Origin: Halarchaeum grantii
Lineage (GTDB): Archaea > Halobacteriota > Halobacteria > Halobacteriales > Halobacteriaceae
Direction: 5' to 3'
NCBI RefSeq assembly: GCF_014647455.2
Contig: NZ_BMPF01000002.1
Span: 496,001 to 560,000 of the forward strand
Length of the DNA: 64,000 nt
Below the pieces are notes generated by a model. That model saw nothing but the letters and a program-made list of their open reading frames with translations, was not told where the DNA came from and did no database searches. Each line of letters starts with the position of its first letter. Positions within the stretch are counted from its first letter, which is position 1. This document shows positions 1 through 64,000 of this stretch, one piece after another. The translations under genes were made by a program, and so were the position numbers.

Positions 1-103
1 CGAAGCCATGTTCAGGTTTGTCCGGAACGGCGGAATCGGCGTGATTCGCGTCGCTGAGACCGGCCCCGATGACGCTCGTGGTGAGGAGGGCGATCGTGCA
101 CAT
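1..103 (-). CDS. partial small exported protein, cut by the window edge
   Basis: An open frame starts at an ATG at 103, two bases after the stop of the pilin-like gene (106-108), and stays open for 34 codons to the window edge. It begins MCTIALLTTSVIGAGLSD, a short hydrophobic stretch like a signal peptide. Its close spacing suggests co-transcription with the preceding exported protein and a place in the same secretion or conjugation module. The family cannot be recognised from this much sequence, and the reading frame is supported only by spacing, openness and the hydrophobic start. Confidence 0.45.
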   Translation of the reverse strand, partial: MCTIALLTTSVIGAGLSDANHADSAVPDKPEHGF

Positions 104-105
104 CC

Positions 106-510
106 TCAGAAGCTGCAACTCGTCCCACCTGCGACGACGTTGTTCAGGAGGAACGAGAGAATGACCGTTCCGAGCGGTGCGGCGATGACGCCGTAGAGGA
201 TCGCCTGCGTCCGCATCTCCTTGACCTCCGCCTTCCGGTCGGAACGCCGGACTGTCGGAAGCAAGACGGTCGCTCCGAGGGCGATGACACCACCGAGGAG
301 CGGCCCGCCGTACTGGATGATCGTGAATACGTTCCGTACCGTGTCCGCGATCGCCGTCTGGCAAAACGCCTCTCCCGTTGACTGTGCGAGAGCCGGCTCA
401 ACGAGGAGCAGTGCGGCCAGAGCCGCCGCCATACCGAGCCGCCGTAGCCAGGCAGCCTGAATTCGTCCGGAAGTCCGAGTGAATGAATCGCCGCTGATAT
501 CGACCTTCAT
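106..510 (-). CDS. small membrane protein with VirB2/TrbC-pilin-like topology
   Basis: A 134-residue protein, taken from the ATG at 510. A TATA-like AGTAAAACC lies near 550, which favours this start over the ATG at 534. It has an N-terminal signal-like segment ending in ALAQS, then two hydrophobic helices (GGPLLGGVIALGATVLL and ILYGVIAAPLGTVILSFLL) separated by a short basic loop. This signal plus two-helix plan is that of VirB2/TrbC pilins and of small membrane proteins of archaeal conjugation-like clusters. The similarity is in topology only. Two cysteines flank the helical region and could form a disulfide outside the cell. The conjugation-type ATPase at 6212 supports a transfer role, but none is shown. 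Confidence 0.5.
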   Translation of the reverse strand: MKVDISGDSFTRTSGRIQAAWLRRLGMAAALAALLLVEPALAQSTGEAFCQTAIADTVRNVFTIIQYGGPLLGGVIALGATVLLPTVRRSDRKAEVKEMRTQAILYGVIAAPLGTVILSFLLNNVVAGGTSCSF

Positions 511-632
511 ATGTAGTCGCACAGCCAGCAACACGGACGGCGTCGCCCGGTTTTACTGGCGCACGACAGCAGGCCCCCAGAAGTTCATCGGAGATAAGCT
601 TATGCTCAAGTAAAGCGGAGTGATAGTGTCGA

Positions 633-1568
633 TTACTTCGTAGTGGGCTCCAGAACCGGCTGGAATTCCACGATACGGTTCCGGACTGTTGCATCCGAAA
701 CCGACGCCGCCGTCGCGACAGTCTGCTGTGTTATGGGGTCCTCAGTCTCTCGAGCGGCGAGGTAGAGACACGCCGCAGCGACCCCGCGTGGATGTCGGCC
801 ATTAGCGATTCCGCACGATTCCGCGATATCCGCGAGTTCGAACGCCCGCGTCGTCACCGCGTCCGCGACGTCGCAGGTGGAGGCGATGGCCGGTACGCGA
901 TCGTGAACGCCGACTGGTTTGGCATCCAGCCCGAGTTCGCGATTCAGAACACCGTAGCCGAGCACGACGTCAGATCGCGAGCAACTCGCGACAGCTGCGA
1001 TCTCGGGGGGTGGGCGTGCCACATTGCGGCAGCGACACGCGGCGTACACGCTGCCAGCAGCCATCATCTCGATCGAACGACCGCGAATGAGGTCACGGGA
1101 CTGCGCACGGCGATAGAGCGTGCACGCCTCCTCGGCGACAGTTCTGGGTGACTCGAGTGCACTCACGAGGCGTCGGATTTCGGTGAACGCGGTCGCGAGG
1201 TTGCGCTCGGCTTTCGAGCGCCAGCGAGCGCGAGTATGCTCACGTCGAAGACGAGCGATCTGGGCGCGTTTTCGTGGTGAGAGGCAGTTCCCGTTCGCAT
1301 CACCGCCATATCCGATCTCACTGGAGAGCCCGCGGTCGTGGCGCGCGGGTGTCAACGGTGCACCCGTCCGTCGCGCCTCGTCGTTCTCGGCGTCGAACCA
1401 CGGTTCGGAACCGTGATCGAAGCGCTCCTCCTCTAAGACGAGCCCGCACGCCGTACACGCAAGTTCGCCGCCATCCGCGAGCACCCGCCCCTCGCACTCC
1501 GGGCAGCGCCCGCTGATCGATCCCTGGTCCTCGTCGAAGCCGTCTTCGTAGATGTCTCTCGTTGCCAT
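633..1568 (-). CDS. tfb: transcription initiation factor TFB (TFIIB homologue) on a mobile element
   Basis: A 311-residue archaeal TFB that bridges TBP-DNA and RNA polymerase. The start is the ATG at 1568 (MATRDIYEDG); the frame upstream of it is not TFB-like. The N-terminal zinc ribbon has C22-x2-C25 and C38-x2-C41. It is followed by a B-reader-like segment (GAPLTPARHDRGLSSEIG) and two cyclin repeats ending near residue 305. The length is normal and no break is seen. Haloarchaea keep several TFBs, often on plasmids, which redirect transcription to gene subsets. This copy lies in the element and carries the shared CCCTGACGGG dyad 23 bases before its start, so it may take part in an element-specific transcription programme (inference). 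Confidence 0.93.
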   Translation of the reverse strand: MATRDIYEDGFDEDQGSISGRCPECEGRVLADGGELACTACGLVLEEERFDHGSEPWFDAENDEARRTGAPLTPARHDRGLSSEIGYGGDANGNCLSPRKRAQIARLRREHTRARWRSKAERNLATAFTEIRRLVSALESPRTVAEEACTLYRRAQSRDLIRGRSIEMMAAGSVYAACRCRNVARPPPEIAAVASCSRSDVVLGYGVLNRELGLDAKPVGVHDRVPAIASTCDVADAVTTRAFELADIAESCGIANGRHPRGVAAACLYLAARETEDPITQQTVATAASVSDATVRNRIVEFQPVLEPTTK

Positions 1569-1590
1569 CGGTGTCAGCGGGGCACTCAGG

Positions 1591-1613
1591 CGCCCCGCAC
1601 CCGTCAGGGGGCG
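1591..1613 (-). promoter_or_regulatory. shared promoter/leader dyad, copy 1 (upstream of tfb)
   Basis: On the minus strand this reads CGCCCCCTGACGGGTG followed by CGGGGCG, an inverted repeat able to form a hairpin, preceded by AATTTTCTCG. It ends 23 bases before the tfb ATG. If the T-rich run is the TATA region, the dyad occupies the space between TATA box and transcription start. It could be an operator or an RNA hairpin. Confidence 0.6.
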
Positions 1614-1659
1614 AGAAAATTGGCGGGAACACGGGGAACGACCACCGACGAGTGATGGC

Positions 1660-2808
1660 CTACGCGCTCTCGGCGAAGCGCTCGCGGAGACGCGCCTCCC
1701 GAGACTGGAACTGTTCGATGTTGGCGCCGAGGTTGCGTTCGACGCGCTCGATCTGTGCGAGCGCACTCTGGCTCGCGAGGCCGGTCTGACCATCTCGAGT
1801 GTCGGCGTCGGCGCGACGTCGGTAGGCACGCACGAGGCGCTCGAGCGTCGCCTCGGGATTGAGCAGAATATCGTTCGCGATGCGGACATACGCGTCGAGG
1901 GAGGTGCCCTCCTTCCCCGTATAGTGATGCGTGAGCGCGTAGGTCGCCCCGGAGTGCAGCGTCCACATGTCCACCTCGAAGGGGTCAGGAGATTCGGCGC
2001 GGGCGTCGCTCGCGGCGCGCTCGGCGAGATACTCGGGGAACTCGAGGAGGATGTAGAACTCGACGAGGTCGAAGGGCACCTCCCGCAGGTCGAGCGAGAT
2101 GTCTTGGGCGTCCTGAATGAAGGCGGCGAGGTCGTCCGCGACGACGGCGAGGCGTCCGAGCAGGCGCTCCCACCACGTCTCGAAGTCCGCGACGTCACCG
2201 ACGTGCTTGACGGTCTGGCGCTCGGTGAGCCGCCGAATCGAGTTCGCGCAGTAGGCGTCCTGCGCGTACCCCTCGACGTAGACCGCGTGTCCGCCGAAGA
2301 AGTCATACCCAGACGAAAAGCCGACCGCGATGGGGTCCTCACGGCCGAGGAAGGTCACGGAGAGCCCGTCGAAGAGCACGTCCATGTGCACCTCGCCGCC
2401 ACCACGGTACTGCCGGATCTCCCCAAACACCACGTCCCCCAGCGCGCGCCCATCCACGGTCTCCTCCTCGACAGCCACTTCCAGAGGCCCGTAGACGTCG
2501 AGGGGGTTGATGATCGCGTAGGACTCGGTGGGGACGTAGAAGAGCGCGTCACAGTCCGCGCCCTGAGCACGTGCGGCCGCCCGCTCCGGGTCCACAAGCG
2601 CCGTGAAGCGCTCCGTCTCCTCCCACTCGTCCGTGTACGGGTTTCTGTACGCGACATCGCTCGCCACCGCTCGTGGGAGTTGTCTGATCGCCTCCGCGAA
2701 CGACACCACCTCGGCGTCGTCGACGCGCGCCGCGTACCACTCCGGGAGGACTGCGTCTGCTCGGCCGTCGATTCCTGCGAACACTGTCGTCGTCTCTGGT
2801 CGGGACAT
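1660..2808 (-). CDS. uncharacterised haloarchaeal element protein (possibly DUF932-like)
   Basis: A 382-residue soluble acidic protein with no signal peptide or membrane segment. Visible traits are a central beta-rich part (VYGPLEVAVEEE, GGEVHMDVLFDGL) with conserved-looking glycines and aromatics, and a helical C-terminal third with many Arg/Glu (ERVERNLGANIEQFQSREAR) that could be a coiled coil. The plan recalls the DUF932/plasmid-replication-associated proteins common on haloarchaeal plasmids, but the match is by impression only. It lies between tfb and a DUF1508 gene, in the same orientation, with its own copy of the shared dyad 25 bases upstream. Function unknown. Confidence 0.75.
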   Translation of the reverse strand: MSRPETTTVFAGIDGRADAVLPEWYAARVDDAEVVSFAEAIRQLPRAVASDVAYRNPYTDEWEETERFTALVDPERAAARAQGADCDALFYVPTESYAIINPLDVYGPLEVAVEEETVDGRALGDVVFGEIRQYRGGGEVHMDVLFDGLSVTFLGREDPIAVGFSSGYDFFGGHAVYVEGYAQDAYCANSIRRLTERQTVKHVGDVADFETWWERLLGRLAVVADDLAAFIQDAQDISLDLREVPFDLVEFYILLEFPEYLAERAASDARAESPDPFEVDMWTLHSGATYALTHHYTGKEGTSLDAYVRIANDILLNPEATLERLVRAYRRRADADTRDGQTGLASQSALAQIERVERNLGANIEQFQSREARLRERFAESA

Positions 2809-2832
2809 AGTTGCTCACGCGGGCACGCCCTC

Positions 2833-2857
2833 GCGCCCCCGCACCCCTCAGGGGGCG
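2833..2857 (-). promoter_or_regulatory. shared promoter/leader dyad, copy 2
   Basis: Minus strand CGCCCCCTGAGGGGTG followed by CGGGGGCGC, preceded by GTTTTT and ending 25 bases before the ATG at 2808. Compared with copy 1 the core has G for C in CCCTGACGGG; the arms are kept. Confidence 0.6.
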
Positions 2858-2950
2858 AAAAACGTCGTCGGGTCGCCCGTCTGCGGAACTCTGCGTGTCC
2901 GAGTCACGGAACGTATCGAGACGGCCGAGACGCCCCTCCGTAGGGACGTG

Positions 2951-3139
2951 TTACTCCTCTACTTCGACGATATCCGCATCAGGTGCGTTCTCCTTCACAC
3001 TCTCGATGCCCTGCTCGGCCTTCTGTCGAGACGCATAGCCCTCGCCGGAATCCGCGATGATGTTCCCGTTGTCGTGGATGAGGTGCCAGCGCCACTCGTC
3101 GCTCGCGTCGGTGTAGACCTCGAACGTTGCCTGACTCAT
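2951..3139 (-). CDS. DUF1508/HVO_2922-type small protein
   Basis: A 62-residue protein, MSQATFEVYTDASDEWRWHL to the C-terminus, matching the short DUF1508 (UPF0339) beta-beta-beta-alpha fold: an RWHLIHDNGNIIADSGEGY core followed by a SRQKAEQGIESVKENAP helix. Haloarchaeal genomes carry many such single-domain copies. The function is unknown, and a stress or nucleic-acid-related role has not been shown. It sits alone between two dyad-controlled genes on the same strand. Confidence 0.85.
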   Translation of the reverse strand: MSQATFEVYTDASDEWRWHLIHDNGNIIADSGEGYASRQKAEQGIESVKENAPDADIVEVEE

Positions 3140-3230
3140 CGAGAGCAGCTACTGGGGCCGTTCGGATAACGATTCGGGGAGTGACTATGACGCCACTAGC
3201 GCCATCTCGAAGGACTACACGAGCGTGCGC

Positions 3231-3704
3231 CTATCGTTCGAAGCGTCCGTCGGGTCGCGGGAGGCGTCGGGTGAGGATTTCGAGGTCGACGCGGCGCAGG
3301 TGCTTGCAGCCCTGCATACCGAGCTCGCTGTTGCGTTTCGCCCAGTCCGGACACGTACAGGTGCGGTCCGCGACGTCGACTTCGTAGGTGTTCCCGCTCT
3401 CGCTTTCGACTTCGTAGCGCGCCCCCTCCTCAAGGAAGCGCGTCTCCATCTCCTCAGTGAGCGCACGCCGCGTCCGCGGGTCCGCGACATCGTACTCATC
3501 CTCGCGGAACGGTGACGGTGGGTGGGGCGTCGCACACGAGCGCTCGAACTGCTCGGCATCGGGCCGCTCCTGGCCACAGAATCGACACCGGTAGTAGGTG
3601 CGCTCCGGGGCGTCGGCGTTCGCGAGCGACCGCTCGGTCACGACGACGAGGGAGTGGCCGTTCGGTATCGCGTCGATCGTCGGCTGTGAGTGGGTCGAGT
3701 ACAT
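3231..3704 (-). CDS. SWIM zinc-finger protein
   Basis: A 157-residue protein starting at the ATG at 3704 (MYSTHSQPTI), 21 bases after the shared dyad. The C-terminal SWIM motif is complete: C116-x-C118, then C133-x-H135 (TCTCPDWAKR and GCKHLRRV). An N-terminal C40-x2-C43 with C57 and H61 looks like a second zinc site. SWIM domains bind DNA or protein and occur in haloarchaeal plasmid genes, often in several copies per element. With tfb and the OB-fold gene it makes up a set of putative DNA-binding genes under the same upstream motif. Confidence 0.88.
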   Translation of the reverse strand: MYSTHSQPTIDAIPNGHSLVVVTERSLANADAPERTYYRCRFCGQERPDAEQFERSCATPHPPSPFREDEYDVADPRTRRALTEEMETRFLEEGARYEVESESGNTYEVDVADRTCTCPDWAKRNSELGMQGCKHLRRVDLEILTRRLPRPDGRFER

Positions 3705-3724
3705 GAGTCTGGAGGCACTTTTGA

Positions 3725-3747
3725 GCGCCCCCACCCGTCAGGGGCGC
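3725..3747 (-). promoter_or_regulatory. shared promoter/leader dyad, copy 3
   Basis: Minus strand GCGCCCCTGACGGGTG followed by GGGGCGC: perfect 7-base arms (3725-3731 and 3741-3747) with a 9-base centre. GTTTCTC precedes it and the SWIM start codon follows 21 bases later. Confidence 0.6.
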
Positions 3748-3870
3748 GAGAAACACTGCCTCACGGGACGCTGAAGGAGTACGCCCGAATCGATCTCGAC
3801 GTCGTGGTCGGCCATCGGTCGAGCTGAAGGGCTGACGATAGATCGGACGCAGTCGATCACCAAGACCTAT

Positions 3871-3906
3871 GGTGATTCAGACAATCAGTATTTACTGTGG
3901 TGATTC
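3871..3906 (+). promoter_or_regulatory. candidate autoregulatory operator of the vapBC-like pair
   Basis: Two direct GGTGATTC repeats (3871-3878 and 3899-3906) bracket an inverted repeat CAGTA-TT-TACTG (3886-3897). The second repeat ends one base before the antitoxin ATG at 3908. Antitoxin-toxin complexes commonly bind repeats of this kind over their own promoter; binding here is inferred. Confidence 0.45.
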
Positions 3907-3907
3907 G

Positions 3908-4177
3908 ATGAGCTCGGAGACCGGGGACGACGGTAGCGAAGAGACGTACGGTGAGGCCGAACTCAACGACCGAGGACGGCTCACAATCCCGAAGGCCCTC
4001 CGAGATACCCTCAATCTTGAGGGAGGGACGACGTTCACCGTCATTCGCGAGGGGGGCGACATCCGACTCGTCCGGCAGCTCCCTGACCTCCACACGCTGA
4101 CGTCGGGGCGTTCACGCGAGGAGTGGGGTGAGGACGCATTCCGTGATGCCGGCGAAACGACCTTCGGGGGGCACTAG
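3908..4177 (+). CDS. AbrB/SpoVT-family antitoxin (VapB-like)
   Basis: An 89-residue protein from the ATG at 3908. The ATG at 3869 would place coding sequence over the operator repeats and add a residue stretch unlike the family. The swapped-hairpin AbrB core is clear: GEAELNDRGRLTIPKALRDTL then TFTVIREGGDIRLVRQ. The C-terminal tail (RSREEWGEDAFRDAGETTFG) is likely the toxin-binding part. Its TAG stop abuts the toxin ATG. The expected role is to neutralise the downstream PIN RNase and repress the operon. Confidence 0.88.
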   Translation: MSSETGDDGSEETYGEAELNDRGRLTIPKALRDTLNLEGGTTFTVIREGGDIRLVRQLPDLHTLTSGRSREEWGEDAFRDAGETTFGGH

Positions 4178-4630
4178 ATGCGCATCCTCCCCGACGTAAA
4201 CGCACTCGCGATCCAACTCGTCGACGACCATCCGGGACATCCATACGTCGCGGAGCATCTCGTGCCCGCGCTCCGTGGCGAGGACACCCTCCTCCTCTTC
4301 GGCTATCTCCCACTTCGCGTCCAGTGGGTTCTCGAAGACATCGGGTTCGACACCATCGACGCCCGGCGCGCCGTCCAGTCCCTCCTCGACTACCCTAGCG
4401 AGGCTATCGACGTCGACGACGCCGTCATCCGCAATGCCTACGAGATTAGCGCCGCAAAGAATCACGACGTCTACGATTGTTTCTACGTCGCCCTCGCACG
4501 CGACGCTGACGCCGACGTCCTCCTCACGACTGACCGCGACTTCGACGCCCTCTGTACTGACGAATCGGTCGGCTACACGAATCCCGTTCCCGAAGACGTC
4601 CTTGAGGAGTTCCACGCGTACTCGGCGTAG
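4178..4630 (+). CDS. PIN-domain toxin RNase (VapC-like)
   Basis: A 150-residue PIN-domain protein whose ATG directly follows the antitoxin stop (TAGATG). Acidic metal-site residues are visible: D6 in ILPDVNAL, D97/D100 in HDVYDCFYVALA and D119/D121 in TTDRDFDAL. VapC toxins are Mg-dependent RNases that cut tRNA or rRNA; the target here is unknown. It probably stabilises the element through post-segregational killing. The length is a little above the usual 130-140 residues. No disruption is seen. Confidence 0.9.
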   Translation: MRILPDVNALAIQLVDDHPGHPYVAEHLVPALRGEDTLLLFGYLPLRVQWVLEDIGFDTIDARRAVQSLLDYPSEAIDVDDAVIRNAYEISAAKNHDVYDCFYVALARDADADVLLTTDRDFDALCTDESVGYTNPVPEDVLEEFHAYSA

Positions 4631-4719
4631 TCGGTCCGCTGATGCGGCCCAGCCCGTTGGCCGTCTCGCACGCGTAGACCGACACACTGTCGTCGACCGG
4701 AGCGGTGGCGCGCGATGAA

Positions 4720-4740
4720 TCGACGCCCGGTTGGCGTCGA
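4720..4740 (+). terminator. hairpin between the toxin gene and the convergent OB-fold gene
   Basis: TCGACGCC-CGGTT-GGCGTCGA: eight perfect base pairs, 90 bases past the toxin stop and 83 before the end of the convergent gene. There is no T-run, so termination is only a suggestion. Confidence 0.3.
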
Positions 4741-4822
4741 GAACGCGCGAGGGGCGTCCGCGCGAACGCAGTGAGCGGGGACGACGGCTGGGGAGGGAGA
4801 GGCCACGAAAAAGAAGGAACGG

Positions 4823-5641
4823 TTAGCGCTCCCACCACCGACCGCGCTCCGGGAAGACGAGCTCGCTCCACCCGGTCGCGGCGATGCAGGCGCGCTCACG
4901 GTAGAAGCCGAGTGCGCCACCGCGCACCCGCACGCGCTCGCCCAGCCGAACGGCCGGTTGGTTCGAGCGCTCCCACACCGTCAGCTTCGTCCTCCCCGTC
5001 TCGTCCTCGAGGAGACCCACTTGGGCGATTGCGGGATGGCGCGGCTCGAACAACCGCACGACCACACCTTCCACGCTCACCTCGTCGTCGGCCTCGAAGC
5101 GCTCCAACGCCCCGATAGGCACGATCTGTCCGGGCCCGTATCTGAGGGCCTCGCTCGTCTCGAGGACGGCATCGACGATGTCCTGACCACGCCGCACACG
5201 CTCGCCGACCATCCGTGAGATCGCCGATCGCGAATAGCCCCGTTCCTGCCCCGCCAACCGCTGCGCCTGCTGGTTCACAACCGCGAGTTCGTCCCGTGAG
5301 AGCTCTCCACGGGGATCGCTCGTCCACGCCTGCCACGTCCGGCTTGGGGTCCGCTCCGCCACGTAGTCGCGCGTCCTCGCCTCCCGGTCTGAGTCCTGCC
5401 GTCGGTCATACCGCGACCGCGTCCGCTCGATCTCCCATTCACGCGCCCGCACCCGCTCTTCCGCCTCGAGCGTCAACCCCGCGTAGGGGTCCTCTTTGAC
5501 GTCAATTCTCGCCACAATCTCCATCGAGACCGTCGGGCGCAGGTTCCGCTCGCGCTCCGCGACGTCATCGACGACGTCGAATTCCTCGTTCACTCGCTCT
5601 TCGACCGAAACTTCATCTCCGATGGTGGTCTTACTAGACAT
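4823..5641 (-). CDS. OB-fold nucleic-acid-binding protein of the element
   Basis: A 272-residue protein. The first 95 residues are highly charged and probably helical (EEEVRAREW, RSRYDRRQDSDREARTR type). The middle contains a possible helix-turn-helix-like segment (RSAISRMVGERVRRGQDI). Residues about 180-272 form an OB-fold (VSVEGVVVRLFEPRH, VGLLEDETGRTKLTVWERS, VRLGERVRVRGGALGFY), as in haloarchaeal RPA-like proteins. A single-stranded DNA or RNA-binding role in replication or transfer is likely; the exact role is unknown. A long inverted repeat with the shared CCCTGACGGG core lies 90 bases upstream. Confidence 0.8.
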   Translation of the reverse strand: MSSKTTIGDEVSVEERVNEEFDVVDDVAERERNLRPTVSMEIVARIDVKEDPYAGLTLEAEERVRAREWEIERTRSRYDRRQDSDREARTRDYVAERTPSRTWQAWTSDPRGELSRDELAVVNQQAQRLAGQERGYSRSAISRMVGERVRRGQDIVDAVLETSEALRYGPGQIVPIGALERFEADDEVSVEGVVVRLFEPRHPAIAQVGLLEDETGRTKLTVWERSNQPAVRLGERVRVRGGALGFYRERACIAATGWSELVFPERGRWWER

Positions 5642-5730
5642 GGGTGCTTAGCCCGAAGGCGTCTTCGCGGCGCCGCCGACCGCGACTGGTCCTCGCGGTC
5701 TTTTGTCGACGGTTCTCGACGAGTGGCTGC

Positions 5731-5769
5731 GCCGCTCGCGCCTTCAGCGCCCGTCAGGGCGCGAGCGGC
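5731..5769 (-). promoter_or_regulatory. shared dyad, copy 4, inside a longer hairpin
   Basis: A 12-base perfect stem (5731-5742 with 5758-5769) surrounds a 15-base centre. An alternative inner stem GCGCCC-GTCA-GGGCGC (5747-5762) competes with it. The minus-strand core CCCTGACGGG is identical to copies 1 and 3, but it lies 90 bases rather than about 23 before the start codon of the OB-fold gene. Confidence 0.5.
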
Positions 5770-5789
5770 GCGCACTGTCGGCACAGAAA

Positions 5790-6115
5790 AACGCCACGCA
5801 TTATTTCTGAGGAGCGAGTGCCTCCGGGCCGTGTTCGCGGCCAGTTTCACGCCAGTTTCGGCGCCGAGCGCAGCGAGACGCCGACACTGCACGTGATGCT
5901 GGCGTCCCGAAAGGGCGAGCATGACACGGCCCGAGGCACGATCAGTCCCAAATTTGCAGGCACACGAAGCGACAGCACGACTGCGTTCGCCGGTCGACCA
6001 CCGCGGTCGGGTGGGGCTTCGAAAGGGGCCGCGTGCTCGTGAGCCGAACCGACGCAAGCACGACGGGTAGTCGCGCGCAGCGAGGTGCAGGCCACGAGCA
6101 CGCGGGGGCTTTCGC
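5790..6115. ncRNA. candidate structured RNA in a 570 bp gene-free stretch
   Basis: The gap 5642-6211 has no convincing gene, but three hairpins follow one another. First, GGCC-8-GGCC (5827-5842). Second, a stem CGTG-ATGCT / AGCAT-CACG (5892-5900 with 5918-5928, two-base bulge) closing an inner CCC-GAAA-GGG GNRA tetraloop hairpin (5906-5915). Third, a long arm GAAAG-GGG-CCGCGTGCTCGTG (6021-6041) pairing with CACGAGCACGCGG-GGG-CTTTC (6093-6113) through an 18 bp stem with one symmetric GGG/GGG internal loop. The GAAA loop favours the plus strand, which leads into the ATPase gene. No known RNA family is recognised. It could be a leader RNA, a guide-like RNA or a transfer-origin structure. Confidence 0.35.
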
Positions 6116-6211
6116 ACAAGAAGACACCCCAGAGAGCCACCGGAATAGTCAGCGGAGTAGAATCTGCCGGCGAGGAGATATGCGCTGCCTGCCTGCTAGG
6201 CCGGCACAGAG

Positions 6212-9200
6212 ATGGCGACCGACACCGATATTCCCGTGCTCGCGGCTGGTGCACGAACTTACATCCGAGTTCGCCCGACGGACGAGACGCTCACAGTCGA
6301 GACGATGACCGCGCAGTGGCGTCGACTCCATCAGTTCCTCGCCGATGACACACACGCGACGCCGCCAACACTCGAAGTGCTTCTCGTCTCCGAAGCCGAG
6401 GGCGAACTCGACTACTATGTTGGGCTCACGACGGATGACGCCGACTCAGTAGAGCCCATTCTGCGCAGTCTCTTCCCCGATACGTACGAGTTCGAGCGCC
6501 AGACGAAAGCCGCCACCTGGCTTGAGGGTATCCACCAGACGCACGGCACACCCACCGTCGTCGAATACCTCGCTCAAGGAGACCGACCAAAGGACTGGCA
6601 ACTCGGCCTGACGGACTACGAGACGTTCGTCGCCGACGAGCACGCTCGCGTTCCGCTCGCCGCCATCGTCGACGCACTCACCACGAGCGCGACGCCCGCG
6701 CTCTATCAGGTGCTCGTCCGCCCGAAGCCCGATTGGACGCATGCAGCCGAGGATCGCGTCGCCGCCCTCGAGCACACCCAGGACACGGCGCTCGATCAGG
6801 TGATGGGCGCGCTCCTCGGAACGAGCGACGACGTCGAACGGATTCCACGAGCCGACCAGACGCGCCTTGATCGACTCCAGACGCGAGAGACACAGACGTC
6901 CTTCGAGATCGCCGCTCGCGCGGCCGTCTTCGGCACTGACTCTCGACGCGTGCTCCGCGACCTTCGCACGGCGTTCGGCGACATCGGGGGACCGAACTAT
7001 CGAGTCCATCCCCGAGATCGACACGGGACTGCTGCAGACGGTGCCCTCGAGATGATCGCGAGTGGGGTGTTCCCGACACGACGACTCCGTGAGCGCCTCT
7101 TGAACCGGACGACTAGCCCGGTACTCGTCGCGAACCAGCACGAGATCGCGAATTTTACCGTTCTCGACGGCCGCGCACTCACCAGCGCGGGCGTTCGCTC
7201 ACTTGATACCACACCACGTGAGCAGACGACGCTCACGCGGCCATCCAGCGAGCGCCTCGAACCCTACCGGGGTGACGGCCTCGCGATCGGCCGCCTCCTC
7301 GACGAGGACGGCGTCCCAGAGCAAGAGGCACTCGTCCTTCCACCAGCCCTCCAGCCGATGCACGTCGCGTGGCTCGGAAAGACCGGCTCCGGGAAGTCCA
7401 CGAGCCTCACGAACGCCATCCTCGCAAACCACGACGCGACGGACGGCGTCGACATCCTCATCGACCGGAAGGGCGACGGGATGGCCGAGGCCTATATGCG
7501 CGCCCATTACGCGAGATACGGGAGTCTCGAGAACGTCTACTACTTCGACTGCGCGCAGACGCTTCCCGCATTCTCCTTCTTCGACATCCGTGACGAACTC
7601 AACGCCGGCGTCTCACACACGACCGCCGTCGAGGACACCGTCGATCACTACATCGAGATCCTCACACAGATCATGGGACGCGAGCGCTTCGAGCAAGCCG
7701 TTCGCTCCCCGGACATCATCCGCTACCTCACGAAAGCTGCCTTCGACCCCGTGAACGGCGCGGACGCCTTCACGCATCGCGACCTCCTCGAGCGCGTCCG
7801 CCAGATGCACGAACGCCAATCCGCGCCCGCCGTCTCCGACCCCGATCTCGAGCGCATGCTCGGCGGCGTCGTCGCGAATCGCGCGCGCTCCTTCGACGAG
7901 ATCATGCAGGGTGTCGCCAACCGCATGGAGAAGATTCCACTCGACCGCCGCCTCGCCCGCGTCTTCAATCACGTCCCCGGAGAGGACGACCCCCATCTCG
8001 ACCTCGCCGACTACCTCGACCGGAACGCCGTCATCATCTTCGACACGGGCGGCCTCCGAACAGAAGCCCAGCGCGTCCTCACACTCGTCATCCTCTCGAA
8101 CCTCTGGACTGCACTTCGCCGTCGCGCGAACCGAACTGATGGAGAACTCGCACTCGTCAACCTCTACATCGAGGAAGCCGCCAGCGTCGCCGTCTCCGAC
8201 CTCCTCCAGACCCTCCTCAGTCAAGCCCGAAGCTTCGGCTGCTCGATCACGCTCGCCATGCAGTTCCCCGGCCAGCTCAAGAGCGAGGACGAAGGCGCCT
8301 ACGAGGAAGTCCTGAACAACGTCTCGACCATCATCACCGGAAACGTCGCCGTCGATCACCTCCTCGCCGAACGCCTCGCGACCGACGATATGCCGCCACG
8401 CGACGTCGGGACGCGACTCCGCTCACTTCGACGCGGCCACTGGTTCGTCAGCCTCCCTGCGGGCTTCGCCGACGCCGAGCCACGCCCCTTCCTCGTCGCC
8501 TCACTCCCACTCCCACCCGGCGATCCGGCCGGGAGATACCCACTCAGCCCAGCACGCGAACGAACCCTCCAGCAGCAAATTCGAGCCGTCGAGTATCGCA
8601 CGCTCGACGGGATCGGCCTCCGACTCACCAGCCCGAGCGTCGCACGCCACGACGACCCAGCAGACGACCCCATCGAGACGCTCACCCGCGTCGACAGCGC
8701 GCTCCCACACACGCGGCGGCTCCCCGACACCCTCGAGTACGACGCCAAAACACACGCCATTCGATGCCAGAGCTGCGATAACCGATACGATCCGGATATC
8801 CACGGAGTACGGCGCGCCATCGAGTGCTGCTCGTCACTCACCGAAGTCGACCGCGACGACATCCCCGTCTGCGACGTCAACCTCAAACTCACACCGGCCG
8901 AGCGAGAAATCTCCGAGTGGAGCGACCGCCAACTCATGTTCCTCCAAGTCGTGTACAACGCCCAGCAGCTCCGCTACGACCCACTCGAGTACGACATCCT
9001 CCGCGACAGCATGATCCGCCTCCAGGAGTACGTCGGCATCGACAGCGACGAACTCACAGGCCTCCTCGATGCTGACCTCCTCCGTCACGACACCGACCAC
9101 CCACACCGCCTCTACACAGTCTCACCGGCCGGCCGAGACGCCATCGGTGAGAGCTATCGCGAAGGCGTCGACTACGGCCACGGCCAGGGCGACCTCGAGG

Positions 9201-9667
9201 AATCCAGCGAGCACGTCCTCGGCGTCGAAGTCGCACGCCAATACCTCGAACGCGAATACGCCACCAATCCCGACTCGACCGTCACGACGGTCGTCCCCTA
9301 CTACGACCTCGACGAGAACCGCCGCCTCGACCTCACCGGCCTCGACGCCGCAGGCGACATCGTCGTCACCGTCGAAGTCGAGCGCATCAATCACGACGTC
9401 CGCCGCGCCGTCCCCGACGACTACGACAAGATGGCCGCCTGCAACCCCGAGGAAGCCATTTGGGTCGTCATGACGCAATCCGCTGGCCACGATGTCCTCC
9501 ACGCCCTCAACGACCCATTGGAGGGCCCGGTGCGCGTCGAGAAGACCTACGCACCCACCACGCCACCACAACAATTCCGCATCGACACCCCCGGACTGAC
9601 CGCCATCTATCCCGCAGAATGGCTCCGTGCCACCTACCTCGACGCCGAGAGCGATGGGACGTCATAG
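6212..9667 (+). CDS. conjugation-type VirD4/VirB4-HerA-class ATPase with C-terminal extensions
   Basis: An 1151-residue soluble protein. An N-terminal part of about 370 residues has no clear motif. Then comes a P-loop ATPase with Walker A GKTGSGKST (389-397), the DRKGDG segment, and Walker B NLYIEEAA (E654/E655) followed by an LSQARSFGCSITLAMQFPGQ sensor-like stretch, as in type IV coupling proteins and VirB4 pumps. Past the motor there is C852-x2-C855 with a later CC pair (zinc-site-like), a winged-helix-like part, and a last domain with RLDLTGLD and TVEVERIN near residues 1037-1058 that recalls a PD-(D/E)xK nuclease fold with an altered ExK. The ATPase probably drives DNA transfer of the element. 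No transmembrane helices are seen, unlike canonical VirD4. Confidence 0.85.
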   Translation: MATDTDIPVLAAGARTYIRVRPTDETLTVETMTAQWRRLHQFLADDTHATPPTLEVLLVSEAEGELDYYVGLTTDDADSVEPILRSLFPDTYEFERQTKAATWLEGIHQTHGTPTVVEYLAQGDRPKDWQLGLTDYETFVADEHARVPLAAIVDALTTSATPALYQVLVRPKPDWTHAAEDRVAALEHTQDTALDQVMGALLGTSDDVERIPRADQTRLDRLQTRETQTSFEIAARAAVFGTDSRRVLRDLRTAFGDIGGPNYRVHPRDRHGTAADGALEMIASGVFPTRRLRERLLNRTTSPVLVANQHEIANFTVLDGRALTSAGVRSLDTTPREQTTLTRPSSERLEPYRGDGLAIGRLLDEDGVPEQEALVLPPALQPMHVAWLGKTGSGKSTSLTNAILANHDATDGVDILIDRKGDGMAEAYMRAHYARYGSLENVYYFDCAQTLPAFSFFDIRDELNAGVSHTTAVEDTVDHYIEILTQIMGRERFEQAVRSPDIIRYLTKAAFDPVNGADAFTHRDLLERVRQMHERQSAPAVSDPDLERMLGGVVANRARSFDEIMQGVANRMEKIPLDRRLARVFNHVPGEDDPHLDLADYLDRNAVIIFDTGGLRTEAQRVLTLVILSNLWTALRRRANRTDGELALVNLYIEEAASVAVSDLLQTLLSQARSFGCSITLAMQFPGQLKSEDEGAYEEVLNNVSTIITGNVAVDHLLAERLATDDMPPRDVGTRLRSLRRGHWFVSLPAGFADAEPRPFLVASLPLPPGDPAGRYPLSPARERTLQQQIRAVEYRTLDGIGLRLTSPSVARHDDPADDPIETLTRVDSALPHTRRLPDTLEYDAKTHAIRCQSCDNRYDPDIHGVRRAIECCSSLTEVDRDDIPVCDVNLKLTPAEREISEWSDRQLMFLQVVYNAQQLRYDPLEYDILRDSMIRLQEYVGIDSDELTGLLDADLLRHDTDHPHRLYTVSPAGRDAIGESYREGVDYGHGQGDLEESSEHVLGVEVARQYLEREYATNPDSTVTTVVPYYDLDENRRLDLTGLDAAGDIVVTVEVERINHDVRRAVPDDYDKMAACNPEEAIWVVMTQSAGHDVLHALNDPLEGPVRVEKTYAPTTPPQQFRIDTPGLTAIYPAEWLRATYLDAESDGTS

Positions 9668-9900
9668 TCGGACACGACGCCAACCGGCTGCTAGCCGAGC
9701 GCACACGCCACGCAACCCAATTCATACTCGGATTCCGGCGCCGCAAGCCCCCACTCCGTGGATTCCGACCGAAGATCATGACTGCACACCTCGGACTCGA
9801 CGCCGACACCTGAATGTAGAGACGCCTCTACGACGGCGAGAGCGCTCCTCGACGCCGAATACGGCATCGCGAACAGCCACCAACCCGTCGGCCGACTCAG
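9668..9900. other. gene-free stretch after the ATPase
   Basis: No supported gene is seen on either strand. It contains a perfect small hairpin GTAGAG-ACGC-CTCTAC (9816-9831), a possible 3'-end structure for the ATPase transcript 150 bases upstream. The MITE-like element begins immediately after it. Confidence 0.4.
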
Positions 9901-10166
9901 CAAAACCGATAGACGGCGGTCGATTATGAACCGAATACCACCTGGTTCGAGGCCCATCAGAGACGTCGAGCGGTTCCGAATACCCGAGCATACGCCCGCA
10001 GGGACGTCAGAGAACCCATATTCGGGTTTTGGTCGACGGGTTCCTAGATGCCGTTACAGCCCTCTCCACGAGTATTCTTGCGGGGATTTTGGTCAGTTAG
10101 GAGCACTAAATAGCCGCTTCAGGAGGTGGTTGAAGTTTCATAATCGGCCGCAGTCTATCGGTTTTG
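9901..10166. mobile_element. 266 bp MITE-like element with 30 bp inverted ends
   Basis: The left end 9901-9930 begins CAAAACCGATAGAC and ends CGATTATGAA. The right end 10137-10166 is its reverse complement with 28 of 30 bases matching. Similarity continues inward for about 13 bases (shared ACCACCT). The interior of about 200 bases has no gene, lower GC than the surroundings and several copies of CCGAATACC/GGGTTC-type words. Size, long inverted ends and lack of a transposase fit a non-autonomous MITE. No clear target-site duplication is visible and the parent insertion sequence is not recognised. Confidence 0.6.
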
Positions 10167-10223
10167 ATCTTCCAGATGTGCGCGTCGGCCATCCGTGAAA
10201 GAGTCGACCGCCTGTTGAGTTCG

Positions 10224-10955
10224 CTAGTCCCAGTCGATCCAGTCGAGCTCCCAGCCACGACGGCGCTGGTGGTGTCTCTGCGCGTGCTCGCGGTCCTCGC
10301 GTTCGGTCCTGTTTCTGACGGGGACGCCGTGCTGTTCGCCCTCGACGAGGAGCGGGGCGAACGCGACGGCGTCGCCCTCGGTCGTTCCACGCTCGTCGAC
10401 AGTAGCGAGTCGCTGGTCGCCGGTGCCGAGCGGCATGACGAGTCGCCCGCCCTCGGCGAGTTGGTCGCGGAGAGCGCGGGGGACGTCGACGGCGGCGGCC
10501 TCGACGAGGATGCGGTCGAAGGGCGCGTATTCGGGGAACCCCTGGCTGCCGTCGCGGCAGTCGACGAGCGCGCCCGCGTAGCCGGCGCGCCGGAGGTTGT
10601 CGCGGGCGGCCCAGACGACGCGGCGCGTGATGTCGACGGCGTGGACGTGCTCGGCGCCGACGATTTCGGCGAGGACGGCGCTCGTGTAGCCGACGCCGGC
10701 GCCGACGACGAGGACGTCGTCGCCGGGCTCGGGAGCAAGCGCTTGGAGGAGGTGCCCGACGGTGCTGGGAGCGAGGACGCGCGTGCCGTACGCTTCGAAG
10801 TCGCGATCGTTGTAGGCGCGGTGGTCGGCGTCGTCGACGAACTCGTGGCGGGGGACGGCGCGCATCGCGTCGCCGACGGGGTCGGGGTCGACGACGCCTC
10901 GGAGTTCGTGTTCGAGGCTGTCGACCATCCCGTCGCGTGCGGCGGCGTACTCCAT
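10224..10955 (-). CDS. pcm2: protein-L-isoaspartate O-methyltransferase-like protein (diverged copy)
   Basis: A 243-residue SAM-dependent methyltransferase of the Pcm family. Motif I is VLVVGAGVGYTSAV, preceded by APSTVGHLLQAL, where typical Pcm proteins have S(A/Q)PxMVAxM. It follows its paralogue at 10997 with 41 bases between them and the same orientation, so the two are probably one transcript. The N-terminus MEYAAARDGMVDSLEHEL parallels the MEYEEARDRLADRLERRY of its neighbour. The C-terminal tail is longer, ending in Trp/Asp (ELDWIDWD). The altered substrate-loop motif suggests a changed substrate or partner role beside the true Pcm. Confidence 0.85.
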   Translation of the reverse strand: MEYAAARDGMVDSLEHELRGVVDPDPVGDAMRAVPRHEFVDDADHRAYNDRDFEAYGTRVLAPSTVGHLLQALAPEPGDDVLVVGAGVGYTSAVLAEIVGAEHVHAVDITRRVVWAARDNLRRAGYAGALVDCRDGSQGFPEYAPFDRILVEAAAVDVPRALRDQLAEGGRLVMPLGTGDQRLATVDERGTTEGDAVAFAPLLVEGEQHGVPVRNRTEREDREHAQRHHQRRRGWELDWIDWD

Positions 10956-10996
10956 ACGTCCGGGTTGACGCGGAAGCTCTTGAACTGCCCGACGAC

Positions 10997-11623
10997 CTAT
11001 TCGCCCTGCATGGGGACGAAGCGGACGCCCCCGAGGCGTTCGCGTTCGATATCGTCTTCGCGGACGCGCGCGAGCACGAGTTCCTGTGCGAGGTCGCCGA
11101 CGGGTGCGAGGACGCGCCCGCCGGCGCGGGTCTGCTCGAGGACGGCGTCGGGGAGCCGGCCGGTGGCACAGGTGAGGTAGGCGGCGTCGTAGGGGGCGTG
11201 CTCGGACCAGCCGTCGTGGCCGTCGCCGTGGCGGACGGAGACGTCGCCGTAGCCGGCGTCGGCGAGGGTCTCGCGGGCGTCCTCGGCGAGGTTGCGGACG
11301 TATTCGACGCTGTAGACGTGCTCGGCGCCGACGAGTTCGGCGGTGACGGCGGCGTGATACCCACAGCCCGTCCCGATTTCGAGGACGGCCTCGCCGGCGG
11401 TCAGGTCGAGGTGGTCGGCCATGACCGCGACCATGTGCGGCGCGCTGACGGTCTGGTCGTGGCCGATGGGGAGCGGGCGGTCGGCGTAGGCCCGCTCGCG
11501 GTGTTCCTCGGGGACGAACAGGTGGCGGGGGACGGTGCGTATCGCCTCGGCGACGCGCGCCTCGAGGTCGTAGCGGCGCTCGAGTCGGTCGGCGAGTCGG
11601 TCGCGTGCCTCCTCGTACTCCAT
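10997..11623 (-). CDS. pcm: protein-L-isoaspartate O-methyltransferase
   Basis: A 208-residue enzyme that methylates isoaspartyl residues in damaged proteins using S-adenosylmethionine, starting their repair. Family motifs are intact: RTVPRHLFVPEEHRERAYAD, the QTVSAPHMVAVM substrate loop, motif I VLEIGTGCGYHAAV and the GGRVLAPVGD post-motif. The length is normal. It is the upstream member of a pcm pair, and the HVO_0476-type zinc-finger gene follows on the same strand 51 bases away, as in other haloarchaea. Confidence 0.95.
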   Translation of the reverse strand: MEYEEARDRLADRLERRYDLEARVAEAIRTVPRHLFVPEEHRERAYADRPLPIGHDQTVSAPHMVAVMADHLDLTAGEAVLEIGTGCGYHAAVTAELVGAEHVYSVEYVRNLAEDARETLADAGYGDVSVRHGDGHDGWSEHAPYDAAYLTCATGRLPDAVLEQTRAGGRVLAPVGDLAQELVLARVREDDIERERLGGVRFVPMQGE

Positions 11624-11674
11624 GGTCGAGTGCGTGCGTGGGACGCGTGAAAAGGTGGGGGCCGCGTCGGTGTC

Positions 11675-12331
11675 CTACCAGGCCGACCAGGCTTTCGAGG
11701 ACTTGTCGATGCCGTAGACGCGTTTGACGTCCTTGGCGAGGACGGTGTCGCCCTCGTGGCCGAGTTTCTGGAAGTCGTAGTTGGCGACGGCGCTGTCCCG
11801 GACGTGGATGGCCTCGACTTCGAACTCCTCCTCGCCGAACTCGTAGGTCTCGCCGATGGTGAACTCCTCGTCGCCGGGGAGCTGGAGGTCGAGGCTACGG
11901 GTGCCGTCGCCCTCGCCGTCGCGCGGATGGACGGTGATCGGGACCGAGACGTTGTCGACGGCGCGCGACCAGACGGTGTCGATGTCGCCGGCGTCGGCGC
12001 GTCCGACGCGCTCCTCGGGGCCGACTTCGATGGCGGTGACCCGGACCTGCATGATGACGTCGTCGGTTTCGAGGATGAACTCGTCGCCTTTCTCGACGCG
12101 CTCGTCGCCGGGCATCTCGACGGTGGCGGTGAAGGAGTCGCCGTCCTGGGAGACGACGACGGTGGGTTCGACGGTGTTCTCGTCTTCGAGCGGGGCCTTG
12201 TGGGTGTGGCCGCACTCGGTGCAGCGGACGGTGGCGGTGCCGCCCCCGGTGGTGAGGACCTCGTGGACCGTCTCGCGGTCCGGGGAACAGGACGGGCACG
12301 CGACGGGCGCCCGCTCGACGTGTTCGCTCAT
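11675..12331 (-). CDS. HVO_0476-family zinc-finger protein
   Basis: A 218-residue acidic protein with an N-terminal zinc ribbon (C12-x2-C15 and C37-x2-C40, from ACPSCSPDR and VRCTECGHTH). A beta-rich body follows (VVVSQDGDSFTATVEMPGDERVEKGDEF and later LPGDEEFTIGETYEFGEEEFEVEAIHVRD). It corresponds to the conserved haloarchaeal family named after HVO_0476, which sits beside pcm in Haloferax. The function is unknown. The ribbon suggests nucleic-acid or protein binding. Confidence 0.85.
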   Translation of the reverse strand: MSEHVERAPVACPSCSPDRETVHEVLTTGGGTATVRCTECGHTHKAPLEDENTVEPTVVVSQDGDSFTATVEMPGDERVEKGDEFILETDDVIMQVRVTAIEVGPEERVGRADAGDIDTVWSRAVDNVSVPITVHPRDGEGDGTRSLDLQLPGDEEFTIGETYEFGEEEFEVEAIHVRDSAVANYDFQKLGHEGDTVLAKDVKRVYGIDKSSKAWSAW

Positions 12332-12400
12332 ACGTGGTGTAAGCGACCGGAGCCGTAAAAACCCGAGGAGTGGCCTGAGCGTTCGCGTGCGGGTGTCTCT

Positions 12401-13399
12401 CTAGGGTTCGGGGAGGTGCACTTCGTCCCCGTCGGCGTAGACCGTGGGGTCGCGGATGATGCCGTCGAGGTGGATGGGGGCGTCTGTGTCGCCGCCGATG
12501 CCGGCGTCGTCACCGATGGCGATGTGGACGGTGCCGGCGGCCTTCTCGTCGAGGAGGACGCTCCCGACGAGGGCGGTGACGGCGACGTTGGTGCCGATGC
12601 CGAGTTCGGCGAGGTTGTACGCGGCGTCGCCCACGTCCTCGGCGGCGGCCTCGACCTGTTCGCGGACGTCGTCGTCGGAGATGTCGGTGACGGTGCCGTC
12701 CTTGACCTCGAAGCGGAGTTCGGTGTCGAGGCGGCCGTGGGGCATCATGGTGCCGTCGACGACGTACGTGCCGTCGGCGGTCTCGGGGGAGACGAACACC
12801 TCGCCGGCGGGGAGGTTGGAGAAGTCCCCAGCCTCGTGGACCATCCCGGTGTCTTGGCGCCACTCGCGCGCGCCGGGCTCGACGGTGATGTCGGTGCCGG
12901 CGTCCGTGGTCACTCTGATTTCCTCGGCGTCCCGGACCTGCGCGAGGACGTCGGCGCAGTGCCGGCGGATGGTGGCGTAGTCGGCGTCGAGGCCGGTGGT
13001 GAAGACGTCCTCGGTGATGCCGGGGAGGGTGGCACCCCGGACGCCGGCGTCGCTCGCGCGGGAGCGTGCGCGGGTGTGCGAGAGGCTCTTCGTGGTCGGC
13101 GCGAGGAAGGCGTCGGCCTCGCGCATGGCGGCGGCGACGGGGGCGGGCGGTTCGGCGCCGTGTTGCTCGCCGGGCGGATACTGGAGGACAGTGACGTCGT
13201 CGGTGACGTCCCGGGCGGCCTCGTAGAGGGCGTGACCGATGGGGCGACGCTCGTCGTCGGTGACGACGACGACGGTGTCGTCTGCGGTGATGCCGAGACA
13301 CTGGACGACGGCGGTGTCGGCGGCCTCGCGAAGGGTGGGCATACGTGTGGCCTCTCCCGCCGCGCCGTTAGCCCTTGCGGGTTGGTCGGACTTACTCAT
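12401..13399 (-). CDS. aminopeptidase (M29/AmpT-like, leucyl aminopeptidase family)
   Basis: A 332-residue metallo-aminopeptidase-like protein that should release N-terminal residues from peptides in the cytoplasm. Family features include TLPGITEDVFTTGLDADY, VEPGAREWRQDTGMVHEAGDFSNLPAGEVFVSP, and a C-terminal metal-binding region with AYNLAELGIGTN, LLDEKAAGTVHIAIGDD and TDAPIHLDGIIRDPTV. The start may be 13399 or the ATG at 13342 (MPTLREAAD). The upstream start is kept because the AT-rich promoter ends just before it. It is divergent from gapII across a shared 63 bp promoter region. Confidence 0.88.
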   Translation of the reverse strand: MSKSDQPARANGAAGEATRMPTLREAADTAVVQCLGITADDTVVVVTDDERRPIGHALYEAARDVTDDVTVLQYPPGEQHGAEPPAPVAAAMREADAFLAPTTKSLSHTRARSRASDAGVRGATLPGITEDVFTTGLDADYATIRRHCADVLAQVRDAEEIRVTTDAGTDITVEPGAREWRQDTGMVHEAGDFSNLPAGEVFVSPETADGTYVVDGTMMPHGRLDTELRFEVKDGTVTDISDDDVREQVEAAAEDVGDAAYNLAELGIGTNVAVTALVGSVLLDEKAAGTVHIAIGDDAGIGGDTDAPIHLDGIIRDPTVYADGDEVHLPEP

Positions 13400-13462
13400 C
13401 GCGTAGTTAATTTCTTGTAAGAATTCTCGAAAGAATTAATCGGGTGTAACACGGAGCACCAC
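13400..13462. promoter_or_regulatory. divergent promoter between aminopeptidase gene and gapII
   Basis: The only intergenic space between the two divergent genes. The stretch TTAATTTCTTGTAAGAATTC followed by TCGAAAGAATTAAT is strikingly AT-rich for this genome and holds TATA-like boxes for both directions, with GAATTCTC/GAAAGAATT words forming an imperfect dyad around 13425-13437. Confidence 0.55.
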
Positions 13463-13465
13463 GTG

Positions 13466-14551
13466 ATGCTCCGAGTCGGCGTCAACGGATACGGGACGAT
13501 AGGCAAGCGCGTCGCGGACGCGGTTGCGGCACAACCCGACATGGAAGTCGCCGGAGTCGCGAAGACGACTCCGAACTTCGAGGCCGAGGCCGCCCATCGA
13601 CGCGGCTATCCCGTCCACGCCGCGCGCGAGGACCGGCGCGACGCGTTCGACGACGCCGGCGTCCCGGTCGCGGGGGACCTGGACGACCTCGTGGTCGAGA
13701 GCGACATCGTCGTCGACTGTACGCCCGCCGGCATCGGCGCCGAGAACCGCGCCGTCTACGAGCGCCACGACACGCCCGCCCTCTACCAGGGCGGCGAGGA
13801 CGCCGACGTCGCGGACGCGAGCTTCAACGCGCGCGCGAACTACGACGAAGTGGCGGCGAGCGACGCCGAGCACGTCCGCGTCGTCTCCTGTAACACCACC
13901 GGCCTCTCGCGCGTCCTCGCGCCGCTCGACGAACAGTACGGCGTGGAGAAGGCGCGCGCGACCCTCGTCCGCCGTGGTGGCGACCCGAGCCAACCGGACC
14001 GCGGCCCAATCAACGACATCCTCCCCGACCCCGTGACCGTCCCCTCCCACCACGGCCCGGACGTCAACACCGTCCTCCCGGACCTCGCCGTGGACACGAT
14101 GGGCGTCACCGTTCCGGCGACACTGATGCACCTCCACAGCGTCAACGTCACCCTCGAGACGGAGGCCGAGGCGGCGGCCGTCGCGGAGACGCTCACCGAC
14201 GAGTCCCGGGTCTTCCTCGTGCCGGGCGACGCGCGCGTCGCCGGCCCCGCGCACCTGAAGGAGTACGCACAGGACGCGGGCCGGCCGCGTGGCGACCTCT
14301 GGGAGAACTGCGTCTGGGCGGAGTCCATCGCCGTCGAGGGTCGCGACCTCTACTTCTTCCAAGCGATCCACCAGGAGAGCGACGTCGTCCCGGAGAACGT
14401 GGACGCGATCCGCGCGGTCTGCACCGACACCGAGGCCGCCGAGAGCGTCGTCGAGACGAACCGCGCGCTCGGCGTCGGCTTCGGCGAGAGCGAGGAGACG
14501 CGGCGCGTCGCCGCGGACGGCGAGGGCGCGACCGCAAGCGCGGACGACTAG
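13466..14551 (+). CDS. gapII: type II (archaeal) glyceraldehyde-3-phosphate dehydrogenase, GapII
   Basis: A 361-residue archaeal-type phosphorylating GAPDH, interconverting glyceraldehyde 3-phosphate and 1,3-bisphosphoglycerate. The ATG at 13466 is chosen; a GTG three bases earlier is possible. The Rossmann start [17 protein letters not shown] and the catalytic Cys142 in SCNTTGLSR are intact, with [15 protein letters not shown] typical of the archaeal class. In Haloferax volcanii the orthologous enzyme serves gluconeogenesis, while the bacterial-type GapI serves sugar breakdown. The C-terminal 25 residues are a variable acidic tail. Its stop overlaps that of the convergent phosphoesterase gene by CTAG. 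Confidence 0.95.
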
Positions 14552-15045
14552 TCGTCGAGGTCCGCGAACGCCACGTCGCCGCTCTCGGTGTCGATGGTCG
14601 CGACGTGGTAGCGGTCGTCGCCACCGGAGAAGGGGAGGCCGCCGGGGTTCACGCGCTGCGTGCCGTCCACGACGTCGTGGCCGCGTTCGTGCGTGTGCCC
14701 GTGCAGGACGTAGTCGTAGTCGCCACACGAGACGAGCGCGTCGACGAGCGTCCCGCTCGTCCCGTGGTAGACGGCGAAGTCGGTGCCACCGAGCGTGAGC
14801 TCTGCGGACTCGCCGTGGTACGTCCCGAACGCCTCGATGGCGTCCCGGAGCACCCACTCGCCGTCGTTGTTCCCGCGAACGGCGTGGAAGTCGAACGCGT
14901 CGCTCTCGAAGACGGCGGCGGTGAACGGCGCGACGACGTCGCCGCAGTGGACGACGGTCTCACAGCCCGCGCCCTCGAAGTGCGCGACCGCGCGCCGGGC
15001 GCGTTCGAGGTCGTCGTGGGTGTCGGAGACGACGCCGACGAGCAT
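14548..15045 (-). CDS. YfcE/MJ0936-type metallophosphoesterase
   Basis: A 165-residue phosphodiesterase-like protein. Metal ligands are visible in order: SDTHDD at 7-12, VHCGDV near 32-37, RGNNDG near 57-62, and YHGT and HGHTHERG towards the C-terminus. Family members hydrolyse phosphodiesters with Mn or Ni; the natural substrate is unknown. Its ATG follows the pgk stop with no spacing (TGAATG), so it is translationally coupled to pgk. It is convergent with gapII, sharing CTAG. Confidence 0.92.
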
Positions 15046-16260
15046 TCAGTTCGCCTCCGCTTCGAGGACTTCGACGGCGGGGAGCGGGTCGCCGGTGAGC
15101 GCGCGGATGTACGCGCCGCCCGCGATGGAGACGTGCGAGAAGTCGTCCTCGCTCAGCCCGTACATCTCGATGGCGCGCGAGGTGTCGCCGCCGCCGACGA
15201 CGCTGAAGCAGTCCGTCTCCGCGATGGCTTCGAGGACGCCGACCGTCCCGACGCTGAAGCGTTCGTCCTCGAAGAGGCCGAGCGCACCCTTCACGAAGAC
15301 GGCCTCGGAGTCGCGGATGGCGTCGTCGTAGACGGCGACGGTGTCGGTGCCGACGTCGAGGAAGCCCTGCGTCTTCTCCGCGACGTCCTCGACGAGCACT
15401 TCGGCGCGCTCGCCCTCAGCGTCCTCGTAGGCGAGGTCTTTCGCGAGCGTGATCTGGTCGCCGCGCTCCTCGAGCAGCGCACGGATGGTGTCGGCGTTCT
15501 GCTCCCACTGCTCGTCGAAGAGGTCCATCCCCTCGACGTCCTCGCCGACGGGATAGCCGGCGGCGCGGAGGAAGAGTTCGCCCGCGATTCCCCCGAGCAG
15601 GAACCGGTCGACCTTCTCGTCGAGGGCGTTCATGACGCCGATGACGTCGGTGGCCTTCGTGCCGCCGACGACCATCGTCACCTGCCCGTCGAAGGTGCGC
15701 GACGCGATGGCGGTGTTCGCCTCGTACTCGGACTCCATGACGCGGCCCGCGTATGCGGGAAGGACGAGCGGGAAGCCGACGAGCGAGGCGTGCTTGCGGT
15801 GGGCGGCCGAATAGGCGTCGTTCACGTACGCGTCGAACTCGGCGGCGAGCGTCCGCACGAACTCCGTCTCGGCCTTCTCCTCGGGGGGTGCCTCCGGGAG
15901 TTCGTCCTCGCACATCCGGACGTTCTCGAGGAGGAGTATCTCGCCGTCGTCCAATCCGTCGATGGCCTCGACGGCCTCTGGGCCGTAGGTGTCGGGGACG
16001 AAGCGGACGTCGCGGCCGACGTGTTCGGCGAGGATGTCGGCGTGCTGGCGCAGCGAGACGAAGTCGTCGTCGCCGGGCCGGCCCTGGTGGGCCATGCAGA
16101 CGACGCGGTCGCCGCGCTCGGCGAGTTCGCGCACGGTCTCGGCGTGGCGCTCGAAGCGGCGGTTGTCCTGCACGGTGCCGTCCTCAACGGGGGAGTTGAG
16201 GTCGAGGCGGACCAGCACGCGCTGGCCGGGTTCGAGGTCGTCGAGTGTGTTGAAGCTCAT
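15046..16260 (-). CDS. pgk: phosphoglycerate kinase
   Basis: A 404-residue enzyme interconverting 1,3-bisphosphoglycerate plus ADP and 3-phosphoglycerate plus ATP. The start MSFNTLDDLEPGQRVLVRLDLNSPV contains the family N-terminal signature (RxDxNxP). Also present are CMAHQGRPG, the hinge region and the nucleotide-binding FSVVGGGDTSRAI near the C-terminus. It lies between GapI and the phosphoesterase on the same strand, separated from GapI by a 205 bp repeat-containing spacer, so gapI and pgk may or may not share a transcript. Confidence 0.97.
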   Translation of the reverse strand: MSFNTLDDLEPGQRVLVRLDLNSPVEDGTVQDNRRFERHAETVRELAERGDRVVCMAHQGRPGDDDFVSLRQHADILAEHVGRDVRFVPDTYGPEAVEAIDGLDDGEILLLENVRMCEDELPEAPPEEKAETEFVRTLAAEFDAYVNDAYSAAHRKHASLVGFPLVLPAYAGRVMESEYEANTAIASRTFDGQVTMVVGGTKATDVIGVMNALDEKVDRFLLGGIAGELFLRAAGYPVGEDVEGMDLFDEQWEQNADTIRALLEERGDQITLAKDLAYEDAEGERAEVLVEDVAEKTQGFLDVGTDTVAVYDDAIRDSEAVFVKGALGLFEDERFSVGTVGVLEAIAETDCFSVVGGGDTSRAIEMYGLSEDDFSHVSIAGGAYIRALTGDPLPAVEVLEAEAN

Positions 16261-16338
16261 AGTCGGATGGATCGGGTGGTGGGTACTTAGCGGTGGGCGA
16301 AAAGCGGTGCGCGGCGCGCGTAGTGCGACGTTGCTCGC

Positions 16339-16465
16339 GGCTTCGCCGCTCGTTCGTTCAGTCGCGCGTGGCGCGCCCCGCTCACGGCGTCGCCGCTCGC
16401 GGTATCGTCGCCCGGAGGGCGACGTCCTCACGGCTTCGCCGTTCGTTCTGTCGCGCGTGGCGCGA
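16339..16465. repeat. GC-rich direct repeat in the gapI-pgk spacer
   Basis: CGGCTTCGCCG followed by TCGTTC and TCGCGCGTGGCGCG occurs twice, around 16338-16374 and 16430-16464. Each copy has a CGGC-TTCG-CCG tetraloop hairpin and a CGCGC-GTG-GCGCG hairpin. The UUCG-type loop is stable in RNA, so the pair could act as a processing or termination structure between gapI and pgk. Confidence 0.5.
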
Positions 16466-17512
16466 CTAGTACTGCGTGATGTACGCGGAGACGTCGAGCA
16501 GGCGGTTCGAGAAGCCGTACTCGTTGTCGTACCACGTGAGGATCTTCACGAGCTCGCCGTTCTCGCCGATGACGTTCGTGGAGTTCAGGTCGACCGTGGA
16601 ACTGAACGGGAGGCCGAGGATGTCGCTGGAGACGACTTCGTCGTCCGTGTAGCCGAGGACGCCGGCGAGCGGGCCGGAGTCGGCGGCGTCGCGGAACGCG
16701 TCGTTGATCTCCTCGGCGGTGATGCCCTCCGCGTCGAGGTCGACGACGAGTTCGGTGATCGAGCCGTTCGGGACCGGGACCCGAATCGCCATCCCGTCGA
16801 GTTTGCCCTTGAGCGCGGGGAGGATCTCGGTGGCGGCCTGTGCGGCGCCCGTGGAGGTCGGGACGATGTTCTCGGCGGCGGCGCGCCCGCGACGGGTCTT
16901 CCCCTGCGGGCCGTCGATGAGCGACTGCGAACCCGTGTAGGCGTGGACGGTCGTCAGAGTCCCCGTCTCGATGCCGAACTCCTCGTCGAGCACCTTCGCG
17001 ACCGGCGTGACGGAGTTCGTCGTACAGGAGGCGTTCGAGACGACGTCCTCGCCGTCGTACTCGTCGTGGTTGACGCCGTAGACGAGCTGCTTCACGGGCT
17101 CCTCGCCCTTCGGCGGCGCGGAGATGACGACCTTCTCGGCGCCGGCCTCGACGTGCTGGGCGGCTTGGCCGCGCTCGCGGAAGATGCCCGTACACTCGAG
17201 GGCGACGTCGACGTCCTGCTCGCCCCACGGGAGGTCGGTGGGGTCCTGAACGTTGAGGAGCTGGACGCTGGAGCCGTTCACGACGAGTTCGTCGCCGTCG
17301 CGCTCGACGCCGTCGAGGCGTCCCATGACGGTGTCGTACTGCGCGAGGTACTCCATGTCGTCGAAGTCCATGACGTCGTTGATGCCGACGAGGTCGATGC
17401 GAGGGTCCTCGAGGGCGGCGCGGAAGACGTTGCGTCCGATGCGGCCGAACCCGTTCAGTCCCACGCGCACGACTTCGCCCGTTTCCTCGGCGTCGAGGGA
17501 GAGTTCACTCAT
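16466..17512 (-). CDS. gapI: type I (bacterial-type) glyceraldehyde-3-phosphate dehydrogenase, GapI
   Basis: A 348-residue NAD(P)-dependent GAPDH of the bacterial/eukaryotic class. The Rossmann motif VGLNGFGRIGRNVFRA (17-32) and the catalytic Cys163 in SNASCTTNSVTP are intact, followed by TVHAYTGSQSLIDGP and the C-terminal WYDNEYGFSNRLLD. The ATG at 17512 is chosen because the family N-terminus begins about 14 residues later; the longer frame upstream lacks similarity. In Haloferax volcanii GapI is the catabolic enzyme of sugar breakdown. Upstream GGGTTTTAAGCCC supplies a TATA box about 27 bases before the ATG, consistent with a leaderless transcript. Confidence 0.97.
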   Translation of the reverse strand: MSELSLDAEETGEVVRVGLNGFGRIGRNVFRAALEDPRIDLVGINDVMDFDDMEYLAQYDTVMGRLDGVERDGDELVVNGSSVQLLNVQDPTDLPWGEQDVDVALECTGIFRERGQAAQHVEAGAEKVVISAPPKGEEPVKQLVYGVNHDEYDGEDVVSNASCTTNSVTPVAKVLDEEFGIETGTLTTVHAYTGSQSLIDGPQGKTRRGRAAAENIVPTSTGAAQAATEILPALKGKLDGMAIRVPVPNGSITELVVDLDAEGITAEEINDAFRDAADSGPLAGVLGYTDDEVVSSDILGLPFSSTVDLNSTNVIGENGELVKILTWYDNEYGFSNRLLDVSAYITQY

Positions 17513-17521
17513 ACTTGAGTA
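17507..17521 (-). promoter_or_regulatory. TrmB-like TACT-N7-GAGT site over the gapI start codon
   Basis: On the minus strand TACT-CAAGTAT-GAGTG spans the transcription/translation start of gapI; on the plus strand it contains the palindrome TACT-TG-AGTA (17512-17521). The Halobacterium sugar regulator TrmB is reported to bind TACT-N7/8-GAGTA. The last base differs here. A site at the start would be expected to repress. Confidence 0.35.
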
Positions 17522-17589
17522 ATACCAATCATCGGGCTTAAAACCCGACGGAACGAGCCAGCGGTAGACTATGTATATCACGGTACTCC

Positions 17590-17624
17590 TCCGCAAGAAG
17601 TTGCGGATCGTCCGGCGATCGCCG
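17590..17624 (+). promoter_or_regulatory. two tandem dyads in the hsp20 upstream region
   Basis: TCCGCAA-GAAG-TTGCGGA (17590-17607) and the perfect palindrome CGGCGATCGCCG (17613-17624) lie between a TATA-like TATGTATATC (17573-17580) and the hsp20 ATG at 17667. They could be operators for a heat-shock regulator or RNA hairpins of the leader. Confidence 0.4.
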
Positions 17625-17666
17625 ACACCCCGAAACCTTTTGGCCGCGAGCGGCGTATTCGGCGGT

Positions 17667-18053
17667 ATGAGACGCGACGACCGGGACGACCCCTTCGACG
17701 ACTTCTTCCGCGAGATCGAGCGTATGATGGACGACATGATGCGCAACTCCCCGAACGAGTCCGGCTACGACGACGCCGGCTTCGGGAGCGACACGCATCT
17801 CGACGTCCAAGAGAGCGAGGACGAGATCCGCGTCATCGGCGACTTCCCCGGCGTCGAGAGGGACGACCTCTCGCTGAAGTGCGACGGGCGCATCCTCACC
17901 ATCAGCGCCGCGACGGACGCCCGCGAGTACGACGAGCGCATCGAACTCCCGTCGCGCGTCGACGAGCGCTCCGGGAACGCGAGCTACAACAACGGCGTCC
18001 TCGAAGTCACCTTCGAGCGCGCCGAGGAGTCCGCGAACATCGGCTTCGAGTAA
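17667..18053 (+). CDS. hsp20: Hsp20/alpha-crystallin small heat-shock protein
   Basis: A 128-residue ATP-independent chaperone. The start MRRDDRDDPFDDFFREIERMM is chosen: upstream codons in the frame read as promoter sequence. An acidic, Met-rich N-terminal arm precedes the alpha-crystallin domain (HLDVQESEDEIRVIGDFPGVERDDL through ELPSRVDERSGNASYNNGVLEVTFER). The C-terminal IxI motif is absent, and the protein ends NIGFE right after the domain, so oligomers may be small. It is divergent from gapI and its stop abuts the convergent ATP-grasp gene. Confidence 0.93.
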   Translation: MRRDDRDDPFDDFFREIERMMDDMMRNSPNESGYDDAGFGSDTHLDVQESEDEIRVIGDFPGVERDDLSLKCDGRILTISAATDAREYDERIELPSRVDERSGNASYNNGVLEVTFERAEESANIGFE

Positions 18054-18914
18054 CTAGAGCGACTTCACGGCCGCCGCGAAGCGGTCGTAGAACCCCTCGT
18101 CGTACTTCTCTTCGTCGTCGATCGTCGGGCGCGCGTTCGTCTCGTTCACGACGACGCGCTCGTCGGTCTCCAGTACGTCCACGCCGAGGAACCGGATGTC
18201 GAGCGCGGCCGCCGCGCGCTCGGCGAGGTCCAGAACGGCCGGACTCGGGTCGGCGGCGACCGCGTCGGCGCCACGGTGGACGTTGTGCTTCCAGCGCCCC
18301 GTCTCGCGCGCGGCGTCGGGGAGGCGGCGCTCGACCGTTCCGACCACCTCGCCGTCGAGCACCATCACGCGGTAGTCGCGCGCGTCCGGGAGGTACTCCT
18401 GAACGAGGTAGGAGCGGTCACCGGTCGCCCGGTAGTCGTGCACGAGGTCGAGGTAGTCGGCGATGCCGAGAAAGGAGTCGAGGTCGGCGGCCTTCGCGAC
18501 GCCGATGCCGCGCGTCGTCGAGTTCGGCTTCACGACGACGGTGCCCGGGATGGCCGCGTAGGCGTCCTCGAGGTCGGCGGTGTCGGCCGGGTTCGACAGC
18601 ATCACCGTCTCGGGAACCGGGACGCCGGCGCGTTCGAGCGTCGCGAGCACCCCGGCTTTGTTCCGCGACGTGAGGACGTCCTCGCGGTCGTTCAGCCACG
18701 GGACGTCGAGCCACGCGTCGAGGACCCCGCCCTCCATGAGTCGGCCCGGGAAGACGTAGCCCGCGTCGAACGCCTCGACGCTGAACGGCGGGTCGGAGAG
18801 GGAGTACGAACCATGTGACGCCGAGACCGCTTCGGCGTCGATGCCGCGCTCGGCGAGCGGGGCGCGGACGCGCTCGAAGGTCTCGGCGGCGTTTGCGAAC
18901 GCGAGGCGGAACAT
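18054..18914 (-). CDS. RimK-type ATP-grasp ligase
   Basis: A 286-residue ATP-grasp enzyme that forms amide bonds through acyl phosphates. The fold's landmarks are visible: LTSRNKAGVLATLERAGVPVPET, the ATP-binding lysine strand GTVVVKPNSTTRGIGV, SYLVQEYLPDARDYRVMVLDGEV, and the Mg-site end FLGVDVLETDERVVVNETNARPTI. Haloarchaea have several RimK-like proteins, acting for example in glutamate or lysine-biosynthesis-type ligation. The substrate of this one cannot be read from sequence. It precedes L10e on the same strand, and the RimK family's known ribosomal-protein modification makes L10e a conceivable but unproven link. Confidence 0.88.
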   Translation of the reverse strand: MFRLAFANAAETFERVRAPLAERGIDAEAVSASHGSYSLSDPPFSVEAFDAGYVFPGRLMEGGVLDAWLDVPWLNDREDVLTSRNKAGVLATLERAGVPVPETVMLSNPADTADLEDAYAAIPGTVVVKPNSTTRGIGVAKAADLDSFLGIADYLDLVHDYRATGDRSYLVQEYLPDARDYRVMVLDGEVVGTVERRLPDAARETGRWKHNVHRGADAVAADPSPAVLDLAERAAAALDIRFLGVDVLETDERVVVNETNARPTIDDEEKYDEGFYDRFAAAVKSL

Positions 18915-18956
18915 GTGCGTCCTTAGCGGGAGCGAGGAAAAAGCCCTCGTGCTCCG

Positions 18957-19493
18957 TTAGTCGATCTTCGTGAGGAGGTCCTGACCGTGCTCGACGTCGA
19001 TCTTGCACGGCGGCGTGATCTTGTTGTAGGCGCGACGGAAGGCCTCCTTGACGGCGGGGGCCTGGTCGACGTCACACCACGCGGTGAAGAGGCGCTCGTT
19101 CGGGTAGATGCGCGTCGCGGTCCCCACGGGAACGCCGAACGCCTGGCGCATCCCGTCGGAAACGCGGTCCGCACCCGCACCGGTCGCCTGCTTGTTCTCG
19201 CGGAGGACCTGGTGAGGGAACTTGCGGAGGATCATCTTGTAGTTGCCCTCGCCGAGTTCCTTGATGAGGTGGCGGTTCGCGGAGAGGCGGGAGGCCTCGA
19301 GCGAGCCGTGGCGGAGCTGGCACTCCTCCTCGGTCTTCAGGCTGATCTGGACGGCGTAGTCCTCGGGGTCGGACTGGAGGTCCCCCATCTTGAACTGCGC
19401 GATCTTGGAGCCGGGGATACCCGTGATGTACTCCCGTCGGGTGTACGACGGCTTGTCGATAGTCCGATACATGGAGGCGGGATTGTCGGCCAT
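18957..19493 (-). CDS. rpl10e: 50S ribosomal protein L16/L10e
   Basis: A 178-residue archaeal L10e (uL16), which sits near the peptidyl-transferase centre and tRNA sites. The protein has the archaeal start [23 protein letters not shown], the conserved [29 protein letters not shown] core with [22 protein letters not shown], and the HDL-type C-terminus. The length is normal. The upstream intergenic space of 329 bases holds direct repeats but no gene. Confidence 0.97.
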
Positions 19494-19544
19494 GGTTACT
19501 ACCCGAGTCTGACGGCTAGCGTGCGGTTAAAGCCTTCGAACTGG

Positions 19545-19764
19545 CGGAGACGAGCGCGAGCGAGTCTCCGCCGAACGAGCGAACGGCGACCGAGGGGGAG
19601 CCATGAGCCGGGGGGCGTTCACGGCGCTGAGCAAAGCGAAGCGTCGGGAACGGATACGCGACTGCGGAGCGACCGGCGAGAGCGATGCGTGAGCACGAGC
19701 GGAGACGAGCGCGAGCGAGTCCCCCGCCGAGCGAGCGAACGGCGGCCGAGAGAGCCGTGAGCCG
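19545..19764. repeat. 65 bp direct repeat pair in the 329 bp gap upstream of rpl10e
   Basis: A unit starting CGGAGACGAGCGCGAGCGAG and ending with a GAGCC-TGAGCC motif occurs at 19545-19610 and, slightly diverged, at 19700-19764. The intervening 90 bases and the rest of 19494-19822 show no gene. The repeated GAGCGAACGGCG words resemble the GC-rich intergenic repeats also seen in the gapI-pgk spacer. They are probably non-coding repeats of unknown role. Confidence 0.6.
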
Positions 19765-19822
19765 CGGGCGTTCGCAGGGGTGTGCGAAGCGAGCGCCCCG
19801 AGAGTGCTGGCGGACCGATGCA

Positions 19823-20671
19823 TCATCGTCGGAGGAGACGACCGACGCGGCGCTCGAGCGCCAACCCGAGCCCGGACGCCTGTATCCGCTCGTCGAGTCG
19901 GCCGGCGAGCAGGACGCTCCCGACGCCGAGGGCGATGCCGGCGACGACGTCGGTCAGCCAGTGGATCCCGAGATACATCGTCGAGAGATCGACGCTCAGC
20001 GCGAGTACCGCCGCGACCGGGAACCACCGGGGGAGCGCTGCACGCGTTCGATGCGCGAGCACCGCGACGGAGACCGACAGGGAGGTATGAAGCGACGGGA
20101 AGACGTTCGTGTTCGTGTTCACCTGACTCGTGAGGAGTCGGGACTGTGGCCACGACGTGTAGAGGAGGGAGTTCACCATCTCCGGCATCAGGTTCCGCGG
20201 CCCGTAGGCGATGAAGAGGACGTAGAAGAGGAGGCCGATGGAGTAGTTGATGGCGAGCGTGAGTATGAGGTGTCGGAGCGGGCGCCGGTCGGGGAGTGCG
20301 AAGTACGCGACCAGCGGGAACACGAGGAGGAAGACGTAGCCGTAGACGTACACCGCCGAGAAGTACGCGGTAAGCGGCGGCGTGGCGAACGACTGGACCC
20401 ACGCGACGAAGCCCCCTTCGAGGGCGAAGATGGCCCCCGTGATGTTCCAGCCGATGATCCAGGAGATATCCGGGCCGACCTGTCGGGCGACCTTGTTCAC
20501 GAGGAGGACGCCCGCGAGGAGGACGAAGTACGGAAGGACCGAGCGCACCCGTCGACGAGTGTCCGCGGCCGCCGTGTAGAGCTGGGGGCGACCCACGATG
20601 GCGACGGAGCCGGTGAGAGTGAGAGCCCCGACGACGGCGAAGACGTGCAGCAGGACGTCAGCGAGCGTCAT
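19823..20671 (-). CDS. PAP2-superfamily membrane phosphatase
   Basis: A 282-residue integral membrane protein with about six helices. The PAP2 active-site motifs are visible as NVFPSLHTSLSVSVAVLAHR (the P-S-x-H-T/S element) and TMYLGIHWLTDVVAGIALGVGS (the HxxxD element), placing it among lipid phosphatases and AUR1-like transferases. It likely acts on an isoprenoid phosphate or phospholipid at the outer membrane face. Its ATG overlaps the stop of the solute-binding-protein gene by ATGA, and an LssY_C-like gene lies upstream, so the three appear to be one functional set. N-terminal PAP2 lysine/arginine motif is weak. Confidence 0.88.
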   Translation of the reverse strand: MTLADVLLHVFAVVGALTLTGSVAIVGRPQLYTAAADTRRRVRSVLPYFVLLAGVLLVNKVARQVGPDISWIIGWNITGAIFALEGGFVAWVQSFATPPLTAYFSAVYVYGYVFLLVFPLVAYFALPDRRPLRHLILTLAINYSIGLLFYVLFIAYGPRNLMPEMVNSLLYTSWPQSRLLTSQVNTNTNVFPSLHTSLSVSVAVLAHRTRAALPRWFPVAAVLALSVDLSTMYLGIHWLTDVVAGIALGVGSVLLAGRLDERIQASGLGLALERRVGRLLRR

Positions 20672-22437
20672 TGTTCGGTGAGCACCCCTTCACTCGTATA
20701 GGCGTATCCGGCGTCGCGGAACGCCTCTCGGACGGCGGCGCCGTCGAAGTCGCCGTCCGGCCCGTAGAACGAGAGCCGCGGATCGCCGTCGTCCCACGAC
20801 GGGTCGTCGGGGACCCACTCGTGGGAGAGCGGTGATGCCGTCGGTACGGCGTGGCCGTCGAAGACGTCGTCGACGAGTGCGCGCGTGTCGAGGAGCTCTG
20901 CGACGACGCGCCGGAAACGCGGGTTCGTCAGCGGAGACGTGCGGTTGTTGTACCCGACGTGGTAGAACGACCGCGACCTGTCGGAGAGCAGCGTGAGGGC
21001 GTCGTCGATCTCGACGCGCGGGACGGCGCTCGGGATGAGCGGTGTCGCAGTGGCGTCGGCATCGCCCTCGCTAATGAGCGAGACCGCCGCGGCGTCCGAC
21101 GGGGCGACGCGGACGGACAGTTCGTCGAACGCGACATCGGGGTCGAGGGGGCCGTCGACGTCGGTCACCGCGTAGTCGTCGAACCGCTCGAGCGTGATCG
21201 AGGTCCCCTCGGTGACGTCAGTGACGCGAAGCGGTCCGCTGCCGACGGGCGAGCGATTCGGCCAGACGAGCGCCTTCGTGATGCCGTCGAACTGCAAGAC
21301 GCCGGCGATGTCCGCCGGTTGGCACTTGTCCTCCCAGACGTGTTTCGGAAGGATCGGGAGGGTGAACGCACGCTCGGCGACCGCCGGTGACGCGTCGCCG
21401 CACGAGAGACGGAGCGTGTGGTCGTCGTCGACGACGACGCGATCGACGAGCGAAGTCCGCCCCCGGAACCGTGGTGCGGGGACGGGGGACTCGCGATTGC
21501 CCAGCGAGGTATCGGTGAGGAAGCGGTACGTGAACGCGACGTCGTCGGCGGTGAGCGGCTTTCCGTCGTGCCACGTGGCTCCGTCGCGTAGCTCGAGCGT
21601 CGCGGTATCACCGTCCCACGACCACGCGCGGGCTTGCCACGGGACCAGTTCCCCCCTGACGTATCGCGCGAGGGGGTCGTAGAGGAGGCCGAGAATCGTC
21701 CCGTAGCTCCGGTACTCGACCCCGAGCGGGTTGAGGTTTCGCGTCACGCGACCGTCGGTCATCGCGACGCGGAGTCGCGTCCGGCCAGCGTCCGCCGCCG
21801 CGCCGGACGCCTCGAGCGCGAGATAGCGGAGCGGCGAATCGACGGGGAAGCGATGCCAGCCCTCGAAGCGGTCCGTACGGGCGGCACCGAGGGTATCGGG
21901 GTGGGCGAGAGGAGTGAACGGCTGTTGGGACGCGATTTCGCGCTGGACGGCGGAGACGTGCGTCCGCCGCGTGCTGCCCGACGTCGAGCGCTGCGCATCG
22001 AGGTGGTCGTCGACGGTCAGGTCGGCGAATCCGAACGGGTTCTGCCAGCCGGGTTCGCCGTCGAAGGTCGAGCGGAGCAGAGAGTAGAGGAAATCGGGGT
22101 CGTATCGACCGGGGTGGCGGCCGACGTAGACGTCGAAGTCGTGGTTGATGAGGACGTCACGGTAGAGCTCGGACTCCCGCTGGAGGACGATATCGGCGTC
22201 GATGCCGCCCATCGAGAGCCGGTCGACGAGGCGTCTGGCGATGGTGGTGGCGACCGGATCGGTGTCCGCCGGAACGGTCTTGACGGAGAGGGAGACCGTC
22301 GACGGGGTGTCGCGAGTCATGAGGGCTTGCACGCGGTCGACACAGCCGGCGCTCGACGCGGCGAGACCGACACCGGTCGCGGCGAGTACCGACCGACGAG
22401 TAGCCCGCGACCCGTCGGCGTCGTCGTCCCCGCTCAT
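20668..22437 (-). CDS. Tat lipoprotein solute-binding protein (SBP family 5) with permuted halves
   Basis: A 589-residue protein. The Tat lipobox is RATRRSVLAATGVG...AGC with the lipid-bearing Cys32. Residues about 45-210 read like the C-terminal half of a family-5 solute-binding protein (TVSLSVKTVPADTDPVAT, NHDFDVYVGRH, DPDFLYSLLRSTF, GWQNPFGFADLTVDD, QPFTPLAHPD). Residues about 220-589 read like its N-terminal half (NLNPLGVEYRSYGTILGLLYDPL, LRDGATWHDGKPLTADDVAFTYRF, FYHVGYNNRTSPLTNPRFRRVVAELLD) and the protein stops just after FRDAGYAYTSEGVL, where the C-half normally begins. This is a circular permutation by sequence order. No permease or ATPase genes adjoin it; the partners are PAP2 and LssY_C genes. 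Confidence 0.85.
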   Translation of the reverse strand: MSGDDDADGSRATRRSVLAATGVGLAASSAGCVDRVQALMTRDTPSTVSLSVKTVPADTDPVATTIARRLVDRLSMGGIDADIVLQRESELYRDVLINHDFDVYVGRHPGRYDPDFLYSLLRSTFDGEPGWQNPFGFADLTVDDHLDAQRSTSGSTRRTHVSAVQREIASQQPFTPLAHPDTLGAARTDRFEGWHRFPVDSPLRYLALEASGAAADAGRTRLRVAMTDGRVTRNLNPLGVEYRSYGTILGLLYDPLARYVRGELVPWQARAWSWDGDTATLELRDGATWHDGKPLTADDVAFTYRFLTDTSLGNRESPVPAPRFRGRTSLVDRVVVDDDHTLRLSCGDASPAVAERAFTLPILPKHVWEDKCQPADIAGVLQFDGITKALVWPNRSPVGSGPLRVTDVTEGTSITLERFDDYAVTDVDGPLDPDVAFDELSVRVAPSDAAAVSLISEGDADATATPLIPSAVPRVEIDDALTLLSDRSRSFYHVGYNNRTSPLTNPRFRRVVAELLDTRALVDDVFDGHAVPTASPLSHEWVPDDPSWDDGDPRLSFYGPDGDFDGAAVREAFRDAGYAYTSEGVLTEQ

Positions 22438-22452
22438 GTGTCCTACTGTGAC

Positions 22453-22466
22453 GTGCCCAGGGGCAC
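22453..22466 (-). promoter_or_regulatory. palindrome between TATA and start of the solute-binding gene
   Basis: GTGCCC-AG-GGGCAC, perfect 6-base arms, lies between a TATA-like GGTTATG (22467-22473 on the minus strand) and the ATG at 22437. Its position fits an operator. Confidence 0.4.
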
Positions 22467-22487
22467 ATAACCGTACTGTTAGCCAAC

Positions 22488-23600
22488 TCAGAGTCCGAAG
22501 AGGGCGCGCAGGAGAACGAGTCCCCAGACGACGACCGAAGCGAACACTGCGGCCGTGGGGGTCCGCTCCGACCTCCCGGACGAGTCGGCGACGGCGGCCG
22601 CGAGGAGACCGAGCGCGAGCGCGAGCGAGACACGGTGCGTGAGGAGGCCGACGGGCGGTGCGGTGACGCCGACGGCGAGCAGGTCGAGTGCGAACGCGGC
22701 GGCCCCACCGACGGTGGCGGCGAGGAACGCCGCGAGCGGTGAAAGCGGGCGGGCGAGTCGAGCGGTCAGCCACGGGAGCACGAGCGCGAGGACCGGATAG
22801 AGCAGTGCGGCGACGGCTTTCGGTGGGACGCCCACGAACGCACCGTCGACGGCGACTGCACCGACGCGGACGGTAGCGACGAGCGCGACCGGGAGCGCGG
22901 CGACGAGCAGACCGCGACGGAGAGCGACGCGACGGAACCAGCCGAGTGAGCCGAGGAGGGGCACGGCGAAGACGACGACGGTGGCCACGCCGTCCCCGTT
23001 CACGCGACCGGCGTTCCCGAGCGAGCGGTGGGTGACGCGCGCGACGCCGGGCGTCATCCGGAGGTCGTCGGCGACCGCGGACTGCGCGGAGTCGACGCCG
23101 ACGACGGTGTGTCGGAGCCGGAACCAGTCCCAGTACTCCTCGTGGGCCTGTACCGCCGTCCAGTTCGCCGACGCGGGCGTGTAGCCCCGAACGTGGAGAC
23201 GGGACCCGAAGTACGAGCCGTCGTTCGCTTGGAACGATTCGGAGAGCCACCGTCCCGAGCCGTTCACGGCGGCGTACGTGAAACGCGTCGCTCCGTGCGC
23301 TGAGCGCCACGGGATGAGCTGTGAGTCCCCCCCGCGCTCCCAGTCGCGGTCGAGGAAGGTGCGCCGGACTCCGTCGGTATCCCCGTGAACGAGGACGTTG
23401 ACCGCGAGCGTTCGACCCGCCACCGAGCGCGTCCTGCTCGTGTACGGCCAGAGCGCGTCGTCGCCGACGTGGACGAGTGCCGCGTCGGAGGGGGCGGCGT
23501 CACCGGAATCGGCCGCGTGCGCGTCGACCGCGAGGCCGGTCAGGCCGGCGAGGGCGACGGCGGCGGCGACGACGAGCGCGAGGCGGATCGGAGCCGACAT
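22488..23600 (-). CDS. membrane protein with LssY_C-like extracellular domain
   Basis: A 370-residue protein with a signal anchor (LALVVAAAVALAGLTGLAV). An outer domain of about 160 residues (RTLAVNVLVHGDTDGVRRTFLDRDWERG, GSYFGSRLHVRGY, EYWDWFRLRHTVVGVDSAQSAVADDL) is followed by about six C-terminal helices. The outer domain resembles LssY_C, a domain that in bacteria occurs fused or adjacent to PAP2 phosphatase domains. The PAP2 gene two genes downstream supports that reading. The role is probably in envelope lipid or glycan metabolism; the exact activity is unknown. It ends 50 bases before the solute-binding gene, in the same orientation. Confidence 0.75.
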   Translation of the reverse strand: MSAPIRLALVVAAAVALAGLTGLAVDAHAADSGDAAPSDAALVHVGDDALWPYTSRTRSVAGRTLAVNVLVHGDTDGVRRTFLDRDWERGGDSQLIPWRSAHGATRFTYAAVNGSGRWLSESFQANDGSYFGSRLHVRGYTPASANWTAVQAHEEYWDWFRLRHTVVGVDSAQSAVADDLRMTPGVARVTHRSLGNAGRVNGDGVATVVVFAVPLLGSLGWFRRVALRRGLLVAALPVALVATVRVGAVAVDGAFVGVPPKAVAALLYPVLALVLPWLTARLARPLSPLAAFLAATVGGAAAFALDLLAVGVTAPPVGLLTHRVSLALALGLLAAAVADSSGRSERTPTAAVFASVVVWGLVLLRALFGL

Positions 23601-23774
23601 CGGTTCGAGCTATGCTACACCGCCTCGATGCAAATAGCTGACTGCCGGGCTCTCAACGACCGCGTCGTCGGCTTCGTGCCCCACTAACGACAGCCCGACG
23701 GGGCCGGCGGGGCGCGCGCCGCGCGCCGTGGGCAACCTTCATCCCGGCGGCCGGCGTCGGTCAGAGCGAACCAT

Positions 23775-25607
23775 ATGTCCGCAGACGACGGCGTCGACGA
23801 GCGAGCCCTCCCGGTCGGCGAAACCGACGACGGCGCGCCGCTCGAGCTACCGACGGAGGAAGTGTTGACGGGCCGCGCGTTCATCACGGGGAAGTCGGGG
23901 AGCGGGAAGAGCAACTCCGTCTCGGTGGTCATCGAGGAACTCCTCGAACGCCAGTACCCCGTACTGGTCGTGGACACCGACGGGGAGTACTACGGCCTGA
24001 AGGAGGAGTACGAACTCCTACACGCTGGCGCGGACGACGGCTGCGACATCCAGGTGAGCCCGGAGCACGCCGAGCGCCTCGCGAACATCGCCCTCGACGA
24101 GAACGTCCCCGTCATCCTCGACGTCTCGGGGTTCCTCGACGAGGACGCGGCGGACGAACTCGTCTTCGAGACGGCGAAGCATCTCTTCGCGAAAGAGAAG
24201 AAGCTCAAGAAGCCCTTCCTCCTCGTCGTCGAGGAGGTCCACGAGTACATCCCGGAGGGCGCGGGGATGGGCGAGACCGGCCGAATGCTCATCAAGGTCG
24301 GGAAGCGCGGGCGCAAGCACGGCCTCGGGGTCGTCGGCATCAGCCAGCGCCCGGCGGACGTCAAGAAGGACTTCATCACGCAGGCGAACTGGCTCGTCTG
24401 GCATCGGCTGACGTGGGAGAACGACACGAAGGTCGTCGGGCGCATCGTCGGGAGCGAGTACGAGGCGGCGGTCTCCGAGCTCGACGCCGGCGAGGCGTTC
24501 GTGCAGGCGGACTGGACGGACGACGCCGTCGAGCGCGTCCAGTTCAAGCGCAAGCGGACGTTCGACGCGGGCGCGACACCGGGCCTCGACGACTTCGAGC
24601 GCCCAGAGCTCAAGTCGGTGAGCGACACGCTCGTCGAGGACCTCTCGGACATCACGAGCGCGGAAGAGCAACGGCAGGACCGCATCGCAGACCTCGAGCG
24701 GAAGCTGGAGAACCGCGAGGCGCGCATCGCCGAACTTGAGGACGAACTCGAACGGGCACGAGACGTCTCGGCGGCCGCGCGCAAGCTCGCGAACGCCGTC
24801 GCACACGGCGACGCCGACGCGGCACAGGCGACGCTCGCGGACGCGGGAGAGACGGGGGAGAAAGTGCGGGGCGACGTCGCGGCGTTGCGCGAGCGCATCG
24901 ACGAGCTCGAAGCGCGACTCGCGGACGCGGAGGCGGCGCGCTCGACGACCGACTCCGCGAACGGCGACGGCGGAGTGGAGAGCGCGGCCGCGCGCGGCGG
25001 TGCGGACGACGGCGACAGGACCAACGGTGAGGCGGCGGACGCCACGGATAGCTTCGAGGCGCAACTCGCGGCGCTCGGTGCGAGCGACGACCCGTCGGAC
25101 GCCGACGGATCGTCCGACGACACCGAGTACGAGGCGCTCGAGCCGGAGGAGTCGATCACGGACGTGCTCGACCGCCTCCAGCGGTCCGCCGAGCGCGAGC
25201 GAGGCGGGCACGAGAGCGGGGCGCGAGACCCCCCGGCTACACGGGACGGCGATGCGACGGCCGGGGCCGGCGCCGGCGGCCCGGAGTCGCTGCTCGACGC
25301 GACCGCCGTCCGCGTGCGACTCGACGCCGCGCGGCGGGGGTCGCGGTGCAACGAGCGCGTCGCGGACGCGGTCTACGACGCGCTCGCCGCGGGGCCGCGG
25401 ACGGCGCACACGCTCGCCGAGGAGGCGGACGCGACCGTGGACGCGGTTCACAGCCTGCTCGTCGAGCTCCGTGGGCGCGACCTCGTCGTCCGGGACCGCG
25501 AGCGCCGCTACGCGTTCCACGAGCCGTCGCTTCGCGAACTCGCTGACACGGACGCGGACGACCGCGCCGAACTCGGCGAACTCGGCGCGCAGTGGCGCGT
25601 CGACTAG
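23775..25607 (+). CDS. HerA-like DNA-translocating ATPase with coiled coil and C-terminal winged helix
   Basis: A 610-residue protein. The FtsK-HerA ATPase core has Walker A GKSGSGKS (39-46), VVDTDGEY, Walker B FLLVVEEVHEY (E153/E154) and the sensor stretch GVVGISQRPADVKKDFITQANWLVWHR with a probable arginine finger. A long Glu/Arg coiled coil (about 300-400) and a low-complexity Asp/Gly linker follow. The last 100 residues look like a winged helix (NERVADAVYDALAAGPRTAHTLAEEADATVDAVHSLL). True HerA pairs with the NurA nuclease in end resection. No nurA is nearby and the tail is not HerA-like, so this is a haloarchaeal paralogue of unsettled role. Confidence 0.88.
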   Translation: MSADDGVDERALPVGETDDGAPLELPTEEVLTGRAFITGKSGSGKSNSVSVVIEELLERQYPVLVVDTDGEYYGLKEEYELLHAGADDGCDIQVSPEHAERLANIALDENVPVILDVSGFLDEDAADELVFETAKHLFAKEKKLKKPFLLVVEEVHEYIPEGAGMGETGRMLIKVGKRGRKHGLGVVGISQRPADVKKDFITQANWLVWHRLTWENDTKVVGRIVGSEYEAAVSELDAGEAFVQADWTDDAVERVQFKRKRTFDAGATPGLDDFERPELKSVSDTLVEDLSDITSAEEQRQDRIADLERKLENREARIAELEDELERARDVSAAARKLANAVAHGDADAAQATLADAGETGEKVRGDVAALRERIDELEARLADAEAARSTTDSANGDGGVESAAARGGADDGDRTNGEAADATDSFEAQLAALGASDDPSDADGSSDDTEYEALEPEESITDVLDRLQRSAERERGGHESGARDPPATRDGDATAGAGAGGPESLLDATAVRVRLDAARRGSRCNERVADAVYDALAAGPRTAHTLAEEADATVDAVHSLLVELRGRDLVVRDRERRYAFHEPSLRELADTDADDRAELGELGAQWRVD

Positions 25608-25836
25608 CGACACCGGGTGAGGCGTCGCGGAAGACGAACGCCCCGGACGCGTCGATAGCGGGAGTTACGACTCGTGGCGTCGTGTGCCTCGAAAAATGCG
25701 GCGGAGCGACCGGGAGAACCGTACCGCTCCGAATGTGGATAAGTGACCGGATTCGCTCACACCGCAACCGTCAGCGCTTCCGGGAGTCGGAAACCGTTAC
25801 CGCGATGGCCGCCCTGGGGCGGCACTCCTTCAACGA

Positions 25837-26031
25837 TTACAGGCGGGTGAGGTTCGTCGCGCGGGGACCCTTCTCGGCCTCCTCGATGTCGAACTCGACC
25901 TCCTGACCCTCTTCGAGGTCGGGGCCGCCGACGTCTTCCATGTGGAAGAAGACGTCCTCGTCCGCGTCGTCAGTCTCGATGAATCCGTAGCCGCCAGTGT
26001 CGTTGAAGAAATCAACTACGCCTTTCGCCAT
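25837..26031 (-). CDS. cspA: cold-shock protein CspA
   Basis: A 64-residue cold-shock OB-fold RNA/DNA chaperone. The start MAKGVVDFFNDTGGYGFIET is chosen by family length. RNP1-like GGYGFI and RNP2-like VFFHM motifs are intact, with the usual haloarchaeal aspartate enrichment. A BRE/TATA-like CACAAAGGTTAT lies about 30-42 bases upstream, suiting a leaderless message. It lies downstream of tRNA-Phe on the same strand. Confidence 0.96.
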   Translation of the reverse strand: MAKGVVDFFNDTGGYGFIETDDADEDVFFHMEDVGGPDLEEGQEVEFDIEEAEKGPRATNLTRL

Positions 26032-26142
26032 TGCCTCTGAACGGAACGGCTCCACACGGATAACCTTTGTGTGATAGCCCGTCGTTCGAGCGGACGGATC
26101 TGGTGTAGCTGGTGACGAGTGTGCGCTAACGGATGCGATGCC

Positions 26143-26206
26143 GCTCGCGTCGCGCGGCTGTGGCTCCGTGGTTCAAACCGCGGTCGCGAGCAGCTCCACT
26201 GCTCGC
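26143..26206. other. two mutually exclusive hairpins between cspA and tRNA-Phe
   Basis: GCGAGCAG-CTCCA-CTGCTCGC (26186-26206) shares its left arm with an alternative stem GCTCGCG (26143-26149) / CGCGAGC (26185-26191). Between them, CCGTGG-TTCAAA-CCGCGG looks like a T-arm. It may be a 3' structure of the tRNA transcript or a degenerate tRNA remnant. Confidence 0.3.
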
Positions 26207-26222
26207 TTGGTTCGCAGGAAAA

Positions 26223-26296
26223 TGCCGCCTCCCGGATTTGAACCGGGGACAGCTCGATCTTCAGTCGAGTGCTCTCCCAGTCTGAGCTAAGGCGGC
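26223..26296 (-). tRNA. tRNA-Phe (GAA)
   Basis: The minus strand reads a full cloverleaf: GCCGCCU acceptor, D-arm UAGCUCAGACUGGGAGAGC, anticodon arm CUCGA-CUGAAGA-UCGAG with anticodon GAA, T-arm CCCGG-UUCAAAU-CCGGG, then AGGCGGC and discriminator A. CCA is not encoded. Confidence 0.97.
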
Positions 26297-26440
26297 GTGC
26301 ACCCTACCCGAAGTGGAGCGCGGAAAAAAGGGTTACGAAACGGACGGGCGCTGCGAGCGCGAGGGGAGTGGCGGCGGGCGGAGGCAGAACGGTCGGTCGC
26401 GGTCCTTCCGAACGCGTCGTCGCGCGCGGCGCAGAAGCAG

Positions 26441-26464
26441 TGGGTCCGGGCGGATTTGAACCAC
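26441..26464 (-). pseudogene. tRNA-Val 3'-end fragment (att-like duplicate)
   Basis: These 24 bases are identical to the last 24 of the tRNA-Val gene at 26540-26563 (T-arm and 3' acceptor strand plus discriminator). The sequence 5' of the fragment cannot form an anticodon arm. A 3' tRNA duplicate in direct repeat, 99 bases from the intact gene, is the usual scar of integrase-mediated insertion or of a partial gene duplication. Confidence 0.65.
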
Positions 26465-26539
26465 GGTCGTTCCGCGTCGCGCCACTCCCTGATTCAGAAT
26501 CCGCGGACCGTCCGCTCCGCACGTCCGTTCGTCACGGGA

Positions 26540-26612
26540 TGGGTCCGGGCGGATTTGAACCACCGGCCTTCTCCTTGTAAGGGAGACGTCATAACCACTA
26601 GACCACGGACCC
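26540..26612 (-). tRNA. tRNA-Val (TAC)
   Basis: Minus strand: acceptor GGGUCCG, D-arm GUCUAGUGGUUAUGAC, anticodon arm UCUCC-CUUACAA-GGAGA with anticodon UAC, T-arm GGUGG-UUCAAAU-CCGCC, acceptor CGGACCC and discriminator A. All stems pair. Confidence 0.97.
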
Positions 26613-26694
26613 GCACGTGGAGAGTGGCGGACGCGCGGCAAAACGGTTTCCTTTCGACGGAAGCCTTAGGCGGCGTCCGCGACTGTTCCGGGGT

Positions 26695-27198
26695 ATGGAC
26701 GCGCGCACGCGACGAGTGACGACGGCGCTCGCGCTCGTCGTCGCGGTGCTGGTCGTCGGCGTCGTCGCGTACTCCCTCCTCGGGGTGAGCGGCCACGAGC
26801 GCGCGACGGTGACGGTCGCGGACGCGAACGGCACGGTCCTCGGCGTCGTGAACGCGACGGTCGCGGACTCGGAGGCCGAGCGCTATCGCGGGCTCTCGGG
26901 GACGGCGTCGCTCGCGAACGGCTCGGGGATGCTGTTCGTCTACGCGGGCGCGGCCGAGCGGACGTACGTGATGCGCGGGATGAACTACCCGATCGACATG
27001 GTGTTCGTCGGCGCGGACGGCCGCATCACACGGATCTACCACGCGGAACCGGAGGAGCCGCCCTATCGCGGTTACACGGCGCGCGCGAAGTGGGTGCTGG
27101 AGGTGCCCGAGGGGTGGACGACGCGCCACGGCGTCGCGGCGGGCGACCGCGTGACGATCGGGTACGGCGCGGCGGCGAAAGCGGAGAGCGACGGGTGA
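26695..27198 (+). CDS. DUF192 membrane-anchored protein
   Basis: A 167-residue protein from the ATG at 26695. An N-terminal membrane anchor (LALVVAVLVVGVVAYSLL) is followed by a DUF192 domain: GVVNATVADSEAERYRGLSG, GSGMLFVY, YVMRGMNYPIDMVFVGADGRI, and KWVLEVPEGWTTRHGVAAGDRVTI. DUF192 proteins are small extracytoplasmic beta-barrels of unknown function found across prokaryotes. It ends 42 bases before an ABC exporter gene in the same direction. Confidence 0.9.
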   Translation: MDARTRRVTTALALVVAVLVVGVVAYSLLGVSGHERATVTVADANGTVLGVVNATVADSEAERYRGLSGTASLANGSGMLFVYAGAAERTYVMRGMNYPIDMVFVGADGRITRIYHAEPEEPPYRGYTARAKWVLEVPEGWTTRHGVAAGDRVTIGYGAAAKAESDG

Positions 27199-27240
27199 CG
27201 GGCCAACGCTTTTGCGCGACAGGACCGTCGGTCTCGGGGA

Positions 27241-29166
<1,926 letters not shown>

Positions 29167-29216
29167 CGCGACCGCTCACCGTCGGTGGCGCGGTGCGGCG
29201 AAAGCGAGGGGTGTGC

Positions 29217-29387
29217 TCAGGGCGACCAGCCGCAGACGGTGCACTCGCGGGCGTCCGTGTCGTGGATGCCCCCGCAGTCGGGACACTGCTTCTTGCTATA
29301 GCTTCGGTCCCAGCCCTCGACGTCGTGGCCGTTGCTCTCGAGGAACGAGTCCAGAACCGAGTCGGTATCCCGCTGTGCACTCGACAT
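29217..29387 (-). CDS. small CPxCG zinc-finger protein (HVO_0416-like)
   Basis: A 56-residue protein starting MSSAQRDTDSVLDSFLESNG, with two CPxCG-like knuckles at the C-terminus (QCPDCGGIHD and ECTVCGWSP). Haloarchaea have many such proteins, some of which affect biofilm, swarming or stress phenotypes. The start at 29387 is placed by the BRE/TATA-like CACAAAGGTTAT, identical over 12 bases to the cspA promoter word, about 28 bases upstream. It is convergent with the ABC exporter. Confidence 0.85.
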   Translation of the reverse strand: MSSAQRDTDSVLDSFLESNGHDVEGWDRSYSKKQCPDCGGIHDTDARECTVCGWSP

Positions 29388-29493
29388 ACACGGTGTGCTA
29401 TACCACACCACAGTAATAACCTTTGTGGAGGCTCCAACGCCGTGGGACGGCCCGCGAGAAGGCGGAACGGGGCGGAGAGGGTGGCGGACGGCC

Positions 29494-31005
29494 TCAGAGG
29501 TCGTAGAGGTCCCCGAACTTCGATTTCGCGTAGTCTAGGAAGTAGTCGGCCGTGTACGACTCGCCGGTGGCCTCCTCGACGAGTTCGGGCGTCGTGTACC
29601 GGCAGCCGTGTCGGTGGACGCGCTCGCCGAGCCACTCGCGCAGGGCGTCGAACTCGCCGTCGGCGACCGTCGCGTCGAGGTCGTCGATGTCGGCCGCCGC
29701 GTGCGCGTAGAGCTGCGCGGCGAGGACGCTCCCGAGCGAGTACGTCGGGAAGTAGCCGAAATTGCCGTGGCTCCAGTGGATGTCCTGTAGACAGCCCTCC
29801 GCGTCCGTCTCGGGGCGGACGCCGAGGTACTCGTCCATCTTCTCGTTCCAGACCTCGGGGACGTCCGCGACGTCGAGGTCGCCGGAGATGAGGTCGCGCT
29901 CGATCTCGAAGCGCAGGACGATGTGCATGTGGTAGGTGAGTTCGTCCGCCTCGACGCGGATCAGGTTGTCCGGGTAGACCTGGTTCGCGGCCTCGTAGAG
30001 GTCCCCGGCCGTGGCGTCCGCGAGCGCCGGGAACTGCTCGCGGAGCGTCGGCGCGAAGCGCTCCCAGAACGCCGTCGAGCGCCCGACGTGGTTCTCCCAG
30101 AGGCGCGACTGGGACTCGTGGACGGTGAGGTCGCGGGCCTCACCGAGCGGCGTCCCGTACTCCTCGCGCGGGAGGCCGAGGTTGTACTGGGCGTGACCGA
30201 ACTCGTGGACGGTGCTCATCATCGAGTCGAGCGGCTCGTCCTCGCTGAAGCGCGTCGTGATCCGCGTGTCGAACTGGTTCCCGGCGGTGAACGGGTGCGT
30301 CGAGGTGTCGAGGCGGCCGCGCTCCCAGTCGTAGCCCAGCGCGTCGAGGACGTCGCGCGAGAACGCCTCCTGGGCGTCGGCGTCGAACGTCTCGCCCTCG
30401 AAGGGCGCGGCGAGGTCGGCGTCCGAGGCCTGAATCTCCTCGACGAGCGGGACGAGTTCCTCGCGGAGGCGCCCGAGGACGCGCTCGGCGGTCTCGAGGT
30501 CGATGTACGGCTCGTACTCCTCGAAGAGCACCGCGTAGGGGTCCCGGTCGGGGTCGATGTGCTCGGCGTACTCGCGTTTGAGGTCGACCAGTTCCTCGAG
30601 GTAGGGCGCGAACGCCTCGAAGTCGTCGTTCTCGCGGGCCTCCTCCCACGCCTGGAGGGCCTCGCTGGACGTCTGGGAGATCTCCTCGACGAGGTCGCGC
30701 GGGACGCGCTCGGCCCGGACGTGCTGGCGCTCGATCTCGCGCACGACGGCGGCCCGCTCGTCCGTGCAGTCGGCCGGTTCGAGGTCGGCGAGCGCGTCGG
30801 CGACGACGTCGTCCGTCATCAGGTCGTGATTCAGCCCGGAGAGCACGGAGAGCTGCTTCGAGCGCGCGGGGTTCCCGCCCTCGGGCATCATCACCTGCTG
30901 GTCCCACGAGAGCACGCCCTGCGCGCCGCCGAGCGCGGTGAGGCGTTCGTACTGTTCGAGCAGTTCGCGGTAGGCGTCGGGGGCGTCGTCGCGGTGGTCC
31001 GCCAT
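29494..31005 (-). CDS. M32 metallocarboxypeptidase
   Basis: A 503-residue thermostable-carboxypeptidase-1 family enzyme that removes C-terminal residues from peptides. The HExxH zinc motif is in MSTVHEFGHAQYNLG, and the family stretches LSWDQQVMMPEGG (N-terminal), DTRITTRF and DIHWSHGNFGYFPTYSLGS are present. The start MADHRDDAPDAY is chosen by family alignment. It is almost certainly cytoplasmic as no signal is seen. A peptidase of the M20 class follows upstream on the same strand. Confidence 0.95.
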   Translation of the reverse strand: MADHRDDAPDAYRELLEQYERLTALGGAQGVLSWDQQVMMPEGGNPARSKQLSVLSGLNHDLMTDDVVADALADLEPADCTDERAAVVREIERQHVRAERVPRDLVEEISQTSSEALQAWEEARENDDFEAFAPYLEELVDLKREYAEHIDPDRDPYAVLFEEYEPYIDLETAERVLGRLREELVPLVEEIQASDADLAAPFEGETFDADAQEAFSRDVLDALGYDWERGRLDTSTHPFTAGNQFDTRITTRFSEDEPLDSMMSTVHEFGHAQYNLGLPREEYGTPLGEARDLTVHESQSRLWENHVGRSTAFWERFAPTLREQFPALADATAGDLYEAANQVYPDNLIRVEADELTYHMHIVLRFEIERDLISGDLDVADVPEVWNEKMDEYLGVRPETDAEGCLQDIHWSHGNFGYFPTYSLGSVLAAQLYAHAAADIDDLDATVADGEFDALREWLGERVHRHGCRYTTPELVEEATGESYTADYFLDYAKSKFGDLYDL

Positions 31006-31078
31006 ACACGAACGGACGGCGGCGCGCCCACAAGAACCCACCTGTCGCGGCACCCGACGGCCGCCGACACGCGCCCGC

Positions 31079-32275
31079 TCAGAGCCACGTCTCCGCGACG
31101 TCGCGGTAGGCGGCCCGACACGTGCGGAGGGCGTCGAGCGAGACGCTCTCCGCGTCGGTGTGCGCCTCGCCGGGTTCGGCGGGGCCGACGACGACGCAGG
31201 TGGTCCCGGCGTCCGCGAGCCACCCGGCGTCGGTCGCGTGTGGCTTCACCACCTGCTCGGGGGCCGCCTCCTGTACGTCCCCGAGAGACGCCTCGACGGC
31301 GTCCGCGTACGCCGCGTCGTCGCACGCCATCGGCGGGAGGTCCTGCTCGACGACCCACTCGACGCCCGCGACGTCTTCCGCGCATGCGAGCGGCGCGCGC
31401 TCGCCCGGGACGGTGCGCTCGTCGACCGTCACCTCGCAGGCGTCCGGCACGACGTTCCACGCGCTCCCGCCGTCGATGCCGGTGACGGCGAGGCTCCCCG
31501 CGAGCGCGTTCCCGAGCACCTCCGTCTCGGGCGCCGACAGCTCGCGGACGACGTCGACGGCGTCGCACGCCCGATAGACCGCGTTCTCGCCGCTCTCGGG
31601 TTCGCTCGCGTGCGCGGCCGTTCCGGTGACGTCCAGCCTGCTCCCGCGTCGGCCCTTGTGCGCGACGGCGACGTCCACGGTGCCGGCTGTGGAGTAGCCC
31701 GTCGAGCCCTCGCCGACGACCGCGTAGTCGGGCGCGAAGCCGGCGTCGATGGCGTGGCGCGCGCCGACCCCGCCCGCCTCCTCGCCGGTGAACGACGCGA
31801 AGACGAGCTCGCCGGCGGGCGCGGTCTCTCCGGAGTTCGCGGAGTTCCGACTCCCCCCGGAACCACGGCGCTCGTCGACGTCGCGGAAGGCGAGGAGCAT
31901 CGCGGCGAGCGCGCCCGTCATGTCCGCCGTTCCACGCCCGTAGAGGCGTCCGTCCGACTCGGAGACGGCGTACGACTCGCCGTCGTCGGCGAGTTGGTCG
32001 TCGGCGGGCGCGACGACGTCGTGGTGGCCGACGAGCGCGAGCGACGCGGGCGCCCCATCGTCACGTTCGCCGGCAGGGGACGCGTCGTCGGACGGCGTCT
32101 CGGTGCCGATCGCGCGCCGGGCGACGACGTTGCCGCCGCCGGGCGCGTCGTCGCGGACGACCCGCGCGTCGGTGTGCTCGCGGAGCCACCCTTCGATGCG
32201 GTCGCCGACCGCCGTCTCGTCGTCGTGGGACGGAATCGCCACGAGGTCGCGCGTCAGCGACTCGAGTTCGTCCAT
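31079..32275 (-). CDS. M20-family metallopeptidase (ArgE/DapE-like)
   Basis: A 398-residue di-zinc amidohydrolase. Motifs: LALVGHHDVVAP (first metal ligand), LYGRGTADMTGALAAML (bridging Asp), FASFTGEEAGGVGA (catalytic and metal Glu pair), and a C-terminal KPHATDAGWLADAG stretch with the last His ligand. The start MDELESLTRDLVAIPSHDDE is family-like. The substrate is likely an N-acyl amino acid or a peptide; the genomic position beside M32 suggests peptide use, but succinyl-diaminopimelate-type roles cannot be excluded. Confidence 0.92.
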   Translation of the reverse strand: MDELESLTRDLVAIPSHDDETAVGDRIEGWLREHTDARVVRDDAPGGGNVVARRAIGTETPSDDASPAGERDDGAPASLALVGHHDVVAPADDQLADDGESYAVSESDGRLYGRGTADMTGALAAMLLAFRDVDERRGSGGSRNSANSGETAPAGELVFASFTGEEAGGVGARHAIDAGFAPDYAVVGEGSTGYSTAGTVDVAVAHKGRRGSRLDVTGTAAHASEPESGENAVYRACDAVDVVRELSAPETEVLGNALAGSLAVTGIDGGSAWNVVPDACEVTVDERTVPGERAPLACAEDVAGVEWVVEQDLPPMACDDAAYADAVEASLGDVQEAAPEQVVKPHATDAGWLADAGTTCVVVGPAEPGEAHTDAESVSLDALRTCRAAYRDVAETWL

Positions 32276-32430
32276 ACGATCGGGATGATACGCGAGGGGC
32301 AAAGTTCGGTCGGGCGAGGGTGACGAGCGAGGGCGGCGTTCCGGGCGCATCCCCGGTGAGGCGGCCGGAATCGCGGCCGACCGGCGGGTTCTTGAACACG
32401 CTTATCCGGCATCGGCGAATAGGCGGGGGC

Positions 32431-34317
32431 ATGAAAATCGTCCCGGACACGAGCGTGGTCATCGACGGCCGCATCTCCCGACGCGTGGAGAGCGGCGAGT
32501 ACGCCGGGGCCACCGTCTACGTCCCCGAAGCCGTCGTCGGCGAGATCGAGGCCCAGGCGAACAAGGGCCGCGAGATCGGCTGGGACGGCCTCTCGGAGCT
32601 CCAGCGGTTGGCCGACCTCGCGGACAGCGGCGAAATCGACGTCGAGTACGTCGGCGAGCGCGCGAGCGAGACGGAGATCCAGCGCGCCGCCGCCGGCGCC
32701 ATCGACGCGAAGATCCGCGACACCGCCGTCGAGTACGACGCGACGTTCGTCACGTCCGACATCGTGCAGGCCGAGGTGGCGAAGGCGAAGGGGATCGACG
32801 TCGAGTACCTCGAACCGGAGGCCCGCGAGGTCGAGGCGCTCGCCATCGAGGACTACTTCGACGACGCGACGATGAGCGTCCACCTGAAGGACGGCGTCGT
32901 CCCGATGGCCAAGCGCGGCGACATCGGGAGCATCACCTACCAGCCCATCGGCGAGACCGAGCTCGACTCGGAGACGCTGAAGGAGTACGCGACGGAGATC
33001 CGCGACACCGCGAAGCGAAGCGACGACGCCTTCATCGAGCTCTCCGAGGAGGGGATGACCATCGCGCAGGTGCGCGACATGCGGATCGCGATCGCGACGC
33101 CGCCGTTCTCAGACGGCGTCGAGATCACGGCCGTGCGCCCCATCGCGAAGACGACGATGGCGGACTACGAGCACGAGGAGGACCTGAAGGAGCGTCTCCT
33201 CGAGCGCGACCGGGGCGTCCTCATCGCGGGCGCGCCGGGCGCGGGGAAGTCGACGTTCGCGCAGGCCGTCGCCGAGTTCCTCGACGAGAACGGCTACGTC
33301 GTGAAGACGATGGAGAAGCCGCGCGACCTCCAGGTCGGCAAGGAGGTCACGCAGTACACCGAGCTCGGCGGGTCGATGGAGAAGACGGCGGACTCCCTCC
33401 TGATGGTGCGCCCGGACTACACCATCTACGACGAGGTCCGGAAGACCGACGACTTCGAGGTCTTCAGCGACATGCGTCTCGCCGGCGTCGGGATGGTCGG
33501 CGTCGTCCACGCGACGCGCCCCATCGACGCCCTCCAGCGTCTCGTCGGTCGCGTCGAGCTCGGGATGATCCCGCAGATCGTCGACACCGTGGTGTACATC
33601 GAGGACGGCGACGTCGACACCGTCTACGACGTGACGACCGAGGTGAAGGTGCCCGAGGGCCTCATGGAGGAGGACCTCGCGCGGCCCGTCATCCAGGTGC
33701 GGGACTTCGAGACGAAGACGCCGGCCTACGAGATCTACACGTTCAACCGACAGGTCGTCACCGTCCCCCTCGACGGCGAGAGCGGGCCCAGCGAGTCCGG
33801 CGTCGACAAGCTCGCGAAGAACGAGATCGAGCGCGAGGTCCGCTCGGCGACCCGTGGTCCCGTCGAAGTCGAGCTCCGCGGCGGCAATCAGGCGGTCGTC
33901 TACGTCACCGAGGACGACATCAGTCACGTCATCGGGAAGGGCGGCGGACGCATCCAGGACATCGAGAACCGCCTCGGGCTCACCATCGACGTCCGCACCT
34001 TCGAGGACCGCCCCGACCACGCGAGCGCGCCCGAACAGGGCGGGTCGGGCGGAGCGGACGCCGCGACTGCGGGCGCGACGGCCGGCGAGAGCGACGGCGA
34101 GGTCGTGACGCCGGAGATCACCGGCCAGCACATCATCATCCCCGTCGAGCGCGCGAGCCCCGGCGAGACCGTCGAGGTCCGCGCGGACGGCGAGTACCTC
34201 TGCACGGCGACGGTGAGTCGCGGCGGCGACATCCAGATCTCGCGGGGGTCGGCGATCGCCGAGGAGCTAGAGCGCGCCATCGACCGCGAGCTCCTCATCA
34301 CGGTCGTACAGGAGTAA
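32431..34317 (+). CDS. PINA-type ATPase (PIN domain, type II/IV-secretion-like ATPase, KH domain)
   Basis: A 628-residue protein starting MKIVPDTSVVIDG, whose D6 and D12 are PIN-site residues. The central ATPase carries Walker A GAPGAGKST (about 268-276), the MVRPDYTIYDEVRKTDDF stretch and LAGVGMVGVVHATRPIDA. A KH motif HVIGKGGGRIQDIE lies near residue 510, and the C-terminus is TRAM/beta-like. This is the conserved archaeal PINA, which in Sulfolobus forms a hexamer that promotes Holliday-junction migration with Hjm and Hjc. It probably acts in recombination or replication-fork repair here. Confidence 0.95.
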   Translation: MKIVPDTSVVIDGRISRRVESGEYAGATVYVPEAVVGEIEAQANKGREIGWDGLSELQRLADLADSGEIDVEYVGERASETEIQRAAAGAIDAKIRDTAVEYDATFVTSDIVQAEVAKAKGIDVEYLEPEAREVEALAIEDYFDDATMSVHLKDGVVPMAKRGDIGSITYQPIGETELDSETLKEYATEIRDTAKRSDDAFIELSEEGMTIAQVRDMRIAIATPPFSDGVEITAVRPIAKTTMADYEHEEDLKERLLERDRGVLIAGAPGAGKSTFAQAVAEFLDENGYVVKTMEKPRDLQVGKEVTQYTELGGSMEKTADSLLMVRPDYTIYDEVRKTDDFEVFSDMRLAGVGMVGVVHATRPIDALQRLVGRVELGMIPQIVDTVVYIEDGDVDTVYDVTTEVKVPEGLMEEDLARPVIQVRDFETKTPAYEIYTFNRQVVTVPLDGESGPSESGVDKLAKNEIEREVRSATRGPVEVELRGGNQAVVYVTEDDISHVIGKGGGRIQDIENRLGLTIDVRTFEDRPDHASAPEQGGSGGADAATAGATAGESDGEVVTPEITGQHIIIPVERASPGETVEVRADGEYLCTATVSRGGDIQISRGSAIAEELERAIDRELLITVVQE

Positions 34318-34406
34318 ATCGGACACGGGACGGGGCGGCGAGCGGGTAGCGAGTGGGCGTTCGGAGGCGTCGCTATCGGGGGTCGAGCGTCGAGAGAGAG
34401 GAGTGC

Positions 34407-34673
34407 TCAGGGAGTTGCTTCGTTCTCGTTCTTCGCCTCCGGCTCGCAGTCCGGACACGTGAGTTTGTAGAGGCTCTGGCGGGCGTCCGCGAAGTAGATG
34501 TCCTCGCGGACGGCGTCGCGGTCCTTGAGGCGGTCGAGAGCGTACCGGACGGTACGCGCGGAGAGCATGGACTCCTCGACGATTCCTTTCTGCGTCTTCG
34601 GGCCGTCGTACTCGAGTACCTTGTAGACGAGTTTCGCGCTCGGAGGGAGGTCTTCTAGCGTATCGCTACCCAT
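34407..34673 (-). CDS. winged-helix transcriptional regulator (MarR/TrmB-type HTH)
   Basis: An 88-residue HTH protein: MGSDTLEDLPPSAKLVYKVL, the recognition part KGIVEESMLSARTVRYALDRLKDRDAVRE and a short C-terminal TCPDCEP knuckle that may bind zinc. A TATA box (TTTATA on the minus strand, 34700-34706) is 27 to 33 bases upstream of the ATG at 34673, which fits a near-leaderless transcript. An ATG three codons earlier (34682) is possible. The targets are unknown. It is divergent from the EMC6-like/ABCE1 pair, which it could control. Confidence 0.88.
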   Translation of the reverse strand: MGSDTLEDLPPSAKLVYKVLEYDGPKTQKGIVEESMLSARTVRYALDRLKDRDAVREDIYFADARQSLYKLTCPDCEPEAKNENEATP

Positions 34674-34698
34674 CGCTTCCATCCGAAACGCTACATAA

Positions 34699-34706
34699 CT
34701 ATAAAT
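34699..34706 (-). promoter_or_regulatory. TATA box of the winged-helix gene
   Basis: CATTTATAG on the minus strand, in an AT-rich patch, sits about 27 bases from the expected transcription start at 34673-34682. Confidence 0.6.
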
Positions 34707-34807
34707 GTACGGGGACGTTTCAGCGGAGATTCGCGGGCGTCTCACCGGTCGGTGCGCGCGAGTGGCCAAGCGAACCCCTTTTGCACCTCGCCCGAGGAAT
34801 GAGTGGT

Positions 34808-35098
34808 ATGACCGAGACACTGGACAAGCAGGCCGCACACCGCCGTGGCGTCACCGTGACGACGGTGGCGTGCCTGAGCGGCGTCGCGGCCGGCGTCGTC
34901 TCGAACGTCGTCGCGGCCGGGGCGACCGATCAGGTCGGGGTCCTGCCCCTGCTCGCGGCGCTCGCCCTCAACCTCGGGGCCGTCCGCCTCCTCGGGGTCG
35001 ACGTCGAGGGCTTCTCCACGAAGGACCACCTCTACACCGCCTTCATGACCTTCTGCCTCTGGTTCGTCAGCTGGGGCATCCTCCTCTCCACCGCGTAA
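34808..35098 (+). CDS. EMC6-like small membrane protein
   Basis: A 96-residue protein (MTETLDKQAAHRRGVTVTTV) with three hydrophobic helices: a first in residues 13-35, LPLLAALALNLGAVRLLGV, and LYTAFMTFCLWFVSWGILL. Haloarchaeal genomes carry this EMC6-like family next to the ABCE1 gene. Eukaryotic EMC6 is part of the ER membrane complex for insertion of membrane proteins. ATGs at 34781 and 34799 are alternatives; the gene lies two bases before the ABCE1 ATG, so the two are coupled. Confidence 0.85.
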   Translation: MTETLDKQAAHRRGVTVTTVACLSGVAAGVVSNVVAAGATDQVGVLPLLAALALNLGAVRLLGVDVEGFSTKDHLYTAFMTFCLWFVSWGILLSTA

Positions 35099-35100
35099 TC

Positions 35101-36915
35101 ATGGCCGACGACAGCATCGCGGTCGTCGACCTCGACCGGTGTCAACCCGACCGCTGTAACTACGAGTGCTCGAACTTCTGCCCGCCCAACCGCACGGGCA
35201 AGGAGTGCATCACGCAGCGCGGCGAGGACGCCGACGTCGGCGGCCCCGACCAGATCCAGATCTCCGAGGAGATCTGCCTCGGCGAGACCTGCGGTATCTG
35301 CGTCGAGAAGTGCCCGTTCGACGCCATCGAGATCATCAACCTCCCACAGGAACTCGGCGACGAGCCGACCCACCGCTACGGGGAGAACTCCTTCGCGCTC
35401 TACGGGCTCCCCATCCCCGAGAAGGGGAAGGTGACCGGCATCCTCGGCCCGAACGGCATCGGGAAGTCCACCGCGATCAAGGCGCTCGGCGGCGAGATCA
35501 CGCCGAACCTCGGGAACTTCGCCGAGCCTCCCGAGTGGGACGCCGTCATCGACGAGTTCCGCGGCACCGAGCTCCAGCCGTTCCTGAAGGGCGTCCGCGA
35601 CGGCGACATCGACGTCGCGCGCAAGCCCCAGTACGTCGACCAGATCCCGAAGAGCTTCGACGGGAAGACGCGCGAACTCCTCGCGTCGGCGGACGAACGC
35701 GGCGTCCTCGAGGAACTCGCGGAGCGCCTCTCCATCGAGCCCGTCCTCGACAGCGACATCGACACGCTCTCCGGGGGCGAGCTCCAGCGCGTCGCGCTCG
35801 CCGCGACGCTCGCGCGCGACGCCGACTTCTACTTCCTCGACGAGCTCACGCCCTACCTCGACATCGACCAGCGCGTCACCGCCGCGCGCCTCGTGCGCGA
35901 GCTCGCGGAGGACGACGATCGGGCGATGCTCGTCGTCGAGCACGACCTCGCCGTCCTCGACCTGCTCGCGGACAGCATCCACGTCGCCTACGGTGAGCCG
36001 TCCGCGTACGGCGTCATCACGACGCCGAAATCGACGCGCAACGGCATCAACGAGTACCTCCGTGGCTACCTCGACAACGAGAACATGCGCATCCGCCCGG
36101 AGAGCATCGAGTTCGAGGAGCACGCGCCGCGCGTCACCTCGCGCTCGGAGGCGCTCGTCGAGTACCCGGACATGTCGAAGTCCTACGGCGACGGCGAGTT
36201 CACGCTCGACGTCGAGGGCGGCGTCATCAACCGCAACGAGGTGCTGGGCATCCTCGGCCCGAACGGCATCGGGAAGTCCACGTTCGCGAAGCTCCTCGCG
36301 GGCAAGCTCGAACCCGACGAGGGCGACCTGGACCTCGACCTCGACATCGCGTACAAGCCCCAGTACGTCGAGGTCGACCAGCACATGCGCGTCGACGCGT
36401 TCCTCTCCTCGATCACGGACGACTTCGGCTCCTCCTACTGGGAGACGGAGATCGCGAACCCCCTCCAGCTCGGGCGCATCATGGAGCAGAACCTCACGGA
36501 CCTCTCCGGCGGGGAGCGCCAGCGCGTCGCCATCGCCGCGACGCTCTCGCGCGACGCCGACCTCTACCTGCTGGACGAGCCGAGCGCGCACCTCGACGTC
36601 GAGCAGCGCGTCCTCGCGGCGCGCGCCATCCGGCGCTACGCGGAGAACCACGAGACCAGCGTCATGGTCATCGACCACGACATCTACACCATCGACCTCC
36701 TCTCCGACCGCCTGCTCGTCTTCGATGGCGAACCCGCCGCGAACGGCTACGCGAGCACGCCGAAGGGGATGCGCGAGGGGATGAACGAGTTCCTCGCGAA
36801 CCTCGACATCACGTTCCGCCGCGACGAGAACATCGGCCGCCCGCGCATCAACAAGCCCGGGAGTCAGAAGGACAAACAGCAGAAGCGCGACGGCGAATAC
36901 TACTACACGCAGTAG
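35101..36915 (+). CDS. abce1: ribosome recycling/translation ATPase ABCE1 (Rli1)
   Basis: A 604-residue twin-ATPase that splits 70S-type ribosomes after termination with aRF1/aPelota. N-terminal Fe-S domains with eight cysteines are visible (CQPDRCNYECSNFCP, CLGETCGICVEKCPFD). Two nucleotide-binding domains follow, each with GPNGIGKST, signatures LSGGELQR and LSGGERQR, DELTPYLD/DEPSAHLD, and the hinge region ERP/RFRRDENIGRPRINK at the C-terminus. Its length and motifs are complete. Coupled to the EMC6-like gene upstream, and followed 129 bases later by a release-factor paralogue. Confidence 0.98.
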   Translation: MADDSIAVVDLDRCQPDRCNYECSNFCPPNRTGKECITQRGEDADVGGPDQIQISEEICLGETCGICVEKCPFDAIEIINLPQELGDEPTHRYGENSFALYGLPIPEKGKVTGILGPNGIGKSTAIKALGGEITPNLGNFAEPPEWDAVIDEFRGTELQPFLKGVRDGDIDVARKPQYVDQIPKSFDGKTRELLASADERGVLEELAERLSIEPVLDSDIDTLSGGELQRVALAATLARDADFYFLDELTPYLDIDQRVTAARLVRELAEDDDRAMLVVEHDLAVLDLLADSIHVAYGEPSAYGVITTPKSTRNGINEYLRGYLDNENMRIRPESIEFEEHAPRVTSRSEALVEYPDMSKSYGDGEFTLDVEGGVINRNEVLGILGPNGIGKSTFAKLLAGKLEPDEGDLDLDLDIAYKPQYVEVDQHMRVDAFLSSITDDFGSSYWETEIANPLQLGRIMEQNLTDLSGGERQRVAIAATLSRDADLYLLDEPSAHLDVEQRVLAARAIRRYAENHETSVMVIDHDIYTIDLLSDRLLVFDGEPAANGYASTPKGMREGMNEFLANLDITFRRDENIGRPRINKPGSQKDKQQKRDGEYYYTQ

Positions 36916-37044
36916 CGGGTCGGGGCTCGCCGGGCCTCCACCGCCGGGTGCGACGGCTCCAGCAGGCGGTCCACCCGAAACGACACCGCGTCGCCTCCCG
37001 GTCGGCCCCTCGGCTTTTCCGCGTTCTCCCGCTAGCCGTCAGCC

Positions 37045-38097
37045 ATGCGGACGTCGCTGTCGCGCGCGGAGCGCATCGAGGCCGTCGAGGGGGCGTCGGC
37101 GGACGGCGACCGACTCGTGTCGGTTGCGGTGCCCCACGACGCGGCGCTCGGGCCGACGCTCGAGCGCGTCGAGGAGGCGCACGCGAAGGCGGAGTACCTC
37201 GACGGGCGGGCGAGCGGGCCGCTGAAGCGGGCGCTGGAGCGCGCCGTTCGCGAACTCCATCGCGTCGCGGAAACGCCCGAGGACGGCCTCGTCGTCTACG
37301 CGGGCGTCGTGGACGGGAGCCTCGAGACGTACGTCTTCACGGACCCGCCCGGCCGGGTGGACGAGGGCGTCTTCGAGCACGGGAACGCGTTCGTGACGGC
37401 GCCGCTGGAGCGCCACGGGGCGTCACGTCGAACGGTCGGTCTCGTCGTCGTGGAGCGCGGGGGCGCGGCCGTCGGCCGCCTCGACGGCGACGGCGTCGAG
37501 ACGCTGGAGACGTTCGAGAGCGCGGTGCCGGGAAAGACGCGCGCGGGCGGGCAGTCGGCCGACCGGTTCCGCCGGCGTCGCGAGGAGCGAACACGCGAGT
37601 TCTTCGCGTCGGTGGGCGAGGCGGCGGGGCGGGAGTTCGACGACCCGGACGCTCTCGCGCTCGGCGGGACGCACGTCACCGTCGAGGCGTTCCGCGACGG
37701 CGACTACCTCCCCGACCGGTTGGCGGAGCGCGTCACGGGCACGTACGCAGTCGAGTACGCGGGTGAGCGCGGCCTCGAACGGCTCGCGGCGGCGAGCGGG
37801 GACGCGGGGGAGACGCACGAGCGCGCACAGCGGGCGCTCTCGGAGTTCTTCTCGCGACTGCCGGACGGCGACGTGACGTACGGCGAGGAGCGCGTCGGGG
37901 AGGCCCTCGATTACGGCGCGGTCGAGCGCCTCCTCATCGCGGCGGACGTGGACGCGGCGACGCGCGAACGCTACGCCGAACGGGCGGACGAAGAGGGCGG
38001 AGACGTGGTGGTCGTCTCCGAGCGCGTGGAGGGCGGCGCGCGCTTCGCGCGGGCGTTCGGCGACGTCGGCGCGCTCCTGCGGTTCCCGGTCGAGTGA
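37045..38097 (+). CDS. eRF1-paralogue/Vms1-type peptidyl-tRNA hydrolase with GGQ motif
   Basis: A 350-residue protein. The motif G168-G169-Q170 in GKTRAGGQSADRFRRRRE matches the release-factor catalytic loop. The C-terminal EGGDVVVVSERVEGGARFARAFGDVGALLRF resembles eRF1 domain 3. The N-terminal domain lacks the NIKS-type stop-codon-reading motif, so this is not aRF1. It fits the VLRF1/baeRF group (named Vms1/Ankzf1 in annotations) that frees nascent chains from tRNA on stalled ribosomes. Its place just after ABCE1 argues for a rescue or recycling role. Confidence 0.88.
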   Translation: MRTSLSRAERIEAVEGASADGDRLVSVAVPHDAALGPTLERVEEAHAKAEYLDGRASGPLKRALERAVRELHRVAETPEDGLVVYAGVVDGSLETYVFTDPPGRVDEGVFEHGNAFVTAPLERHGASRRTVGLVVVERGGAAVGRLDGDGVETLETFESAVPGKTRAGGQSADRFRRRREERTREFFASVGEAAGREFDDPDALALGGTHVTVEAFRDGDYLPDRLAERVTGTYAVEYAGERGLERLAAASGDAGETHERAQRALSEFFSRLPDGDVTYGEERVGEALDYGAVERLLIAADVDAATRERYAERADEEGGDVVVVSERVEGGARFARAFGDVGALLRFPVE

Positions 38098-38264
38098 GCG
38101 GGGTGAGCGCGGCGACGGGGCGGGCGGTGGCGCGGCCGTCGCCGGGTTGCGCGGGGCGCACCATCGACGTCGTCAGAGAACGTCGCGACGTGGGCGCGTG
38201 CTCGGGCGTCAGCTCTCGGGCAAGGAGCGACGAGTATCGTCCCGTGGGCGTCGCGCGGTGGGCG

Positions 38265-38786
38265 TCAGAAGACGGAGCTGGAGCAGCTCCCGCAGAGCGT
38301 CTCCTCCTTCCGGTCGACTTCGGAGACCTGCGGGGAGAAGCTCATCGCACAGCGGTTGTTGTCGCAGTGCTCGAGGCCGAGCGTGTGGCCGATCTCGTGG
38401 ACGACCTCCTTGCGGACGCGGTCGGCGAAGATGTCGGCGGCGGAGCGCTGGCTGAACCCGCCGTCGGAGGAGGTCTGGAGGCGGTGGGTGGAGACGACGC
38501 AGCCGCGGCCGTCGAGGTACGCGAGGCCGAAGACGTAGTTGCGCTGGCGGTAGAAGAGGTCGACGGGCGTGACGGCGACGTTCTTGTCCCCGTTGCCGTT
38601 CCGTCGGGCGACCTCGATGAACGGCTCCGCGCGGTACTGGCGGCGGGCCGTGTCGTAGGCGTCGGCGGGGACGCCCTGCTCGGCGGTGACGGAGACGTCA
38701 CAGTCGTAGACCCGGCGGAGGCCGGCGGACGCCTCGCGCTTGACCGTCGCGGGGACGTCGCCGATGGGGACGATATCGACGCGCAT
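38265..38786 (-). CDS. amzA: archaemetzincin metalloprotease
   Basis: A 173-residue metalloprotease. The extended zinc motif H130-E131-x2-H134-x5-H140-C141 is followed by C146 and C165-x2-C168, the hallmark second zinc site of archaemetzincins. Start MRVDIVPIGDVPA. The length matches the family. A TATA box (ATATTTATG, minus strand, 38811-38820) is about 25-30 bases upstream, fitting a leaderless transcript. The physiological substrate of archaemetzincins is unknown. It is divergent from a UPF0146 gene. Confidence 0.95.
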   Translation of the reverse strand: MRVDIVPIGDVPATVKREASAGLRRVYDCDVSVTAEQGVPADAYDTARRQYRAEPFIEVARRNGNGDKNVAVTPVDLFYRQRNYVFGLAYLDGRGCVVSTHRLQTSSDGGFSQRSAADIFADRVRKEVVHEIGHTLGLEHCDNNRCAMSFSPQVSEVDRKEETLCGSCSSSVF

Positions 38787-38810
38787 GCGAAGGGCTATGC
38801 CGTCTCGACT

Positions 38811-38820
38811 CATAAATATC
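38811..38820. promoter_or_regulatory. TATA box between amzA and UPF0146
   Basis: CATAAATATC on the plus strand (GATATTTATG on the minus strand), the only AT-rich patch in the 39 bp gap. Its distance suits amzA; it is too close to the GTG at 38826 to serve that start. Confidence 0.55.
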
Positions 38821-38825
38821 CCGCC

Positions 38826-39227
38826 GTGGGCGAGACGCTCAGAGACGCACTCGTGGACGAGTTCGCGGGGTACGACGCCCTCGTCGAGGTCGGGGTCGGA
38901 CGGCGGCCGGGCGTCGCCGGCGAGCTCGCCGCTCGCGGGTGCGACGTCCGCGCGACGGACGTCGTGGCGCGCGAGACGCCGCCGGGCGTCGCGTTCGTCC
39001 GCGACGACGTCACCGAACCGGACAGCGGCGTGTACGCGGACGCGGACGCCGTCTACGCGCTGAACTGCCCCCCGGAACTCCATCGACCGCTCCGGGCGGT
39101 CGCGCGCGACGCGGGCGCGGACTGCCTCTTCACGACGCTCGGCCTCGACCAGCCGGCGGTTCCGGTCGAGCGTCGAAGCGTCCGGGGAGAGACGGTGTTC
39201 GTCGCGTCGGACGCGCCGGGGAGGTAG
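38826..39227 (+). CDS. UPF0146-family protein
   Basis: A 133-residue protein with a methyltransferase-like Rossmann start ([29 protein letters not shown]) but no clear catalytic motif: [32 protein letters not shown] follows. UPF0146 members are small Rossmann-fold proteins found in archaea; function unknown. No ATG is available. GTG at 38826 is used, with GTG at 38853 as an alternative, which better matches the TATA distance. Confidence 0.82.
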
Positions 39228-39262
39228 CAATCCCTTTGCCGGACGGACTCCGAACACCGAGT

Positions 39263-40132
39263 ATGCAGGTCGACACCGTCGTGCTCGACGTCGATGGCGT
39301 GCTCGTGGACGTCGCGGACTCCTATCGGCGCGCGATCGTCGAGAGCGTCGAGCGCGTCCACGGGGAGACGATCCCGAAGGCGGGCGTGCAGGCGTTCAAG
39401 GACGCGGGCGGCTTCAACAACGACTGGGCGCTCTCGGACGCGGCCGCACTGTTCGTCCTCGCGAAGCGCGAGGGGCTCGCGATGAGTCTCGAGGCGTTCA
39501 CGGCCGAGATCGGGAAGCACGGCGGCGGCCTCGACGCCGCCGAGGCGGTCGTCGCGGCGGCGCTCGACGCGAAATCGCGCGAGCGGGCGTACGGCGACTG
39601 GGACCCCAACCACTTGCGCGAGGTCTTTCAGGCGCTCTACCTCGGGAGCGAGCGCTACCGGGAGATCGAGGGCGGGGAGCCACCCGTCGAGGCGTCGGGG
39701 TTCATCGCGGACGAACCCGTCATCGTCACGCCGGAGACGGTCGAGCGCCTCACGAGCGAGTACGCCGTCTGCGTGCTCACGGGCCGCCCGGAGGCGGAGG
39801 CCGAAATCGCCCTGGAGCGCGTCGGCCTCGACATACCCGAAGAACGGCGCTTCACGATGGACGACTGGGAGGAGGGCAAGCCGCATCCGCGCGCGCTCGT
39901 CGCGCTCGCGGAGCGCTGTGACGCCGAGGCGGTGGCGTTCGCGGGCGACACGCTCGACGACGTCGAGACGGCGGTGAACGCCCGCGAGGCGGACCCGGCG
40001 CGCACCTACTACGGCGTCGGCGTCCTCACGGGCGGCCTCACTGGCGAGGAGGGGCGACGGAAGTACGAGGACGCGGGCGCGCACGTCGTCGTCGATTCCG
40101 TGAACGACCTCCCGGACCTTCTCGACGGATAG
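39263..40132 (+). CDS. HAD-superfamily hydrolase (TIGR01548-like)
   Basis: A 289-residue phosphatase-fold enzyme with the HAD motifs DVDGVLVDV (nucleophile Asp10/Asp12 region), [12 protein letters not shown] (Ser/Thr motif), the lysine in [13 protein letters not shown], and [11 protein letters not shown]. The start [15 protein letters not shown] is certain from the motif position. The haloarchaeal TIGR01548 group has sometimes been linked to histidinol-phosphate hydrolysis; the substrate is unproven. Confidence 0.9.
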
Positions 40133-40210
40133 CGGACCCGGGAGCGGCGTGGAACCGTCCGCGCGTGCCCCCACGGGGCGCGTCGGTGAAGTGTCCGGCG
40201 TCGCCGTCGA

Positions 40211-43200
40211 TCAGAGGTCGACGTACGGGATCGTCGCTTTCTCCGTGGCCGTGTAGGCGAGCGCGTCGGCGTTCGTCACGCCGTCCGGCGTCACGAGGTC
40301 CACGACGTTCGGCGCGTTCGCGTTCTCCGCGCCGCCGATACTGTAGGGGCCGTTCGACGCCGACACCTGTCGGATGCGCCCCGGCTGACTGCCGGCCTGC
40401 GGACAGAGGAGCGCGGCGAGGCGCTTCCCGTCGAGCGACCCGCCGAGGGCGTACTTGGGGACGTCGACGAGAACGGCGTCGATGGCGCTGTAGGCGGTGA
40501 CGGAGACGTCCGTGGTGAGCGTCGCGCCGTCGGCGTCCTCGACGACGGGTGCGACCCAGCCCTCGGCGACGACGCGCCGCTGGTAGGGCGCTTCGAACGT
40601 CGCGTTCACGCCCGTCCGGGCGTCGGTGGTGCCGCCGGTAGCGTCGGGGTCGCTGACGTAGAACTGGAAGGTCTGGAGGCTGAAGCCGCGTCCGCCCCAC
40701 GGGTTCGTGAGGTCGCCGCCGAGTGTCGTGAGGAACTGGTAGCTGTCGGCGGTCTCGTAGACGGCGACGGAGTCGACGTCGAAGGCGCCGTCGCCGAACG
40801 CGCCCGCCGTGGGGTAGGTGTAGTCGCCGGGGCCGTGGTCGTCGCCTGCGGGGTCGTCGAACTCGGCGACGAGGTCACCGACGTCGAGGTAGGCGACGGT
40901 TCGCTGGGCGACGGTGGTGCCGGCGTCGGTGACGGCACCGCCGGTCGCGGCGACGACGGTGATGGCGGATTCGCCGGCGGCGACGCGGACGTCGACGCTG
41001 AACGACCCGTCGGAGACGTCGGCGGTGACCGTCTCGACGGGCGTCTGCACGACGACTTCGGCGCCCTCGGTGGTGCCGGAGACGGTGACGTCGCGAGAGC
41101 CGACGGCCTTCGGCGGGAACTCGACGTCGAGTGCGGGGCCCTCGGGGGTCTCGCCCTCGGTGTAGCGCGCGGCGACCGAGGCGGGGCGCTCGACGGGTTC
41201 GCCGGCGTTGATGGAGTGCGCGAGGCGGACGAACTGCGCCATGCTCCACGAGAGCGGGGTGGCCGAGCCGGTGCCCTCGCCGAACGTCCAGCCGTACGCG
41301 GTGGGTTCCTCGCGGTCCCAGACCTGCTCGGGAAGCATCCGCCCCGTGTTCGCGAATCCAGCCATCGTCCGGAGGAGTGCCTCGGGGTCCTCGTTGCCGG
41401 CGAGCAGTTCGTACTCGGCGCGCTCGCCGGTGAATATCGGCCAGAGCCGCCCTTTCCCGGCGTTGTCGAGGCTCCACGGCGCGCCCGGGGGATAGTTCTC
41501 TCCGGCCTGCTCGCCGTAGCCGTCGCCGTTGTAGCGGTAGAAGGCGGGCCCGTGCGGCGTCTCGACGCGGAGGGTGTCGTCGACGACGGCGACGGAGTTC
41601 TCGACGACGGGGTCGTCGGCGGGCGCGACGCCGAGGCGGACGAGTTCGAGGAAACCCGCGTCGATGACGTCGCGTTCGTCGAGGGTCGGCCCGCCGTTCG
41701 CGAGGGCGCGCGCCGCGCCGTCGTCCGGGTCGTCGTCGTCGGTGACGCGGACGTAGTAGGGCGTCTCCGTGTGGCGCTCGGTTCCCTCCTCGGTCGCCAT
41801 CCACTCGGCGGTGTTCGCGCGCCAGTGATCGGCGAGCGCGAGGTAGACGAGCGCGTCACCGCGTTCGCCCTCGCCGTCGGCGAGGTGAGCGGCGGCGACG
41901 AGGCCCGCGATTTCGGCGGCGACCGTGGACGGCGAGAGACCGCCTTCCTCCTCCCAGCGCTCCTGCCCGGTGACGGGGCCGTTCGCCGCGAGGTAGTCGG
42001 CGGTCGCCTTCACGTCCGCGTAGTCGAAGGCGACGTCGTCGAAGGTGAGGCCGTAGCGCTCGACGAGTTGGTGGACGAGGAGACCCGGGAGGGCGTGCTC
42101 GTCGAGTTGCTCGCCGCCCCAGCGCGTCCGGCCGTCGATGAAGGTGTTCTGCGGGACGAAGCCGTCGTCCTGCTGTTGGTACTCGTAGACGTACTCTATG
42201 GCGGCCGTCGCGGCCTCGACGTCGCCCATCGCCTCGAACGCCGTCGCGGACTGGTAGAGGTCGCGCGCCCAGACGAAGTTGTAGCCGTAGTCGCTGGGCC
42301 CGTTCGCCCGGACCTCGCCACCCCACGGCACGCAGAGTGCGGCGAGACCGGCGCCGGGGAACTGCTTCGACTCGGCGGCCTTCAGCGTCATCGCGGCGAA
42401 GTGGTACTGGGGTTCGAGGACGTCGTCGCCGGCGACGGCATCGGGCGTGTCGATGCCGCGAAGCCACTCACGCCACGAGTTCCGGTAGTGCGCGCGCGTC
42501 GCCGCGAAGTCGCGCTTCAGACCGCGTCGGGCCTCCGCGAGCGCGCGCTCCTCCTCGGCATTCGCGGCGAAGCCGAGCGCGACGGTGTCATCAAGGCGCG
42601 CGACGCCGCTCCCGAGGCGGCCGACGAGGACGGCGTTCCCCTCGGCGTTCGCGTGGCGGGCGTCGGGCGCGCCGTCGGCGAGGAGCGGGCGGACCGCGTC
42701 GCCGCCGACGACATCGACGCTCCCCCAGTCGAAGCCGCGGCGCGACGCGAGGGCCGCCGCGACGTGGTAGGGGTCACCGTTCTCGTCCAGTACGACGGCC
42801 GAGTCGTCGTACGCTCCGGTCGCGCTCGCCGTGAGCGCGTACGACTCGTGGCCGGTCGTCTCGTTGCCGTGGCCCTCCGCCTTCCCGCGCGCCGTCGAGC
42901 GCGTGTGGACGCTCGCGGCGTCGCCCATCCCGGACTCGGAGAGCGCGAGGTCGCAGAGCGCGTAGACGTCGTACTCGCCGCCCGCGCCGTCGAAGCGGAC
43001 GTCGGCGAGCACGGCGTCGCCATCCGGAGTCGCGGCGTACTCGACGGCGAGCTCCCACCCGCGTTCGGGGTCGCGCGCCGTCTGCTCGAAGAGGAGGGCG
43101 TCGTCAGCGGACGGTTCGACCGACCGCTCCACGGGGTCGTCGTCGGTCCGGTCGACCTCGTGAGTGCGCGCGGCGTAGGACTCGTCGGGGGCGGCGACAA

Positions 43201-43480
43201 CGAAGTCGAGCGTTCGGACGCTCGGGAAGTCGACGCGCGGGAAGCGCACCTGCGCGAGTGCGCCCTCAGTGAGCGTGTACCAGACGCGCGAGCGCGTTTC
43301 GGCGCCGTGGTCGGGGACGGTCCCGACGCCGTACTGTTCGCCGGTCGTCCAGTAGGCGTCCGCGCCGCCCGTGGGGACGGGGCGCTCGGCGGCACCGACG
43401 CCGGTCCCGAGCGCGGCGGCGGCCGCCCCCGCACCGACCGTCTTCAGCCAGCTCCGTCGTGACAGGTCGCTGTCTCGCAT
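40211..43480 (-). CDS. Tat-exported GH15 glucan alpha-glucosidase/glucodextranase-like enzyme
   Basis: A 1089-residue secreted protein. The Tat signal is SRRSWLKTVGAGAAAAALG. A beta-rich N-terminal domain is followed by an (alpha/alpha)6 GH15 catalytic domain with YGYNFVWARDLYQSATAFEAMG and GFVPQNTFIDGRTRWGGEQLDEHALPGLL; candidate acid/base Glu residues lie in WGGEQLDE and PEQVWDREEPTAYGWTFGEG. Then come a glucodextranase-B-like beta domain (VTVSGTTEGAEVVVQTPVE) and a C-terminal Glucodextran_C/DOMON-like domain (LVAEFDDPAGDDHGPGDYTYP). It should cut starch-like alpha-glucans outside the cell. The DOMON-type C-terminus suggests attachment to glycan or the S-layer. Confidence 0.92.
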   Translation of the reverse strand: MRDSDLSRRSWLKTVGAGAAAAALGTGVGAAERPVPTGGADAYWTTGEQYGVGTVPDHGAETRSRVWYTLTEGALAQVRFPRVDFPSVRTLDFVVAAPDESYAARTHEVDRTDDDPVERSVEPSADDALLFEQTARDPERGWELAVEYAATPDGDAVLADVRFDGAGGEYDVYALCDLALSESGMGDAASVHTRSTARGKAEGHGNETTGHESYALTASATGAYDDSAVVLDENGDPYHVAAALASRRGFDWGSVDVVGGDAVRPLLADGAPDARHANAEGNAVLVGRLGSGVARLDDTVALGFAANAEEERALAEARRGLKRDFAATRAHYRNSWREWLRGIDTPDAVAGDDVLEPQYHFAAMTLKAAESKQFPGAGLAALCVPWGGEVRANGPSDYGYNFVWARDLYQSATAFEAMGDVEAATAAIEYVYEYQQQDDGFVPQNTFIDGRTRWGGEQLDEHALPGLLVHQLVERYGLTFDDVAFDYADVKATADYLAANGPVTGQERWEEEGGLSPSTVAAEIAGLVAAAHLADGEGERGDALVYLALADHWRANTAEWMATEEGTERHTETPYYVRVTDDDDPDDGAARALANGGPTLDERDVIDAGFLELVRLGVAPADDPVVENSVAVVDDTLRVETPHGPAFYRYNGDGYGEQAGENYPPGAPWSLDNAGKGRLWPIFTGERAEYELLAGNEDPEALLRTMAGFANTGRMLPEQVWDREEPTAYGWTFGEGTGSATPLSWSMAQFVRLAHSINAGEPVERPASVAARYTEGETPEGPALDVEFPPKAVGSRDVTVSGTTEGAEVVVQTPVETVTADVSDGSFSVDVRVAAGESAITVVAATGGAVTDAGTTVAQRTVAYLDVGDLVAEFDDPAGDDHGPGDYTYPTAGAFGDGAFDVDSVAVYETADSYQFLTTLGGDLTNPWGGRGFSLQTFQFYVSDPDATGGTTDARTGVNATFEAPYQRRVVAEGWVAPVVEDADGATLTTDVSVTAYSAIDAVLVDVPKYALGGSLDGKRLAALLCPQAGSQPGRIRQVSASNGPYSIGGAENANAPNVVDLVTPDGVTNADALAYTATEKATIPYVDL

Positions 43481-43589
43481 CGAACCGAATGAACAACAAT
43501 GATAGTAAAAGATCTTTCGATAAGTGAAGAAACAATACACCCGTCGTATTTCCACAGGGTCGATGTAGCCCCGGCCGAGAGAGAAGACG

Positions 43590-43949
43590 ATGGCACGACC
43601 ACGCGGCACGCTCGCCGGCGGCCTCCTCGTCTCCTTCGTCCTCGCCGCCGCGCTCGGCCTCCCGCCCGGCACGCTCGTCCTCTTCGGACTCGGCACCACC
43701 GTTCTCACCGTCCCCGCCGTCCACCTCCTCCTCGAGGAAGCCCACGACCGCGGCGACGTCCGCCGGCGGTTGCTCGTCGCCCTCGGCGTCGCCGCCCTCA
43801 CCACGTTCGCCCTCGGGCGCCTCGTCGCCGCCGTCCTCACCACGCCCGGCGACCCCGCGCGCCTCCTCCTCCAGTGTCTCGCGCTCCTCTGCGGCCTCGT
43901 CGCCGGCGGCCTCACCGTCGCCGGGGGGTACGACCGCCTCCGAGACTGA
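43590..43949 (+). CDS. small hypothetical membrane protein
   Basis: A 119-residue protein with four hydrophobic helices (GGLLVSFVLAAALGL, LVLFGLGTTVLTVPAVHLLL, LLVALGVAALTTFALGRLVAAVL, LLLQCLALLCGLVAGGLTVAGG) and a short RRR loop. No family is recognised. It is divergent from the GH15 gene, across 109 bases that include the GH15 promoter (TTTTACTATC). Confidence 0.72.
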   Translation: MARPRGTLAGGLLVSFVLAAALGLPPGTLVLFGLGTTVLTVPAVHLLLEEAHDRGDVRRRLLVALGVAALTTFALGRLVAAVLTTPGDPARLLLQCLALLCGLVAGGLTVAGGYDRLRD

Positions 43950-44003
43950 GGCAACCGTCGCGCATCACAGAACCCTTATTCGCGCGGCCGCCCACCCACC
44001 GGT

Positions 44004-44672
44004 ATGCGTATCGCGCTACTCGGCGGCACCGGCGACATCGGCGAAGGCCTCGCGCTCCGCTGGGCCTACGACAGCGACCACGACGTCATCATCGGCTCGC
44101 GCGACCCCGAGAAGGCCCGCGCGAAGGCCGAGGAGTACGAGACCGAACTCGACAGTCGCGGCCTCGAGCGCACCGTCAACGGCTTCGACAACGAGATGGC
44201 GGCCGACCGCGCCGACATCGTCGTCCTCGCCGTCCCCGCCTACCACGTCGGCGACGTCGTCGAGCACATCGCGGACGTCATCGACGAGGACACCGTCCTC
44301 GTCAGCCCCGCCGTCGGCATGAGCCGCGACGACGAGGGCATGCACTACAACCCGCCGGGCGTCGGCAGCGTCACCGCGCTCGTCCAGCAGAAAGCCCCGA
44401 GCGAGGTACCCGTCGTCGGCGCGTTCCACAACCTCGCCGCCGACCGCCTCGCCAACCTCGACGTCGAGTTCGACCTCGACACGCTCGTCGTCGGCGACGA
44501 CGAGGACGCCCGCGAGCTCGTGGTCGGCCTCGCCGACGACATCGAGGGCCTGCGCGCGCTCGAAGCCGGCGGCGTCGCCAACGCCCCCGAAGTCGAGTCC
44601 GTCACGCCCCTCGTCATCAACATCGCGATGAACAACGACGGCATGCACGACGTCGGCGTCCGCTACCTCTAA
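44004..44672 (+). CDS. npdG: NADPH-dependent F420 reductase
   Basis: A 222-residue oxidoreductase that moves hydride between F420H2 and NADP. The nucleotide-binding fingerprint LLGGTGDIGEGLA is at the N-terminus with the NADP-selective IIGSRDPEKA. ALVQQKAPSEVPVVGAFHNLAADRL and TPLVINIAMNN are family features. With cofE and mer in the same window, it belongs to the F420-dependent metabolism of the cell; the genes are 10 kb apart and not one operon. Confidence 0.95.
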   Translation: MRIALLGGTGDIGEGLALRWAYDSDHDVIIGSRDPEKARAKAEEYETELDSRGLERTVNGFDNEMAADRADIVVLAVPAYHVGDVVEHIADVIDEDTVLVSPAVGMSRDDEGMHYNPPGVGSVTALVQQKAPSEVPVVGAFHNLAADRLANLDVEFDLDTLVVGDDEDARELVVGLADDIEGLRALEAGGVANAPEVESVTPLVINIAMNNDGMHDVGVRYL

Positions 44673-44787
44673 GCGAGAGGGGCGGACTCGCGGACGGATA
44701 GTCACGTTCAGCGCGGAGCGCCGTCGCTACGCGGACAGCGTCGAAAGAAACGGGATGGTCGGTGTGGACTCCTACGCCGGCCGTCGC

Positions 44788-45057
44788 TTACGCGCCGGCT
44801 TCCTCGAAGGCGTCCTCGAGTTTGTCGGCCTGCGTGACGCCGACGAAGCGCTCGACGACGCCGTCGTCGTTCTCGACGACGATGGTGGGGATCGACCGCA
44901 CCTGGTACTCGTTGGCGACGTCCTGGTTCTCGTCGACGTCGACCTTCTCGAAGTCGACGCGGTCGCCCCACTCCTCCTCGAGGTCCTCGAGGATGGGGTC
45001 CTGCGTCTTGCACGGGCCACACCAGTCGGCGTAGAAGTCCTTCAGGGTGACAGTCAT
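44788..45057 (-). CDS. trxA: thioredoxin
   Basis: An 89-residue thioredoxin with redox-active C13-G-P-C16 in FYADWCGPCKTQ, the cis-Pro segment VRSIPTIVVEND and an aspartate-rich body. Short at the N-terminus (first beta strand missing) but otherwise complete. It reduces cytoplasmic protein disulfides. It is convergent with npdG and divergent from the Sec61-beta gene. Confidence 0.95.
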   Translation of the reverse strand: MTVTLKDFYADWCGPCKTQDPILEDLEEEWGDRVDFEKVDVDENQDVANEYQVRSIPTIVVENDDGVVERFVGVTQADKLEDAFEEAGA

Positions 45058-45222
45058 CGTTCTACCCCGAACTAGGCCGGGCCACGCCGATAAGGATTAC
45101 TCACCCGGCGAGCGCCGCGCGACGACGCCGTCACCGGGTGTGTCAAGTCGTCTATCGGGTATTCACGGCATGACGACGGTCGAATGCGAGGACTTAGGTG
45201 CGTCCGCGCGCATACGGTGCGT

Positions 45223-45387
45223 ATGAGCAGCGGCCAGAACTCCGGCGGGCTGATGTCGAGTGCCGGACTCGTCCGGTACTTCGAGTCCGAGGGGCGCAAC
45301 GCGATCCGCATCGACCCGAAGGCCATCATGGCGTTCAGCGCGCTCTTCGGCGTCCTCGTCATCCTCCTGAACATCTTCACCGTCTAG
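45223..45387 (+). CDS. secG: preprotein translocase subunit Sec61-beta (SecG)
   Basis: A 54-residue single-helix protein: [26 protein letters not shown] then [27 protein letters not shown]. This is the archaeal Sec61-beta pattern, a tail helix at the side of SecYE. The ATG at 45223 is chosen by family length. It is followed 48 bases later by pdxT on the same strand. Confidence 0.96.
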
Positions 45388-45435
45388 ACGACCGACCCGG
45401 GAGCCTTTTTCACGCGCCGCCCCAACGGGGGCAGT

Positions 45436-46035
45436 ATGACACTCGAAGCCGGCGTCGTCGCCGTCCAGGGCGACGTCTCCGAGCACGCCGACGCGATCCG
45501 TCGCGCGGCCGCGAACCACGGCGAGGAGGCCGTCGTCCGCGAGGTCCGCCACTCGGGCGTCGTCCCGGAGTGCGACCTCCTCCTCCTGCCAGGCGGGGAG
45601 TCGACGGCGATCTCGCGGCTCCTCGAGCGCGAGGGTATCGACGAGGAGATCGTCGCGCACGTCGAGGCCGACAAGCCCGTGCTCGCGACCTGCGCGGGCC
45701 TCATCGTCGCCTCGCGGGACGCGCGCGACGAGCGCGTGGAGACGCTCGACCTCGTGGACGCGACCGTCGACCGGAACGCGTTCGGCCGCCAGAAGGACTC
45801 CTTCGAGGCGCCCCTCGACGTCGAGGGCTTGGCGGAGCCGTTCCCCGCGGTGTTCATCCGCGCGCCGCTCATCGCGGCGGTGGGCGACGACGTGGACGTG
45901 CTCGCGACGTGGGAGGAGCGGCCCGTGGCGATCCGGGACGGTCCCGTCGTCGGGACGTCCTTCCACCCCGAACTGACGGCGGACGCCCGCCTCCACGACC
46001 TCGCGTTCTTCGAGAACGCGGAGGCGGTGCTGTGA
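45436..46035 (+). CDS. pdxT: pyridoxal 5'-phosphate synthase glutaminase subunit PdxT
   Basis: A 199-residue class-I glutaminase that supplies ammonia to PdxS in vitamin B6 synthesis. Catalytic Cys86 lies in VLATCAGLIV and the His/Glu pair in GTSFHPELT. The oxyanion LLLPGGESTAI is complete. No pdxS is near; partner in trans. Its TGA overlaps the GTG of the next gene. Confidence 0.96.
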   Translation: MTLEAGVVAVQGDVSEHADAIRRAAANHGEEAVVREVRHSGVVPECDLLLLPGGESTAISRLLEREGIDEEIVAHVEADKPVLATCAGLIVASRDARDERVETLDLVDATVDRNAFGRQKDSFEAPLDVEGLAEPFPAVFIRAPLIAAVGDDVDVLATWEERPVAIRDGPVVGTSFHPELTADARLHDLAFFENAEAVL

Positions 46036-46544
46036 GCGACCGCGACGACGCGGCGGGAGCCGACGGCGCGGACGGCGTGAACGACCGCGGAGCGGACGGC
46101 CTCGCGGCCACCGTCGACGCGGTGAAGGTCGCGGGCACGTCGGACGGCCCGATGCCGGTCGTGCTCGTGGACGTCGGCGAGACGGACGTCCTCCCCATCT
46201 TCATCGCGTTCGAGGAAGCGCTGAGCATCGCGCGCGGCCTCGACGCCGAGGACGTCGGCCGCCCGCTGACGCACGACCTGACGCTTGACGTCGTGGAGGA
46301 GCTCGGCGGCCGCCTCGAGCGCGTCGTCGTCCGCGACGTCGAGGACGGGACGTACTTCGCGGACGTCCACCTGCGGACGCCGCGCGGGACGACGGTCGTG
46401 GACGCGCGCCCGAGCGACGCGCTCGCGCTCGCCGTGCGGACGAACGCCCCCATATCGGTCGCCCCGGCGGTCTTCGAGGCGGGCCGGCGCGCTCGCGGGG
46501 AGTTCGAGGAGTTGCAGGACATCCGGGAGGTGAGCGCGCAGTGA
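46032..46544 (+). CDS. bifunctional nuclease-family protein (BFN/DUF151)
   Basis: A 170-residue protein with GTG start inside the pdxT stop (GTGCTGTGA context). The BFN/DUF151 domain is clear: PVVLVDVGETDVLPIFIAFEEALSIARGL, RPLTHDLTLDVVEELGGRLERVVVRDVEDGTYFADVHL, and ARPSDALALAVRTNAPISV. Members have nuclease activity in plants; activity in archaea is untested. It is overlapped by 4 bases with hisE. Confidence 0.9.
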   Translation: MSDRDDAAGADGADGVNDRGADGLAATVDAVKVAGTSDGPMPVVLVDVGETDVLPIFIAFEEALSIARGLDAEDVGRPLTHDLTLDVVEELGGRLERVVVRDVEDGTYFADVHLRTPRGTTVVDARPSDALALAVRTNAPISVAPAVFEAGRRARGEFEELQDIREVSAQ

Positions 46545-46867
46545 GCGACACCGACGACGCGGGCGGCGCGAGCGACGGTGAGGCAGACCTGCTCGAGGAG
46601 CTCTTCGCGGTCATCGAGGACCGCAAGGAGACCCTCCCCGAGGGCTCCTACACGGCGTCGCTGTTCACGCACGAGAAGGGCGAGAACCGAACCCTGGAGA
46701 AGGTCGGCGAGGAGGCGACCGAGTTCATCCTCGCGGCGAAGGACGACGACGCCGAGGAGATGGCCGAGGAGGGCGCGGACGTCGTCTACCACATGCTCGT
46801 CGCGCTCTCGATGCACGACGTGGACGTCGAGGAACTGCTCGACGTCCTCCGGGAGCGACGCGGGTAA
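46541..46867 (+). CDS. hisE: phosphoribosyl-ATP pyrophosphatase HisE
   Basis: A 108-residue enzyme of histidine biosynthesis (second step, PR-ATP to PR-AMP). The MazG-like helical core SYTASLFTHEKGENRTLEKVGEEATEFILAAKDDDAEEMAEEGADVVYHMLV has the EExxE/ExxD metal residues. The GTG at 46541 overlaps the preceding TGA. The position after pdxT and BFN is metabolic coincidence or coupling through the PRPP/ATP pool. Confidence 0.95.
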   Translation: MSDTDDAGGASDGEADLLEELFAVIEDRKETLPEGSYTASLFTHEKGENRTLEKVGEEATEFILAAKDDDAEEMAEEGADVVYHMLVALSMHDVDVEELLDVLRERRG

Positions 46868-46996
46868 GGCCGGGATACCGCGTGCCGCCCGCGCTCTCGT
46901 CCGGGCGGTTCGCGACGATGCGGGCGGTGTGTGGCTTCGTGACGGCGTGAGCGGTCGATACGTGCCCTTTTACGTCTCGCCGTCGTATCCACGCTC

Positions 46997-47986
46997 ATGA
47001 TTTTCGAGGACCTCCCGACGACGCCCACGTCGGAGGAACTACTCGACAAGGCGTTCTCGCGGGCGGCGCGGGCGGGCCGGGCGAAGTCGGGCGTCGAGGC
47101 CCAGGAGTCGATGCTGCAGACGGCGTCGAACGTACTCTCGGACAACCTGGAGAACGTCGTGACGGCGTGGCCGGACTTCGACGAAGTGGACCCGTTCTAC
47201 CGCGAGCTCGCGGACGCCGTCGTCGGCGTGGACGAGGCGCGCACGCACCTCTCGGAGGTGACGTGGGCGTCGCGGAAGACGAAGTCGCTCGGCCGCGAGT
47301 ACATCGGCCGCCTCCCCCGCGACGACCCCGACCTCGCGCGCAAGCTCCGCAAGCAGGCGTTCGCGCGGATGGGCTCCGTGATGGACGAGGTCGAGGACGA
47401 CCTCCAGTTCCTCAACGAGGCCCGCGACGAGCTGAAGACGTTCCCGGACATCCGACCGGACGAGCCCGCGATCGTCGTCGCCGGCTACCCGAACGTCGGG
47501 AAGTCCTCGTTCGTGAACGACGTGACGAACGCGCGCAACGAGATCGCGCAGTACCCGTTCACGACGAAGGCGGTGCGCGTCGGGCACGTGGAGCGCGACC
47601 ACATCCGCTACCAGCTCGTGGACACGCCGGGTCTGCTCGACCGGCCGGCCGACGAGCGCAACGCCATCGAGGAGCAGGCGGTGTCGGCGCTGACGCACCT
47701 CGCGGACGCGGTCCTGTTCATGGTCGACGCCTCCGCGACCTGCGGCTACCCGCTCGAGGACCAGCTCGCGCTCCGCGAGGACGTCCGCGCGACGTTCGTG
47801 GACACCGACGACGAGTCGGACGAGGACGGCGTCGGCTTCCTCACGGTCTGCAACAAGAGCGACCTCTCGACGGACGTCGAGGCGGACGCCTACATGAGCG
47901 TGGAGACGGGCGAGGGCGTCGAGGACGCCCTCGGCGCGGCCATCGACGCGACGGGCTACGAGCTCGAGTTGCCGACGCGCGACTAG
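46997..47986 (+). CDS. NOG1-like GTP-binding protein (Obg/TRAFAC)
   Basis: A 329-residue GTPase. G1 GYPNVGKSS (163-171), G3 DTPGLLDRP and G4 NKSD are intact after a helical N-terminal NOGCN-type domain with RLPRDDPDLARKLRKQAFARMGSVM. Eukaryotic NOG1 acts in 60S ribosome assembly, and the archaeal protein probably serves large-subunit biogenesis. The stop overlaps the convergent DUF389 gene by CTAG. Confidence 0.93.
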   Translation: MIFEDLPTTPTSEELLDKAFSRAARAGRAKSGVEAQESMLQTASNVLSDNLENVVTAWPDFDEVDPFYRELADAVVGVDEARTHLSEVTWASRKTKSLGREYIGRLPRDDPDLARKLRKQAFARMGSVMDEVEDDLQFLNEARDELKTFPDIRPDEPAIVVAGYPNVGKSSFVNDVTNARNEIAQYPFTTKAVRVGHVERDHIRYQLVDTPGLLDRPADERNAIEEQAVSALTHLADAVLFMVDASATCGYPLEDQLALREDVRATFVDTDDESDEDGVGFLTVCNKSDLSTDVEADAYMSVETGEGVEDALGAAIDATGYELELPTRD

Positions 47987-49281
47987 GCGCTCTGCGTTTC
48001 GACGAACCGTATCTGGACGCCGACGCTCCGCCCGGTCGTCTCGCGTATCCGTTCTTTGAGCGTCTCCGCGAGCGCGGGATAGCTCCCGTCGCCGGGTCTC
48101 CCGACCGTGAGGACGACGCGGTTCGGCGCCGCGAACGGTGACGGCGTGCGCTCGTAGGTGACGGTGAGTTCGACGAGCGAGAGCGCCGCGTACTCCTCGG
48201 AGTCGAAGGTGCCCTGGACGGTGTCGCGGGCGTTCTCCTCGAACTGGCCGTGCTGGTAGGAGGTGTAGGTGACGCCGCCGAGGAAGAGCGAGAGGACGCA
48301 GATCGCGGCGAGGAGGACGCCGATGCGCTTGAGCGTCGCGCTGCGGGCCTCACTGAGGCGGAACCAGCGCTCGGGCCGGTAGCCCTGGTACCAGAGGACG
48401 GCGAGCGCCGCGAGGTTGATGGAGAGGAAGTTCACGAGCACGAGCACCGTCGAGCCGATGACGGTCGTGGGGAGACCCCACGCGAGCCCGATGCCGATGA
48501 CGGCGGTGGGCGGGACGAGCGCGACGGCGATCATGACGCCGACGAGCGCGGAGGAGACGCCGGAGGAGAGGCTGAACGCGCCCGCGACGCCGGCGCCGAG
48601 CGCGACGGCGAGCGAGAGGAAGTCGGGGCTGAGGCGCTCGCGTATCTGGCCGATGGCGAGCAGTTCCTCGGGCGAGAGCGGCGGGACGAGGTGGACGACG
48701 CGCGCGAGATAGGCGAAGCCGGCGGCGGCGGCGACCGCGGTGAGGAAGCCGACGGTCTGGAGTTTGACGCCGCGCAGGAACATCTCGCGGTCGTCGACGA
48801 CGGTGCCGACGCTCGTCGCCATCGCGGGCCCGATGAGCGGCGCGATGACCATCGAGCCGACGACGACGGCGGGCGAGTCGAGCAGGAGGCCGGCGGTGGC
48901 GACGACGGCGGAGACGACGGTCATCACGACGAAGGGGACGAGGCGCGGCGCGAGGTCCTGTGCGGTCGCGATTATCTCCTCGCGGGCGATGCGGTCCTCG
49001 GACTCCTCCTCCTCGTAGCGCTCCTGAAGCTCCTCGAACTTCTTCGAGACGACGGTCTCGGCGTCCACGACGACCGTGTACGCGTTCTGCTCGAGGCCGG
49101 CGTCGCGGAGCGCGCCGAGGACGTCCTCGACGGCCTTCGTGGGGAGCGGGAAGTAGACGACGCCCGTGTAGCCCTGGCTCCCGGTTTCGTCGGTGACGAC
49201 GTAGTCGATGTCGCGCTCCTCGAGCTCGCGGAGGATCGTCTCGCGCTTCCCAGCGGGAATGATGACCTGAACGAGTCGCAC
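47983..49281 (-). CDS. DUF389 membrane protein (TIGR00341)
   Basis: A 432-residue protein. An N-terminal ACT-like cytoplasmic domain of about 100 residues ([20 protein letters not shown]) precedes a membrane domain of six to seven helices with the DUF389 sequence [27 protein letters not shown], and then an extra C-terminal outer domain after [10 protein letters not shown]. The function of this family is unknown; an ACT-sensing transporter is a reasonable guess. Confidence 0.92.
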
Positions 49282-49322
49282 TGGTCCGACGTGCGCTCGG
49301 GGCCAGCAAAAGCGTAGGGGGA

Positions 49323-50072
49323 CTAGTTCGCGGTGTAGGTCGCCTGCACGCTCACGGTGACGGAGACGGGGGCGCCGTCGACGGCGGTGCGCGCGCTCCC
49401 GCCCGCGCTGTCGCCGGCGCTCGTGTACGCGACGGGGACGCCGTAGCCACCGCCGACGGACGCGCTCCGAAGGCCGGTAACGGTGAGGTTCTCGGCGGTC
49501 GCGGCGGCGCTCGCCTGCGTGCGGGCGTCGCTCATCGCGGACTCGATGGCCTGCGTGCGGAGGTCGGCGCGGGTCTCCTCGGAGAGCGTGAAGCGCACGC
49601 CGTTCACGCGGTTCGCGCCGCCGGCGACGGCGGCGTCGAGGACGTCACCGGCCCGGTCGGGGTCGTCGACGGTCACCGCGAAGCCGTGGACGGCCTCGTA
49701 GCCCTCGCTGGACGTGGTGCCGTCGGGGGCTCGCGTGGTCCGCTCGGTGACGCGGTAGGTCGTGGTCTCGACGTCGTCGGCCGCGACGCCGGCGTCCGCG
49801 AGGGCGTCGCGGAGCGTGGAGGCGTTCGTGGCGACGGCGGCGCGCGCGGCGTCGGCGGAGTCGGCGGTGGCGACGACGGCGACGGAGACGACGGCGGTGT
49901 CGGGTTCGGCGGACGCGGACCCGGACGCGGAGACGTCGATGGTGGTGGCGTTCTGTGCGTTCTGCGGGGCGGCCGTGGCGGCGGGAGCCCCGGGGTTCGC
50001 GGCGACGACGCCGGCGGTGACGGCGCCGACGGCGACGACGACTGCGACGAGGACGGTCAGGTTGCGACGCAT
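49323..50072 (-). CDS. SIMPL-domain (DUF541) exported protein
   Basis: A 249-residue protein: signal segment [25 protein letters not shown], then the SIMPL core ([91 protein letters not shown]). DUF541 members are periplasmic or cell-surface beta-alpha proteins with unknown roles. The ATG at 50072 is chosen from the signal. It is divergent from engB. Confidence 0.9.
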
Positions 50073-50177
50073 ACGACTCAGTACGCGGCGGGGAACGTCA
50101 ACGTCTCGGAGGGTCAAACGACCGTTTGTCCCCTCGCGCGACGAAAGACACAACCCCGCGCGCCGGCTATCGGTCGT

Positions 50178-50795
50178 ATGTTCGAGACGCGACCGGACCG
50201 AGACGCCGAGGTCGTCCTCCTCGGGCGGTCGAACGTCGGGAAGTCGACGCTGATGCGCGAGATAACGGGCCACGACTTCACGACGGGCGGGAAGCCGGGC
50301 GTCACGCGCTCGCCGAACCACTACGACTGGGCGTCCGAGTCCTTCGTCGTCACCGACCTCCCGGGCTTCGGCTTCATGTCCGGCGTCGAGGACGAGCGCC
50401 GCGAGGCCATCAAGACCGATATCGTCCGATACGTCGAGGAGAACGCCGAGAAGATCCTCGCGGGCGTCGTCGTCCTCGACGGGAAGGCGGCGGTCGACAT
50501 CATCGACCGCCACACGACCGAGGACGAGATCCCGCACACGGTCGAGCTCTATCACTTCCTGCGCGAGCTCGGCATCCCGCCCGTGCTCGCCGTCAACAAG
50601 ATGGACAAGGTCGACGACCGCGACGAGCGCCTGAACGACATCGCGGATCGCTTCGGCCTCGTGCCGCCGTGGGAGCAGTGGCGGGACACCGTCGCGCCGA
50701 TCACCGCGAAGACGGGCGACATCACCGCGCTGAACGAGGCGATCCGCGTCCACCTCGAGGACGCGAAGCGCGACGACCTGAAGAAGTTCTTCTGA
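50178..50795 (+). CDS. engB: GTP-binding protein EngB
   Basis: A 205-residue TrmE-Era-EngA-EngB-class GTPase acting in large-subunit assembly. G1 GRSNVGKST (16-24), G2 PGVTRSPN, G3 DLPGFG and G4 NKMD, G5 ITAKTGD are intact. The ATG at 50178 gives the family start. It is convergent with a conserved haloarchaeal hypothetical gene. Confidence 0.95.
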
Positions 50796-50796
50796 G

Positions 50797-51186
50797 TCAC
50801 TCGGCGTCGGTGACGAGGTCGAGGACGTACTGCACGAAGGAGTCCTGGCGGGCGAAGTGGTCGGCATCGACGGCCACCGCGAGCCCCTCGGTCTCCGAGA
50901 GGGGGAAGTTCAACTCGACGGCGTCCTCGAAGAACGTGACGTTACAGCGGAGTTCGCCGTGGCGTTCGGCGAAGAGGTCGTTGACGTACTCGGCTTCGAG
51001 GGACTCGAAGCGCATCTCCTCGACGCCGCGCGCGATCTCCGCGTCGTCGTAGTCGGCGGCGACGTCGTCGCGGAGGTAGTGGACGGTGTAGTCGTTTCGC
51101 GTGTAGCCGACGACCGAGCGGAGGCTGTCCCCGAGTCGGTCGCGTAGTCGATCCGGTAGCGCCGGCGACACCCGCTCCTCTTCCAT
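50797..51186 (-). CDS. conserved haloarchaeal hypothetical protein
   Basis: A 129-residue acidic protein, start MEEERVSPALPDRLRDRLG. Mixed alpha/beta: SLRSVVGYTRNDYTVHYLRDD, FESLEAEYVNDLFAERHG, LRCNVTFFEDAVELNFPLSETEGLAVAVD, DSFVQYVLDLV. No motif of known function is seen. The ATG at 51186 is preceded by AT-rich TTATGC TATC. The family is not recognised. Confidence 0.8.
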   Translation of the reverse strand: MEEERVSPALPDRLRDRLGDSLRSVVGYTRNDYTVHYLRDDVAADYDDAEIARGVEEMRFESLEAEYVNDLFAERHGELRCNVTFFEDAVELNFPLSETEGLAVAVDADHFARQDSFVQYVLDLVTDAE

Positions 51187-51389
51187 GGCCCGCCATGAGA
51201 TAGCATAACACAAAAGGAGTTCGGTACGGTCACCAGCCGAGAACGAAGCAACCCGGGGACGTGATTGCGAGGGGCGACGAAGCCCTTGTTTTTCGGACAT
51301 CTTCGCCGATGCGTGACGGCGCGCGACGCCACGGGCACGACGCAGCCCACCCGGGGCGACGAGCGCCGTCACCGGGCTGAGGAACCGTG

Positions 51390-52310
51390 TCACACGACGC
51401 GGTTGACGAGCTCCTCGTCGGCGGCCGCGTGCAGGGCGTTCTGCCGGACGAGTGCCGCGACGTCCCGGTAGTAGTCGCGTTTCAGCGCGCCCGAGTGGGG
51501 CGTGACGACGACGTCTTCGTACTCCCAGAGCGGCGAATCTTCCGGAAGCGGCTCCCGCTCGAAGACGTCGAGGCCGGCGCCCGCGATGTCGCCCGCGTCC
51601 AGCGCCGCGACGAGCGCGTCCGTCTCGACGACGCCGCCGCGCGCGACGTTCACGAGGTAGGCGTCGTCGCGCATCGCCTCGAACACCGACCGGTCGACCA
51701 TCCCCGCCGTGTCGTCGGTGAGCGGCACCGCGAGCGCGACGAACCGCGCGTCCGCGACGGCGTCGTGCAGGCGGTCGGGCGTGTATATCTCGCGGGTGTG
51801 TGGTGTGGGCGTGGGCGTCCGGCGGACGCCGTCGACGCGCATCCCGATCCCGTCCGCGCGGCGCGCGAGACCGCGTCCGACCGCGCCGAGTCCGACGACG
51901 GTGAGCCGCTCGTCGGTGAGCGTGAACGACTCGTCCCACGCGGGCTGAGCCCACTCGCGCTCGGCCTGCGCGTCGCGGGCGGTGTGGAGGCGGCGCGCGA
52001 GCGAGAGCATCACCCCGAGCGCCGTCTCGCCGACCGCCGCGCCGTGGATGCCCGAGGAGTTCGTGAGTGCGGTGCCCGACTCGCGATAGGCATCGAGGGG
52101 GAACTCGTCGTAGCCCGCGCGGACGCAGTGCACCCACTCGAGGCCGAGGAAGGCGTCGGCGTGTCCGAAGGCGGCGACGGCGTCCACGGCCGAGACGTCG
52201 TCACCGACGACGGTGGCGTCCGCACCGAGGTCGCGCAGGTGCTCGGCGAGCGCCTCCGGCGGGCAGACGGCGCGCACGGACTCGTGGACGCCGATCCGGT
52301 CGACGTGCAT
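51390..52310 (-). CDS. D-2-hydroxyacid dehydrogenase
   Basis: A 306-residue NAD(P)-dependent dehydrogenase of the D-isomer class. Cofactor motif LTVVGLGAVGRGLARRADGIGM; catalytic set R in VNVARGGVVETDALV, E in LDVFEREPLPEDSPLW and H in VVVTPHSGAL. The reaction is reduction of a 2-oxo acid to a D-2-hydroxy acid or the reverse; substrate unknown, some haloarchaeal relatives prefer NADPH and 2-oxo acids such as pyruvate homologues. Start MHVDRIGVHES at 52310. Confidence 0.93.
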   Translation of the reverse strand: MHVDRIGVHESVRAVCPPEALAEHLRDLGADATVVGDDVSAVDAVAAFGHADAFLGLEWVHCVRAGYDEFPLDAYRESGTALTNSSGIHGAAVGETALGVMLSLARRLHTARDAQAEREWAQPAWDESFTLTDERLTVVGLGAVGRGLARRADGIGMRVDGVRRTPTPTPHTREIYTPDRLHDAVADARFVALAVPLTDDTAGMVDRSVFEAMRDDAYLVNVARGGVVETDALVAALDAGDIAGAGLDVFEREPLPEDSPLWEYEDVVVTPHSGALKRDYYRDVAALVRQNALHAAADEELVNRVV

Positions 52311-52519
52311 ACCGGTCGCTACTCGCGAATCCCGATTGAGTCTTGTGGAAGGGCGACTCGGGAGAAAGGCCTCGTCACAAGGGGCTCGGAGGGGGTAACT
52401 CCTCGTCACCGTCGCCCACCCACACTCTCTCGTGCAGCGTCTAAGGCGTTCCGTCACGCGCCCGGACGAGGGTTCATCCGGGAGGCCGCGACCACACGTG
52501 GCCGTGCGCTGAGCGCGAC

Positions 52520-52560
52520 CCGGGCGGGGACCGCGAAACACGACGTACGACCCCGCCCGG
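52520..52560. terminator. 10 bp GC stem-loop downstream of the NUDIX-eIF2B gene
   Basis: CCGGGCGGGG (52520-52529) and CCCCGCCCGG (52551-52560) pair perfectly around a 21-base loop, 30 bases past the stop of the minus-strand gene. The 279 bp gap holds no other gene. No T-run follows, so it may instead be a processing or RNA-stability structure. Confidence 0.4.
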
Positions 52561-52589
52561 CCGAGTTTCGTCCGTCGTGTCCGCTAGCC

Positions 52590-53828
52590 CTACCAGTCCG
52601 CGAGCGCGCGCAGAGCGTCCGCGCGCGTCGCGACGGCGGCCTCGGAGAGAACCCCGTCCTCGGTGACGACGCCGGTCACGAGGTGGGCGGGCGTCACGTC
52701 GAAGCGGGGGTTCGCCACCGAGAGGGCCGCGTCGCCGTCGTAGAGGGCGGCCGCCGGTGCGTCCTCCAGTTCGGGGTCGTCCGGGTCGACGTCGGGCGCG
52801 ATCTTGTCGCTCGCGCAGACCGCGTAGACGGGGACGTCGGCCTCGGCGGCGGCGAGCGCCGCCCCCCGCGTGCCGACCTTGTTCACGACGCTCCCGTCGC
52901 GGAGCACGGTGTCCGCGCCGACGAGCACGGCGTCAACCGACTCGACGAGCGTCGCGACGGCGGCGTCGGTCGTGAGCGTCACGTCCATCCCCTCGGCGGC
53001 GAGGCGTTCGGCGGTGGCGACGCCCTCGCGCGCGGTCCGGGACTCCGCGACGACGACGCGCGACGGCTCGGCACCGACGGCGGCGTCGAACGCGGTGCCC
53101 GAGCGCGAGAGCGTCAGCAGCGACGCGCCCCGGAGTTCGACGGCCGCGCTCGCGGCCGCGCCGTCGTCGGCGGCAAGCGCCGCGTCGATGGTCGCGCACG
53201 CGCTCGTCAGGACCGCGTCGGCGCTCTCACCGTCGGCCTCGGCGAGGACGCGGTGCACGCGGTTGCGCACGGCGGCCATGCTCTCGCGCGCGGCGAGGAG
53301 GTCGCGCGCCGTCCCGCAGAGCGCGTCGTAGCCCGCGCCCGCCGCCGCCTCGTCCCGGAGCACCTCGCAGGCGCGCACGGAGACGTAGGCGGAGCCGTGC
53401 GTCTCGTCGTCACGGACGCTCGTCACGCTCGGGCGCACGCGGTCGTAGGACGTCCAGAGGTCGGGGACGGTCGCGCGTTCGCGTATCGCGGGCGGCGGAC
53501 ACCACTCGTAGCCCGCCGTCTCGTAGTTCGGCGCGATTTCGCGGGTGTCGCAGTCGAAGAGGAAGGGGTGGACGACCCAGCGCGTCCCGCGTTCGGTGTC
53601 CTCGACGGGGAAGGGGTCGCCGGCGCGGACGAGCGTGACGTCCGCGTCGGGGTCGAGGCCGGTCTCCTCGCGGATCTCGACGCGGACCTGGGTCGCCGGG
53701 TCGCCCTCGGCGTGGCCGGCGACCGCACCCCACCGCCCGGCGTAGGAGCCGACGTCCGCGCTCCGCCGGAGTAGCAGAACGTCCGTCCCGTTGCGCAGGA
53801 ACGCCGTGACGACGTGTGTCTCCTCCAT
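52590..53828 (-). CDS. NUDIX hydrolase fused to an eIF2B/ribose-1,5-bisphosphate-isomerase-like domain
   Basis: A 412-residue fusion. Residues 1-140 are a NUDIX domain (GAVAGHAEGDPATQVRVEIREETGL, the GX5EX7REUXEEXGU box with the first Glu retained as GHAEGD). Residues about 160-412 are an eIF2B-alpha/MtnA/R15P-isomerase-like domain (LVESVDAVLVGADTVLRDGSVVNKVGTRGAALAAAEADVPVYAVCASDKIAP; the catalytic-type Asp in VGADT). The fusion suggests that a nucleotide-derived sugar phosphate is both released and isomerised, as in the archaeal AMP-degradation pathway that feeds R15P isomerase. Activity is inferred only. Confidence 0.88.
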   Translation of the reverse strand: MEETHVVTAFLRNGTDVLLLRRSADVGSYAGRWGAVAGHAEGDPATQVRVEIREETGLDPDADVTLVRAGDPFPVEDTERGTRWVVHPFLFDCDTREIAPNYETAGYEWCPPPAIRERATVPDLWTSYDRVRPSVTSVRDDETHGSAYVSVRACEVLRDEAAAGAGYDALCGTARDLLAARESMAAVRNRVHRVLAEADGESADAVLTSACATIDAALAADDGAAASAAVELRGASLLTLSRSGTAFDAAVGAEPSRVVVAESRTAREGVATAERLAAEGMDVTLTTDAAVATLVESVDAVLVGADTVLRDGSVVNKVGTRGAALAAAEADVPVYAVCASDKIAPDVDPDDPELEDAPAAALYDGDAALSVANPRFDVTPAHLVTGVVTEDGVLSEAAVATRADALRALADW

Positions 53829-53976
53829 ACCGGCGCGGTCGGCCGCCGCGAGGAAAGCTTCGGGGGCCAGCGCAGAGCCGAGCGAGGCGCCCGAAGAGGC
53901 GACCGGCGATAGCCGTGCGCCGCGTCTCGACGTCCGGTATCGTCGGTCCTTTTAGCGCGCCCGCGAAAGGGCGCGT

Positions 53977-54738
53977 ATGGAAGCGTTCGCGGTCCCCGGC
54001 CTCCCGGAGTTCGAGGCGGGCGACGACATCGCTCACGAGATCGAGGCGGCGTCCGACCTGCGCGACGGCGACGTGGTCTGCGTCGCGAGCACCGTCGTCT
54101 CGAAGGTCGAGGGCCGGACAGCCGACCTCGCGGACTACCCGGCGGGCCCGCGAGCGCGCGAGATCGCGGCGCGTCTCGAGGAACTGACGGGCGACGAGCG
54201 CGACCCGCGTTTCGCGCAGGCGGTCCTCGAGGAGTCGACGGATCTCGTGATGGACGAGCCGTTCCTCCTGACGGAGACGCGCTTCGGGCACGTCGGTGTG
54301 AACGCCGGCATCGACCGCTCGAACACGGGCGGCGCGGAGCTCCTCCTGCTCCCGAGGCGCCCGAGCGAGTCCGCCGAGCGAATCCGCGACGGCCTCGACG
54401 CGGACGTCTCGGTGGTCGTCACGGACACCTCGGGGCGTTCGTTCCGACACGGCCAGACCGGCGTCGCTATCGGCTGGGCGGGCATCCCGGCGTCGCGCGA
54501 CTGGCGCGGGGAGACGGACCGCGACGGCCACGAACTCGAGGTGACGGTCGAGTCCGTCGTAGACGAACTCGCGGCGACGGCGAACCTCGTCTCCGGCGAG
54601 GGCGACGACGGCACGCCCGCCGTCGTCGTGCGCGACTGGGCGTTCGGCGACCACGAGGGGAGCGAGAACCTCTACCGGGACGTCGAGGGGGACTTCGTCC
54701 GGCAGGCGCTCCGGGGGTGGCGCTATGACGGGGATTGA
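53977..54738 (+). CDS. cofE: coenzyme F420-0:L-glutamate ligase
   Basis: A 253-residue ligase adding glutamate to F420-0 with GTP. Family motifs: DIAHEIEAASDLRDGDVVCVASTVVSKVEGR, VLEESTDLVMDEPFLLTETRFGHVGVNAGIDRSNT and VVVTDTSGRSFRHGQTGVAIGWAGI. Residues for F420-0 and metal binding (D/T-rich VTDTSG) are intact. The last 14 bases overlap the next gene, mer, in a different frame, coupling F420 maturation to a F420-dependent enzyme. Confidence 0.96.
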   Translation: MEAFAVPGLPEFEAGDDIAHEIEAASDLRDGDVVCVASTVVSKVEGRTADLADYPAGPRAREIAARLEELTGDERDPRFAQAVLEESTDLVMDEPFLLTETRFGHVGVNAGIDRSNTGGAELLLLPRRPSESAERIRDGLDADVSVVVTDTSGRSFRHGQTGVAIGWAGIPASRDWRGETDRDGHELEVTVESVVDELAATANLVSGEGDDGTPAVVVRDWAFGDHEGSENLYRDVEGDFVRQALRGWRYDGD

Positions 54739-55696
54739 GCTCACGCCCGAACTCCCCGTCTCGGAGGTGCGAGAGCTCGGCGTCCGCGCGGAGGAGGCGG
54801 GTTTCGAGACGGTCTATTCGTCCTGTCACTACAACAACCGCGACCCGTTCGCGGCGCTGACGGCGCTCGCGGACGCCACCGAGTCGGTGCGGCTGGGTCC
54901 GGGCGTCGCGAACCCCTACGAGGTCCATCCCGTCCGCGTGGCCTCGCAGGTGGCGACGCTCGACGAGCACTCGGACGGGCGGGCGGTCTGCGGGCTGGGC
55001 GCGGGCGACCGCTCGACGCTCCGCAACCTCGGCATCGAGCGCGAGCGCCCGCTCCGGCGCGTGCTGGAGGCGATGCAGGTGTCCAGGGAGCTGTGGGCTG
55101 GCGAGCGCGTCAGCCACGACGGGACGTTCACGGCGGCGGACGCGGGGCTGAACTACGCCGAGGAAGTGAGCGAGGTGCCCGTTTTCGTGGGCGCGCAGGG
55201 ACCACAGATGCTCCGGATGGCGGCGAAGCACGCGAACGGCGTCCTCTTCAACGCCTCGCACCCGCGCGACGTGGCGTGGGCGGCCGAGCGCGTCGAGGAG
55301 GGGCTGGCGGAGCGCCCGGACTCGCGGGGCGCGTTCGAGTTCGCGGTGTTCGCGAGTGTGAGCGTCGCGGAGAGCCGGGAGGCCGCTCGGGAGGCCGCGC
55401 GGCCACCGGTCGCGTTCATCGCGGGCGGCGCGGCCGACCCGGTGTTGGCGCGCCACGGTATCGACGCGGACGCCGCGAGCGCGGTCGGGGCGGCGGTCGA
55501 GCGCGGCGAGTTCCGCGAGGCGTTCGCGGACGTGAGCGAGGCGATGATCGACGCGTTCGCGATCGCTGGAACGCCCGAGGACGTCGCGAGTCGGGCGGCG
55601 GCGCTGCGCGAGCACGCGGACACGGTCGTCTGCGGGTCGCCGCTCGGCCCGGACCGGGCGACGGCGATCGACCTGCTCGGCGAGACGCTCCCCTAG
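54725..55696 (+). CDS. mer: F420-dependent methylenetetrahydromethanopterin-reductase-like protein (Mer family)
   Basis: A 323-residue luciferase-fold enzyme. MTGIELTPELPVSEVRELGVRAEEAGFETVYSSCHYNNRDP matches the Mer N-terminus; GPGVANPYEVHPVRVASQVATLDEHSDGRAVCGLGAGDRSTL has the F420-binding and glycine-rich features with the VxNPxxxHP bulge motif. In non-methanogenic haloarchaea it likely reduces methylenetetrahydrofolate with F420H2. It overlaps cofE by 14 bases and shares CTAG with the convergent membrane gene. Confidence 0.93.
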   Translation: MTGIELTPELPVSEVRELGVRAEEAGFETVYSSCHYNNRDPFAALTALADATESVRLGPGVANPYEVHPVRVASQVATLDEHSDGRAVCGLGAGDRSTLRNLGIERERPLRRVLEAMQVSRELWAGERVSHDGTFTAADAGLNYAEEVSEVPVFVGAQGPQMLRMAAKHANGVLFNASHPRDVAWAAERVEEGLAERPDSRGAFEFAVFASVSVAESREAAREAARPPVAFIAGGAADPVLARHGIDADAASAVGAAVERGEFREAFADVSEAMIDAFAIAGTPEDVASRAAALREHADTVVCGSPLGPDRATAIDLLGETLP

Positions 55697-55899
55697 CGGG
55701 GCTGGCCGTCGACGTAGCCGGTGTCGCCGCTGCCGACGAAGTCGCCGAGCACGCCGATGACGACGTAGATGCTGACGACGCCGATTCCGAGGAGGAGAAG
55801 CGTGCTGACGAGTACGAGGACCGCCTGCGCGATGCCGGCGCCGGCGACGCTCGCGAAGACGTTCACCATCTCTGCGAGTTGCTGACCGAGGGGTTCCAT
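55693..55899 (-). CDS. small single-span membrane protein
   Basis: A 68-residue protein with one strong helix (AVLVLVSTLLLLGIGVVSIYVVIGVLGDFVG) after an amphipathic N-terminus (MEPLGQQLAEMVNVFASVAG). No family recognised. Its start at 55899 has AT-rich TTATTCTC upstream. The stop overlaps that of mer. Confidence 0.7.
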   Translation of the reverse strand: MEPLGQQLAEMVNVFASVAGAGIAQAVLVLVSTLLLLGIGVVSIYVVIGVLGDFVGSGDTGYVDGQPR

Positions 55900-56079
55900 A
55901 CGCCACGGGTCGCGGCCTGCCCCCTTAGTTCTCCGTGGTTCGCGGCGGTTCGTCGCCCGGCCGACGCCGCGAGCAACAGAGTGGTAAATATACTCACACG
56001 AGGTGTGTGACCGGCAGACATACGTGGCCCGTGTGCCCTATTGGCTCGAAAGGGTCGCATCCGGCCGACCGCCGTCACC

Positions 56080-57075
56080 ATGACAGACAGCCACACCGCT
56101 CGACCGGAGACCGAACGCCCCGCCGACTCGTCCGTCGACCCGCTCCCGCTTCCGGACGCCCGCGCGCTCGTCGACGCCGTCACCGAGAACGTCGGGCGCG
56201 TCGTCGTCGGGAAGGACGGCGTCATCGAGGACGCGCTCGTCGCGCTCCTCGCGCGCGGACACCTCCTCCTCGAGGACGTCCCCGGCGTCGGGAAGACCAT
56301 GCTCGCGCGCTCGCTCGCCGCCTCCGTGGACGGCGCGTTCTCGCGCGTCCAGTTCACCCCCGACCTCCTCCCCGCCGACGTCACGGGGACGAGCGTGCTC
56401 GACGAGTCGAGCGGCGGCTTCAGCTTCCAGCGCGGCCCCGTCTTCGGGAACGTCGTGCTCGGCGACGAGATCAACCGCGCGCCGCCGAAGACGCAGGCCG
56501 CGCTCCTCGAAGCCATGGAGGAGGGACAGGTGACCGTCGACGGCGAGACGCACGCTCTCCCCGACCCCTTCTTCGTCGTCGCCACCCAGAACGCCGTCGA
56601 GCGCGACCGCGTCTACGACCTCCCGGTCGCCGAGATCGACCGCTTCACGAAGAAGCTCACGCTCGGCTACCCGAGCGTCGAGGAGGAGGTCGACGTCCTC
56701 GGGCGCGTCGTCGGCCACCACCCCGTCGAGGACGTCCAACCGGTCGCGGGCGTCGGCGACCTCCGGCGCGCGCGCGAGACCGTCGCGCGCGTCGAGACGA
56801 GCGAACCGGTCCGCGAGTACGTCACGCGGCTCGCCGACTACACCCGCGAGCACGCCGCGCTCGGCGCCAGTCCCCGGGGGTCGATCGCGCTCCTCCGGTG
56901 CGCGCAGGTTCGAGCCGTCCTCGACGAGCGCGACTACGTGATCCCGGACGACGTGAAGCGCGAGGCGCCGAGCGTCCTCACGCACCGCGTCCGGGCCGAC
57001 AGGACCGACGGGCTGGGCGGTGAGGCCGCCGAGCGCGTCGTCGCCAGCGCGCTCGACGCCGTCCCGCCGGAGTGA
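56080..57075 (+). CDS. MoxR-type AAA+ ATPase
   Basis: A 331-residue chaperone-like AAA+ ATPase. Walker A PGVGKT (68-73), Walker B VVLGDEINRAPPKTQ, sensor 1 FFVVATQN, and the second-region arginine IDRFTKKL. The ATG at 56080 follows the TATA/initiator; a TTG further up is unlikely. MoxR ATPases mature metal-containing or membrane complexes together with DUF58 proteins, as here. Confidence 0.94.
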   Translation: MTDSHTARPETERPADSSVDPLPLPDARALVDAVTENVGRVVVGKDGVIEDALVALLARGHLLLEDVPGVGKTMLARSLAASVDGAFSRVQFTPDLLPADVTGTSVLDESSGGFSFQRGPVFGNVVLGDEINRAPPKTQAALLEAMEEGQVTVDGETHALPDPFFVVATQNAVERDRVYDLPVAEIDRFTKKLTLGYPSVEEEVDVLGRVVGHHPVEDVQPVAGVGDLRRARETVARVETSEPVREYVTRLADYTREHAALGASPRGSIALLRCAQVRAVLDERDYVIPDDVKREAPSVLTHRVRADRTDGLGGEAAERVVASALDAVPPE

Positions 57076-57077
57076 CG

Positions 57078-58063
57078 ATGCGCCCCGCGCTCACCCGTCG
57101 CGGCGGCGTCGTCCTCGGCGTCGCGCTCGCCGCCACTGCCGCCGGTTGGCTCTTCGGCGCGCGCTCGCTGAACGCCGTCGCCGTCCCGACCGCCGTCGCG
57201 CTCGCCGTCACGGGCTGGCTCGTCTATCGCGCCGAGGCCCCGACCGTCGCCCGCGACCCGCCGCGTGACGGACACGCCGGCGAGACGCACGAGGTCGGGG
57301 TCCGCGTCGAGGGCTCGCGAACGGTGGCCGTCACCGTCCGCGACGCGCTCGCCGACGGCCTCGACGGAGACGGGACGGTCCGGACGGTCGCGGACGGCCG
57401 CGAAGACCGCTACGCCGTCACGTACCGCGAGCGCGGGCGACACACCGTCGGCCCGGCGCGCGTCACCGTCGCCGACCCGCTCGGCCTCTGGACGCGGACG
57501 TTCGAGGCGGGCGACGAACACGCGCTCACCGTCTACCCGCGCGTCCTCCCGCTCACCGCGCCGCCCCGGGCGCTCGCCGGGTCGACCGGTCGAGCGGACG
57601 AGCGCGGCGAGTTCGCCGGCGTCCGCGAGTACCGCCACGGCGACCCGCTGCGCGACGTCAACTGGAAGGCGTCCGCGAAGCGCCCGGACGAGTACGTCGT
57701 CACGACGTACGCGGACGAAGGCACCGACGCCACCCTCACCATCGCCGTCGAAGTCACGGACGGGGGCGACCCCGACCGCGCGGCCGTCGCCGCCGCCAGC
57801 CTGCTCGACGCCTGCCTCGACACGGGCGCGGCGGTCGGCCTCCGCACGCCCGCCGAAACGCTCGCGCCCGCGAGCGGCGATTCCCACCGCCGCCGCGCGC
57901 TCGGCGCGCTCGCCGTCCTCGGTCACGGCACCCTCCCCTCGGCCGCCCGCGAGGACGCGCGTGTCGCCGTGCGCGCGGACGCGACCGGCGTGCACGTCAC
58001 CGTCGACGACGACCGGCGCTCGTTCGACGCGATGGCCGACGCCGCCGACGCGGGGGTGGGCGC

Positions 58064-58067
<4 letters not shown>
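57078..58067 (+). CDS. DUF58 domain membrane protein
   Basis: A 329-residue protein with two N-terminal membrane helices (GGVVLGVALAATAAGWLF, AVPTAVALAVTGWLVY) and the DUF58 signature FAGVREYRHGDPLRDVNWKASAKRPDEYVV plus a von Willebrand-like C-terminal part. A GTG at 57072, overlapping the MoxR stop, is an alternative start. The MoxR-DUF58-transglutaminase order is a known conserved operon; the pair is thought to fold or regulate a partner protein. Confidence 0.92.
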
Positions 58068-60566
<2,499 letters not shown>

Positions 60567-60574
60567 ACGACGGT

Positions 60575-60603
60575 TTTGCCGGCGCGCACCGCGCGCCGGC
60601 AAA
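60575..60603 (+). terminator. 13 bp hairpin after the SUI1 gene
   Basis: TTTGCCGGCGCGC-ACC-GCGCGCCGGCAAA, a perfect 13 bp stem with a three-base loop, beginning nine bases after the stop codon. It is probably a 3'-end stabilising or terminating structure; no T-run follows directly. A T5 run lies much further downstream at 60771-60778. Confidence 0.55.
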
Positions 60604-60604
60604 C

Positions 60605-60780
60605 GCTCGACCGCTGCGGGAAACCGCGTGTTTCGTCGCTTGCGTAGAACGCGCCGCGTTCCGCGGACGAAAGCGCGGTAGGCCCCTCGGGGGGTCGCCG
60701 CCTCGCGCCGGTCGGCGCGAGCGGATATCGGGGCGGCTATCGTTCCGTCCCGCTTCCCGTTCTCTTGCAATTTTTCACGC
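60605..60780 (+). ncRNA. candidate structured small RNA downstream of SUI1
   Basis: The 264 bp gap contains ordered structure: GCGG-GAAA-CCGC (GNRA loop, 60616-60627); TTTCGTC (60631-60637) pairing with GACGAAA (60666-60672) around a GAACGC-GCC-GCGTTC hairpin (60647-60661); CTCGCGCC-GGTC-GGCGCGAG (60702-60721); then a T5 run (AATTTTTCAC, 60769-60778), the common archaeal termination signal. No promoter is obvious, and it may be a processed 3' UTR. No known family is recognised. Confidence 0.35.
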
Positions 60781-60830
60781 CGCGTAGCGGCGGCTCGGCC
60801 GAGACCGGCGGGTCGCGGACGGGCGGTCGC

Positions 60831-61205
60831 CTAGAAGGGTGCGTCGGGCGTCCCGTCCGGGGCCGGCCCCTCGTCCGCCTCGCGCGCGGCCGTCTCGAGG
60901 CCCCACTCCCACGCGGTCAGTCCGCCCGCCATGCTCTCGACGGTGGCGTCCTCGTCGATGCCCTCGTAGGACGCGATGAGGTTCGCGGCCTGCACGCTCG
61001 ACTGGCCGTGCGGGCAGACCGTGACGACGCGCTCCGCGCCCGCGAAGCGCTCGACGTCCCGCGTGAGGCGCGGGAAGGGGACGTTCTCGCTCCCGGGGAT
61101 GTGGCCCTGCGCGTACGCGCCCTCGGGCCGGATGTCGACGACGCGGACCGCCGCGTCGTCATCGAGGAGCGCCTTCACGTCCGCAGGCGTGATCTCTCCG
61201 TCCAT
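60831..61205 (-). CDS. rhodanese-like sulfurtransferase domain protein
   Basis: A 124-residue single-domain rhodanese. DIRPEGAYAQGHIPGSENVPF and the active-site loop VVTVCPHGQSS with Cys64 are intact; the loop of six residues plus Cys is that of sulfurtransferases. Small sulfur relay or cyanide-detoxifying roles are typical; partners unknown. Start MDGEITPADV at 61205. Confidence 0.93.
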   Translation of the reverse strand: MDGEITPADVKALLDDDAAVRVVDIRPEGAYAQGHIPGSENVPFPRLTRDVERFAGAERVVTVCPHGQSSVQAANLIASYEGIDEDATVESMAGGLTAWEWGLETAAREADEGPAPDGTPDAPF

Positions 61206-61243
61206 ACCTCGATGGTGCGCGCCGGCGCGGATAAACGGCGCGG

Positions 61244-61783
61244 TCAGGGCAGGTAGCCGTCGGCGGCCGCGAGCAACACGCCCTCGAGCGTCGCGTCGTT
61301 CGCGCGCCCCTCGCGCACCGTCTCGACGACGTCGGCGGCGGGGACGCGTCGCACCTCGATGAACTCGTTGTCGTCGAGGTCGCGTTCGCCGGCGGTGAGG
61401 CCCTCCGCGACGACGATGCCCCGGTCGTGGCGGAGGACGCCGGTCGTGCACGCCACCTCCTGAACGAGCGTGTACTCGTCGGCGACGTACCCCGTCTCCT
61501 CGCGGAGTTCGCGGCGCGCCGCCGCCTCGTAGCCCTCGCCCGCCTCGACGATGCCGGCGACGAGTTCGAGACAGCGCTCGCGAATCACCGGCCGATACTG
61601 CTCGACGAAGACCACGTCGTCGCCGTCGACGGCGAGCACGACCACGGCGTCCGGGAGGTCCGCCCAGTAGTAGTCCTTCTCCGTCCCGTTCGGCTGCTCG
61701 ACGCGGTCGTAGCCCCCCGCGTACCAGCCGGTCTCGTACTCGGTCGCGCTCTCGACGACGCGCCACGACTCGGAGTCGTCCAT
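61244..61783 (-). CDS. NUDIX hydrolase (ADP-sugar pyrophosphatase-like)
   Basis: A 179-residue NUDIX enzyme. The box is LVAGIVEAGEGYEAAARRELREETGYV (GX5EX7REUXEEXGU complete). The N-terminus SWRVVESATEYETGWYAGGYDRVEQPNGTEKDYYWADLPD is typical of ADP-ribose/ADP-sugar pyrophosphatases. It hydrolyses nucleoside diphosphate derivatives; the exact substrate is unproven. Start MDDSESWRVV at 61783. Confidence 0.94.
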   Translation of the reverse strand: MDDSESWRVVESATEYETGWYAGGYDRVEQPNGTEKDYYWADLPDAVVVLAVDGDDVVFVEQYRPVIRERCLELVAGIVEAGEGYEAAARRELREETGYVADEYTLVQEVACTTGVLRHDRGIVVAEGLTAGERDLDDNEFIEVRRVPAADVVETVREGRANDATLEGVLLAAADGYLP

Positions 61784-61825
61784 ACGTCGCGTCGGCGTCG
61801 CCGGGCGAAAAGCCTCCCGCTCGCC

Positions 61826-62242
61826 TCAGACGACCTCGCTGTAGAACTTCCCGTGCGCGATGCGCCGCAGCGTCCCCACCGCCGCCTCGGGTTCGTTCTG
61901 GTAGGTCGCCGCGACCACCGCGTCCTCGAACGGGACGACGTGCCAGACCGCGTTCTCGACCTCCGTGCTGCCGTTCTCGTAGACGTCGAGGTCGGGGTGG
62001 GCCTCGCAGAAGGACTCGAACTCCGCGTAGGTGCCGACCGAGACTTCGAGGAGCGACGCGAAGAGCGCGTCGCGCGCCGTCTCCACGACGTCGCTCGTCA
62101 CGCGCTCGCGGTACTCCTCGCGGTCGAACTCCATCGCCTTCGCCGTTTCTCGAGTGACGGTCTGCGCGGCCGGCCCGAGCTCGCGATACTGGTCGGCCGC
62201 CTCCTCGGGCGTCTCCGGCGCGAGGAATCCACGCTCGTCCAT
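61826..62242 (-). CDS. DUF5809-family protein
   Basis: A 138-residue haloarchaeal protein: MDERGFLAPETPEEAADQYRELGPAAQTVTRETAKAMEFDREEYRERVTSDVVETARDALFASLLEVSVGTYAEFESFC then VYENGSTEVENAVWHVVPFEDAVVAATYQNEPEAAVGTLRRIA. Family name is from general recognition. No catalytic motif is seen. It lies 23 bases from the DUF5810-like gene in the same orientation and probably forms an operon with it. Confidence 0.78.
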   Translation of the reverse strand: MDERGFLAPETPEEAADQYRELGPAAQTVTRETAKAMEFDREEYRERVTSDVVETARDALFASLLEVSVGTYAEFESFCEAHPDLDVYENGSTEVENAVWHVVPFEDAVVAATYQNEPEAAVGTLRRIAHGKFYSEVV

Positions 62243-62265
62243 GCCCGGCGAAGGCGCGCCACGCC

Positions 62266-62757
62266 CTACTCGGTTTCGCCTTCGGCGTCGTCGGCCGCGT
62301 CGCCGTCGTCCGCGGACTCGGCCGGCGACTCCGCCGAGTCGCCGCCCTGCTCGCGCGTCGCGTTCGCTCCCGCTCGCTCTCCCCGCGATGCCTCCGTTCC
62401 GTCGGCATCGCGCTGCATCTCCTGAGTCATCTCGGCGGCGTCCTCGAGGATGCGCTGTGCCTCCCCGCCGAGCGCGCCCGCGCCGCTCGTGTCGACGGCG
62501 GGCCCGTTCGACCCGTGGCCGTGGTCGTGCGCGTGGCCCTCGACGGGTTCGGTCTCCACCTCGAACTCGACCGTCTCCGCGTGCTCGGTGACGCGCGGCG
62601 CGAGGTCGTCGGTGCCGCCTTCCTCCCAGCCGGCGGCGTGCTCGTCCAGCCACGCCTCGTGGTCGCTCGCGCCCGTCACCGCCGCGAACGCGAGGTGGTC
62701 CGCGAGGTGCTCGGCGTCGGGGACGTGCTCGTCACAGACCGGACACGCGTAGCCCAT
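62266..62757 (-). CDS. DUF5810-like protein with N-terminal zinc finger
   Basis: A 163-residue protein. Residues 4-24 hold CPVCDEHVPDAEHLADHLAF, a C2H2-like finger (C5, C8, H17, H21 by count from MGYACPVCDEH). A histidine-rich HAHDHGHG stretch and a long acidic low-complexity tail (ESADDGDAADDAEGETE) follow. The start is taken at 62757 rather than 62766. Metal binding is plausible. It is the upstream partner of the DUF5809 gene. Confidence 0.8.
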   Translation of the reverse strand: MGYACPVCDEHVPDAEHLADHLAFAAVTGASDHEAWLDEHAAGWEEGGTDDLAPRVTEHAETVEFEVETEPVEGHAHDHGHGSNGPAVDTSGAGALGGEAQRILEDAAEMTQEMQRDADGTEASRGERAGANATREQGGDSAESPAESADDGDAADDAEGETE

Positions 62758-62797
62758 ACCGGGCACCTAGGTGCGGACCAGTAAACGCGTGGCGGTC

Positions 62798-63265
62798 TCA
62801 GAGGCGCGCGATCATCACGAAGGCGTCCTCGCCGTCCGAGTAATAGCGCGGGAGCGTGCGGAGGTACTCGAAGTCGAACGTCCGGTAGAGCGAGATGGCG
62901 GGCTCGTTCGAGCGCCGGACTTCGAGTTTCGCGCTCCGGACGCCCTGCGCGTTCAGCACACTGAGCGCGTGCGAGAGGAGCGAGCGCCCGATTCCCTGCC
63001 CGCGAGCGTCCGGGTGGACGGCGATGTCCTTCACGTGGCCGAGCGGGCGGCCGTGGTTCGGGATGGTGTCCGCGACGACGAAGCCCGCGACGCCAGCGCG
63101 CTCCTCCGCGACGAGGAAGCCCGGGTCGCCGAGGTGCTGCTCGAAGGCGGAGAAGGGCCACGGCTGCGCGAACGACTCCTTCTCGATGCGGAAGACGTCC
63201 AAGAGGTCGCCACGCCGCGCCTGTCGGATGCCGGCGTGTTCGACCCGGTCGGCAGCCGTCGTCAC
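62798..63265 (-). CDS. rimI: ribosomal-protein/N-terminal acetyltransferase RimI
   Basis: A 155-residue GNAT. GTG start at 63265 (VTTAADRVEHAGIRQARRGDLLDVFRIEKESFAQPW); no ATG is in the right place and the codons upstream look non-coding. Acetyl-CoA loop VKDIAVHPDARGQGIGRSLLSHAL and the LEVRRSNEPAISLYRTFDFE region are intact. Archaeal RimI acetylates protein N-termini broadly. Confidence 0.92.
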   Translation of the reverse strand: MTTAADRVEHAGIRQARRGDLLDVFRIEKESFAQPWPFSAFEQHLGDPGFLVAEERAGVAGFVVADTIPNHGRPLGHVKDIAVHPDARGQGIGRSLLSHALSVLNAQGVRSAKLEVRRSNEPAISLYRTFDFEYLRTLPRYYSDGEDAFVMIARL

Positions 63266-63365
63266 GAGTGCGCGTAGGGGGCCGGGGGGTATGTACGCTG
63301 TGGCCCGCGACCGGCGCGCGTCGCCGCGGCTGGCCGAGCGAGAAAAACGAAAGGAGAGTGGAGCG

Positions 63366-64000
63366 TTAGTCGTCGGCGGGCGTCGCGCCGGAGTCGCCCT
63401 CGCCGTACTGCTGCTTCGTGAGCGAGAGCTTGCCACCGGCCGCGAGGATACGACGCTCGCGCTCGGAGGCGTCGAGGTAGCCCGTGGCCTCCCAGTCGTC
63501 GTTCACGCGGACCGTGAACTCCTCCTGGCCGGACTTGACGGCCTCCTCGACGTCGTCGACGATCTCGATGTCGTCGCCCTGTTCGATCTTCGCGTAGGTC
63601 TCCTCGTCGATGGTGAGCGGGAGGAGGCCGAAGTTGAACAGGTTCGCCTTGTGAATGCGGGCGAAGGACTGCGCGAGGACGCCCTCGATGCCGAGGTACA
63701 TCGGACAGAGGGCGGCGTGCTCACGCGAGGAGCCCTGACCGTAGTTCTCGCCGGCGACGAGGAAGCCCCCGTCGGACTGCTTCGCGCGCTCGGCGAACGT
63801 GTCGTCGACGCGCGAGAGCGTGAACTCGGAGAGCTTCGGGACGTTGGAGCGGAACTTCAGGATGTCCGACGTCGCCGGGATGATGTGATCGGTGGTGATG
63901 TTGTCCTCCATCTTCAGGAGGGCTTCACCTTCGAGGTGGGCGTCGAGCGGGTCCTTCAGCGGGACGTCGCCGATGTTCGGGCCCTTGATGAGGTCGTCGT
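63366..64000 (-). CDS. acn: aconitate hydratase, 3' part (cut by window edge)
   Basis: The last 210 or so residues of aconitase, open to the window edge: GPNIGDVPLKDPLDAHLEGEALL then MEDNITTDHIIPATSDILKFRSNVPKL, the swivel-domain loop GENYGQGSSREHAALCPMYLGIEGVLAQSFARIHKANLFNFG and the C-terminus LSLTKQQYGEGDSGATPADD. Converts citrate to isocitrate with a 4Fe-4S cluster; the cluster Cys residues lie in the missing part. Confidence 0.96.
   Translation of the reverse strand, partial: DDLIKGPNIGDVPLKDPLDAHLEGEALLKMEDNITTDHIIPATSDILKFRSNVPKLSEFTLSRVDDTFAERAKQSDGGFLVAGENYGQGSSREHAALCPMYLGIEGVLAQSFARIHKANLFNFGLLPLTIDEETYAKIEQGDDIEIVDDVEEAVKSGQEEFTVRVNDDWEATGYLDASERERRILAAGGKLSLTKQQYGEGDSGATPADD

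Follow-up and report, generated by a model that had tools for sequence, protein, structure and literature searches.

The protein encoded at 20668..22437 of the window (the whole stretch of 64,000 nucleotides of Halarchaeum grantii DNA that was analysed) is almost certainly a circularly permuted family 5 solute-binding protein (SBP5), in which the C-terminal half of the canonical protein comes first and the N-terminal half second. It is an SBP5 by homology and fold, with a profile match and both halves present in one predicted fold, and it lacks two defining features of the family, namely the canonical N-to-C order and the linkage to a transporter. The following features of the locus are referred to throughout:

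20668..22437, minus strand: permuted SBP5 Tat lipoprotein, 589 amino acids (open reading frame, Pfam, hhalign, AlphaFold)
22342..22437, minus strand: Tat signal and lipobox, residues 1-32, with the arginine pair at 14-15 and Cys32 (sequence)
21802..22308, minus strand: residues 44-212, equivalent of the canonical SBP5 C-terminal half (hhalign; AlphaFold of the segment alone)
21781..21801, minus strand: residues 213-219, junction from the old C-terminus to the old N-terminus (length variability)
20671..21780, minus strand: residues 220-589, equivalent of the canonical SBP5 N-terminal half (hhalign; Pfam profile 1-284)
19823..20671, minus strand: PAP2_3 membrane phosphatase/phosphotransferase, 282 amino acids (Pfam PAP2_3, E=4e-17; adjacency)
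22488..23600, minus strand: gene X, membrane protein with an extracytoplasmic domain, 370 amino acids (no Pfam family)

Order of the halves in the window protein

The original prediction of a Tat lipobox is borne out by a twin-arginine motif and a lipobox cysteine (Cys32) in the 589-residue reading frame; R14, R15, G31 and C32 are invariant among nine homologues. It had further been proposed that residues from about 45 to 210 correspond to the C-terminal half of family 5 proteins, and residues from about 220 to 589 to the N-terminal half, ending where the C-terminal half normally starts. Profile comparison agrees on both counts. Using hhalign to compare the window family (51 homologues) with 23 canonical haloarchaeal SBP5s, we found that the first segment, residues 44-212, falls on canonical columns 358-511 (probability 99.1, E=1.7e-18). 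The second, residues 218-589, falls on columns 34-359 (E=5.7e-54), and both segments therefore meet at one seam. Controls with reversed columns, with five column shuffles, and with the PAP2 and X families all gave E-values of at least 0.14.

In Pfam searches, SBP_bac_5 (PF00496) matches residues 263-584 over profile positions 1-284 of 368 (157.4 bits versus a cut-off of 32.4), and the first segment alone matches no Pfam family. When the order was restored in a synthetic sequence (residues 211-589 followed by 46-210), a single match extended over profile positions 1-361 with 171.9 bits, a gain of 14 bits. The longer match after reordering is predicted by circular permutation. Residues 205-220, around the seam, are among the most length-variable stretches of the protein (8 to 44 residues in 51 homologues), as expected for a linker.

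AlphaFold2 predicts one compact model for the window protein (pLDDT 85.8, pTM 0.84). Compared with SBP5 structures by Foldseek in sequential order, the whole model aligns over 250-420 columns with TM 0.30-0.45, about half of a canonical SBP5, and not as a structural match in normal order, which would have spoken against permutation. The other reading that would have done so, an unrelated N-terminal domain in the first 210 residues, was ruled out by the hhalign match of segment 44-212 and by Foldseek: folded alone, this segment yields a moderate model (pLDDT 75, pTM 0.54), and its top matches are SBP5 proteins (best NikZ, E=7.8e-5). An assembly or frame artefact was also ruled out, since homologues from independent genomes, 27-53% identical, share this order. 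Among the matches listed in a sequence search, no PDB chain matched the permuted query in one piece.

Relatives of the window protein were sought in one genome per species, and 80 of the 139 found were kept. All 80 are from haloarchaea, representing at least seven families and 36 genus-level groups, and all are co-linear with the window protein. The collection of homologues, suggested earlier as a check, thus indicates that the permuted order is fixed across haloarchaea in this subfamily. In an evenly drawn sample of the class Halobacteria, 35 of 59 genomes encode an SBP of the window type.

Permuted order in the wider SBP5 family

The architecture had been thought rare for a binding protein, and this part of the original prediction did not hold. 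Permuted SBP5s, mostly with transporter genes, are also present in several other haloarchaeal subfamilies (order called from the length of the tail that follows the match to the N-half: up to 47 residues in permuted and 160 or more in canonical proteins), in another archaeal family (G181, G173) and in the Alphaproteobacteria (Nitratireductor, Maritalea, Neorhizobium galegae). The non-haloarchaeal proteins (L194:5824-7443, L195:6083-7711, L199:4492-6090, L200:4171-5880, L201:4264-5874) mostly adjoin ABC permease and ATPase genes.

Some permuted proteins have close canonical sisters. Permuted L172 resembles canonical L156 at 49% over 400 amino acids and 44% over 181, permuted L167 resembles canonical L148 at 50% and 39%, and permuted L108:13103-14743 (minus strand) resembles canonical L136 at 47% and 43%, each time with the order of the matches swapped. 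Rotation raised the global alignment score from 1053 to 1438 for L172 with L156, and from 766 to 1178 for L108:13103-14743 with L136. Judged from their sequences, the sister pairs, at 45-50% identity, are recent circular permutations. The sisters of all three pairs adjoin Dpp transporter genes. Large two-lobed receptors are seldom caught in the course of natural circular permutation, and the repeated occurrence of such close permuted and canonical sisters makes both the mechanism and the consequences of permutation testable.

A tree of rotated SBP5 sequences contains four order changes; for the canonical label, well-supported branches require four. The AU test rejects a topology that unites the permuted rows as a single clade (p=0.01). 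As the tree stems from a quick search and has some long branches, and as the group tested was named with the trait in mind, the number of permutation events is uncertain. More than one change of order in the SBP5 family is nonetheless highly probable, whether by repeated permutation or by reversion. A single ancient permutation for all permuted SBP5s, with nested canonical relatives as reversions or tree error, would accord with the quick, long-branched tree and with the cut region shared by the largest permuted clade. We consider it improbable in view of the AU test and the forced order changes, and because L108:13103-14743 has its cut point about one helix earlier than the window SBP; reversions would, moreover, themselves be repeated permutations. 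The shifted cut point fits independent events, or else a duplicated intermediate that was trimmed in different ways. On another contig, the window genome contains three tandem SBP5-type matches (G000:C3:363304-368089), and tandem arrays of SBP5 genes could feed permutation by duplication and deletion.

PAP2 and gene X as probable partners of the binding protein

Transporter linkage has been lost in the window subfamily. DppB or DppC genes adjoin the SBP in none of the 80 loci, whereas DppB/DppC-type permease genes, usually together with ATPases, were found beside other permuted SBP5s in 24 of 26 loci. The window SBP lacks the permease and ATPase in the same operon that define an SBP of an ABC importer. 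The original prediction had noted PAP2 and LssY_C membrane genes, and no transporter genes, beside the SBP; the lack of transporter genes and the adjoining PAP2 gene stand, and the LssY_C label of the upstream gene (X) does not, as its similarity is below threshold.

A PAP2_3 gene lies directly 3' of the window-type SBP gene in 78 of the 80 loci, across 36 genus-level groups. Among 92 pairs of SBP and PAP2 genes, an overlap of exactly 1 or 4 nt is seen in 58, and in 86 the genes are at most 30 nt apart; in the window, the two genes share 4 nt (20668-20671). In the class sample of 59 genomes, 50 of 51 SBPs adjoin a PAP2 gene, and independent annotation gives the same pair in Halobaculum halophilum and on plasmid pHG2 of Haloferax gibbonsii. 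The two loci without PAP2 are L034, from a species with a second copy that does have PAP2 (L033), and L105. The latter copy, from Halogeometricum pallidum (L105:9329-11740), lacks a PAP2 neighbour, no signal peptide can be recognised in its frame as called, and it may be decaying. Fused or extended PAP2 frames in a first clustering of open reading frames were discarded as artefacts, caused by open frames on the antisense strand of high-GC DNA.

The arrangement varies in some lineages. Natrialbaceae often have two consecutive SBP-PAP2 pairs (doubled pairs were listed for L041, L046, L058, L059, L063, L064, L066, L067, L073, L074 and L107), and in Natrinema the order is SBP-PAP2-SBP. Divergently upstream of SBP-PAP2, 10 of the 80 loci (L098:5225-8324, L062:6463-9784 and L203:1-2819 among them) have an arylsulfotransferase gene (Pfam match above cut-off) and a gene for a large polytopic membrane protein. 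A resemblance by eye of the latter to GT-C glycosyltransferases was not confirmed by Pfam.

The catalytic Arg/His/His/Asp residues of the PAP2_3 protein (R159, H195, H237, D241) are invariant in 28 homologues, and in the PAP2 topology the active site is on the outer face of the membrane. The conserved residues suggest that the enzyme is probably active there. The sampled genomes contain fifteen solitary PAP2 paralogues with no SBP, so an SBP is not indispensable for function in this enzyme family. Every sampled genome with a solo PAP2_3 paralogue (L182-L187, L190) has the SBP-PAP2 pair as well. A search for conserved neighbours of solo PAP2 genes, as a clue to the substrate, found none.

Gene X, which encodes a conserved extracytoplasmic domain, was found in exactly the same 35 of the 59 sampled genomes as SBP and PAP2, and was missing from the same 24 (matches were partial in G043 and G054, and fragmented in G058). 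Counts of three-gene presence and absence ignore phylogeny, as does the significance of the two-gene co-occurrence (Fisher p=5e-17). X is linked to the SBP locus in 27 or 28 loci, and about 24 of the 35 genomes carry it at a separate site, so linkage does not explain the co-occurrence of the three genes; among 14 unlinked copies inspected, no conserved neighbours were found. In G059, the SBP is separated from X and PAP2, and all three are kept. Presence also varies within genera g4, g25 and g33, with the three genes changing together, which argues against simple shared ancestry as the explanation. An LssY_C identity for X was rejected for want of an above-threshold match: LssY_C (PF14067) was not found above cut-off in three X homologues or in the window genome, and the best score in 40 genomes, from the X homologue of G030, was 18.6 bits versus a cut-off of 25.

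Very probably, the three gene products (SBP, PAP2 and X) function together as one unit. That transporter linkage has been lost is an observation; that the subfamily has left transport is the best explanation of it, and one towards which we lean. The window SBP might instead still serve an ABC importer with permease genes elsewhere, with PAP2 and X in an operon of convenience. The fold and the pocket-bearing halves are intact, DppBCDF genes accompany related permuted SBP5s, and SBP5 and Dpp genes are numerous in haloarchaeal genomes. Continued service in import nevertheless seems unlikely, given that DppB/C genes are never adjacent and PAP2 almost always is, and that the match in three-gene presence and absence survives the unlinking of X.

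Proposed function and comparison with known systems

We moderately favour an envelope module of three components, whose lipoprotein binds a substrate on behalf of PAP2 or X and no longer takes part in ABC import. Such a module would be widespread in haloarchaea and unstudied, masked by the annotation 'ABC transporter substrate-binding protein'. It would be located at the outer surface of the haloarchaeal membrane. The SBP, an anchored binding protein, may hold a phosphorylated substrate (or product), either lipid-linked or from the envelope, by its hydrophilic part, and may control, gate or feed the PAP2_3 phosphatase/phosphotransferase, with X as a membrane partner. The module might serve to recycle or remodel intermediates of the prenyl-phosphate or glycolipid type. 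Hints of envelope lipids or glycans come from PAP2_3 itself, from the arylsulfotransferase and polytopic protein pair in a minority of loci, and from the precedent of LpqW (see below).

These proposals differ in how far they can be trusted. In its general form, that the SBP handles or gates the PAP2 substrate, the idea is rather probable. That the SBP presents a lipid-linked substrate to PAP2 is a tentative suggestion. Equally speculative is the fuller picture of a binding-protein-dependent lipid phosphatase/phosphotransferase, in which the permuted SBP5 would present an extracytoplasmic phosphorylated lipid-linked substrate to PAP2 with an LssY_C-like membrane partner; permutation, having arisen several times, would have produced proteins free to be anchored anew and withdrawn from transport. 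The SBP could also be a sensor lipoprotein that signals an outside ligand to PAP2 or X and does not handle the enzyme's own substrate. Orphan SBPs are commonly receptors, and here the SBP is membrane-anchored next to X with its conserved extracytoplasmic domain; with no transducer or kinase conserved among the neighbours, we regard a sensor role as doubtful.

Compared with the SBP5 family at large (PF00496; OppA, DppA, NikA, AppA), the window protein has both halves homologous in sequence and predicted structure, and shares the lipoprotein or secreted state; it differs in its swapped halves and in the lack of an adjacent ABC transporter. No report of permuted family 5 binding proteins was found in the open-access literature searched, which is weak evidence, as subscription papers were outside the scope of the search. 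A natural circular permutation of an anchored binding protein is shared with TpMglB-2 (Tp0684), which binds glucose in Treponema pallidum. This lipoprotein has a Type I / Cluster B fold, with about 100 residues moved and ABC transporter genes alongside (PMC4990184). The moved parts of TpMglB-2 share only about 13% identity, and the authors of that study proposed that a change of topology may be favoured when the protein is anchored (PMC4990184). Permuted and canonical SBP5 sisters, in contrast, reach 45-50%.

The proposed module also resembles two systems outside import. Bacterial LssY-type proteins have the architecture DedA-PAP2-LssY_C. They likewise combine PAP2 with LssY_C, to which one X homologue has sub-threshold similarity; unlike them, the window module consists of separate genes, DedA was not found beside them, and an SBP is added. 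LpqW (PDB 2grv) is among the Foldseek matches of the C-half of the window SBP only; its halves are presumably in canonical order, and to our knowledge it has no PAP2 partner. This mycobacterial SBP5-fold lipoprotein is reported to channel lipid intermediates that carry mannose, with PIM4 directed towards lipomannan (PMC3229680). By analogy, the window SBP may likewise be an SBP5-fold lipoprotein that routes envelope lipid intermediates rather than serving import.
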